Assembly (NCBI GenBank): GCA_029225485.1
Contig: JAQXWO010000041.1
Location: forward strand, 1-38,453
Reading direction: 5' to 3'
Source: Lachnospiraceae bacterium
GTDB taxonomy: Bacteria; Bacillota; Clostridia; Lachnospirales; Lachnospiraceae
Length of the DNA: 38,453 bases
In this document: positions 1-38,453 of the stretch, piece after piece
Numbering within the stretch: position 1 is the stretch's first letter
How the letters are laid out: the number at the start of each line of letters is the position of its first letter
Translations under genes and position numbers: made by a program
The notes under the pieces: model-generated
The model's database searches: none
The model's input: only the letters and a program-made list of their open reading frames with translations
Told to the model about the DNA's origin: nothing

Positions 1-1
1 T

Positions 2-286
2 AGGTACATTTTAAAAAGAATCCTGATGATGATTCCGGTTCTGCTTGGAGTAACACTTTTAATTTTTACCTTGCTCTTTTTTGCAGACGGAGATCCTGCG
101 AGGAATCTGATGGGCGCAGATGCGACAGAAGAAGAGATTCAGGAACTGCGCGATGAATGGGGACTGGATGATCCTTATCTGGTGCGCTATGGGCGGTATC
201 TGAAACAATTAATTGTTGACAGAGATTTAGGACAATCTTATGTGACAAAACAAACAGCAGATTCTAAAGACTCAAACAACAAATAA
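2..286 (+). pseudogene. Truncated DppB-type oligopeptide ABC permease (5' end outside window)
   Basis: The frame is open from base 2 (RYILKR...), upstream of the ORF track's first ATG at 26, so the normal start lies just before the window. The protein begins like a DppB/OppB permease: one N-terminal membrane helix (about residues 8-28 of what is visible), then the soluble segment with LRDEWGLDDPYLVRYGRYLK and DLGQSY that is typical of this family before the transmembrane core. After VTKQ the family match stops, an unrelated tail (TADSKDSNNK) follows, and the frame ends. Real DppB proteins are about 300 residues with six helices; here all core helices and the EAA loop are absent. It should not make a working transporter. 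The breakpoint near 245-255 suggests a deletion or insertion scar. Confidence 0.75.
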
Positions 287-372
287 TAAACAATAATTCG
301 TAACTATGAAACCAGGGTGTATAGTTTCTGTTTAATGATAGAGGCTTTACACCTTTTTGATTGGAAGTTTTT
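287..372. other. AT-rich non-coding stretch after the permease breakpoint
   Basis: No gene is visible here. The base composition is AT-rich and unlike the permease remnant before it. There are short inverted repeats (AACTAT...ATAGTT and GGTGTA...TACACC), but no transposase fragment or clear element end. It may be the scar of the event that truncated the permease. Confidence 0.35.
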
Positions 373-402
373 TTGAACATGGTTTGTGCACTATGATATA
401 AT
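373..402 (+). promoter_or_regulatory. Sigma-A type promoter for the first phosphoesterase gene
   Basis: TTGAAC at 373-378 and TATAAT at 397-402 are 18 bases apart, and TGA directly before the -10 box gives an extended -10. It lies about 110 bases upstream of the phosphoesterase start with no gene in between. Read directly from sequence; no transcript evidence. Confidence 0.55.
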
Positions 403-511
403 ACCGCTTGGTATCTCAACAGAAGAATTAGAGATTAAATAATAGACGAAGGTGCAGATTTTCTGCTATACTGATAAATATCTTATAATTACAGGACAGG
501 AGAAGACAGAT

Positions 512-1054
512 ATGAAGTTATTTATTGCATCAGATATACACGGTTCGGCATATTACTGCAGGAAGATGCTGGAGGCATACGAAAAAGAACAGGCAGAAAG
601 GATGATATTGCTGGGGGATATTCTTTACCACGGTCCGAGAAACGACCTGCCCAGAGAATATGCGCCGAAAGAAGTGATACGTATGCTCAATGAGCGTAAG
701 CATGAGATTTATGCAGTGCGGGGAAACTGTGAGGCGGAGGTGGATCAGATGGTACTGGAATTTCCGGTGCTGGCTGACTATATGGTATTTTTTGAAGGGA
801 AGACTGCGGTCTATGCGACTCATGGTCATATCTGGAATGAGAAAAACCTTCCGCCCATGAAGCCGGGGGATGTACTGCTGCACGGACATACGCATGTGCT
901 GCGGGCTGACCAGGTGGGAGAACACCTGATTCTGAATCCCGGTTCCGTGTCCATTCCGAAGGAGGGCAATCCGCCTACCTATGCGGTATTGGAGGATGGT
1001 GTATTCTCTGTTCGGGATTTCGATGGGGCAGAAGTGAAAACAGCGGCGCTGTAA
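512..1054 (+). CDS. yfcE: YfcE-family metallophosphoesterase
   Basis: A 180-residue calcineurin-like phosphoesterase of the YfcE type, hydrolysing phosphodiesters with a two-metal centre in the cytoplasm. The family motifs appear in order: SDIHG at residues 8-12, GDILYHGPRN, the GNC metal/phosphate motif, ATHGH, and LLHGHTH near residue 127, followed by LNPGS. The ORF track starts at 452, but the protein should start at ATG 512: MKLFIASDIHG is the usual N-terminus, AGGAG sits about 9 bases upstream, and the extra 20 residues do not resemble the family. The length matches E. coli YfcE. The physiological substrate cannot be told from sequence. Confidence 0.9.
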   Translation: MKLFIASDIHGSAYYCRKMLEAYEKEQAERMILLGDILYHGPRNDLPREYAPKEVIRMLNERKHEIYAVRGNCEAEVDQMVLEFPVLADYMVFFEGKTAVYATHGHIWNEKNLPPMKPGDVLLHGHTHVLRADQVGEHLILNPGSVSIPKEGNPPTYAVLEDGVFSVRDFDGAEVKTAAL

Positions 1055-1171
1055 TATGTGGCGGGCTGATTTTGAGTGGCACAGAGAGAGGCGCTGTATC
1101 CGGCAGGGATGGCTGGCGGAATCAGTTGTGTCTGAGAAACTCTCAGAAAAAAAGGATCATGGGAGGAAAAC

Positions 1172-2320
1172 ATGGAGATGATGGAACTGATTGCCCCCTG
1201 CCATTTCGGGCTGGAGGCAGTTTTGAAACGGGAGATTACAGATCTGGGGTATGAGATCAGCAGCGTAGAGGACGGCAGAGTGACTTTTTATGGAGATGCG
1301 CAGGCCATCTGTCTGGCAAATGTATTTCTGCGGTCTGCGGAACGGATCTTATTGAAAGCAGGGGAATTCCATGCGGAGACTTTTGATGAGCTGTTTGAGC
1401 AGACGAAAGCACTGCCCTGGGAGCGGTATATTCCCAGAGACGGTAAATTCTGGGTGACGAAAGCGGCATCCATAAAGAGCAGGTTGTTCAGCCCTTCGGA
1501 TATTCAGTCGATCATGAAAAAAGCGATCGTGGAGCGTCTGAAGGCAAAGTATGGTATCACCTGGTTTGAGGAGACCGGGGCACAGTATCCCATCCGTGTA
1601 TTTTTGCGGAAGGACGAAGTAGTGATCGGTCTGGATACCTCCGGGGAATCTCTGCACAAGCGAGGCTATCGGAAGCTCACGGCAAAAGCACCTATTTCTG
1701 AGACACTGGCATCTGCCCTGATCCTGCTGACACCCTGGAAAAAGGATCGGATTCTGGTGGATCCCTTCTGCGGAAGCGGTACTTTTCCCATCGAAGCGGC
1801 AATGATGGCAGCGAATATTGCGCCCGGTATGAGCCGTTCCTTTACGGCAGAGACCTGGACCAACCTGATACCGAAAAAATACTGGTATGGGGCGGTGGAA
1901 GAAGCTCAGGATCTGGTGGATGACCAGATCGAAGTGGATATTCAGGGTTATGATATTGATGGAGAAGTGATTAAGGCTGCCCGGGAGAATGCCCGGCTGG
2001 CCGGGGTGGATCATCTGATCCATTTCCAGAAGAGACCGGTCAGCGAGCTGAATCATCCGAAAAAATATGGATTTGTCATCACGAATCCGCCTTATGGAGA
2101 GCGCATTGAGGATAAAGAAAATCTGCCCGGGCTGTACCGGGAGATCGGTGCTGCCTTTTCCAGGCTGGATTCCTGGTCTGAGTATATCATTACTTCTTAT
2201 GATCAGGCAGAGACCTATATCGGGAAAAAAGCGGATAAGAACCGTAAAATCTACAACGGTATGATCAAGACGTATTATTATCAGTTTCTGGGGCCGAGAC
2301 CTCCGAGACGGAATGACTGA
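1172..2320 (+). CDS. THUMP-domain class I SAM-dependent rRNA methyltransferase (RlmL/YpsC-like)
   Basis: Predicted N2-guanine rRNA methyltransferase of the RlmL/YpsC group. The first 65 or so residues form a ferredoxin-like region (ELIAPCHFGLEAVLKREI), then a THUMP RNA-binding domain to about residue 165 (VFLRKDEVVIGLDTSGESLHKRGYR). The Rossmann methyltransferase domain has the SAM motif DPFCGSGTFPIEAA near residue 197 and the catalytic TNPPYGERI near residue 305. At 382 residues it matches Firmicutes YpsC and lacks the second methyltransferase half (RlmK) of the E. coli fusion. GGGAGG at 1161-1166 places the start at ATG 1172. The exact rRNA position modified is not readable from sequence. 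Confidence 0.9.
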   Translation: MEMMELIAPCHFGLEAVLKREITDLGYEISSVEDGRVTFYGDAQAICLANVFLRSAERILLKAGEFHAETFDELFEQTKALPWERYIPRDGKFWVTKAASIKSRLFSPSDIQSIMKKAIVERLKAKYGITWFEETGAQYPIRVFLRKDEVVIGLDTSGESLHKRGYRKLTAKAPISETLASALILLTPWKKDRILVDPFCGSGTFPIEAAMMAANIAPGMSRSFTAETWTNLIPKKYWYGAVEEAQDLVDDQIEVDIQGYDIDGEVIKAARENARLAGVDHLIHFQKRPVSELNHPKKYGFVITNPPYGERIEDKENLPGLYREIGAAFSRLDSWSEYIITSYDQAETYIGKKADKNRKIYNGMIKTYYYQFLGPRPPRRND

Positions 2321-2398
2321 TTGTTTTTCAGGTGCAGTGTCAGGGAGAAAATGGCTTTGGGCATATCTTATATATAAGGAAGGAAGGCAGGTTGGTCA

Positions 2399-3919
2399 AT
2401 GCGGAACAACAGATGGGCAGAGAGCGCAGCCATGGAAGCAGTGGGCAAACTGAAAACAAGGACAGCTGCAGGCTGTCTTATATCTGTATGTATTGCTGCA
2501 GTATGTACTGCTGTGGTTTCTGGTGGCTGTGACGCTGCTTCGGATACGGTTGAGATTTCAGCAGTACAGCTGCAGTCCTCGGAGGAGTCGGAAGAGAGCT
2601 TTGTATTTCCTCCTGCAGTTTCCCTCCTGCCCTCACGCTGGGATCCGGTGGAGCATGGCCGCAAACCGACTGTCAGAAGTCAGGGCAGCTACGGTACCTG
2701 CTGGGCTCTTGCCTCGGCAGCAGCCATGGAGAGCAGTCTGCTGCCGGAGACGCAGATCGAGTTTTCTGCGGATCACATGGCTCTGAACAACCGGTTTGAC
2801 ACTGCTCTTTCTGACGGCGGGGATTATGTCATGATCATGGCCTATCTCAGCGGCTGGCAGGGACCGGTAATTGAGGCAGAGGATCCTTACGGGGACGGCA
2901 TTTCACCGGATGATCTGGAGCCTGCAGTTCATATACAGGAGATACGGATGCTGCCTGAGAACAACAGGGAAAAAGTGAAAGAGGCAGTCAGCCTCTACGG
3001 GGCAGTGCAGACTTCACTCTATATGAGCCGGGCGGAGACTGCAGAAGATCAGGACTATTATCAGTCATCAAATGCCGCTTATTATTACCCGGAAGAAAAG
3101 GTACAGAATCACGATATCATTATTCTGGGGTGGGATGATCACTATTCCCGTTTTCTCTTTAAGCAGACACCACCCATAGACGGAGCATTCATCTGTCAGA
3201 ATTCCTGGGGAGAAGATTTTGGCGAGGATGGACTGTTTTATGTGTCCTATGCGGATGCCAATATTGCCCGGACGGGCCTGATCTACAGCAGGATCGAGGA
3301 TACGGACAATTATCAGCACATTTATCAGACCGATGACTGTGGCTGGCAGGGCCAGCAGGGGTATGCAGATGAGACATGCTGGTTTGCGAATGTTTATACC
3401 GCAGGAGAAATGGAAAACAGTGTATATGAACCGGAAACACCGGAATCAGGGTCAGCGGCAGGAGCTGCAGACGACGGAACTGCCAATGGTGATCCGGAGA
3501 GTCAGGCAGCTGATGAAAAAACAGAAGCATCGGAGTATCTTGCAGCATACGGTTTTTACGCCGCAGGAGCAGACACCTCCTACGAACTGTATCTGGTACA
3601 TGATTTTGAAAATACAGACTCCTTTTCCAGCCTGACGTATCTACAGTCCGGTACCCTGGAGGATCCCGGTTACTATACTATCGACCTGGAAACTCCAATC
3701 CCTCTGAAACAAGGAGAGCGTTTCGCAGCAGCAGTGAAGATCACCACTCCCGGAGCCGGACATCCCGTGGCCGTCGAATACCGCTCCGGTCCTTATACAC
3801 AGAATATCATAACCGAAGGCAAAGAGGGCTATTTGAGTCAGAATGGCAATTTCTGGGAGAATACAGAACAAAAATTTGGTAGCAATGTCTGCCTGAAAAT
3901 ATATACGATACAAAAATAA
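2399..3919 (+). CDS. Secreted papain-like (C1) cysteine protease with lectin-like C-terminal domain
   Basis: A 506-residue exported protein. Residues 1-45 carry a basic start, a hydrophobic stretch and an Ala/Cys-rich cleavage region (AVVSGGCDAA) that is only a poor lipobox. The catalytic domain shows the papain-family triad: RSQGSYGTCWALASAAAMES (Cys about 101), the NHDIIILGWDD motif (His about 237), and ICQNSWGEDFGEDG (Asn about 267). An Ala/Glu/Asp-rich low-complexity linker (about residues 340-380) precedes a beta-rich C-terminal region resembling the lectin-like domain found in clostridial C1 proteases. It acts outside the cell on an unknown protein target. It stands alone between housekeeping genes, with no inhibitor or export partner nearby. 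Start at ATG 2399 after an AGGAAGG-type site. Confidence 0.8.
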   Translation: MRNNRWAESAAMEAVGKLKTRTAAGCLISVCIAAVCTAVVSGGCDAASDTVEISAVQLQSSEESEESFVFPPAVSLLPSRWDPVEHGRKPTVRSQGSYGTCWALASAAAMESSLLPETQIEFSADHMALNNRFDTALSDGGDYVMIMAYLSGWQGPVIEAEDPYGDGISPDDLEPAVHIQEIRMLPENNREKVKEAVSLYGAVQTSLYMSRAETAEDQDYYQSSNAAYYYPEEKVQNHDIIILGWDDHYSRFLFKQTPPIDGAFICQNSWGEDFGEDGLFYVSYADANIARTGLIYSRIEDTDNYQHIYQTDDCGWQGQQGYADETCWFANVYTAGEMENSVYEPETPESGSAAGAADDGTANGDPESQAADEKTEASEYLAAYGFYAAGADTSYELYLVHDFENTDSFSSLTYLQSGTLEDPGYYTIDLETPIPLKQGERFAAAVKITTPGAGHPVAVEYRSGPYTQNIITEGKEGYLSQNGNFWENTEQKFGSNVCLKIYTIQK

Positions 3920-4087
3920 AGATGAACTTCATTTGAGTATTGGCCCATCATATTTTTGATGATTGAGTAACAAGTGATGGATAAAGATACTATGGTATGA
4001 ATCATATCGCCCGTGATGCGGGCTGTTAAACAACGGCTCCGCGTCCCTGACCGGCGTGGGGCGTCCCATAGTTGCACAAGAATATCA

Positions 4088-4116
4088 TTGCAAAAATCCC
4101 GCAAATAAGCTATAGT
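4088..4116 (+). promoter_or_regulatory. Promoter upstream of rdgB
   Basis: TTGCAA (4088-4093) and TATAGT (4111-4116) are separated by exactly 17 bases, about 55 bases before the rdgB start. The rest of the 3920-4170 gap holds a weak AT-rich hairpin (ATCAT...ATGAT), a GC-rich hairpin GCCCG-TGATG-CGGGC near 4010-4024, and two copies of AGTTGCACAA (about 4070 and 4130); their roles are unknown. Confidence 0.45.
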
Positions 4117-4170
4117 ATGTAAGAAAAACAGTTGCACAATGGATGATTTTGAACAAAGGTGGGAGTATAG

Positions 4171-4806
4171 ATGGAACGAATGATTTTTGCGACCGGAAAT
4201 GAAGGAAAAATGAGGGAGATCCGGATGATTCTGGCGGATCTGGAGGTACCGGTGGTTTCTATGAAGGAGGCCGGCATTTCAGCAGAGATCAATGAGAATG
4301 GGAAGAGCTTTGAGGACAATGCCATTATCAAAGCACGGACGATCATGGAGCTGACAGGAGAGCCGGTGCTGGCCGATGATTCCGGGCTGGAGATCGACTA
4401 TCTGGACGGGGCCCCCGGTATTTACTCTGCCCGGTATATGGGGGAGGATACTTCTTACGATATTAAGAATCAGGCGATTCTGGATCAGTTGGAGGGAGTG
4501 CCGGATGAGAAGCGCACCGCCCGGTTTGTCTGTGTGATCGCATGTGCGATGCCGGACGGGACTATACTTACCAGCCGCGGTACGATGGAGGGAATCATCG
4601 GCCATGAGATCCGGGGCAAAAACGGATTTGGCTATGATCCTGTTTTCTATCTTCCGGATTGCTGCTGTACATCGGCGGAGCTGTCACCGGATCAGAAAAA
4701 TGATCTGAGTCATCGCGGGAAGGCATTGCGCCTGATGAGAGAGCTTCTGAAGGAAAGAATGGAAGAGAGTAAAGAAGAGAGTCAGGAAGAAAATAAAGCA
4801 GAGTGA
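4171..4806 (+). CDS. rdgB: XTP/dITP diphosphatase (RdgB/HAM1 family)
   Basis: House-cleaning nucleotide pyrophosphatase that hydrolyses non-canonical XTP, ITP and dITP to monophosphates. The family motifs are all visible: ATGNEGK at residues 7-13 (phosphate binding), SFEDNAIIKA, the metal/catalytic motif LADDSGLEID near residue 68, then GKNGFGYDPVF and SHRGKAL near the C-terminus. The protein is 211 residues, a little longer than the usual 195-200, because of a charged Glu/Lys-rich tail (MEESKEESQEENKAE) probably without catalytic role. GGTGGGAG upstream supports ATG 4171. The next gene starts 36 bases after its stop, so the two are likely co-transcribed, a common rdgB-yfcE pairing in Firmicutes. 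Confidence 0.93.
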   Translation: MERMIFATGNEGKMREIRMILADLEVPVVSMKEAGISAEINENGKSFEDNAIIKARTIMELTGEPVLADDSGLEIDYLDGAPGIYSARYMGEDTSYDIKNQAILDQLEGVPDEKRTARFVCVIACAMPDGTILTSRGTMEGIIGHEIRGKNGFGYDPVFYLPDCCCTSAELSPDQKNDLSHRGKALRLMRELLKERMEESKEESQEENKAE

Positions 4807-4842
4807 AAGTTTTGAGAAACAGCGAAAAATGTGGGGAAATGT

Positions 4843-5325
4843 ATGAGGATCTTGATAATAAGTGATACACATGGATATGAGGATAATCTGAAAAAGGTGA
4901 TCCGGATCGAGGGAAAGCCGGATCATCTGCTTCATATGGGAGATATTGAGGGCGGTGACCGAAAGATTCAGGAGCTGGCAGGATGTCCGATAGACGTTGT
5001 GGCCGGCAATTGTGACTTTTTTTCTGACATGCCGAAGGTGCGGTTTCTGGAGCTTGGCGGATGCAGGATCATGATGACGCACGGACATTATTATTATGTG
5101 ACAGTTGGTACACGGGATCTGGTGGAAGAGGCAAAGACCAATGGATGTGATGTGGTGATGTTTGGCCATACGCACAAGCCTTTTTTGAATCAGGATGACC
5201 CGGAGTTGACGGTGCTCAATCCCGGAAGTCTGTCCTTTCCGCGTCAGGAAGGCCGCAGGCCCAGCTATATTATGATGGAAATCGATGAGAAAGGCAGTGT
5301 GCATTATAGTCTGCACTTTCTATAG
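4843..5325 (+). CDS. YfcE/MJ0936-family metallophosphoesterase
   Basis: A 160-residue calcineurin-like phosphoesterase with SDTHG at residues 7-11, LLHMGDIEG, VAGNCDF, MTHGHYYYV and MFGHTHKP followed by LNPGSLSFPR, so all metal-binding motifs are present. The ORF track opens at GTG 4831, but ATG 4843 gives the conserved MRILIISDTHG start, and GGGGA lies 6 bases before it. It follows rdgB closely and is probably in the same transcript. It is a second, more compact member of the family seen at 512-1054; the two differ enough to be separate subfamilies rather than a recent duplication. Substrate unknown. Confidence 0.88.
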   Translation: MRILIISDTHGYEDNLKKVIRIEGKPDHLLHMGDIEGGDRKIQELAGCPIDVVAGNCDFFSDMPKVRFLELGGCRIMMTHGHYYYVTVGTRDLVEEAKTNGCDVVMFGHTHKPFLNQDDPELTVLNPGSLSFPRQEGRRPSYIMMEIDEKGSVHYSLHFL

Positions 5326-5359
5326 ATCCATATGACAGAAAGACCGGAGGGAATCCTAC

Positions 5360-5449
5360 ATGGCGCAGAGGACCAGGAAAGCATTGAGCGTGGTAATTGA
5401 CGGCAATGTAATGTCTGCTTTGCAGAAAATGTCAGAGCAGCAGAGTTGA
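5360..5449 (+). CDS. Possible 29-residue small protein
   Basis: Too short for the ORF track. ATG 5360 is preceded by a strong GGAGGG site (5346-5351) at 8-base spacing, and the frame runs 29 codons (MAQRTRKALSV...) to TGA at 5447. It starts 35 bases after the phosphoesterase and ends 28 bases before the ArsC-family gene. The peptide begins basic and has no membrane segment or recognised family. It may be a real small protein, a leader peptide or the remnant of a lost gene; the ribosome site is the only support. Confidence 0.3.
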   Translation: MAQRTRKALSVVIDGNVMSALQKMSEQQS

Positions 5450-5476
5450 GACAATAGAAAAAGAGAGGAACAGAAA

Positions 5477-5830
5477 ATGTTATTTGTAGAATATCCAAAA
5501 TGCAGTACCTGCCAGAAAGCAAAAAAATGGCTGGACAGCCATGAGATCACATACACAGACCGCCATATCAAAGAACAGAATCCCACAGTCGGGGAGCTGC
5601 AGGAGTGGCATCAGAAGAGCGGTCTGCCTCTGAAGAAATTTTTTAATACCAGCGGGATGCTTTACAAGGAAATAGGGCTGAAAGACAAGCTGCCATCCAT
5701 GAGCGAGGAAGAGCAGTATGCACTCCTGGCAACGGACGGGATGCTGGTGAAACGGCCGATCCTGGTGTCTGAAGACTGGGTTCTGGTGGGATTTAAAGAA
5801 ACAGAATGGGCAGAAAAGGTCGGAATTTAG
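5477..5830 (+). CDS. ArsC/Spx-family thiol reductase-like protein
   Basis: A 117-residue thioredoxin-fold protein of the ArsC/Spx/YffB superfamily. It has the N-terminal active-site motif YPKCSTCQKAKKWL (CxxC at residues 10-13), HIKEQNPT after the second strand, FFNTSG, and the VKRPILV segment that forms the substrate-side loop. CxxC near the N-terminus fits the YusI/Spx-like group rather than classical arsenate reductases with a single catalytic Cys. No Spx RNA-polymerase hallmark can be assigned by eye. AGAGAGGAAC upstream gives a good site for ATG 5477. A thioredoxin gene follows, which fits a redox role. Confidence 0.8.
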   Translation: MLFVEYPKCSTCQKAKKWLDSHEITYTDRHIKEQNPTVGELQEWHQKSGLPLKKFFNTSGMLYKEIGLKDKLPSMSEEEQYALLATDGMLVKRPILVSEDWVLVGFKETEWAEKVGI

Positions 5831-5857
5831 ATTTTAATTAAGAAGATTGAATAAAAT

Positions 5858-5961
5858 ACCCTCCTGTGAGGAATGCTGATCTATAGTGATCGGAAGGTGC
5901 CTGATGTCATCTGTGGTGCACCGGACAGACACGATTTGGCAGGACAGACAGGAGGGTTTTT
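5858..5961 (+). promoter_or_regulatory. Structured leader able to mask the thioredoxin ribosome site
   Basis: ACCCTCCTGT (5858-5867) is perfectly complementary to ACAGGAGGGT (5948-5957), which is the thioredoxin Shine-Dalgarno region and runs into a TTTTT tract just before ATG 5962. The 80-base interior holds further pairing (GGTGC...GCACC). The closed form would hide the ribosome site and could also act as a weak terminator. It does not match any riboswitch class I can recall. Confidence 0.5.
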
Positions 5962-6270
5962 ATGTCAGTGATTGAATTAACCGGTGAAAATTTTGAACAG
6001 GAAGTGCTGCATGCAGAGGGAACCGTGCTGGTGGAATTTCAGGCCTCCTGGTGCGGCCCCTGCAGGGCAATGGCACCCGTGGTGGAGGCCGTTTCAGAGG
6101 AAATACCCGGTGTAAAATTTGGAAAAGTGGATATCGATCAGGAAGCGGAACTGGCAGGAGAGTTTCACGTCATGAGTGTACCGACTTTACTGGTCTTCCG
6201 GGAAGGCAGACCGGAAAAACGCATTGTGGGACTTCAGAAAAAAGAAGACATCCTGAAGATGATCCATTGA
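5962..6270 (+). CDS. trxA: Thioredoxin
   Basis: A 102-residue thioredoxin reducing protein disulfides in the cytoplasm. The active site QASWCGPCRAMAP (WCGPC around residues 30-34) is canonical. The cis-proline segment reads MSVPTLLVF near residue 75, and the C-terminal GLQKKEDILKMI helix is typical. Length is normal. It follows the ArsC-family gene by 131 bases, and that gap contains a leader with an inverted repeat covering its ribosome site, so expression may be regulated after transcription starts. No thioredoxin reductase is in the window. Confidence 0.93.
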   Translation: MSVIELTGENFEQEVLHAEGTVLVEFQASWCGPCRAMAPVVEAVSEEIPGVKFGKVDIDQEAELAGEFHVMSVPTLLVFREGRPEKRIVGLQKKEDILKMIH

Positions 6271-6331
6271 CAGGCCATCTGGGGCAGGAGCCGGGTGCGG
6301 CTCTGTATAATTACACTTTACGATAAGAAAA

Positions 6332-6370
6332 AAGAGACCGTCCTGTGTCATAGGATACGAACGGTCTCTT
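6332..6370. terminator. Bidirectional terminator between trxA and the diguanylate cyclase
   Basis: AAGAGACCGT (6332-6341) pairs with ACGGTCTCTT (6361-6370), a perfect 10-base stem around a 19-base loop. It is preceded by A-rich sequence, which gives a T-run on the minus strand. It lies between convergent genes and can serve both. Confidence 0.75.
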
Positions 6371-6397
6371 CATTTGCCTGAATGAATGGTGTAAAAC

Positions 6398-8086
6398 TCA
6401 GGAAGGATCCTGATCTTTTTCCGCAGAAGCAGCCTTCATTCGCCGTTTATTCTCATACATATGGAGATCTGCACGTTTCAAAGTCTCTTCAATGGACAGA
6501 TCTGTCGAACGATAGATGGCCATTCCGGTGGCTACCATACAGTGGGGAGAAAGATTCTGGCACTTCTTATGGACCAGTTCGATCAGGCGCTGCTCCATAT
6601 CTGCCAGTTCTGTCTCGGAAATGTGGCTGCCCCAGAATAAGAATTCATCACCGCCCATCCGATAGCAGTTTCCTTTTTTGTGGAATATTTCCTTCATGGC
6701 AGCGGCACAGGCAATGATATAATCATCTCCGGCGTGATGTCCCAGGCTGTCATTGACCAGTTTCAGGTCGTTTAGATCAACCATAAGTAAAGCGTCACTC
6801 TCCCCGGGCATCCATACAGCTTCACGCTCCATGCAGGCGCGGCGGTTCAGGCAGCCGGTCATCTGATCAGTGTAGGACAGCTGTTTATAGTAGGCGGAAT
6901 TCACTCCTGCAGTATAGATCTGCAGTGCATTGCGGAGAATGAAAATGCTCATGATCACAAAGAAGGACAGAACTCCGATCCGCATGTAATTCCCAAGAAA
7001 CGAAATAGAATTTACTGCATTACTGAGTATCTCACCGATAGAGAAAATACAGAGTACGCCGACGGATATGGCAGTCGGCAGCACCTTTTTATTCTTATTG
7101 TGAAAGAAATCCCAGTAAATGAGTGCCAGAAATATCATGCACAGAATAAACAGAAGTACCTGTGACAGGCTCAGCATTTCCATCATATCCCGGATACCCG
7201 TTGTCTGAAGAAAAAGCAGCAGAGATACATATACAATGATCACAGTTCTGGCATATCTGCAGATTCTCTGATAAGGAAAGTCAGGCAGATTTTCAACCAG
7301 AATCAGGAGCGGCATTGGCAGCAGGTGCATGGTGATCAGTGTGATATAGAGCCATGCAGTGAGATGACCTGTAAAAAACTGGAGCATGTGACTTTCTCCG
7401 ATCATCCAGATACTGGACAGCAGGCCAAACAGGCCGATGCAGAAAATATTTTTACTTCTGACATTTCGGGCGAGAAACAGCACATAAATAAACAGTATCA
7501 GGATACTGAGGGTCAGCAGCATTGCTGAGATCAGCAGTCCCGGGCCGAACTGTCGGAAAATATAATTCAGAATACTTCCCTCTGAGCCAAGGTACACGGT
7601 GTTCAGCTTTCCCTGATAATCTTTATAAGGGGAATTTAATTCAATCTCGATTTCTTTTCCGGCAAATCCTTCCGGCAGACGGATCAGAATCCAGCTGCTT
7701 CCGGGGCTTTTTCCAAGATAACGGGGCAGAGTCTCTGTGCCATGTTCCATCAGAAGCTCTCCCTCCAGCCATATCCGGACACTTTGCTGGGAGGCCCGAA
7801 AGCAGAGTGTATTGTCGGTTGAAGGACAGTCTTCAGGCAATGTGGCGGAAATAAGAGCAGTGCCGTCATCATTACAGGGGAAGGCGGCGGGCAGCTGTTC
7901 GGTCTGGAAAGTTCCGGAATCACTGTACCAGATAATATCTGACAGTTCCAGCTCCTGGTTCCCGGACATAAAAGTATCAAATACCGGACTTGCTTTCCAG
8001 CATAATAAAAGAAAACAGGAAAGCAGAAGAAAAAATAACAGGCAGAGGATGTATTTTGCTGTTTTATTACGTATGGTTGGAATCAT
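6398..8086 (-). CDS. Membrane diguanylate cyclase with extracellular sensor region
   Basis: A 562-residue c-di-GMP synthase. Residues 13-30 form a first membrane helix. Residues 35-175 are an extracellular beta-rich domain (EGELLMEHGTETLPRYLG), resembling the sensory domains that precede 7TM receptors. About seven membrane helices follow (residues 180-385), then a cytoplasmic GGDEF domain with SYTDQMTGCLNRRA, DLNDLKLVNDSLGHHAGDD and an intact GGDEF motif (about residues 477-481). No RxxD inhibitory site precedes the motif and no EAL domain is present, so it is expected to make c-di-GMP without product feedback. The overall layout matches 7TM-DISM receptors. It lies divergent to the arabinofuranosidase gene. 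The ligand is unknown. Confidence 0.87.
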   Translation of the reverse strand: MIPTIRNKTAKYILCLLFFLLLSCFLLLCWKASPVFDTFMSGNQELELSDIIWYSDSGTFQTEQLPAAFPCNDDGTALISATLPEDCPSTDNTLCFRASQQSVRIWLEGELLMEHGTETLPRYLGKSPGSSWILIRLPEGFAGKEIEIELNSPYKDYQGKLNTVYLGSEGSILNYIFRQFGPGLLISAMLLTLSILILFIYVLFLARNVRSKNIFCIGLFGLLSSIWMIGESHMLQFFTGHLTAWLYITLITMHLLPMPLLILVENLPDFPYQRICRYARTVIIVYVSLLLFLQTTGIRDMMEMLSLSQVLLFILCMIFLALIYWDFFHNKNKKVLPTAISVGVLCIFSIGEILSNAVNSISFLGNYMRIGVLSFFVIMSIFILRNALQIYTAGVNSAYYKQLSYTDQMTGCLNRRACMEREAVWMPGESDALLMVDLNDLKLVNDSLGHHAGDDYIIACAAAMKEIFHKKGNCYRMGGDEFLFWGSHISETELADMEQRLIELVHKKCQNLSPHCMVATGMAIYRSTDLSIEETLKRADLHMYENKRRMKAASAEKDQDPS

Positions 8087-8199
8087 GTGTACTCCTGAGG
8101 ATAAAATATAGTGACATTTTTGTTTCTTTAAGTATACCGTATAAGGTGAAAAAAGGAAATCGCAAAATGTGATAATTTGATGAATTATTTGTCACGGGA

Positions 8200-8219
8200 T
8201 TACTGTTGCGGGACAGTAA
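8200..8219. promoter_or_regulatory. Inverted repeat, candidate operator between divergent genes
   Basis: TTACTGT-TGCGGG-ACAGTAA is a perfect 7-base inverted repeat with a 6-base centre. It sits in the gap between the divergent diguanylate cyclase and arabinofuranosidase genes, about 65 bases upstream of the latter's -10 box. A regulator-binding site is an inference. Confidence 0.4.
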
Positions 8220-8282
8220 CGAAGATATGATCAGAAGTATAAATTTTTAGGAAAAGAGATTTCCCTGGAAGTGGATTAGTGT

Positions 8283-8332
8283 TATAATATTGGCAGTGCT
8301 GTGAATCTGATTTTTACATAATTATGAAGGAG
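8283..8332 (+). promoter_or_regulatory. -10 box and ribosome site of the arabinofuranosidase gene
   Basis: TATAAT at 8283-8288 is a perfect -10 box, but no good -35 hexamer is present at normal spacing (TTCCCT at 8261), suggesting an activator-dependent promoter. AAGGAG at 8327-8332 precedes ATG 8341 by 8 bases. Confidence 0.45.
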
Positions 8333-8340
8333 AAGGTACT

Positions 8341-10386
8341 ATGAAGATTGCACGTAAATATGGAGAAAGTATTTCTCCGGAAATGATCGGTCTTTTCTTT
8401 GAAGACATCAACTTTGCTGCGGATGGCGGCCTTTACGCAGAAATGATCGAGAACCGTTCTTTTGAAGCCAGGGAAGGTTTTGGAACGCCGGGTAAATTCT
8501 ATGCAGTAGATGATTACGGTTATGCATGGAAACCGGTCTGCGGGGAAGGAGAGCAGGCGCCGCGGATGCAGTATGTGACCGGGACTCCGCTTTCCACGGT
8601 AAATCCCCATTATCTGAGACTGACTGCATATGCATCCGGACAGGGCTTTGCCAATCAGGCGTATGATGGGATCTATCTGAAACAGGGCATGAAATACCAT
8701 GTTTCTTTCTACGCAAGATGCGTTGAGTTTGGGGGAGAAGCTTTTACCGTTGAGGTGAAAAAAGACGGAAAGGTCTATGCAGAGGGATCAGTTCAGGCTG
8801 TGAAACCTGTACCCTATGGACCCTTTACAGATCTGACGGTAGAATTCCCGATGGCGGACGGACCCTTTGCAGAAATTATGAATGAGGCAAAGAATGCGGA
8901 CGCAGAAAAATGCTGCAGAGAACATGAATGGATCAAATATGAGCTGGTGCTGACTGCTTCTGAGACAGTTGCCGGCGCAGAGTTTATTCTGAGCCTGGAT
9001 GCAGCAGGTGTCGTGGAATTTGACCTGATCTCCATGATTCCGGAGGATGCAGTTGCCGGTGTGTTCCGGAAAGATCTTTTTGAAGCGTTGAAGGACATCA
9101 AGCCTGGATTTATCCGTTTCCCCGGCGGATGTATTGTGGAAGGTATCAGCCTTGAGAACCGCTATCAGTGGAAAAACACCGTTGGAGACTTAAAGGACAG
9201 AAAATATATTCCGAACCTCTGGGCTTTCCAGGATGACAGAAGTTTACGTAAGGATCTGGATGTGAAACGTCCGGATGCCCATTATGGACAGTCCTACGGC
9301 ATTGGTTTCTATGAGTATTTCCTGCTCTGTGAGCTTCTCGGCGCAAAGCCCCTTCCGGTGCTTGGAATGGGAGCCGCGTGCCAGTTCCGTACTACAGAGA
9401 TGGTTCCGATCGACAGCGAGGAGTTTAAGGAATTTGTGCAGGATGCACTGGATCTGATCGAGTTTGCCAATGGTCCGGCAGACAGCAGATGGGGCGGACT
9501 CCGTGCCAAGATGGGACATCCGGAGCCCTTTGGTCTTGAAATGCTTGCTATTGGAAACGAGCAGTGGGAGACAAAGTATCTGGATATCTTTGCACGCCAT
9601 GTACGTTTTGAACAGGCAGTTCATGAAGTATATCCGGAGATCAGACTTCTCGGCACGGCAGGCCCGAGTGTGGAGAACGGTCTTTATGATCTGGCATGGG
9701 ATTTTTACCGCAAGGGACAGAAGGAGAATCCGGGATTTGTCTATGCAGTGGATGAACATTATTATGTATCTCCGAAGTGGATGTACGATCATATTGAATT
9801 CTATGACAGCTATCCGAGAGAAGTTGGCGTGTTTGCCGGTGAGTACGCAGCTCATACCGAAGATAAGGAAAACACAATGGAAAGCGCTCTGGCAGAGGCG
9901 GCATTTATGACCGGTCTGGAGAAAAATGCAGGCGTGATCAAGCTGGCGTCCTATGCGCCCCTCTTTAACCGTATCGGGCACAGCCAGTGGAAACCGGATA
10001 TGATCTGGTTTGACGACCATCAGGTATATCTGACACCGAACTATTATGTACAGAAGCTTTATGGAAATCATGTGGGTGACCACACTCTTCAGCTGGACGG
10101 ACAGGATGTGGAACTGAGAAAATCAGGTATCTATGTGACTGTGTCCGAGACAAAGGACGGGGAACTGATTCTGAAAGCGGTGAATACCAATGATTCCGCC
10201 TTTGAGCTTCCGATGGAAGGTGAGGATGGCCAGCCGATGACCGGTGAAGCCAGAGTGTGGGTACTGGAAACAGCAGGTGAGAAACCGGCAGACAAACCGG
10301 AGCCTTCCAGAGTTACTGAGCAGACTCTGGAGCTGAAGGGGAGCATCTCCCTGGCTCCGAAGAGTTTTACCGTTGTGAGAATATAA
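8341..10386 (+). CDS. GH51 alpha-L-arabinofuranosidase
   Basis: A 681-residue retaining glycosidase releasing terminal alpha-L-arabinofuranose from arabinan, arabinoxylan or arabinogalactan side chains. The N-terminal signature ISPEMIGLFFEDINFAADGGLYAEMIENRSFEA is characteristic of GH51 enzymes with an inserted carbohydrate-binding-like region (about residues 70-235). Acid/base Glu is in AIGNEQWE (about residue 406) and nucleophile Glu in VDEHYYVSPKWM (about residue 471). A C-terminal beta-sandwich ends the protein at SFTVVRI. There is no signal peptide, so it works in the cytoplasm on imported oligosaccharides. It is monocistronic, followed by a repeat element and a terminator. Its link to the sugar locus further downstream is inferred. 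Confidence 0.93.
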   Translation: MKIARKYGESISPEMIGLFFEDINFAADGGLYAEMIENRSFEAREGFGTPGKFYAVDDYGYAWKPVCGEGEQAPRMQYVTGTPLSTVNPHYLRLTAYASGQGFANQAYDGIYLKQGMKYHVSFYARCVEFGGEAFTVEVKKDGKVYAEGSVQAVKPVPYGPFTDLTVEFPMADGPFAEIMNEAKNADAEKCCREHEWIKYELVLTASETVAGAEFILSLDAAGVVEFDLISMIPEDAVAGVFRKDLFEALKDIKPGFIRFPGGCIVEGISLENRYQWKNTVGDLKDRKYIPNLWAFQDDRSLRKDLDVKRPDAHYGQSYGIGFYEYFLLCELLGAKPLPVLGMGAACQFRTTEMVPIDSEEFKEFVQDALDLIEFANGPADSRWGGLRAKMGHPEPFGLEMLAIGNEQWETKYLDIFARHVRFEQAVHEVYPEIRLLGTAGPSVENGLYDLAWDFYRKGQKENPGFVYAVDEHYYVSPKWMYDHIEFYDSYPREVGVFAGEYAAHTEDKENTMESALAEAAFMTGLEKNAGVIKLASYAPLFNRIGHSQWKPDMIWFDDHQVYLTPNYYVQKLYGNHVGDHTLQLDGQDVELRKSGIYVTVSETKDGELILKAVNTNDSAFELPMEGEDGQPMTGEARVWVLETAGEKPADKPEPSRVTEQTLELKGSISLAPKSFTVVRI

Positions 10387-10576
10387 TGATGCCAGGGTCA
10401 AAAGCCATAAACCACGATGTGCTTGCACAAGAGTGGTTTTATGGCTTAGTGACCCGCCCGATATGAGGATAAAAGTGGAGCGTAAGCTCCGCGATATCCG
10501 AATATCGGGCAGGAGTGTGGGAGTACGCAGCACGGAACACTCCGTCAGGCATCTTTTGACCTTAACATCATATAAT
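10382..10576. repeat. Multi-hairpin intergenic element with imperfect terminal inverted repeats
   Basis: The ends are related: the first 24 bases (to GGGTCAAAAG at 10405) and the reverse complement of the last 24 (from CTTTTGACC at 10553) agree at about 18 positions. Inside are three more stems: AGCCATAAA/CCAC with GTGG/TTTTATGGCT (10403-10446), CCCGATAT...ATATCGGG (10456-10508) enclosing GGAGC-GTAA-GCTCC, and GAGTGT...ACACTC (10513-10542). The left end overlaps the GH51 stop codon. No coding sequence is visible. It looks like a small non-autonomous repeat (MITE- or REP-like) or structured RNA. Confidence 0.55.
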
Positions 10577-10584
10577 AAGAAAGT

Positions 10585-10611
10585 AAGGGAGCTTCCGTCT
10601 CCCTTATTTTT
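10585..10611 (+). terminator. Rho-independent terminator after GH51
   Basis: AAGGGAG (10585-10591) pairs with CTCCCTT (10599-10605) around a 7-base loop, followed by ATTTTTCTT. It separates the arabinofuranosidase from the permease gene. Confidence 0.8.
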
Positions 10612-10688
10612 CTTGCCCCTTCGCTTGTTTCATTATATAATAGCATCGTTCTTATCAGGAATATCGAAGTAACTTAGGAGGAGAGAAA

Positions 10689-12089
10689 ATGAAAGACTCT
10701 AAGACAAGCAGAGCGGAATATGATTTTTACGGAAAGCTTCCGCTCTCAAAAGCTATTCCCCTGGGATTGCAGCATGTGCTGGCCATGTTTGTGGGGAATC
10801 TGACACCGCTTCTGATCATTACCAGCGCATGCGGACTGGGCGCAGGAAGTGAGTATGCTTCTCTGCAGGTGTCTCTTCTGCAGAACGCCATGTGGATCGC
10901 CGGAATCGTGACGCTGGTACAGCTGTATGCCATCGGTCCCGCGGGCGGCAAGGTGCCGATCATCATGGGCACCAGTTCCGGTTTTATCGGTGTGTGCAGC
11001 AGTGTGGCCTCTGCCATGGGCGGCGGGATCCTGGCTTACGGTGCTGTGATGTGTGCATCCGTCATCGGCGGACTTTTCGAAGGTGTGCTCGGTTTTATGC
11101 TGAAGCCGCTCCGCAGATTTTTCCCGCCGGTAGTGACGGGATCAGTGGTACTTTCCATCGGACTTTCTCTGATCGCGGTGGGAGTCAATTCCTTTGGCGG
11201 CGGCAGCTCTGCAAATGATTTTGGTTCGATGGAAAATCTGCTGCTGGGGGCGATCGTGCTGCTGGTTATCGTGGCCCTGAAGCATGGCACAAAGGGGATC
11301 ACCAGCGCATCTTCCATCCTGATCGGTATTATTGTCGGTTATATCGTGGCTGCCATCATGGGTGTAGTGCTGCCGACCACAGCAGTCAATGCAGAGGGTG
11401 TGGAATATACCAAAGCATGGGTGCTGAACTGGGACAAGGTAAAAGAGGCCAGCTGGTTTGCCCTTCCGAAGCCGCTTCCGGTGAAGCTGGTATTCGATCT
11501 GCGGGCAGTGCTTCCGATCCTGATCATGTTTGTCGTCACTGCGGTAGAAACCATCGGTGATATTTCCGGTGTCATGGAAGGCGGTATGGGACGGGAAGCT
11601 ACAGACAGGGAACTCTCCGGAGGCGTGATCTGCGATGGTATCGGTTCCAGCTTTGCCGCTCTGTTCGGTGTCCTTCCGAATACCTCTTTCAGCCAGAACG
11701 TAGGACTTGTGACCATGACGAAGATCGTCAATCGTTTTGCACTGGCCACTGGCGCTGTTTTCCTGATCCTCTGCGGTCTTTTCCCGAAGCTGGCGGCTCT
11801 GATCTCCATCATGCCCCAGAGCGTTCTGGGAGGCGCTGCTGTCATGATGTTCTCATCCATCGTGGTCAGCGGTATTCAGCTGGTGACGAAGAACCCGATC
11901 ACCTCCAGAAATATCACGATCCTTTCCGTAGCACTTGGCCTGGGATACGGACTTGGCTCCAACAGCAGCATTCTGGCGCATCTTCCACAGGCAGTCCAGC
12001 TGATCTTCGGCGGTTCCGGAATCGTGCCGGCGGCACTTGTGGCGATCGTGCTGAATATTGTGCTTCCAGAATCGAAAGAGGATGCCTGA
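10689..12089 (+). CDS. NCS2-family nucleobase permease (xanthine/uracil type)
   Basis: A 466-residue polytopic transporter of the nucleobase:cation symporter-2 family, importing a purine or uracil with a proton. The N-terminal LGLQHVLAMFVGNLTPLL, the GTSSGFIG and VTGSVVLSIGLSLI helices, the signature TAVETIGDISGVMEGGMGREAT (helix 8 with the substrate-binding Glu), and LPNTSFSQNVGLVTMTKIVNR are all family features. About 12-14 membrane helices are visible. The sequence is closer to xanthine/uric-acid permeases (PbuX/XanP) than to UraA by eye, but the substrate is uncertain. AGGAGGAGA lies 8 bases before ATG 10689. No purine riboswitch is seen upstream. A strong terminator follows, so it is a single-gene unit. 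Confidence 0.88.
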   Translation: MKDSKTSRAEYDFYGKLPLSKAIPLGLQHVLAMFVGNLTPLLIITSACGLGAGSEYASLQVSLLQNAMWIAGIVTLVQLYAIGPAGGKVPIIMGTSSGFIGVCSSVASAMGGGILAYGAVMCASVIGGLFEGVLGFMLKPLRRFFPPVVTGSVVLSIGLSLIAVGVNSFGGGSSANDFGSMENLLLGAIVLLVIVALKHGTKGITSASSILIGIIVGYIVAAIMGVVLPTTAVNAEGVEYTKAWVLNWDKVKEASWFALPKPLPVKLVFDLRAVLPILIMFVVTAVETIGDISGVMEGGMGREATDRELSGGVICDGIGSSFAALFGVLPNTSFSQNVGLVTMTKIVNRFALATGAVFLILCGLFPKLAALISIMPQSVLGGAAVMMFSSIVVSGIQLVTKNPITSRNITILSVALGLGYGLGSNSSILAHLPQAVQLIFGGSGIVPAALVAIVLNIVLPESKEDA

Positions 12090-12144
12090 TCGCAAAGAAT
12101 GGCAGGCAGGTGTTCTGAGACAGTTAAAAAAATAATCCAGATGC

Positions 12145-12195
12145 AAAAGACGCAGTGCTGAATGAACGAACCATTCAGCTGCTGCGTCTTTTTTG
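12145..12195 (+). terminator. Rho-independent terminator after the NCS2 permease
   Basis: AAAAGACGCAG at 12145-12155 pairs with CTGCGTCTTTT at 12182-12192, with an inner CTGAATG/CATTCAG stem and a T-run (TTTTTT) at the 3' side. It is close to symmetrical and may also work on the other strand. Confidence 0.85.
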
Positions 12196-12339
12196 TCAGC
12201 AGGGCGGCTCAGCTGTGAACTGACAGGCAGGAATGCAGGGGTCTCTAAAATTGACACATCTGTATGAAAAAAAGCACTATCAGAAAAGCACTTTCAGATG
12301 TACAATACAGATAACATTGGGAGAAGGAGGAATTCCCTG

Positions 12340-12429
12340 TGCTGCGGACGGGAGTCGGGACTTTCTTACACGGAAAATCAAGAGGGCGGAGTGACGGCGC
12401 ATATCCTGCTTCCGCTGGAGGAGGAATGA
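12340..12429 (+). pseudogene. C-terminal remnant of a sensor histidine kinase
   Basis: In the frame ending at TGA 12427 the codons read GLSYTENQEGGVTAHILLPLEEE, which looks like the last strand and tail of a histidine-kinase ATPase domain (a VTAHILLPL ending). The stop lies 2 bases before the response-regulator ATG, the usual kinase-regulator junction. Upstream there is no open frame for the rest of a kinase, only about 30 codons. A strong AAGGAGG followed by GTG at 12339 sits just before it, possibly the old kinase start fused to its end by deletion. Assignment rests on a short match. Confidence 0.5.
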
Positions 12430-12431
12430 GT

Positions 12432-13190
12432 ATGAAAAAGCTGCGTGTACTGCTGGTGGATGACGAGATCATGATACGGGAGGGGTTCAAGAAGCTGTTT
12501 GACTGGGAAGCCCATGACTGTGAAGTGGTGGGGGAAGCGGCAGACGGTATGGAGGCATTGGCCAGGATCGATTCTCTGATGCCGGACATTGCTATTATGG
12601 ATATCAATATTCCGATTATGAACGGGCTGAAGGTGATCCAGCTCAGCCGTATGAAGCACCCGGACACGGCATTTGTCATCGTGTCAGGTTATGATGATTT
12701 TTCCTATTGTCGGGAGGCGCTGCGTCTGCAGATCACTGATTATATCCTGAAGCCTGTGAATTATGAGGAGTTCGGGACCTGCATTGATAATCTGAAGATC
12801 GCGCTGTTTCAGCGGCAGTCTGCCCGGAGCAGGGAGCGAAAGGAAGAGAGGCAGGAGGAGCGCACCATAAGCGGCATTACCCGTTATATGCAGGAGCATC
12901 TGGCAGAGGAGATCAGCCTTTCTGTGCTGGCAGAGGAATTCCACCTCAACGGCCAGTATATCAGCCAGCTGTTTAAAAATGAGATCGGGGTAAATTTCCT
13001 CGCCTATCTGACAAATATCCGGATGGAGAAGGCAAAGAAACTGTTGTTGACGACATCCTTATCTATTGCGGAGGTATCAGAACAGTCCGGGTATGGAGAT
13101 TATCGAGTCTTTACCAAGGTATTTAAAAAGAATGAAGGAATCACGCCGTCACAGTACAGACGGGATTTCCTGGAGGGAGAAACATGCTGA
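12432..13190 (+). CDS. YesN-type response regulator (receiver + AraC DNA-binding domain)
   Basis: A 252-residue two-component regulator. The receiver domain has LLVDDE, the phospho-acceptor Asp57 in DIAIMDINIP, Ser/Thr in VIVSGYDDF and Lys107 in ILKPVNYEEF. A charged linker (about 130-150) leads to an AraC-type double helix-turn-helix (ISLSVLAEEFHLNGQYISQLFKNEIG and IAEVSEQSGYGDYRVFTKVFKK). The track start at GTG 12339 adds 31 unrelated residues; AGGAGG at 12419-12424 with 7-base spacing supports ATG 12432. A kinase scar precedes it, so its partner is missing here. It overlaps the ABC ATPase start by 7 bases (ATGCTGA), so it likely controls that exporter. Confidence 0.88.
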   Translation: MKKLRVLLVDDEIMIREGFKKLFDWEAHDCEVVGEAADGMEALARIDSLMPDIAIMDINIPIMNGLKVIQLSRMKHPDTAFVIVSGYDDFSYCREALRLQITDYILKPVNYEEFGTCIDNLKIALFQRQSARSRERKEERQEERTISGITRYMQEHLAEEISLSVLAEEFHLNGQYISQLFKNEIGVNFLAYLTNIRMEKAKKLLLTTSLSIAEVSEQSGYGDYRVFTKVFKKNEGITPSQYRRDFLEGETC

Positions 13191-13894
13191 GAATTGAAAA
13201 TCTGACGAAAGTTTACGGAGAGAAAAAAGCAGTGGATCATCTGACACTGCACATTCAGCCCGGCGAGATCTATGGATTTATCGGTCATAATGGCGCCGGT
13301 AAGACCACGACCATCCGGTCCTGCTGCGGGATCCTGCAGTTTGATGAGGGAGAGATCTATATTGACGGGGTCTCCATAAAAAAGGATCCCATTGCCTGCA
13401 AGAGAAAGCTGGCCTATATTCCGGATAATCCGGATCTTTATGAGTTTATGACAGGGATTCAGTTTCTGAATTTTGTGGCGGATATTTTCGGGGTCAGCGC
13501 CGGAGACAGACAGGAACGGATCCGCCGGTATGCGGATATGTTTGAACTGACGGATGACCTGGCTCAGCCGATCTCTGCCTATTCCCACGGTATGAAGCAG
13601 AAGCTGGCAGTCATCTCTGCTCTGCTTCACGATCCCAGGCTCATCATTATGGATGAACCCTTTGTGGGACTGGACCCGAAGGCCACGCACCTGCTGAAAA
13701 CAGTGATGCGGGAGCTCTGCAGCAGCGGTACGGCGATCTTTTTCTCCACCCATGTGCTGGAGGTAGCGGAAAAGCTTTGTGACAAAGTGGCTATCATAAA
13801 GGGCGGCAAACTGATCAAATCGGGAACCATGGAGGAGGTTAAGGGTGACACATCACTGGAGGACGTGTTCCTGGAACTGGAGGATGCGCAATGA
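13184..13894 (+). CDS. ABC transporter ATP-binding protein (exporter type)
   Basis: A 236-residue ATPase subunit. Walker A is GHNGAGKTT near residue 35, the Q-loop region reads AYIPDNPDLYEFMT, the signature motif is YSHGMKQKL (Ser-His in place of the standard Ser-Gly), Walker B is LIIMDEPF, and the switch His is in FFSTHVLE. Short C-terminus with ...LEDVFLELED as in CcmA/BcrA/NatA-type exporters. It starts inside the last codons of the response regulator and its stop overlaps the permease start (ATGA), so the three are translationally coupled. Substrate unknown; exporters of this type handle peptides, antibiotics or lipids. Confidence 0.9.
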   Translation: MLRIENLTKVYGEKKAVDHLTLHIQPGEIYGFIGHNGAGKTTTIRSCCGILQFDEGEIYIDGVSIKKDPIACKRKLAYIPDNPDLYEFMTGIQFLNFVADIFGVSAGDRQERIRRYADMFELTDDLAQPISAYSHGMKQKLAVISALLHDPRLIIMDEPFVGLDPKATHLLKTVMRELCSSGTAIFFSTHVLEVAEKLCDKVAIIKGGKLIKSGTMEEVKGDTSLEDVFLELEDAQ

Positions 13895-15492
13895 CAAAGG
13901 CATTATTCAAAAAACAGATGATGGAGTCCTTCTCATGGCTCTATTTTAACAGCAAAAACGGAAAAAGGCGCAGCGGGAAGGGCATCCTTCTTTATGGTCT
14001 GATGTATCTTCTGATCTTTGGCGTGCTTGGTTATGTGTTTTATATGATGGCCTCCGGGCTCTGCGAGCCTCTGCACGGAATCGGGCTGGACTGGCTGTAT
14101 TTTGCGATCACAGGGCTGGTGGGTATCGTGCTGGGCGTATTCGGCAGTGTGTTTAACACTTATGCATCCCTCTATCAGGCGAAGGACAATGATCTCCTTC
14201 TGTCCATGCCGGTGCCCACCTCACGGATCCTGATGGCGCGGCTCTCAGGGGTCTATGCTGTGGGGCTGATGTACGAGATGATCGTCATGATTCCGGTATT
14301 GAGCGTGTGGTTTTTCTCTGTGAAGGTGGGCGCGGCAGGAATCGTGTTCAGTCTTCTGATTCCTTTTGTGATGTCCTTTTTTGTACTCACACTGTCCTGT
14401 ATCCTGGGCTGGGTGGTTGCCCAGATCAGTGCGCGGGTGAAAAACAAGAGTATGGTGACCGTCCTGCTGTCCCTTGCCTTTCTGGGAGGATATTATTACG
14501 TCTATTTCAAAGCCTCTCAGATGCTGATGGATCTGATCGCCAATGCACAGAATATTGCGAAAAATGTGAAAAATATCCTGTATCCTCTGTACCATATGGG
14601 GCTGGCTGCAGAGGGCAATCCGGTGTCCATGCTGATATTTACGGCAATCGTTCTGGTTTTCTTCGGTATTGTATACGGTGTACTGGAGCACAGCTTCCTG
14701 AAGCTTGCCACCGCGAACCGGGGCTCGGCCAGAACCAGATATAAGGAGAGACCGGTGAAGGCCGGAAGCGCTGACAGCGCATTGTTAAAGAAGGAACTGA
14801 AGCGTTTTACCGGCAGCGCCAACTATATGATGAACTGCGGACTGGGCATCCTTTTCATGCTGGCTGCCTCCGCGGCGCTGGTGATCAAAGGAAGGTTTCT
14901 GGCTGAAATACTGGACATGCTTATGCTTTATGCGGGCGGAGAAAACATCATTCCTTTGCTGCTGACCGCTGCCCTCTGCATGCTTGCTTCCATGAACGAT
15001 ATATCCGCCCCTTCCGTATCACTGGAAGGAAAAAATATCTGGCTCGCGCAGGTACTGCCGGTATCCTCCTGGAAGGTGCTGAAAGCCAAGCTGAAGCTGC
15101 ATCTGCTTCTTACACTGCCTCCGGTACTCCTTCTGACCGTGTGTGTCCTGGTTGTATTCAGGCCGGAGGCGTCCTTTTTGGTGCTGATTCCGCTCACGGC
15201 AGTCCTCTTCGTCTTTCTGATGGCCATGTGGGGACTGTTCCTGAACCTGAAAGCGCCCAATCTGAACTGGACCAGTGAGGTCGTCCCCATCAAGCAGTCC
15301 TTAAGCGTGACACTGACACTGTTCGGAGGCTGGGGAATCGTCATGATTCTGGGAGGAGTGTATTTCCTGGTGATGAAGTGGCTTATCCCTGCGGTATTTC
15401 TGATGTGCACAGATGTACTTATGCTGGCTGCAAATGCGGTTCTGTTCCGCTGGTTAAAGACAGGGGGCAGCAGGAGATTTGAACAATTATAA
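13891..15492 (+). CDS. ABC transporter permease (exporter type)
   Basis: A 533-residue membrane protein forming the channel for the ATPase encoded just before it. Roughly twelve hydrophobic segments are visible in two groups (residues about 30-260 and 315-525), joined by a basic cytoplasmic stretch (ARTRYKERPVKAG) near residue 285. The N-terminal segment has the MTKALFKKQMMESFSWLYFNSKNGKRRSGK type opening seen in large clostridial ABC-2 like permeases. The ATGA overlap with the ATPase gene shows co-translation. A strong terminator follows within 20 bases, ending the regulator-ATPase-permease operon. Its cargo cannot be read from sequence. Confidence 0.83.
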   Translation: MTKALFKKQMMESFSWLYFNSKNGKRRSGKGILLYGLMYLLIFGVLGYVFYMMASGLCEPLHGIGLDWLYFAITGLVGIVLGVFGSVFNTYASLYQAKDNDLLLSMPVPTSRILMARLSGVYAVGLMYEMIVMIPVLSVWFFSVKVGAAGIVFSLLIPFVMSFFVLTLSCILGWVVAQISARVKNKSMVTVLLSLAFLGGYYYVYFKASQMLMDLIANAQNIAKNVKNILYPLYHMGLAAEGNPVSMLIFTAIVLVFFGIVYGVLEHSFLKLATANRGSARTRYKERPVKAGSADSALLKKELKRFTGSANYMMNCGLGILFMLAASAALVIKGRFLAEILDMLMLYAGGENIIPLLLTAALCMLASMNDISAPSVSLEGKNIWLAQVLPVSSWKVLKAKLKLHLLLTLPPVLLLTVCVLVVFRPEASFLVLIPLTAVLFVFLMAMWGLFLNLKAPNLNWTSEVVPIKQSLSVTLTLFGGWGIVMILGGVYFLVMKWLIPAVFLMCTDVLMLAANAVLFRWLKTGGSRRFEQL

Positions 15493-15510
15493 AGGAATGA
15501 TGCACGATGC

Positions 15511-15538
15511 ACCCGGCGGCAGAGACCGCCGGGTTTTT
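15511..15538 (+). terminator. Terminator ending the response regulator-ABC exporter operon
   Basis: ACCCGGCGG (15511-15519) pairs with CCGCCGGGT (15527-15535) with a short CAGAGA loop and a TTTTT run. It lies between convergent genes. Confidence 0.88.
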
Positions 15539-15557
15539 CCAGATTGGCCCGTGATTC

Positions 15558-16391
15558 TCAGCGTCGGTTCATCACCCGGAATGCCAGCGGCGTGATCCCG
15601 GTCATCTTTTTAAACATGGCGATAAAATGGCTGGCATCCTCAAAACCCACCTGACCGGCGATCATCTGGATATCCAGATGAGGACTGGCCAACAGTATTT
15701 CCTTTGCTTTGCTGATGCGGTAGCCGGTCAGATATTCATAGGTGGAGCAGCCGAGAAAGCGGCAGAACAGCCGTGACAGATACTGGGGTGTGACAAATAC
15801 CTGCCGGCTCAGCTCCCGGACAGTCAGCCGGGAGGCATAGCTGGTTTCGATTTCTTTTATTACCGGGGCAACATAGCGCTGATAGAGGGGCTCATCCGTC
15901 AGAGCTGCGGCAGCCACACCGTCCACGAAGCACATTAGAAAATGGTAACAGTGGACAGAGAGCTGCCGGGCATCTATTGGTGAATGCTCAAACAGCCGGA
16001 CACTGTCAGCGATGATCCGGGCGATCTCTGTGCCCTGTTCCCTGTCGGTAAACAGGATCTGCCTGTTTCCGAGAATCGTTCCGATGCTGCTTTCCATGCA
16101 GCCGGTAACCGTCACAAAAGAGGTAAACCATTCTTTTTCATTGCGGGTGTCTGCATTCTGGTAGGAATGGCTGACATAAGGAGCCAGCAGGATCCCTTCC
16201 CCTTTCTCCAGCAGACAGCTCTTTCCGTTTATTTCGATTTTTCCCACCCCTGTCTCCGTCTGAAGATAGTGATAATGAATATGTCCGTCAGGCCGGAAGA
16301 CCGGCTCCTGAAGCCAGTGATTCCCGGCAGAATCAAAGGTGAAGGGTTCATGGAGAGGGGTATTTCTGAAGTAGATCGGCATTAAAATCAC
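15558..16391 (-). CDS. AraC-family transcriptional regulator with cupin sensor domain
   Basis: A 277-residue regulator. The N-terminal half (about residues 20-110) is a cupin-like sugar-sensing domain (FRPDGHIHYHYLQTETGVG, LLEKGEGILLAPYVSHSYQN). The C-terminal 100 residues form the AraC double helix-turn-helix (LTVRELSRQVFVTPQYLSRLFCRFLG and IQMIAGQVGFEDASHFIAMFKKMTGITPLAFR). It is divergent from the GH42 beta-galactosidase gene and is its most likely regulator, probably binding in the 328-base gap between them. The start may be the first Met (16391) or Met4 (16382). Confidence 0.87.
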   Translation of the reverse strand: MILMPIYFRNTPLHEPFTFDSAGNHWLQEPVFRPDGHIHYHYLQTETGVGKIEINGKSCLLEKGEGILLAPYVSHSYQNADTRNEKEWFTSFVTVTGCMESSIGTILGNRQILFTDREQGTEIARIIADSVRLFEHSPIDARQLSVHCYHFLMCFVDGVAAAALTDEPLYQRYVAPVIKEIETSYASRLTVRELSRQVFVTPQYLSRLFCRFLGCSTYEYLTGYRISKAKEILLASPHLDIQMIAGQVGFEDASHFIAMFKKMTGITPLAFRVMNRR

Positions 16392-16452
16392 CTGTTTCGA
16401 AATCTTATATTTTTCAGCTTAACATATTGTACACGGGTTTGTAAAGAGGCTG

Positions 16453-16458
16453 TATAAT
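16453..16458 (+). promoter_or_regulatory. -10 box of the GH42 transcript
   Basis: TATAAT at 16453-16458 in the AraC/GH42 gap. The best -35-like match (TTGTAC, 16427) is 20 bases away, too far for good activity alone, so activation by the divergent AraC regulator is plausible. Confidence 0.4.
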
Positions 16459-16485
16459 ATAGGGCAGGTGCTTCGGATACAGGAC

Positions 16486-16640
16486 GCCGTCTGTCTGAAA
16501 CATATCCACCTGTGCTGCCTCCGTCCCGGACAGTCATGAAATCGGTCTGTCGGTGGACGGGTGCGTCCTTTCCTGACAGACAGATTCCATGGCAGTCCGT
16601 TCCGAGGTCAGACATGTCGGATATGTTTCAGGCAGACGGC
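16486..16640 (+). repeat. Long-range inverted repeat enclosing a structured GH42 leader
   Basis: GCCGTCTGTCTGAAACATATCC (16486-16507) pairs over its full 22 bases with 16619-16640; the only non-Watson-Crick position (16494 with 16632) is a G-U wobble in RNA. The 111-base interior has a second hairpin (CCGTCC...GGACGG, about 16520-16560, with an inner ACAG/CTGT stem). No open frame fits. This fills most of the leader between the -10 box and the ribosome site AGGAGG (16704-16710). Confidence 0.6.
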
Positions 16641-16719
16641 TGTTCTTCAGATGCATGCCAGGCAGTACATGGTGGATGTTCAGGAAGCAATGATATATAA
16701 CAGTAGGAGGAAATAAAAG

Positions 16720-18732
16720 ATGAGCGGTAAATTCAAAAGAATTCTGTATGGAGGAGATTATAATCCGAATCAGTGGGGAAAGGAGGTATGGAAGGAGGAT
16801 ATGCAGATCTTCCGTGATGCCAGGATCAACAGTGCGACGATCAATGTATTTTCCTGGGCAAAGCTGCAGCCGTCGGAGGACGAGTATTATTTTGACGAGC
16901 TGGATGAGGTCGTGGAGATGCTGAGCAATGAAAATTATGATATTGTGCTGGCGACTTCTACAGCGGCGCTTCCGGCCTGGATGTTCAAAAAGTACCCGGA
17001 AGTGGCGAGGACGGATTATCAGGGCAGACGTCATAAGTTCGGACAGCGCCATAATGCATGTCCGAATTCCGTGGTTTATCAGAAGTACGCATCAGCACTG
17101 GTAGAAAAGCTGGCGCAGCGTTATGCGAAGAATCCTCATGTGACCTGCTGGCACATTAATAATGAGTACGGCGGTGAATGCTACTGTGAAAACTGTGAGA
17201 AAGCATTCCGTGTGTGGCTGAAGAAGAAATACGGAACCATCGAGGCTCTGAACAAGGCAGGGAATCTGGAATTCTGGGGTCATACGGTGTATGAGTGGGA
17301 TGAGATCGTGCTCCCCAATGCATTGGGTGACGGTATGGAGGACGGTGTGAACACTGCCTTTGCCGGTCTTTCTGTGGACTATCGCAGGTTCAATTCTGAC
17401 GGACTGCTGACTAATTTCAAGATGGAGCGTGACGTGATCCGCCGCTACAATCCGGATGCTGTGATCACCACGAATCTGATGGGTACCTACAAAGGTCTGG
17501 ATTACTTCAAATGGGCCAAAGAGATGGACATTGTATCCTGGGATAATTATCCGAGCTTTGATACTCCCTGGAGTTATATCGCTATGTGCCACGACCTGAT
17601 GCGGGGACTGAAGGGCGAGTCCTTTATGCTGATGGAGCAGACTCCCAGCCAGCAGAACTGGCAGGCGTACAATTCCCTGAAGCGTCCGGGGCAGATGCGG
17701 GCTCAGAGCTATCAGACGATTGCCCATGGTGCAGATACCATCCAGTTTTTCCAGCTCCGCCGCAGTGTGGGCGGATGTGAGAAGTTCCACGGTGCGGTGA
17801 TCGCCCATGCAGGGACGGAGAACACCCGCGTGTTCCGGGAGGTAAAGCAGCTGGGTGAGGAGCTGGAGCGCCTGGGCACTTCCACTCTGGGCTTTGTGAA
17901 CGAGTCTGAAGTGGGTGTGATCTTCGACTGGGAGAATTACTGGGCGCTGGAGTATACCAGCGGACCTACGGTTGATCTGACTTATGTGGATCAGATCCAC
18001 AGATATTATAAGTATTTCTATGAGAAGAATATCGCAGTGGACATGATTCCCTTTGATGCTGATTTCAGCAGATACAAGGTGATCGTGGCGCCGGTGCTGT
18101 ACATGGTCAAAGAAGGCATGCAGGAAGCGCTGGAAGCTTTTGTAAAGAAGGGCGGCGTACTGATCACCACCTATATGAGCGGAATCGTGGGAGAATCTGA
18201 CAATGTATACCTGGGAGGATATCCGGGACCGCTTCGTGACATGGCCGGTATCTGGGCGGAAGAAATCGATGCACTGGCACCGGAACAGTCCAACGAAGTC
18301 GTCTTTGCAGACGGCAGCAGAAGCCGCTGCAGGATGGTCTGTGACCTCATGCATCTGGAGCAGGCAGAGGAGATCGCTTCCTACGGCACAGATTTCTATG
18401 CAGGCACACCGGCAGTGACCAGGAACCGGTACGGCAGCGGAACCACCTATTATATCGGCACCTGTATGGAAGAGGACGGCATCGCGCATGTTCTGGATCT
18501 GGCTGTCGCAGATGCAGGAGTGACGCCGGTGATCGCAGATGATATCGGACTTGAGGTGACCTGCAGAAAGACAGAGGACAGCAGCTATTACTTCCTGATG
18601 AACTTCCGCGATCAGGCCCAGGAAGTGCCGGCAGAACTGGCAGGCCATACAGATATGCTGACCGGCGAGACGGTGAAGGCCGGAGAGCAGATGGCAAAAT
18701 TTGATGTGAAGATCGTGAAAGTAAATGCATAA
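16720..18732 (+). CDS. GH42 beta-galactosidase
   Basis: A 670-residue retaining beta-galactosidase. The (beta/alpha)8 catalytic domain opens with ILYGGDYNPNQWGKEVWKEDM, typical of GH42. The acid/base Glu is in HINNEYGG (about residue 149), the nucleophile Glu in LMEQTPSQQNW (about residue 306). The metal-site region CYCENCEKAFRVWLKKKYG is present. A trimerisation-like domain (about 390-600) and a short C-terminal beta domain follow. No signal peptide, so it acts on imported galactosides. AGGAGG lies about 10 bases before ATG 16720. It is divergent from the AraC regulator and separated from it by a structured leader. A bidirectional hairpin follows. Confidence 0.93.
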   Translation: MSGKFKRILYGGDYNPNQWGKEVWKEDMQIFRDARINSATINVFSWAKLQPSEDEYYFDELDEVVEMLSNENYDIVLATSTAALPAWMFKKYPEVARTDYQGRRHKFGQRHNACPNSVVYQKYASALVEKLAQRYAKNPHVTCWHINNEYGGECYCENCEKAFRVWLKKKYGTIEALNKAGNLEFWGHTVYEWDEIVLPNALGDGMEDGVNTAFAGLSVDYRRFNSDGLLTNFKMERDVIRRYNPDAVITTNLMGTYKGLDYFKWAKEMDIVSWDNYPSFDTPWSYIAMCHDLMRGLKGESFMLMEQTPSQQNWQAYNSLKRPGQMRAQSYQTIAHGADTIQFFQLRRSVGGCEKFHGAVIAHAGTENTRVFREVKQLGEELERLGTSTLGFVNESEVGVIFDWENYWALEYTSGPTVDLTYVDQIHRYYKYFYEKNIAVDMIPFDADFSRYKVIVAPVLYMVKEGMQEALEAFVKKGGVLITTYMSGIVGESDNVYLGGYPGPLRDMAGIWAEEIDALAPEQSNEVVFADGSRSRCRMVCDLMHLEQAEEIASYGTDFYAGTPAVTRNRYGSGTTYYIGTCMEEDGIAHVLDLAVADAGVTPVIADDIGLEVTCRKTEDSSYYFLMNFRDQAQEVPAELAGHTDMLTGETVKAGEQMAKFDVKIVKVNA

Positions 18733-18741
18733 ATAAAGCAT

Positions 18742-18777
18742 ACGCCCGCAGCGGCAGGAAAAGGCAGCTGCGGGCGT
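18742..18777. terminator. Hairpin between convergent GH42 and GH95 genes
   Basis: ACGCCCGCAGC (18742-18752) pairs with GCTGCGGGCGT (18767-18777), 11 perfect bases with a 14-base loop. There is no long T-run on either side, so termination strength is uncertain, but its position between convergent genes fits. Confidence 0.6.
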
Positions 18778-18801
18778 GTATCATATCCGTCGGATAAAAT
18801 T

Positions 18802-21210
18802 TCAGGAACAGGGGCGCTGTATAGTAAAGGGCTGTTCCTGTAACGTAATGTTCTGTGTAGTTCCCTTTTCATGAAGAACCACCCGTTTGCCTGAGGGACC
18901 ATGGATGGTGAGAAAGGTGATCCTGCCGTTTTCCCAGTCCATGTCAATGGTAAGGCTTCCTTTTCCCCGGAGCCCCCGGATGGATCCGCAGAAAAGTGAC
19001 TGAGGCAAAGCCGGAAGCAGGTACAGATGGGTCACCATAGTATGATCTTCCAGAAATTCCACATCATCATCCAGCAGCATCAGCAGAATGATCGCAGCGT
19101 TTCCCTGATTTCCGTCGATCTGGAACGGATACCGGCAATGGTTTAGATCCAGTCCTGGAGGATCGGTCAGGGTTTCGTCGCAGTGATAGGCCAGATTCAT
19201 CAGGTTGTAGGCTGTGGCATATTTTAGAGCATACCGGAAACAGGTCAGTGCCTGGTCTCCGTTTCGGAGCCTTGCCTGCAGGCATCCGCGATAGGCGATG
19301 GCCCAGCCAGCGGTGGTCATGCTGCGGGCTGCCAGAGATTTTTCTGCTGCTTTTCCATAGTCAGGCGTTTTTTCTCTGGACAGCAGGTTGCCGGGATAGA
19401 CGCCCCAGAGGTGTGACAGATGGCGGTGGTAAGGGAAGGGTTCCTGATATTCTTTACTCCATTCCATGATGCGGCCGTCGCTGCCGATACGGATGGGCGC
19501 CAGCTTTTGCCTGGTCTGCCGCAGCTCTTCTGTAAATTCCATGTCTGTACCCAGAATCATACCTGCCTGAATGCAGGCTTCCGTCAGGGAGAGGATCAGA
19601 GCTCTGTCGTAGGTCGGTCCTTCGCAGAGGGCACACTGGTCGCCGTTTTCGTCCAGAAACCAGTTTTCCGGAGAGGAGGATGGAGAGGTAATGAGATATC
19701 CGTCTTCATCTTCCACCATATTATCCAGATAGAACAGCATGGCTCCTTTCATAACAGGATAGGCCCACGCCAGATATTGAGGATCCGGGTCGTACAGATA
19801 ATGCTCCCACAGGTGGTGGCACTGCCATGCCGGGCTTCCGGTAGTAGACCCCCAGGAAGCATCCTCACAGGGAGAAGTGAACCCCCAGGGATTGGTACAG
19901 GTGTGGGCCAGCCAGCCTCTTGCGCCATAGTAAGTCTGTGCTGTCTTTTCTCCGGGTTTTACCAGTTCACCGGTCAGCTTCAGATAGGGAATATGGCAGG
20001 AAGACAGGTTTGCCTTTTCCACCAGCCAGTAGATCATCTGCTGGGCATTCAGATGCCAGTCGCCGTTCCAGGGCGTCAGGATCTCATCAGACCAGATGCC
20101 CTGAAGATTTGCAGGAAGACCATCCGGTACGGAACTGCAGATCATCAGATAGCGTGCATACTGCACATACAGAGAAATCAGAGCCGGGTCGGGCTCACCT
20201 TCCGCAGAAGAAATCAGCAGCTCCTTTGTGGTCACTGTTTCTGCCGGGCAGTTGTTTTTCGTTCCGAATGAAAGCTCCATTTTTTTATATTGGGGGACGT
20301 ACCAGTCCAGATGTTTCTGCAAAATAGTATCCCAGCCTGCTTCACAGGCAGCTTTCAGGTCAGACAGAGCAAGACTGCGGGGATCACAGGATTCCCGGCC
20401 CATAAAGCCGGAGAGGTCTGTACGGGCAGTCAGGATGATCCAGGCCTCGTCGGCGCCCGTGACCCGCACCCGCAGCGGTTCCTGCATGATCTGTCCGCCG
20501 GTGGCTGTCACAGCCAGGGCACAGCCATAGTGGATGCCCTGATGGGTACCGTGGCCATCGGCCAGCTGGCCATGCATGAACAATCCGCAGGGTACTTCCT
20601 CTGAAGATGTCCGGGAGAGCGGTTCCACAGCAAAGCATTCATCCCGGTCCAATCCGCAGGTAAAATCAATCTGTCCTTTTTCTGTGCAGGTCAGATGTAC
20701 ACAGATTGCCTGATAATCCGCGGAGACAAGGTATTCCCGTGTGTATTTGCGGCCTCCCAGGGAGAAAGAGACGGATGCAGCTGCATGCTCCAGGTTCAGT
20801 GTGCGCCGGTAATCTTCCAGACAGCAGGTATCCTGTCTGCCGGAGGATACGGCCTGAAAATAAGAAATCATGAGGCGGCCTAACATCTGATAGCAGCCGA
20901 ATGGAACATCGGTGCCGTGCGCGTAATTGGTTCCGGGACCCTTGCAGGTAAAATGTTCTCCGAACAGCTTCTGGGCTTCGGCATGCTTTCCCTCCCGCAG
21001 CAGACGGCGGATCTCGGGCAGGTGGGCGGCTGCTCCCGGACGGTCGGATTCCTCCAGACTGCCGGACCACATGGAGCTTTCATTTAAAATCAGCTGTTCC
21101 CGCAGCACTTCTCCGTACACGCAGGCTCCCAGCCTTCCGTTCCCGATCAGCAGAGATTCCGTAAAATCTCTGGCAGGTGTATCAAAAAGAATCTGATTGA
21201 CCTGTGTCAT
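18802..21210 (-). CDS. GH95-family alpha-fucosidase or related enzyme
   Basis: An 802-residue GH95-type inverting glycosidase, expected to release alpha-1,2-fucose or alpha-galactose-like residues. The N-terminal domain starts ILFDTPARDFTESLLIGNGRLGACVYG with LNESSMWSGS. The (alpha/alpha)6 domain carries the acid Glu in TSPSSSPENWF and the base-activating Asp in QIDGNQGNAA. The family's catalytic Asn-x-Asn region reads DWHLNAQQMIYW here, so at least one Asn seems replaced. The track start (21357) is too long; ATG 21210 gives the family N-terminus and has GAAGGGAGAC upstream. No signal peptide. Convergent with GH42, divergent from the response regulator gene. Confidence 0.85.
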   Translation of the reverse strand: MTQVNQILFDTPARDFTESLLIGNGRLGACVYGEVLREQLILNESSMWSGSLEESDRPGAAAHLPEIRRLLREGKHAEAQKLFGEHFTCKGPGTNYAHGTDVPFGCYQMLGRLMISYFQAVSSGRQDTCCLEDYRRTLNLEHAAASVSFSLGGRKYTREYLVSADYQAICVHLTCTEKGQIDFTCGLDRDECFAVEPLSRTSSEEVPCGLFMHGQLADGHGTHQGIHYGCALAVTATGGQIMQEPLRVRVTGADEAWIILTARTDLSGFMGRESCDPRSLALSDLKAACEAGWDTILQKHLDWYVPQYKKMELSFGTKNNCPAETVTTKELLISSAEGEPDPALISLYVQYARYLMICSSVPDGLPANLQGIWSDEILTPWNGDWHLNAQQMIYWLVEKANLSSCHIPYLKLTGELVKPGEKTAQTYYGARGWLAHTCTNPWGFTSPCEDASWGSTTGSPAWQCHHLWEHYLYDPDPQYLAWAYPVMKGAMLFYLDNMVEDEDGYLITSPSSSPENWFLDENGDQCALCEGPTYDRALILSLTEACIQAGMILGTDMEFTEELRQTRQKLAPIRIGSDGRIMEWSKEYQEPFPYHRHLSHLWGVYPGNLLSREKTPDYGKAAEKSLAARSMTTAGWAIAYRGCLQARLRNGDQALTCFRYALKYATAYNLMNLAYHCDETLTDPPGLDLNHCRYPFQIDGNQGNAAIILLMLLDDDVEFLEDHTMVTHLYLLPALPQSLFCGSIRGLRGKGSLTIDMDWENGRITFLTIHGPSGKRVVLHEKGTTQNITLQEQPFTIQRPCS

Positions 21211-21333
21211 AGTCAGTCTCCCTTCTATTTGTATTTGAAGATCTTCTGATAATCTCCATGCTAAAAGTGCAGGGTAGTTTTTGGGAGTAGGATGTTTTTT
21301 CATCCCCCCTTTTCTTGCATTCCGATGGTACAA

Positions 21334-21339
21334 TATAAT
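21334..21339 (+). promoter_or_regulatory. Possible -10 box upstream of the response regulator
   Basis: TATAAT lies immediately before the inverted-repeat element at 21340, with no good -35 hexamer at 17 bases. If used, the transcript would carry the whole element in its leader. Confidence 0.3.
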
Positions 21340-21473
21340 CTGTTCAGAGCCAAGCAAAATTTCATAAAACAGACGTAAAATGCTTGCATTTTTAAGTCTG
21401 TTTTTGAAATTTTATTTGGCGGATACGCCATACCGACGAAATGCGCAGCATTTTGGAGGCTGGCTCTGAACAG
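21340..21473. repeat. 134-base element with perfect 13-base terminal inverted repeats
   Basis: CTGTTCAGAGCCA (21340-21352) is the exact inverse of TGGCTCTGAACAG (21461-21473). Inside, AAAATTTCATAAAACAGAC pairs with GTCTGTTTTTGAAATTTT (9 and 8 to 10 base blocks with a central AAAATGC-TT-GCATTTT), followed by GGCG-GATA-CGCC and AAATGC-GCA-GCATTT hairpins. No coding capacity. The build is that of a non-autonomous MITE-like repeat. The 21211-21522 gap is otherwise featureless except for two copies of GAACAGATATAGA downstream (from 21468 and 21485). Confidence 0.65.
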
Positions 21474-21522
21474 ATATAGATATAGAACAGATATAGAAAT
21501 ATATGACAGAGGGAAGTAACAA

Positions 21523-22227
21523 ATGATTCGTGTTTTAGTGGTAGATGATATGCAGCCGATCTGCAGAAGATATGAAAGACTGATCAATCAGGAAGAGGAT
21601 ATGGAAGTGGCAGGACTCGCTTTCTCCGGAACGGAGGCTCTGGCTCAGGTCAGCCGGCTGCGGCCGGACGTGGTTCTGATGGATATTGAGATGGAGACAA
21701 AGACCTCCGGGCTGGATGCCGCCAGAGATATCCTGCAGATGTATCCGGAGATTAAGATTATCATTTTGACTGTTTACGAGGAGGATGAATTTGTATTTCA
21801 GGCTTTTCAGCTGGGAGTCACAGATTATCTCATCAAGAATTCAGAAAAAGAAGAGATCATCACCTGTATCAAGGATGCCTATTCCGGGAATTCTCCGATC
21901 CGCCCGGTGATCGCGGAAAAAATCCGCCGGGAGTTTCAGCGTGTCAAGACGAGCGAACAGAGTTTTCTGTATTGTCTGCACATCATTGCGGAGATGACTC
22001 AGACTGAGATCGATATTCTCAGCCTGCTGAGCCAGGGCTATACGAGAACAGAAATATGCAAGATCCGGTGTGTGGAGCTGTCCACGGTGAAGACACAGAT
22101 CAAGAGCATTCTGAAGAAGTTCAACAAAAGCACAACGGCTGAGGTGATTCAGCAGATGAATGACCTGCAGATCTTTGATTATATACGAAATATCAGCAAA
22201 AATATGCCGCTGGACGGCAAAAAATAA
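21523..22227 (+). CDS. NarL/LuxR-type response regulator
   Basis: A 234-residue two-component regulator. The receiver domain shows VVDDMQ, phospho-acceptor Asp54 in VVLMDIEME, Thr in IIILTVYEED and Lys105 in DYLIKNSEKE. The output domain is a LuxR-type helix-turn-helix (MTQTEIDILSLLSQGYTRTEICKIRCVELSTVKTQIKSILKKFN, about residues 163-206). It is 18 bases upstream of the GH5 gene and certainly co-transcribed with it. The likely partner is the histidine kinase encoded convergently just beyond GH5 (23604-25112), since no other kinase is present in the window. A repeat element fills its upstream region. Confidence 0.87.
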   Translation: MIRVLVVDDMQPICRRYERLINQEEDMEVAGLAFSGTEALAQVSRLRPDVVLMDIEMETKTSGLDAARDILQMYPEIKIIILTVYEEDEFVFQAFQLGVTDYLIKNSEKEEIITCIKDAYSGNSPIRPVIAEKIRREFQRVKTSEQSFLYCLHIIAEMTQTEIDILSLLSQGYTRTEICKIRCVELSTVKTQIKSILKKFNKSTTAEVIQQMNDLQIFDYIRNISKNMPLDGKK

Positions 22228-22245
22228 AAACAGGCGGGGTTGAGG

Positions 22246-23583
22246 ATGAAAAAGTACTTTGTCAAAGCAGAACAGACAGAATTTACAAAAGCCGGGGAGC
22301 CGGTCCTGTTCCGGGGGCTGGGAATCGGAAGCTGGCTGAATCTGGAGCATTTCATGGTGGGTATTCCCACACCGGACAATCAGATCCGGAAGACTGTGCA
22401 GAAAATATTTGGTCAAAATACGGCGGAACAGTTTTTTGACACCTTTATCAGAAGTTTTATCACAGAACAGGATTTTGCGTTTATGAAGGAATGCGGGGTC
22501 AATGTCGTGAGGGTACCCTTTAATTACCGCCTGTTCATTGATGACCAGAATCCATATGAATATAAAAAGGAAGGTCTGATCTATTTCGATTATCTGCTGG
22601 AGCTTTGCCAGCGGTATCAGATCTATCTGCTTTTGGATCTGCACACGGCTCCGGGCGGGCAGAATCCGGACTGGCATTCAGATAATAATACGGGAATTCC
22701 CCAGTTCTGGCACTATAAGGTATTTCGGGATCAGATCGTGGGATTGTGGAGGCATATCGCAGAGCATTGCAGAGAGCAGGAGTATCTGCTGGGATATGAT
22801 GTTCTGAATGAACCCTATTTGATCGATGCGCCGGATGTACTGACCGGTTTTTATCAGGATGTGACCAGGGCTATCCGGGAGGTGGATCAGAATCATATTA
22901 TTTTTCTGGAGGGGGATCATTTTGCGATGCAGTTCGACTGCATTCATGAGATTCATGATGAAAATACGGCCCTGACGTTTCATTATTATCCCACTGTGTG
23001 GGAACCTGAGCTGTTTGAGAGCAGTTATGACAAAGTAGCCCGCTGTGCAAAATTCCGGGAGATACTGAATCAGATTGCATCCATCCGGGAGCAGTTCGGC
23101 CGTCCGGTCCTGTGCGGGGAAGCCGGTTATGATATTGACAAAAATAATGTGGATCATACGCTGGAGCTTCTGGATGAGACCCTTACGATGTTCAATGAGG
23201 CCGGGATATCCTGGACATTATGGTGCTATAAGGACGCGCAGTTTATGGGACTCGTATATCCCGGGACAGAATCGCCCTGGATGCAGTTTGTGGAGAAGGT
23301 ACACAGAAGCTGGACCCACTATAAGGAAATGAGTCAGGCGAATGAATTGATGGAGACCATCCGCAGGATACCGGAATTTGCGTCTGCTTCCGATGAGCTG
23401 TGTTACTTTATGCAGTTCCGGCAGAGAGGGATCCTGTACCGCTTCCAGACAGCATGTATTCTGGAGCCGCTGCTGCAGGAATATACGGCAGAAGAGCTGC
23501 TTGATCTGCCCAGGTCTTTCCTCTTTGAAAACTGTGAGTATTATCCTGGATATGCGGATCTGCTGAAAGAGAAAACACGATAA
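22246..23583 (+). CDS. GH5-family glycoside hydrolase (intracellular)
   Basis: A 445-residue clan GH-A enzyme. FRGLGIGSWLNLEHFM, the Arg motif GVNVVRVPFNYRLF, LLLDLHTAPGGQN, acid/base Glu in DVLNEPYL (about residue 189), FHYYP, nucleophile Glu in PVLCGEAGYD (about residue 292) and the Trp in ISWTLWCYKD are the ordered GH5 catalytic motifs. It lacks a signal peptide and binding modules, so it probably acts on short imported beta-glycans; exo-glucanase-like enzymes look similar. The track start is TTG 22240, but GGCGGGG 6 bases before ATG 22246 favours the latter. Cotranscribed with the response regulator. A terminator follows at once. Confidence 0.87.
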   Translation: MKKYFVKAEQTEFTKAGEPVLFRGLGIGSWLNLEHFMVGIPTPDNQIRKTVQKIFGQNTAEQFFDTFIRSFITEQDFAFMKECGVNVVRVPFNYRLFIDDQNPYEYKKEGLIYFDYLLELCQRYQIYLLLDLHTAPGGQNPDWHSDNNTGIPQFWHYKVFRDQIVGLWRHIAEHCREQEYLLGYDVLNEPYLIDAPDVLTGFYQDVTRAIREVDQNHIIFLEGDHFAMQFDCIHEIHDENTALTFHYYPTVWEPELFESSYDKVARCAKFREILNQIASIREQFGRPVLCGEAGYDIDKNNVDHTLELLDETLTMFNEAGISWTLWCYKDAQFMGLVYPGTESPWMQFVEKVHRSWTHYKEMSQANELMETIRRIPEFASASDELCYFMQFRQRGILYRFQTACILEPLLQEYTAEELLDLPRSFLFENCEYYPGYADLLKEKTR

Positions 23584-23592
23584 AAAGGACGG

Positions 23593-23622
23593 AAAATGCT
23601 GCCTCAGGGCAGCATTTTTTTC
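23593..23622. terminator. Bidirectional terminator overlapping the histidine kinase stop codon
   Basis: AAAATGCTGCC (23593-23603) pairs with GGCAGCATTTT (23608-23618) around a TCAG loop, followed by TTTT. The loop contains the complement of the kinase TGA stop (23604-23606), so its right arm encodes the last kinase codons. Confidence 0.85.
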
Positions 23623-25112
23623 AGATTCGGCAGAAGGATACGGAAGGTGGTGCCTTTGCCTTCTTTGCTTTCCGCCGTGATTTTTCCATTGTGTGCTTTG
23701 ATGATCTGATAAGTCATGGTCATGCCGATTCCCCAGTGGGCAGCTATGGGCTGTGAACTGAAGAAAGGTTCGAAAATATGAGGCAGATTTTCCTCCGGAA
23801 TGCCGGGACCGGTGTCTGTCACGGAAAGAGCGATCCAGTTGTCGATGGAGCGGAGTGTAAAATGCAGTGTTTTGCGTTCCGGCGGCATGTCCCTCATGGC
23901 GTCCAGAGCATTGGTCACAATATTGTGGAGAGCCTGTTCGAAATGGTTGGGGTCCACCAGTGCCTGAGGAATCTGGCCGACTGCTTTTACAGAGACCTGA
24001 TAATCCTTCAGTTCAGGAGACATGCGTCCCAGCATCTCGTGGATCAGCTGTTCCAGACCGGTCTGTTCCATGGTGAGCTGGGCCAGCTTGGTGCTCCGGT
24101 GAAGCTTGTCCAGCCTGTTGTAGAGATTCCGGCAGCGCTCAATGATGTGATTCAGATCTTCCTGATTTTCCCCGGGGACTTCTAAAAGCTGCGCTTCCGC
24201 TTCGATGGCCAGCAGTTCATTTTTCATATAGTGACAGAAGGCTTTGGAAGAGGTATTTACCGCATCGATCTGTCCGGAGATGGTGAAATCTTTCTGATTC
24301 ATCTTCTGATTCATTCTGGCCAGGGCGATGGAACAGATGCACATCAGAATAGAAGAAAGAAACAGATAATATGGGAAGATGGTATAAATGATCGTCTGGT
24401 CATACAGTGTCAGAGAAGCATAGCTGGTATATCCGGAAACGATGGAGAAACGGATCATATGAGCCGGCAGCTGCCCGAACAGAGCCAGGTAGGAGACCAT
24501 AATAAGAGTATAACTGATGGTTTCACCGTATGCAAAGTATTTAAAATGAGGAAAGGCATAGATCTGCCGGTTGCTCCGGAACAGATTCAGGATGCTCAGT
24601 ATGACCAGAAGATTGTTGATGCTCATGGTGAGTATGTGCAGGATCTGGAGAAACAGGGAGAACTGCCCGCTGTTCATGATATGGGGATACAGAAACAGGT
24701 ATCCGAGTTTCTGTACAAGAGGATCGTAGAGCAGATACTCAGCGAGGATATAAATTACCACCGCCTTCTGCACTTTTTTCATGATCTCTTTGTTGGTGAT
24801 ATTCATATAGCTGACGGAAAAAAAACAGCCAAGCAGAATCGTCAGCAGACTGAACAGATTCATAAAACGGATGATGGTGTCTCTGGTGATCGGGAAAAAC
24901 ATAAAGGTCTGCCATACGGTCTTCGGAAGGAGAAAATAATTCTCGATGATATTGTAGTAGCGGACATCCCTGGACAGATACAGGATCATGAAAAGAATGG
25001 CAAGCGCATAGATCAGCACAGTGCCCAGCAGATATTTTACGGATGTGCGCTGGTCATGCTGAAAAATCAGGAAGGATATAAAAATAATAAACACAGTAAA
25101 GAAATATAGCAT
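23604..25112 (-). CDS. Polytopic membrane sensor histidine kinase
   Basis: A 502-residue kinase. About seven to eight membrane helices occupy residues 1-265. A dimerisation region follows with the probable phospho-acceptor His294 in AFCHYMKNELLAIEAEAQLL. The ATPase domain has the N box (NIVTNALDAM), G1 (DTGPGI), F box (IFEPFF) and G2 (GIGMTMTYQIIKAHNGKI), all intact. It has no extracellular sensor domain of its own, which suggests sensing through membrane helices or a partner protein. It lies 90 bases from a divergent sugar-binding lipoprotein gene and next to the LuxR-type regulator/GH5 unit, so a three-part sugar sensor is plausible. Confidence 0.87.
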   Translation of the reverse strand: MLYFFTVFIIFISFLIFQHDQRTSVKYLLGTVLIYALAILFMILYLSRDVRYYNIIENYFLLPKTVWQTFMFFPITRDTIIRFMNLFSLLTILLGCFFSVSYMNITNKEIMKKVQKAVVIYILAEYLLYDPLVQKLGYLFLYPHIMNSGQFSLFLQILHILTMSINNLLVILSILNLFRSNRQIYAFPHFKYFAYGETISYTLIMVSYLALFGQLPAHMIRFSIVSGYTSYASLTLYDQTIIYTIFPYYLFLSSILMCICSIALARMNQKMNQKDFTISGQIDAVNTSSKAFCHYMKNELLAIEAEAQLLEVPGENQEDLNHIIERCRNLYNRLDKLHRSTKLAQLTMEQTGLEQLIHEMLGRMSPELKDYQVSVKAVGQIPQALVDPNHFEQALHNIVTNALDAMRDMPPERKTLHFTLRSIDNWIALSVTDTGPGIPEENLPHIFEPFFSSQPIAAHWGIGMTMTYQIIKAHNGKITAESKEGKGTTFRILLPNLKKMLP

Positions 25113-25202
25113 GGCTTACCTCGTTGTATTTCATGACAGAATGGGTTAAAATGGAAACATCATAAAAAGTATAACACAGAAAGCAAAAAGGGTAAAGGCG
25201 AT

Positions 25203-26471
25203 ATGGAAAAACGGTATCTGATACGGATTTTTTATGGGATCCTTCTGCTGATGATTCTGGGATGTACTGGCTGCAGTGCTTCAAAAGAGACTCTGCAGCA
25301 GAGTGGAGCGGAGATACAGAGGGATGACGATGAGCCTCTGAAGTTCAGCATATGGAGCGATGAGGAAAGCTATGTGCGGGAGGTCGTAGATGCCTACAAT
25401 GCGCTGAAAGGAAAAGAAGAGATCCTTCTGGAGGTCATCCCGAACAGCGAGCATGAGGAATGGATCAATCATTATTCTGATGAATACGGGACAGATATCA
25501 TCGACATAAGAGGAAATACACAGCTTCTGTTTTTTCAGAAGCAGGACAAGCTGCTGGGGCTGTCGAAATTTATCAGGGAAAGCGGGCTGGATATCAGAAA
25601 TTACGGGACCATGGTAAATGAGATCACCTGGGAGGGAGAATACTATGCGCTGCCCACCCGAAGTACCTGCTGGGTACTTTATTATAACAAAGAACTGTTT
25701 GCCCAAATGGGGGTTCCGGAGCCGGGGCAGATGACCTGGGAAGAGTATCTGGAGCTTGCGATTTCCATGTCCTCCCGGGAAAATGAGATATGGGGAGGCT
25801 ATTATCCGCCATGGATCTATCATATCCCGGCGATCCAGAAGGGCTATTACCTGCTGGATGATGATCTGGAGCCGGTGCGGGACAGCATGGATCTGATGCA
25901 GCGGATCTATTCGTCCGGGAGCCATTTGCCCTTCGATGAGGTGAAGGACAGAGGAGATTACTGCCGTGATGATTTTGAAAAAGGGAATATCGCCATGATC
26001 ATATGTGGAGAGTGGCTGGCGAATATGTTTCTGGAGGATGAAGCAGATGGTAAAGAGGTGCCGGAATGGGGGATCGCGCCGCTGCCGGTGCCGGAGGGAG
26101 TAGAGCCGGACACGTCCATCGGGATGTATCAGTTTGCCGGCATCACATCCGTCTGTAAAGACCCGGAGAGGGCGTATGAATTTCTGGAGTTTCTGTGCGG
26201 TCCCCAGGGGGCTCAGATCTATGCCAGAAATGCGATCATTCCGGGATATTCCAATCAGGAGATCCAGGAGATCTATATGGAAGCAGTGGGGACAGAGCAG
26301 GCAAGAGTGTTTTTTGACGTCAGACGGATCCAGGAGCAGCCCATGTGGGACGGGTATGATCAGCTGACGGATCTGTTTAAAGCGGACGCCAGAGAGTTTC
26401 TGGAAGGAAAATATGATCTGGATCATCTGATGGAGCTGTTTGAAGAACAGAGAAAAGAAGTGTTCCGTTAA
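25203..26471 (+). CDS. Sugar-binding lipoprotein (ABC solute-binding family 1), possible sensor partner
   Basis: A 422-residue extracellular solute-binding protein. The N-terminus has a basic start, a hydrophobic stretch and cysteines in ILGCTGCSAS that form a lipoprotein anchor signal. Family-1 features include LKFSIWSDEESYVREVVDAYNA, TRSTCWVLYYNKELFAQMGV, MTWEEYLELA and the C-terminal FLCGPQGAQIYARNAIIPGY. It is paralogous to the binding protein encoded next (26633-27844): WVLYYNKELF versus WLLWYNKDLF and GAQIYARNA versus GAKIYAKNA. It is divergent from the histidine kinase with a 90-base gap, so it may present sugar to that kinase, or simply serve the permeases downstream. Confidence 0.87.
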   Translation: MEKRYLIRIFYGILLLMILGCTGCSASKETLQQSGAEIQRDDDEPLKFSIWSDEESYVREVVDAYNALKGKEEILLEVIPNSEHEEWINHYSDEYGTDIIDIRGNTQLLFFQKQDKLLGLSKFIRESGLDIRNYGTMVNEITWEGEYYALPTRSTCWVLYYNKELFAQMGVPEPGQMTWEEYLELAISMSSRENEIWGGYYPPWIYHIPAIQKGYYLLDDDLEPVRDSMDLMQRIYSSGSHLPFDEVKDRGDYCRDDFEKGNIAMIICGEWLANMFLEDEADGKEVPEWGIAPLPVPEGVEPDTSIGMYQFAGITSVCKDPERAYEFLEFLCGPQGAQIYARNAIIPGYSNQEIQEIYMEAVGTEQARVFFDVRRIQEQPMWDGYDQLTDLFKADAREFLEGKYDLDHLMELFEEQRKEVFR

Positions 26472-26632
26472 AATGCACAACAAATCAGCTGCTGAATCTG
26501 AAAATGCATGCAGGATGATAAAAAATACCCCTATGAAAAGAGATTGTTATACGATATGATCTTACCTATAGAGTCGTGACCGGAGCGCCTGAGAGGAGCT
26601 TCGGAACTATCATTTTTTCAGGAGGTAGAAAT

Positions 26633-27844
26633 ATGAACAAAAAACTTATGGCGCTGGGCCTTGGCGCAGCAATGATGATGGGTATGGCAGTCAGTGCGAG
26701 TGCAGAAGAGAAAACGGTGATCAATTTCTATGAGCATTCTGACAGTGAGAAGATCGCTACGGATCTGGTGGAAGCATACAATGCAAGCCAGGACGAGGTA
26801 GAGGTAAAGCTGTCGATCATCGCAAATGATGACTATGATGACAAGATCAAGGTAATGCTTTCCGGCGGCGCTGATATCGACTGCTTCTGGGTAAGAGGCG
26901 GCGACCAGCTCAGACAGATGGCAAACGGCGGAGCAGTACTGGCACTTGATGATATGATCACAGATGCAGGTGTGGATTTCTCTGTATACGGACAGATGGG
27001 AGAGGCATATCAGACAGGCGGAAAGACCTACGGTCTGTGTACTTCCAAGTCCTGCTGGCTGCTGTGGTACAACAAGGATCTGTTTGATGCAGCAGGCGTT
27101 GACTATCCGATAGATATCACCTGGGATGAGTACGCAGATCTCTGTGCACAGCTGAATCAGGACGGTCTTCGCGGAGGACTCTGTGTAAACTGGATCATGA
27201 ATACAGGCTCTGCAGCAGCAGGCGAGTATCTGACCGATGAGGATCTGACCAGAACGAGAGAGTACGTAGAATTCCTGAACAGGATCTACAACGAGGATAA
27301 TTCCAACATGAGTCTGGAAGAGATGTCCGGATCCTTCGATGTAAACGGTGTGTTTGCAGAGGGTGAGACCTACATGATGCTGAACGGCGACTGGAACTTC
27401 CTTCTGTTCCCGGATTCCAACCCGGATTTCGAATGGTGTGCAGCTCCGCTTCCTCACTTTGAAGATCTGGAAGTGAATTCCACAGTTGGTTCTACATCAG
27501 CTCTTTGTGTAAGCGCAGCCAGCGAGAAGGCACAGGCAGCGTTTGATTTCATCAAGTTCTGCTGTTACAGCGACGAAGGTGCAAAGATTTACGCAAAGAA
27601 CGCAAACGTACCGGCATATCCGAGCGACGAGGCTCTGGAAATTTACAAAGAGAGCGTGACCACACCGGGTACAGAGTATGTATTTGCCGCAAAGGTAAAC
27701 AGTGAAGACGGCAACGAGGATTACTACAACGAGCTGAAGGATGCTTACAAGGCTGAGATTACAGAATATCTGATCGGAAGCTGCACGATTGATGAGGCAT
27801 TCGACAATTACAAGGCAAGAAGAGAAGAGATCATCAATAAGTAA
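26633..27844 (+). CDS. Sugar ABC transporter solute-binding protein without a lipobox
   Basis: A 403-residue family-1 solute-binding protein for the permease pair that follows. The signal peptide reads MNKKLMALGLGAAMMMGMAVSASAEEK with an ASA cleavage site and no cysteine, so no lipid anchor is predicted, unusual for a Gram-positive binding protein. The mature part begins TVINFYEHSDSEKIATDLVEAYNAS. The track start at 26576 is wrong: GGAGG at 26621-26625 fits ATG 26633 and the signal peptide. A hairpin separates it from the permeases, the usual way to make more binding protein than channel. Paralogue of the lipoprotein just upstream. Confidence 0.9.
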   Translation: MNKKLMALGLGAAMMMGMAVSASAEEKTVINFYEHSDSEKIATDLVEAYNASQDEVEVKLSIIANDDYDDKIKVMLSGGADIDCFWVRGGDQLRQMANGGAVLALDDMITDAGVDFSVYGQMGEAYQTGGKTYGLCTSKSCWLLWYNKDLFDAAGVDYPIDITWDEYADLCAQLNQDGLRGGLCVNWIMNTGSAAAGEYLTDEDLTRTREYVEFLNRIYNEDNSNMSLEEMSGSFDVNGVFAEGETYMMLNGDWNFLLFPDSNPDFEWCAAPLPHFEDLEVNSTVGSTSALCVSAASEKAQAAFDFIKFCCYSDEGAKIYAKNANVPAYPSDEALEIYKESVTTPGTEYVFAAKVNSEDGNEDYYNELKDAYKAEITEYLIGSCTIDEAFDNYKARREEIINK

Positions 27845-27866
27845 GCGTAGGAAATAAGGTGCGCTG

Positions 27867-27903
27867 GCCCGGCATTTCAGGCGGCTGAGATGCCGGGCTT
27901 TTT
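27867..27903 (+). terminator. Partial terminator between binding protein and permeases
   Basis: GCCCGGCATTTCAG (27867-27880) pairs with CTGAGATGCCGGGC (27885-27898), 13 of 14 positions, followed by TTTTT. It sits inside the ABC operon, so probably reduces permease expression relative to the binding protein. Confidence 0.75.
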
Positions 27904-27975
27904 ATGAATGCGACAGGGTTTTGACGGCATCGGAGGAACCTTGCTTTTCAGACTGAGGCTTGGGAGGTAATATTT

Positions 27976-28881
27976 ATGGCTGCACAGGTAAAAAAGAAAA
28001 AAGCAAGCCGCATGAATCGAAGAGAGTGGCTTGCAGGGTATCTGTTCCTTTTGCCGAATTTTATCGGATTTGTAGTTTTTACCGGTATTCCGGTCATTAT
28101 AGGCTTTGTTATCAGCCTTACAGATTATACAGGATTCGGTACGCCGAATTTTGTGGGATTTTCCAATTATGCAAAGATGTTTACAGATACGGATTTTAAA
28201 GTCGCACTGCAGAACAATATCTTTTATTCTCTGACCAGCGTTCCGCTGACAGTTATGTTTGCGCTGCTGCTGGCGTTGATGCTGAACCGGAAAATGTATG
28301 GTGGAAGTATTTTCCAGACGATCTACTTCTTCCCGAATCTGACTTCCATGGTAGCAGTGGGCTGCGTATGGCTGCAGATCTTCGACAGTAAGAAAGGACC
28401 TGTAAACCAGTTCCTGATGGCGCTGGGGATGGAGCATCCGCCTAAATGGTTCTGGGGTGTGGGAACGGCTCTGATCACGGTGGTTATTGTGGTCGTCTGG
28501 AAGCAGGCGGGCTACTATATGGTCATGTTTATGGGAGGCCTGAAAAACATACCGGCCAATCTGTATGAGGCGGCCAAGATCGACGGGGCGAACGCATGGC
28601 AGGCGTTCTGGCATGTGACATGGCCCATGCTTTCACCGACTACGTTTATGGTGACGATTCTGACATTTATCGCGTCCTTCCAGGTGTTTGATATTATCAA
28701 TGTCACGACGGAAGGAGGACCGGGACGGGCGACAGAGGTTCTGGTCATGCGTATTTATAAAGAGGCATTCAAATACGGCAGAATGGGATACGGTTCTGCG
28801 ATCGGATATTTCCTGTTCCTGATTATTTTCATTATCACACTGATCCAGTGGCGCGGACAGAAAAAGTGGGTAGTTGAGTAA
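27976..28881 (+). CDS. Sugar ABC transporter permease (MalF-like)
   Basis: A 301-residue inner-membrane permease of the carbohydrate importer family CUT1. Six membrane helices are visible, starting with AGYLFLLPNFIGFVVFTGIPVIIGFVISLTDYTGF. The cytoplasmic EAA loop that docks the ATPase reads YEAAKIDGANAWQAFWHVTWPML (about residues 197-220). GGGAGG precedes ATG 27976. It is followed after 17 bases by its partner permease. No ATPase gene is nearby; Firmicutes CUT1 importers commonly share one MsmX-type ATPase encoded elsewhere (known), which is inferred here. Confidence 0.92.
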   Translation: MAAQVKKKKASRMNRREWLAGYLFLLPNFIGFVVFTGIPVIIGFVISLTDYTGFGTPNFVGFSNYAKMFTDTDFKVALQNNIFYSLTSVPLTVMFALLLALMLNRKMYGGSIFQTIYFFPNLTSMVAVGCVWLQIFDSKKGPVNQFLMALGMEHPPKWFWGVGTALITVVIVVVWKQAGYYMVMFMGGLKNIPANLYEAAKIDGANAWQAFWHVTWPMLSPTTFMVTILTFIASFQVFDIINVTTEGGPGRATEVLVMRIYKEAFKYGRMGYGSAIGYFLFLIIFIITLIQWRGQKKWVVE

Positions 28882-28898
28882 GGAAAGGAGAGAGGAAA

Positions 28899-29729
28899 AT
28901 GAAAAACACAAAAACCAGAGTAACGAATGGAGTACTCTTTGTGGTGGCGCTGGTTGTCGCCTTTACGATGATCGTACCTTTTGTCTGGATGCTCAGTGCT
29001 TCGTTCAAACTGAAAAATGAGATTTTCAGTGTGCCGATCCGCTGGATCCCTGAAGTCTTTCATATGGATAACTATGAGACGATCATGCAGGAGATTCCTT
29101 TCCCGCGCTATTTCTTCAATACATTCAAGGTCACGGTCAGCATCACGGCCCTGCAGGTGGTGACTTGCTCCATGGCGGCCTTTGCATTTTCAAAGCTGCG
29201 TTTTCCCGGCAGGGATAAGCTGTTTCTGGCATATCTTGGCACAATGATGGTGCCCTGGCATGCAATAATGATTCCTCAGTTCATCGTGATCCAGAAGCTT
29301 GGGCTGTATGACAATCATCTTGCTCTGATCCTGACCGGTGCCTTTAATGTATTCGGAGTATTTATCCTGAGACAGAATATGCTCAGCATTCCGGACAGCC
29401 TCTGTGAGGCGGCCAAGATCGACGGCTGTGGTCCGGTGGGGATCTTTGTGAAGATCGTTCTGCCCCTGACCAAAAGCGGACTGGCAACGCTGGTGATCCT
29501 GACTTTCAATAATGTGTGGAATGATTATATGGGACCGATGATCTATCTGGACAGCGATGTGAACCGCACGATCCAGCTGGGGCTGGCCACCTTCAAGCGG
29601 GAGTTTGATACAAACTATGGAGCAATTATGGCGGGTACCGTTATTTCATTGATTCCGATCGTCATTGTATATGTACTCGCACAGAAGAATATTGTCGAGG
29701 GTATTGCTTATTCAGGAGTAAAAGGCTGA
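28899..29729 (+). CDS. Sugar ABC transporter permease (MalG-like)
   Basis: A 276-residue second permease completing the heterodimer channel. It opens MKNTKTRVTNGVLFVVALVVAFTMIVPFVWMLSASFKLKNEIF and has six helices. Its EAA loop is CEAAKIDGCGPVGIFVKIVLPLTKSG (about residues 168-193) and the end is NIVEGIAYSGVKG, a classical CUT1 C-terminus. AAAGGAGAGAGG lies just before ATG 28899. It ends the transporter genes and a strong terminator hairpin follows within 10 bases, so the last glycosidase has its own or read-through expression. Confidence 0.92.
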   Translation: MKNTKTRVTNGVLFVVALVVAFTMIVPFVWMLSASFKLKNEIFSVPIRWIPEVFHMDNYETIMQEIPFPRYFFNTFKVTVSITALQVVTCSMAAFAFSKLRFPGRDKLFLAYLGTMMVPWHAIMIPQFIVIQKLGLYDNHLALILTGAFNVFGVFILRQNMLSIPDSLCEAAKIDGCGPVGIFVKIVLPLTKSGLATLVILTFNNVWNDYMGPMIYLDSDVNRTIQLGLATFKREFDTNYGAIMAGTVISLIPIVIVYVLAQKNIVEGIAYSGVKG

Positions 29730-29738
29730 TAAAGATAA

Positions 29739-29788
29739 AAAACAACGGACGGAGGCAGGAAAGCCTGACCTGTCCGTTGTTTTTGTTT
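29739..29788 (+). terminator. Terminator after the sugar permeases
   Basis: AACAACGGAC (29741-29750) pairs with GTCCGTTGTT (29772-29781), with an inner CAGG-AAAG-CCTG stem, and is flanked by an A-run and a T-run (TTTTTGTTT). Confidence 0.85.
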
Positions 29789-29811
29789 CTGAGAAAGGAG
29801 AACATGAAGTT

Positions 29812-31410
29812 ATGGGATTTACATTTTTTAAGGATGAAAAGGGAAGGGATTTTTTCCCTGTCGGTCTGCAGGCACATAATTCCTCCACAGGAACGGACAT
29901 GATCCAGAAGGCTGTCCGTGCAGTTCGTGCATATGGTGGAAACTGTCTGGAAGCGCCGGTGTACTGGTATCGTCTGGAGCCGGAGATGAATACATATGAG
30001 ATGGATCTGGTAAAAAACGTGATCGATCAGGCAAGGGAAGCAGATCTGAAGCTGATTCTGCTCTGGTTCGGCATGAGCAAAAACGGTCATCCGAACTACG
30101 TGCCGGAATATATCAAGCTGGATCCGGATACGTATCATCTGGTAATTGGCGCGGATGGCGCCCCGGTGCCCGCTTTGTCCCCTCACTGCCGGGCGACACT
30201 GGAAAGGGACAAAAATGCCTTTGTGAAGCTGATGGAATTCCTGAGAGCCTATGATGAAAAAGAGCGGACGGTTCTGGCAGTACAGATCGAAAATGAAATG
30301 GGATGTGCAGGAACAGACCGGGATTATTCCAGGGAGGCAGAGGAAGATTACAGAAAACCGGTTCCGGAGGCTCTGCAGTCTGTACGTCTGGAGGACGACG
30401 GGACAGAGCAGATGGAGCAGGGCAGGGAAATGTCACCGTGGAAAAGACAGTTTGGCCGCCATGCCCATGAAGCATTTCTGGCATGGCATCATGCGAAGTA
30501 TGTGGGGGAACTGGCAGAAGCGGGCAAGGCTGTTTATCCCATTCCTCTTTATACCAATGTGATGGTAGGGGAAAACGGATACGAAGAGCCGGGGCTTTGC
30601 TATAATGCCGGTGCGGCCGTTGGCCGTGTGCTGGATATCTGGAAACCCGGTGCGCCGCAGCTGGATCTGATCTGCCCGGATATTTATAATGAAAACCGCA
30701 GAGAATTTACCCGTATCTGCCAGCGGTATGACCGGGAAGATAATCCGCTCTTTATCCCGGAATCTCCGATCTCCGGAGAGGCAAACGCCATGAATGCGAT
30801 CCTGGCGGCAGGAGACTATGGCGCTGTGGGCTACTGCTGCTTCGGTGCGGAGAGTGCACTGGATGAAGCAGGCATGCTGAATGAAGGATGCCGGGATGTG
30901 GCATTGTCCATAAAAACGATCGCTGCCATGGCGCCGCTGCTGATTCAGTACAGAAAGACGGGAAGGATCCATGCGATTGCTGAGGATGAGTTTGAGACCA
31001 GTCATTATCTGAAGCTGGAGCGGTATCATGTAGTTGCTCATTATCTGCATTCTCATCCGATGAATCTTGGCTATACACAGGATGTACATTCGGAGCAGGG
31101 AATGCAGAAACGCATGGTGAGAGGACGGGCACTGCTTGTGCAGACCGGAGAACATGAATTTTATCTGGGAGGCGCCGGCGTGGCTCTGGACTTTATCAAA
31201 CGGCCATACCCGGAGAACGAGCACAGCTACCGGCAGCTGACTTCCCGCTGTAACGGTCAGCTGAACTTTCTGTCTGTGGAGGAAGGTCATTTTGAAGGAG
31301 ATGCCTGGGTCATTGACCGGTACAGAAACGGAGACGAGACGAACTTTTCACAGTATGTGCTGGAGGGGCAGGTGATTCGTATCCGGCTGAATCCGGTTAC
31401 GGGGATTTAG
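29812..31410 (+). CDS. GH35/DUF5597-type beta-galactosidase-like enzyme
   Basis: A 532-residue clan GH-A glycosidase. It starts FFPVGLQAHNSSTGTDM, then EAPVYWYRLEPE and LILLWFGMSKNGHPNYVPEYIK. The probable acid/base Glu is in QIENEMGC (about residue 162) and the nucleophile Glu in PLFIPESPISG (about residue 317). The C-terminal 150 residues resemble the DUF5597 region found after GH35 catalytic domains in bacterial beta-galactosidases, some of which act on xyloglucan (known for this group). No signal peptide. AAAGGAG lies 11 bases before ATG 29812. It follows the transporter, so it likely processes the imported oligosaccharide. GH35 versus GH42 placement is by eye and moderate. Confidence 0.75.
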   Translation: MGFTFFKDEKGRDFFPVGLQAHNSSTGTDMIQKAVRAVRAYGGNCLEAPVYWYRLEPEMNTYEMDLVKNVIDQAREADLKLILLWFGMSKNGHPNYVPEYIKLDPDTYHLVIGADGAPVPALSPHCRATLERDKNAFVKLMEFLRAYDEKERTVLAVQIENEMGCAGTDRDYSREAEEDYRKPVPEALQSVRLEDDGTEQMEQGREMSPWKRQFGRHAHEAFLAWHHAKYVGELAEAGKAVYPIPLYTNVMVGENGYEEPGLCYNAGAAVGRVLDIWKPGAPQLDLICPDIYNENRREFTRICQRYDREDNPLFIPESPISGEANAMNAILAAGDYGAVGYCCFGAESALDEAGMLNEGCRDVALSIKTIAAMAPLLIQYRKTGRIHAIAEDEFETSHYLKLERYHVVAHYLHSHPMNLGYTQDVHSEQGMQKRMVRGRALLVQTGEHEFYLGGAGVALDFIKRPYPENEHSYRQLTSRCNGQLNFLSVEEGHFEGDAWVIDRYRNGDETNFSQYVLEGQVIRIRLNPVTGI

Positions 31411-31445
31411 AGACACGGGGGACAGGTTTTTTGACTCAATTTTTT

Positions 31446-31471
31446 GAGACAGGGAATCTGTCTCTTTGTCC
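31446..31471 (+). terminator. Hairpin after the GH35-like gene
   Basis: GAGACAG (31446-31452) pairs with CTGTCTC (31458-31464) with a GGAAT loop, followed by a short TTTG. Preceding CTCAATTTTTTGAG can form an alternative stem. Probable terminator of the sugar locus. Confidence 0.55.
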
Positions 31472-31475
31472 GCTC

Positions 31476-31504
31476 TTGACAATAAAAAGCAGCATATACA
31501 TAAT
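31476..31504 (+). promoter_or_regulatory. Strong promoter for the GNAT gene
   Basis: A perfect TTGACA (31476-31481), a 17-base spacer and CATAAT (31499-31504). The next start codon is 133 bases downstream (31638). Nothing else was seen in the leader. Confidence 0.65.
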
Positions 31505-31637
31505 GGAAACAGATGCACATTTTCTATGTCGTTTTATGTGAAGGTGAGATAGAATATTATTACATCAATGAAATGATAAAACGGAAAGATAAATTGCGTA
31601 AAGTGAACCAAACACAAGAGGAAAGGATTTAACTACT

Positions 31638-32138
31638 ATGAAAATCAGACAAGCAGCTAAGCAGGATTTCGACCGGATCATGGAAATCTATGAATACGCG
31701 AGAGCGTTTATGGCATCCCACGGAAATCCCAACCAGTGGGGACGGACCAACTGGCCTCCGGTGGAATTGATACGTGAGGATATGGAAGCCGGGAAGAGTT
31801 ATGTATGTGTCCATGAGGACAGGATCGTGGGGACATTTTTCTTTGATCTGGGTGAAGATGTTGAGCCGGACTACCGCCGGATTGAGGGTGGAAAATGGCT
31901 GGACGACAGTGCCTACGGAGTCGTACACCGGATCGCCGGGGACGGTTCTGTGAAGGGGATCGGAGCCTTCTGCCTGGACTGGGCGTTTCGGCAGTGCGGC
32001 CATCTCCGTATTGATACTCATGAAGACAATGTTGTCATGCAGAATCTGCTTCACAAGCTGGGATTCACACACTGCGGGACGATTTATGTGGAAAAAGACC
32101 GCGATCCGCGGCTGGCATATGAGAAGTGTATGGTATGA
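31638..32138 (+). CDS. GNAT-family N-acetyltransferase
   Basis: A 166-residue acetyl-CoA-dependent acyltransferase. It has the MKIRQAAKQDFDRIMEIYEYARAFM opening of many GNATs, YVCVHEDRIVGTFFFDLGE as the beta-2/3 strands, YGVVHRIAGDGSVKGIGAFCLDWAF as the cofactor-binding region (with GIG in place of the usual Q/RxxGxG/A) and LRIDTHEDNVVMQNLLHKLGFTHCGTIYV as the C-terminal motif. The substrate is unknown; members of this type include small-molecule and protein acetyltransferases. AGAGGAAAGG upstream supports ATG 31638, and it has its own strong promoter. Confidence 0.85.
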   Translation: MKIRQAAKQDFDRIMEIYEYARAFMASHGNPNQWGRTNWPPVELIREDMEAGKSYVCVHEDRIVGTFFFDLGEDVEPDYRRIEGGKWLDDSAYGVVHRIAGDGSVKGIGAFCLDWAFRQCGHLRIDTHEDNVVMQNLLHKLGFTHCGTIYVEKDRDPRLAYEKCMV

Positions 32139-32256
32139 AAGGCAAATTCAGAATCGATCCAGAATTGATATGCAGGTATTTTGATTTTGGACGGGACAAA
32201 TCACCGAAACTGTGATACTATGAATCGAGCTATGGAAAAGACAGGAGGAATTGAAC

Positions 32257-33123
32257 ATGAAAATTGCAGTAACCTATGACAATGGGGAAGTATTTCAGCA
32301 CTTTGGAAGAACAGAGAATTTTAAAGTATACGAAGTAGAAGACAATCAGGCGGTTTCCAGTGAGATCATCAGCTCCAATGGTACCGGCCACGGAGCTCTG
32401 GCAGGTCTTCTTGCAGAGCAGGGCATCGATGTACTGATCTGCGGCGGTATCGGCGGCGGCGCTCAGACTGCGCTTGAGGAAGCCGGCATCGAATTAGTAG
32501 CAGGAGCAGAAGGCAATACAGATGAAGTAGTTGAGACCTATCTGAGAGGAGAACTGATCTCTACCGGTTCCAACTGTCATCATCATGACAATGAAGAGGG
32601 CCATTCCTGCGGCGCACACGGATGTGGTGAACATGGATGCGGCGGACATGAGGAAGGTCATTCCTGCGGCGGATGCGGCAGCCATATCACACTGGAAGGG
32701 AAAAATGCAGGAAAAACATGCCGGGTACATTACAAGGGCACCTTTAATGACGGCAGCCAGTTTGACTCTTCCTATGACCGGGGCGAACCGCTGGAATTCA
32801 TCTGCGGTGCAGGTATGATGATCCAGGGATTTGATGCCGCTGTTGCTGACATGGAAGTAGGCCAGATTGTGGATATCCATCTTATGCCGGAAGAGGCATA
32901 CGGTATGCCGGATCCGAATGCGATTATGACCTTCCAGATCGCCCAGCTGCCTGGTTCCGAAGACCTGACTGTGGGGCAGCAGGTCTATCTGACCAACCAG
33001 ATGGGACAGCCTTTCCCGGTAAAAGTCACAGCCAAGGATGATGTTACCATCACACTGGATGCAAACCATGAGATGGCCGGAAAAGAACTGAACTTCAGGA
33101 TCGAACTGGTGGACGTAAAATAG
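32257..33123 (+). CDS. Fusion: NifX/NifB-like domain + Cys/His-rich linker + SlyD-like FKBP isomerase
   Basis: A 288-residue multidomain protein. Residues 1-105 match the dinitrogenase iron-molybdenum cofactor domain (KIAVTYDNGEVFQHFGRTENFKVYE and ICGGIGGGAQTALEEAGIELVAGAEG). Residues 107-150 are a metal-ligand-rich linker with many His and Cys (HHHDNEEGHSCGAHGCGEHG). Residues 152-288 are an FKBP prolyl isomerase of the SlyD type (VHYKGTFNDGSQFDSSYDRGEPLEF, MIQGFDAAVADMEVGQ, the flap insert EEAYGMPDPNAI). SlyD normally has the metal-binding tail at its C-terminus; here it is in front. TTG 32251 is in the track, but AGGAGG at 32243-32248 supports ATG 32257. A role as metal chaperone or metallo-foldase is inferred. 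Confidence 0.85.
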   Translation: MKIAVTYDNGEVFQHFGRTENFKVYEVEDNQAVSSEIISSNGTGHGALAGLLAEQGIDVLICGGIGGGAQTALEEAGIELVAGAEGNTDEVVETYLRGELISTGSNCHHHDNEEGHSCGAHGCGEHGCGGHEEGHSCGGCGSHITLEGKNAGKTCRVHYKGTFNDGSQFDSSYDRGEPLEFICGAGMMIQGFDAAVADMEVGQIVDIHLMPEEAYGMPDPNAIMTFQIAQLPGSEDLTVGQQVYLTNQMGQPFPVKVTAKDDVTITLDANHEMAGKELNFRIELVDVK

Positions 33124-33282
33124 ATTGGATTTTTCGGTATGCAGGAGGCGGTGTTTTCACTGCGCATATCGATCAGGCAGGCGGAGAAGGAACCGCGGAA
33201 TTTGCAGACAGGGCGATTCGGATCTATTGCGGGAAATAGAAGTATACGTGTATGAATGCGTGTGAACAGTAAAAAATGTACG
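33124..33282 (+). other. Gap with a possible short coding remnant
   Basis: One frame reads FTAHIDQAGGEGTAEFADRAIRIYCGK before a stop near 33239, without a start codon or ribosome site. It resembles the C-terminal end of an unidentified enzyme and may be a gene relic. No functional gene is visible. Confidence 0.25.
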
Positions 33283-33287
33283 GAAGT

Positions 33288-33329
33288 ATCCAGTCAGCTG
33301 AACCAGAGGTGAGGGTGGCTGGATTTTTT
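33288..33329 (+). terminator. Rho-independent terminator downstream of the fusion gene
   Basis: ATCCAGTCA (33288-33296) pairs with TGGCTGGAT (33316-33324) with one G-U pair, followed by TTTTTT. A second perfect hairpin, CCTGTCC-GGTCA-GGACAGG, is at 33356-33374 without a long T-run. Confidence 0.65.
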
Positions 33330-33382
33330 GTGGTGAAATAAAAAAGAAATCTTCGCCTGTCCGGTCAGGACAGGATTTGTTC

Positions 33383-33411
33383 TTGAATGCCGGAATCACA
33401 CATGATATGCT
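33383..33411 (+). promoter_or_regulatory. Promoter of the decayed helicase gene region
   Basis: TTGAAT (33383-33388), a 17-base spacer and TATGCT (33406-33411) with TGA just before it (extended -10). It may now drive mutT and the following genes through the helicase remnant. Confidence 0.45.
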
Positions 33412-33468
33412 ATCGGTAAAATATATGGAAAAGTATTTATCCGGATTATTCATTATTGAATCCATTGA

Positions 33469-33778
33469 TATAATCATGCAAATGAAGTACTGTTAAATAT
33501 TGGAGGGTATAAGTACGACAGGAAAACGAAAACATTTCCTGTATTTATCAATTATGACAAGTCAGAGGATATTAGTGATACGACCAAATACGAAGACCAT
33601 TTTACAGGCAGTAACAGTCTGATTGCAATATCAAAATTATTATTTGGGCTATATGCATGCAAGCGGCAATGTGAAAGAATTCATTATGCCGAATACAGAC
33701 AAGACCGCTGTTGAAATTGAGTGGCTCTTAGATGTTCCGGTTCGCGAAGATTTATTTGAATATATTGTAAATGAGTAG
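33469..33778 (+). pseudogene. C-terminal relic of a DUF3427-type DEAD/DEAH helicase
   Basis: One frame reads EVLLNIGGYKYDRKTKTF, then PVFINYDKSEDISDTTKYEDHF and SLIAISK, typical of the DUF3427 end of superfamily-2 helicases. After SLIAISK the match shifts to another frame (YLGYMHASGNVKEFIM, then TDKTAVEIEWLLDVPVRED to the stop at 33778). About 30-40 residues that normally lie between are missing, so an internal deletion with frameshift occurred near 33630-33645. An in-frame stop lies upstream at 33466 and the helicase core is absent. The gene is dead. Helicases of this kind often precede NUDIX genes, as mutT does here. Confidence 0.7.
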
Positions 33779-33787
33779 AGGTGTGAT

Positions 33788-34189
33788 ATGAAAACAATAA
33801 GGGTAGTGGCAGGAATTATCAAAGCAGCAAATAAAGAAGGTAAATCAATGATCTTTGCCACCCAGAGAGGTTATGGAGACCTAAAAGGTGGCTGGGAGTT
33901 CCCGGGTGGAAAGATTGAAGCAGGAGAAACACCACAGGAAGCTCTTGTGCGGGAGATCATGGAAGAGCTTGAAACAGAAATCAGAGTAGGAGAACTGTTA
34001 GATACGATAGAATATGATTACCCTTCATTTCATCTTTCTATGGATTGCTTCTGGGCAGAGATTATTTCCGGTAATTTGGTACTTAAGGAACATGAAGCAG
34101 CAAAATGGCTCACAAAAAATGAATTAGATTCCGTGGAGTGGCTTCCGGCGGATGTTACATTAATCGATAAAATACGAAGAGCCATGTAA
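33788..34189 (+). CDS. mutT: MutT-like NUDIX hydrolase (8-oxo-dGTP diphosphatase type)
   Basis: A 133-residue NUDIX enzyme that hydrolyses oxidised or non-canonical nucleoside triphosphates. The NUDIX box reads GGKIEAGETPQEALVREIMEELETEI, with all metal-binding Glu residues present; the usual Gly near its end is Glu, common in MutT homologues. The N-terminus MKTIRVVAGIIKAANKEGKSMIFATQRGYGDLKGGWEFPGG and the end AAKWLTKNELDSVEWLPADVTLIDKI are typical of MutT. AGAGGTG precedes ATG 33788, ten bases after the relic helicase stop, so it was probably once in an operon with it. Codon use is AT-richer than in the sugar locus. Confidence 0.87.
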   Translation: MKTIRVVAGIIKAANKEGKSMIFATQRGYGDLKGGWEFPGGKIEAGETPQEALVREIMEELETEIRVGELLDTIEYDYPSFHLSMDCFWAEIISGNLVLKEHEAAKWLTKNELDSVEWLPADVTLIDKIRRAM

Positions 34190-34221
34190 TGTGATATATA
34201 AATAACAAAAACTGGAGAACA

Positions 34222-34986
34222 ATGATGAATCGAAACAGAATAAAATCAGAATTTAAGAATTATGTGAGCGCTTACGACTCGCAGGATCCCAAGATAAGGC
34301 TGAAGATTCAGCATACATACAAAGTGGCGGATCTGTGTGAACGAATTGCCAGAAGCCTTTTATTGTCCGGGAAAGATATTGAGATTGCCTGGGTATGCGG
34401 CATGCTTCATGATATTGGAAGGTTTGAGCAGATCCGCAGATTCCATACTTTTAACGATGCAGAATCTGTGGATCATGCGAAGTTTGGAACAGAGCTTCTT
34501 TTTGGAGAAGAGCAGCTGATCCGGAAATTTGTGGAAGAAACAAACCGGGATCGTGTAATCAGAAATGCCATCTGCTGGCATAGTGCTTATCGTCTGCCAG
34601 AGGATTTAAGTGAAGAAGAAAAGGTGTTTTGTCAGATCTTACGGGATGCGGACAAGCTGGATATCCTGCGTGTAAATCTGGAGACTCCATTAGAAGACAT
34701 TTATAATGTGACCAGGGAAGAACTGCGGAAAAGTCAGATAACACCTGAAGTGATGGAAGCTGTGATGGAGCATCATGCAGTGATTCGAAGTGTGAAGAAG
34801 GCACCTGTAGATCATGTGGTGGGACATATTTGTCTTACCTTTGAACTGGTGTATCCCGTGAGCCGTGAAATTCTGAAAGAACAGGGATATCTGGATCGTC
34901 TGATGTATTTTGAAAGCACGAATCCGGAGACACAAAGGCAGTTTGATGTCATCAGGCGGGAGATGGAGAAGTATTTGTTGCAGTAA
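34222..34986 (+). CDS. HD-domain phosphohydrolase
   Basis: A 254-residue metal-dependent phosphohydrolase. The HD signature is complete: His31 in IQHTYKVADLCERIA, the His-Asp pair in VCGMLHDIGRFEQI (about residues 63-64), NAICWHSAYRLPE, and the final Asp in ILRDADKLDILRV. Proteins of this superfamily act on nucleotides, including (p)ppGpp and dNTPs; no synthetase, cGAS or receptor domain is attached here, so the substrate is open. It follows mutT by 32 bases and precedes the nuclease-helicase by 16, forming one likely transcript. Either ATG 34222 or ATG 34225 may be used; a TGGAG site lies upstream. Confidence 0.82.
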   Translation: MMNRNRIKSEFKNYVSAYDSQDPKIRLKIQHTYKVADLCERIARSLLLSGKDIEIAWVCGMLHDIGRFEQIRRFHTFNDAESVDHAKFGTELLFGEEQLIRKFVEETNRDRVIRNAICWHSAYRLPEDLSEEEKVFCQILRDADKLDILRVNLETPLEDIYNVTREELRKSQITPEVMEAVMEHHAVIRSVKKAPVDHVVGHICLTFELVYPVSREILKEQGYLDRLMYFESTNPETQRQFDVIRREMEKYLLQ

Positions 34987-35002
34987 ATAAAGGAAGAGTG
35001 AC

Positions 35003-36865
35003 ATGATAGTATATTCTGGACTCAAAAGTGACTTTTTATCTGCAGTAGAGCAGGATTCGATTGCTGCAGAAATAGAAGAAGCAATCTATAGTAAAATGCA
35101 TAGAAGAACGGCTCAAAATGAGTTTCGGTCATGGGAAAATTCTTTGGAATATATGTATAAAGTTTTGAATGATCATGCAATTCCCGAGAACGCTGGAGTT
35201 GCTATCGAATATAATATTCCACAGACTTCAAAGAGAATCGATTTTATTATTTCTGGTTACGGGGAGAAGAAAGATCCCAATGTTGTCATTATCGAATTGA
35301 AGCAGTGGGATAAGGTAGAAGCGGTAGAAGGGCAGGATGCACTGGTTGAAACCTTTACTGGCGGGGGAATGCGCAAGGTTGTGCATCCGTCATATCAGGC
35401 ATGGTCATATGCAGCTATGATTTACGACTACAATCAGAATGTGCAGATGGGAAATATTATTCTTCATCCATGCGCATACATGCACAATTACAGAAAAAGT
35501 GATCCCGAGAAATTAGAACAGAATCAATATAAAGAATATGTGGAGGATGCACCGATTTTCGCAAGAGGGGAAGTATCAAAGCTTCGCGATTTTATTAAAA
35601 AGTCAGTGAAATCCGGTGATAATAAACAGCTTTTATATGACATTGATAATGGAAAAATCAAACCATCCAAAAGCTTACAGGATTCTATTAAAAGCATGCT
35701 TGAAGGAAATCAGGAATTCATCATGCTGGATGAACAAAAGGTTGTCTATGAGGAAATTCTGCAGAAATCTTTGCTGTGCATGACAGACCAAAAAAAGAGA
35801 ACTGTCATCGTAAAAGGCGGGCCGGGAACGGGAAAAACAGTAGTTGCGATCAACCTCCTTGCGAAACTCACAAATGAAGGTTTATTTGCACAATATACTT
35901 CGAAAAACAGTGCCCCCAGAAATGTTTATGCCAAAAAGCTGACGGGTCACAAAAAGAGCAGTATCAATAATATGTTTAAGAGTTCGGGCTCTTATGTAGA
36001 TGCCGAATCGAATATCGTCGATGTGATAATCTGTGATGAGGCACACAGATTAAATGATAAATCCGGAATGTTTCATAACCTGGGAGAGAATCAGATAAAG
36101 GAAATTATTCATGCAGGTCTGTGCAGTATATTCTTTATTGATGAGAGCCAGAGAGTAACTCTAAGCGATATAGGAACTGTTGTGGAAATACAGAAGTGGG
36201 CAGAGGAACTTGATTCAGAAGTGTCTGAAATGGAACTGGTTTCTCAATTCAGGTGTAATGGCTCGGATGGATATTTAGCATGGCTTGATGATGTTCTTGA
36301 AATCCGTGAAACTGCTAATTTCGATTTGAAAGATGTGGATTATGATATAAGAATTGTAGATTCACCGAATGAGGTAAGAAACCTTATTGTGGAACGTAAT
36401 AAAGCGCATAATCAGTCACGGATCCTGGCTGGATATTGTTGGGCATGGCTGAAAGAAGGGCAAAATAATACGGATGTTCATGATATCAAAATCGGAGATT
36501 TTGAAATGAGCTGGAATCTTGGCAATACTACGACCTTTGCGATAGACGAAAATTCGGTGAATGAAGTTGGATGTATCCACACTTCTCAAGGTCTGGAATT
36601 CGATTATGCAGGTGTTATTATTGGTGACGACATGCGGTATGAAAATGGTCATATAGTTACTGATTTTACAAAACGAGCGAAAACGGACCAATCCTTAAAG
36701 GGAATTAAGAAGTTATATAAAGAGAATCCTGAACTGGCTTTGAAAAAAGCAGATGAAATAATAAAGAATACATATCGCACACTGATGACAAGGGGTATGA
36801 AGGGCTGCTATGTGTATTGCACTGACAAAAAACTGGCAGATTATTTACGAAAATGCATGGAATAA
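35003..36865 (+). CDS. Nuclease-helicase fusion (PD-(D/E)XK-like N-terminus + DUF2075 P-loop helicase)
   Basis: A 620-residue protein. The N-terminal 200 residues contain a restriction-nuclease-like core: Asp80 in KRIDFIISGYG and the ExK pair in VVIIELKQWDKVEA (residues 98-100), followed by YQAWSYA. The C-terminal part is a DUF2075 superfamily-1-like helicase with Walker A GGPGTGKT (residues 272-279), Walker B ICDEAHRL (about 343-350), FFIDESQRVT, VSQFRCNGSDGYLAWL and the motif HTSQGLEFDYAGVIIG. It could process DNA or RNA ends. It sits in an AT-rich operon with mutT, an HD hydrolase and MazG. Proteins of this type are suspected in defence; direct proof is lacking. Start at ATG 35003 after GGAAGAG. 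Confidence 0.82.
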   Translation: MIVYSGLKSDFLSAVEQDSIAAEIEEAIYSKMHRRTAQNEFRSWENSLEYMYKVLNDHAIPENAGVAIEYNIPQTSKRIDFIISGYGEKKDPNVVIIELKQWDKVEAVEGQDALVETFTGGGMRKVVHPSYQAWSYAAMIYDYNQNVQMGNIILHPCAYMHNYRKSDPEKLEQNQYKEYVEDAPIFARGEVSKLRDFIKKSVKSGDNKQLLYDIDNGKIKPSKSLQDSIKSMLEGNQEFIMLDEQKVVYEEILQKSLLCMTDQKKRTVIVKGGPGTGKTVVAINLLAKLTNEGLFAQYTSKNSAPRNVYAKKLTGHKKSSINNMFKSSGSYVDAESNIVDVIICDEAHRLNDKSGMFHNLGENQIKEIIHAGLCSIFFIDESQRVTLSDIGTVVEIQKWAEELDSEVSEMELVSQFRCNGSDGYLAWLDDVLEIRETANFDLKDVDYDIRIVDSPNEVRNLIVERNKAHNQSRILAGYCWAWLKEGQNNTDVHDIKIGDFEMSWNLGNTTTFAIDENSVNEVGCIHTSQGLEFDYAGVIIGDDMRYENGHIVTDFTKRAKTDQSLKGIKKLYKENPELALKKADEIIKNTYRTLMTRGMKGCYVYCTDKKLADYLRKCME

Positions 36866-36876
36866 AGGAGACACTT

Positions 36877-37197
36877 ATGAAACCAGAAACAATAGAACGA
36901 ATCAGAAAATTTACAGAAGACCGTGACTGGGATCAGTTCCATTCACCGGCGAATCTTGCAAAATCAATTGTAATCGAGGCGGCAGAATTATTGGAATGTT
37001 TTCAGTGGTCAGATGAAAATTTTGACCTGCAGCATGTCAAAGAAGAGCTTGCCGATGTCATGGTGTACACCCAGAATTTACTGGATAAGCTCGGGCTTGA
37101 TGCAGATGATATCATTCATATGAAAATGTCTCAGAACGAAGCAAAATATCCTGTGGATAAGGCAAAAGGGAAAGCTGATAAATACGACAGACTTTGA
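36877..37197 (+). CDS. MazG-like nucleotide pyrophosphohydrolase
   Basis: A 106-residue all-alpha NTP pyrophosphatase of the MazG/iMazG type, hydrolysing (d)NTPs to monophosphates. The metal-binding motifs are visible: SIVIEAAELLECFQW (EExxE-like with Glu residues) and VKEELADVMVYTQNLLDKL, then NEAKYPVDKAKGKADKY at the C-terminus. The track start at 36853 lies inside the preceding gene; AAAGGAG 6 bases before ATG 36877 supports the later start. It begins 11 bases after the nuclease-helicase stop and must be co-transcribed. Such single-domain enzymes may protect from or respond to infection, but a housekeeping role is equally possible. Confidence 0.85.
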   Translation: MKPETIERIRKFTEDRDWDQFHSPANLAKSIVIEAAELLECFQWSDENFDLQHVKEELADVMVYTQNLLDKLGLDADDIIHMKMSQNEAKYPVDKAKGKADKYDRL

Positions 37198-37249
37198 TGA
37201 GCAGATTATATCTGTTCCAGGTGTTGGGCAGTCAAGCAAGTATGAAATC

Positions 37250-37804
37250 TTATGAAGCTCTGGCTTCCGGATCCTTGACAATAGCAACTGTCGTTTCCCC
37301 ATAGGTTTTATCCGGATTCAGATATACTGCTTCGATGTCACTCCAGTCCCGTGTCTGGCGGCCGTTCCAGCGTTCTGGATGAGAAGCTTATGCGGCTTCA
37401 TAGACCTCATGACGTTTCCGGAGGATCTCATTGCTCTTTCCGTCATGACGTTGTGCCGGTGTGACAAATTTGATCCCGCTGTGATGGTGTTCAAAGCGGT
37501 ACCACTCGACGAAATGCCTGCACCAGATGCGCGCTTCTGTTACACTGTCAAATCCCTTCGGCTGATAGTTGGGACGATATTTCAATGTCTTGAATATCGA
37601 TTCCGAATACGGATTGTCATTGCTCACACGAGGACGGCTGTTTGATGGTGTTATGCCCGGTGCATACAGTGTTTCCAGCATGGTCGCTCCTTTCATGGGC
37701 GAACTATTATCGGAATGCAGCACCAGCGGCATGGTTGTCAGCCGCTTCTGTGCAATGCAGGCGCGTTTGATCAGTTCGCTTGCATGGTCTGCGGATTCCT
37801 CTTC
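37250..37804 (-). pseudogene. IS3-family orfB (integrase) C-terminal remnant
   Basis: The frame reads EEESADHASELIKRACIAQK, VLHSDNSSPMKGATMLETL, then RPRVSNDNPYSESIFKTLKY and FVEWYRFEHHHSGIKFV, the C-terminal half of an rve-type integrase with the second catalytic Asp region and the Glu (NPYSESIF). The N-terminal half is deleted. After HEVYEAA a TAA (37388-37390) interrupts the frame, beyond which SHPERWNGRQTRDWSDIEAV and YLNPDKTYGE continue the normal end to TAA at 37250. Two independent defects show it is inactive. Confidence 0.75.
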
Positions 37805-38231
37805 CCCAGAGCCGCTGCTTCCGCAAGGGCTTTTTCCTTTCGCTGCAGTTCTTTTTCAAGCTTTTTGCGTTCCTTCTGGGAGTCTTTGAGTTCTCGGTTG
37901 AGTCGGGCAGCCTCCTTTGCGATCCCGCCATTTGCATTCATGCAGGCATCCTTCCAGGCTTTGATCTGCTCGACATACAGCCCCTTTTTGCGGGCATATT
38001 CAGCCAGCTCAGCCTCATTAAGGCTGGCGGTTTCTACAACGATCAAAAATTTATCCTGTGTGCTCCAGTCATCCGGAGATGCATCCGTGCCAGGAGCGGC
38101 GTATCCTTCCTCGCTTTATCGCGCCAGTTGCGAAGGGTCTGTTCAGAGAGACCTTCTTCTTTAGCGATCTTTGTGATGGATTCGTTGTTTGGCGGAAGCA
38201 TGGCTTCCTTGAATTCTGGACTGTAGTTCAT
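37771..38231 (-). pseudogene. IS3-family orfA remnant (frameshifted)
   Basis: It starts at ATG 38231 with an AGGAAGGAG site: MNYSPEFKEAMLPPNNESIT, then a helix-turn-helix (IAKEEGLSEQTLRNWRDKAR). After DKARK the frame shifts (near 38110): the correct continuation, APGTDASPDDWSTQDKFLIV, lies in another frame and joins ORF 37771-38046 (VETASLNEAELAEYARKKGL). The end runs into the orfB remnant at LAEAAALGKR. The DNA-binding half is readable but interrupted. Confidence 0.72.
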
Positions 38232-38360
38232 GTGTAAAGCTCCTTCCTGTGGTAGTTCTATTCTACCACAAAAACTATTTCGCTTCACTGACAACTATCC
38301 TAACACACAGGGGCAGTGAGAATAGTTTATAGATTGTGTGTAAAAAATAGTTCTCTCATA

Positions 38361-38389
38361 TTGACAAAGGTCTATGCATCTGATAAACT
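38361..38389 (+). promoter_or_regulatory. Promoter of the gene at the right edge
   Basis: TTGACA (38361-38366), a 17-base spacer and TAAACT (38384-38389), 35 bases upstream of ATG 38424. Confidence 0.65.
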
Positions 38390-38390
38390 A

Positions 38391-38412
38391 CACATAGATA
38401 TAAATCTATGTG
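38391..38412. promoter_or_regulatory. Palindromic operator over the transcription start
   Basis: CACATAGAT-ATAA-ATCTATGTG is a perfect 9-base inverted repeat with a 4-base centre. It lies directly after the -10 box, covering the expected transcription start, the classic position for a repressor. A related TCTATG half-site lies inside the promoter spacer (38371). Confidence 0.6.
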
Positions 38413-38423
38413 AGGTGAAAAGC

Positions 38424-38453
38424 ATGACAAGAGAAGAGGTATCCCAGATCTGT
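38424..38453 (+). CDS. Start of an unidentified gene, cut by the window edge
   Basis: ATG 38424 with a GAGGTGA ribosome site opens the frame MTREEVSQIC and continues past the window. The upstream promoter and palindrome suggest an autoregulated transcription factor, but ten codons are too few to assign a family. Confidence 0.45.
   Translation, partial: MTREEVSQIC

Follow-up and report, generated by a model that had tools for sequence, protein, structure and literature searches.

A Nitro_FeMo-Co (Di-Nase) domain, a Cys/His-rich linker and a SlyD-type FKBP module in a single reading frame of Lachnospiraceae

Introduction

Nitro_FeMo-Co proteins occur widely among anaerobes incapable of N2 fixation, and their role outside nitrogenase is largely open. 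The clients of SlyD, for their part, are hard to find. In a stretch of 38,453 nucleotides from a Lachnospiraceae bacterium (assembly GCA_029225485.1, contig JAQXWO010000041.1), hereafter the window, one open reading frame seems to join modules of both kinds. Is this a genuine single protein, where did its parts come from, and what might it do? Here we report that positions 32257-33123 of the plus strand encode a Nitro_FeMo-Co (Di-Nase) domain, a Cys/His linker and a SlyD-type FKBP in a single intact open reading frame. No description of this domain order was found in the open-licence papers searched; each module is already known separately, and fusion sequences in public genomes may already carry automatic names.

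Results

As read from the sequence, the frame starts with an ATG at 32257 and runs without an internal stop to the stop codon at 33121-33123, yielding a product of 288 amino acids. The features of the locus are as follows.

32243..32248, plus strand: ribosome-binding site AGGAGG, 8 nt 5' of the ATG (read from the sequence)
32257..33123, plus strand: whole fusion gene, 288 codons and a stop, kept at full length in about 99 loci among the matches listed
32257..32568, plus strand: Nitro_FeMo-Co/Di-Nase carrier domain, residues 1-104, with His-Phe-Gly at 15-17 and invariant H45 and C62 (Pfam, family profiles, alignment, Foldseek)
32575..32685, plus strand: Cys/His-rich putative metal-binding linker C107-H143, predicted to be disordered (sequence, alignment, AlphaFold)
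32698..33120, plus strand: SlyD-type FKBP module, residues 148-288 (Pfam, alignment, Foldseek)
32914-33066, plus strand: insert-in-flap domain, residues about 220-270 (alignment to SlyD, Foldseek)
about 33280..33331, plus strand: likely intrinsic terminator, folding at -24.9 kcal/mol (z -4.9) into a hairpin with a T run

The three-part anatomy proposed in the first-pass annotation, a carrier-like domain followed by a metal-chelating linker and a SlyD-type FKBP, was borne out by Pfam, alignment and AlphaFold/Foldseek. AlphaFold predicted two confident domains separated by a disordered stretch at residues 110-142 (pLDDT near 30). Upstream, a GNAT-type acetyltransferase gene (Pfam score slightly under the cut-off) ends at 32138; downstream, a NUDIX hydrolase gene starts at 33788. 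Given the terminator, the fusion gene is probably transcribed alone, as its own transcription unit. Elsewhere in the window, an ABC sugar-transport permease gene is followed by one for a GH35-like beta-galactosidase that carries DUF5597 (28899-31410), and at 35003-37197 the gene of a Schlafen-group-3 helicase-type protein (PF09848) overlaps that of a MazG-like pyrophosphohydrolase by 13 bases, possibly as a two-gene unit.

The uninterrupted fusion recurs in about 99 loci among the matches listed, cultured Blautia, Anaerostipes and Merdimonas included. A search of named genomes returned at least 80 full-length fusion loci; cultured carriers include Blautia hansenii, B. luti, B. glucerasea, B. 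schinkii, Anaerostipes butyraticus, Merdimonas faecis and Claveliimonas monacensis. In a spread sample with nearly one genome per genus, 27 of 150 Lachnospiraceae genomes encode the fusion, counting one (G111) in which the search gave two pieces though the gene is one frame. The idea that homologues are always encoded as separate proteins fails, since the full fusion recurs in this family. Outside the Lachnospiraceae sample the fusion is otherwise rare: a class-wide sample contained one beyond the home order (G378, 59% identity), and a phylum-wide sample, screened at a strict threshold, contained it in the home family only. The Nitro_FeMo-Co and FKBP_C models of Pfam both matched in 55 of 55 representative fusions. 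Comparison of the window gene with ten relatives gave dN/dS values of about 0.03-0.13 for both domains, and of 0.06-0.25 for the linker where computable. Both domains flanking the joint are under purifying selection.

The N-terminal domain had been labelled NifX/NifB-like; the fold implied by this label stands, and the affiliation has to be moved. Nitro_FeMo-Co (PF02579) matched residues 9-96 (1.3e-21, 77.1 bits against a gathering threshold of 26.3), and Foldseek paired the predicted fold with the Nitro_FeMo-Co structures PH0822/TM1816 (2yx6, 1o13) at E values of 1e-8 to 1e-9. Among family profiles, however, MrpORP scored highest with 83.9 bits (cut-off 450; match confined to the Di-Nase part), against 21.7 for NifB and 19.6 for NifX, both far from their equivalog cut-offs of 343.65 and 112 bits. 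The nearest branch is the MrpORP Di-Nase domain, not NifX or NifB.

Alignment of 55 diverse fusions revealed H15-F16-G17, G44-H45 and C62 among the invariant N-terminal residues. The His of His-Phe-Gly, a motif common to NifB and NifX, ligates FeMo-co in NafY as H121 (PMC8496260), and NifX holds NifB-co through H35 (PMC13128457). MrpORP carries an Fe-S cluster in its Di-Nase domain, with CXHFGHCE and CDH as the proposed ligand motifs (PMC6345978). Where MrpORP has CXHFGHCE the fusion has FQHFGRTE, with both motif Cys missing. The second motif is present as C107-x-H109 in the window protein and as CDH in the fusion consensus; at this matching position C107 is invariant and H109/H110 nearly invariant in the 55 fusions.

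In the C-terminal part, FKBP_C matched residues 150-219 (5.9e-20, over gathering). The alignment with SlyD and FKBP12-IF(SlyD) chimeras spans residues 151-287 and, by reaching residue 287, indicates that the insert-in-flap domain is present; Foldseek matched the predicted fold to SlyD (4odm, 3cgm) at E values of 1e-14 to 1e-17. Across the 55 fusions Y159, F169, D170, I189 and Y215 never vary, and F280 hardly does. From the alignment and general knowledge, we take these six to be the counterparts of the FKBP12 pocket residues Y26, F36, D37, I56, Y82 and F99. C183 and H208, invariant in 55 of 55 fusions, are further potential metal ligands within this domain. The protein terminates at the last FKBP strand without a C-terminal His/Cys-rich metal tail, its metal stretch lying N-terminal to the FKBP domain. 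Since SlyD tails range from 2 to 50 residues (PMC10653786), the module is of SlyD type, but the protein as a whole departs from canonical SlyD. The window genome has two other open frames matching FKBP_C, of 384 and 468 codons, which exceed SlyD length and are probably of trigger-factor type. The fusion thus looks like the only SlyD-type protein of this genome.

Within its 37 residues, the linker C107-H143 of the window protein contains 6 Cys and 9 His. Measured by a fixed rule in the about 99 loci among the matches listed, it varies from 30 to 74 residues with medians of 6 Cys and 8 His, and is lengthened through HEEGHSCG-like repeats. In the two fusions that diverge most, the linker has 10 Cys (L118) or 8 Cys (L119) and no His, so that ligand richness is retained although the ligand type shifts. 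The first-pass annotation had set this stretch beside the C-terminal metal tail that SlyD normally has. By sequence comparison, inheritance of an ancestral tail from NifX-like paralogues explains it better than relocation of a SlyD tail: the stand-alone NifX relatives have such a stretch and the stand-alone SlyD relatives do not.

Related genomes do carry the carrier and SlyD parts as separate proteins. NifX-like proteins of ~130 residues and single-frame DUF134-NifX fusions end in a Cys/His tail in the style of the linker (HHDHEHGEGHTCGEHGCGSHGC and variants), and a metal tail is missing from the stand-alone SlyD relatives, which are about 140-150 residues long. The simplest history suggested by these forms is that a tailed NifX-like carrier probably gained a tail-less SlyD behind itself. 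Stop codons inside the matches to stand-alone relatives, considered as candidates for readthrough or selenocysteine, proved to be the natural ends of about 130-residue proteins. At L012-L019, L021-L026, L129, L141-L143, L146 and L147, DUF134 shares one frame of about 260-330 codons with a NifX-like domain that ends in a Cys/His tail; these frames may be translated as one protein or from an internal start.

In a tree of the N-terminal domain (104 columns), most stand-alone and DUF134-fused forms fell into a single group (support 100/99), apart from the fusions, four of which lay nearer the stand-alone group. Three DUF134-fused rows were placed among the fusions, which suggests domain exchange. 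In the poorly resolved and weakly supported tree of the C-terminal domain, five stand-alone SlyDs cluster and two sit among the fusions, the latter possibly having arisen by fission. A single origin of the fusion appears likely.

Clustering of the flanking genes, which left out 16 fusion loci where an antisense frame had displaced the fusion during gene calling, revealed no conserved neighbour or operon partner, only lineage-specific genes shared by close relatives. Gene context thus names no client. The first-pass annotation had remarked that the window has no nitrogenase genes; nifD is absent from the window genome as well, none of the 27 fusion genomes has a nifD match over the cut-off, and no link to nitrogenase was found. 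HypB is the classical SlyD partner in NiFe-hydrogenase maturation. No hypB was detected in the window genome; it was below the cut-off in 15 and over it in 12 of the 27 fusion genomes, marginally commoner than in the others (p = 0.056, phylogeny ignored). A role as nickel-hydrogenase helper was rejected on this absence and borderline association.

A role as CODH helper was likewise rejected: cooS is not commoner with the fusion (6/27 versus 27/123 genomes, p = 1, phylogeny ignored). The stand-alone NifX-like group does associate with cooS (p = 0.005, phylogeny ignored). In two other genomes (L168:4308-9175 and L171:696-5284), NifX-like genes that stand alone and encode a Cys/His tail adjoin an Rrf2 regulator and cooS for a monofunctional-type CO dehydrogenase, with a 4Fe-4S (ferredoxin) protein and an NAD/FAD oxidoreductase alongside. 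At L162, L165, L167, L169 and L170, NifX-like or nearby genes lie close to a recurring Cys-motif membrane protein (cluster c4), a thioredoxin-like protein and a flavoprotein disulfide-reductase-like protein, these identities being mostly judged by eye.

Molybdenum hydroxylases were detected in 19 of 27 fusion genomes and 45 of 123 others (p = 0.002, phylogeny ignored). A NifX-like paralogue clipped by the contig end begins about 120 bp downstream of a molybdenum-hydroxylase operon at L172 (window genome, contig C150, 1-5818) and L002; the operon encodes an FAD subunit, a 2Fe-2S subunit, the large subunit and a MobA/MocA-like nucleotidyltransferase. This paralogue context and the co-occurrence weakly point to molybdenum hydroxylases as client.

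Discussion

On balance, we lean towards reading the fusion as a cytoplasmic metal- or Fe-S-cluster-handling foldase. This reading is favoured by the scores of both domains over Pfam gathering, the invariant H15-F16-G17, the kept FKBP pocket, the ligand-rich linker and purifying selection. It also draws on the neighbours of NifX-like paralogues, on the Fe-S cluster bound by the MrpORP Di-Nase domain, and on the partners of SlyD in E. coli and H. pylori, which include metal enzymes and proteins of Fe-S biogenesis (PMC10653786). The lack of an operon partner, the absence of HypB here and in 15 of 27 fusion genomes, and the missing Cys of the first MrpORP motif count against it. The cytoplasmic metal-handling folding factor proposed in the first-pass annotation fits everything found, though no operon names its metal or client.

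We infer cluster binding, metal binding, isomerase activity and client delivery for the fusion, and propose a putative model. Through the surface His of its His-Phe-Gly motif, the Di-Nase domain would dock a metal cluster or precursor, and the flexible linker beside it would buffer metal ions or add cluster ligands. The SlyD module would grip an unfolded metalloprotein client via the insert-in-flap domain and isomerise its prolyl bonds. With cluster docking and client binding in the same polypeptide, cofactor and client would be brought together on one chain. A bolder form of the model, which we hold only tentatively, sees carrier, metal reservoir and client-folding isomerase acting in sequence as a one-polypeptide cofactor-insertion foldase that loads metal cofactors, for example into molybdenum hydroxylases. 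If true, non-N2-fixing gut Lachnospiraceae would possess a class of metalloenzyme maturase that has yet to be described.

Among the alternatives, a metal-buffering or metal-sensing SlyD is conceivable but not what we would expect. Here the linker would store or sense divalent Zn, Ni or Co and tune the isomerase, the Di-Nase domain being a metal-binding or dimerising appendage without a cluster. Ni binding lowers the isomerase activity of E. coli and H. pylori SlyD in vitro (PMC10653786), the linker is free to vary in length by repeat units while keeping its composition, as a buffer might, and the gene stands alone; nevertheless, His-Phe-Gly, H45 and C62 are conserved more strictly in the 55 fusions than an appendage needs. 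A dedicated maturase of molybdenum hydroxylases (the xanthine-dehydrogenase family), carrying a Mo or S species or a 2Fe-2S cluster and folding the apo-enzyme, is improbable. The co-occurrence and the paralogue behind the molybdenum-hydroxylase/MobA-like operon of the window genome speak for it, but no such enzyme was detected in 8 of 27 fusion genomes, the statistic ignores phylogeny and the fusion itself does not adjoin these genes.

Still less credible is a general SlyD foldase with an inherited carrier half gone out of use: the SlyD part is conserved equally or more than the carrier part and certain relatives consist of it alone, yet the carrier half has dN/dS of about 0.04-0.13 and invariant motif residues. 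Joining of two genes by a frameshift or assembly error, a doubt raised by the first-pass annotation and conceivable in a draft genome of 293 contigs, can be dismissed given the same fusion in about 99 independent loci among the matches listed, isolates included.

Under the preferred reading as a metal- or cluster-handling foldase, a fusion conserved in abundant gut bacteria would physically couple cluster carriage with client folding. The questions of the Nitro_FeMo-Co role and of SlyD clients thus become approachable through a single gene of Blautia or Anaerostipes, and their culturable hosts make the fusion worth a bench test.

The fusion combines traits of several known systems. With the FeMo-co and NifB-co carriers NifX, NafY and the C-terminal domain of NifB it has in common the Nitro_FeMo-Co fold and the cluster-ligating His-Phe-Gly motif, whereas its hosts lack nitrogenase and its scores are far under the NifX and NifB equivalog cut-offs. 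It differs from the MrpORP Di-Nase and the Desulfovibrio orange protein (ORP) in having neither a P-loop NTPase nor the Cys of the CXHFGHCE motif. Like SlyD of E. coli, H. pylori and T. thermophilus, it has the FKBP fold, the insert-in-flap chaperone domain, the conserved pocket and a flexible Cys/His-rich stretch; unlike them, it bears that stretch before the FKBP domain and an added Di-Nase domain, in a genome without HypB. NifX-like proteins in Lachnospiraceae and elsewhere in the Clostridia, whether stand-alone or DUF134-fused, have an N-terminal domain about 50-74% identical to that of the fusion and the same Cys/His tail, but stop at the tail, where the fusion continues into its SlyD module.
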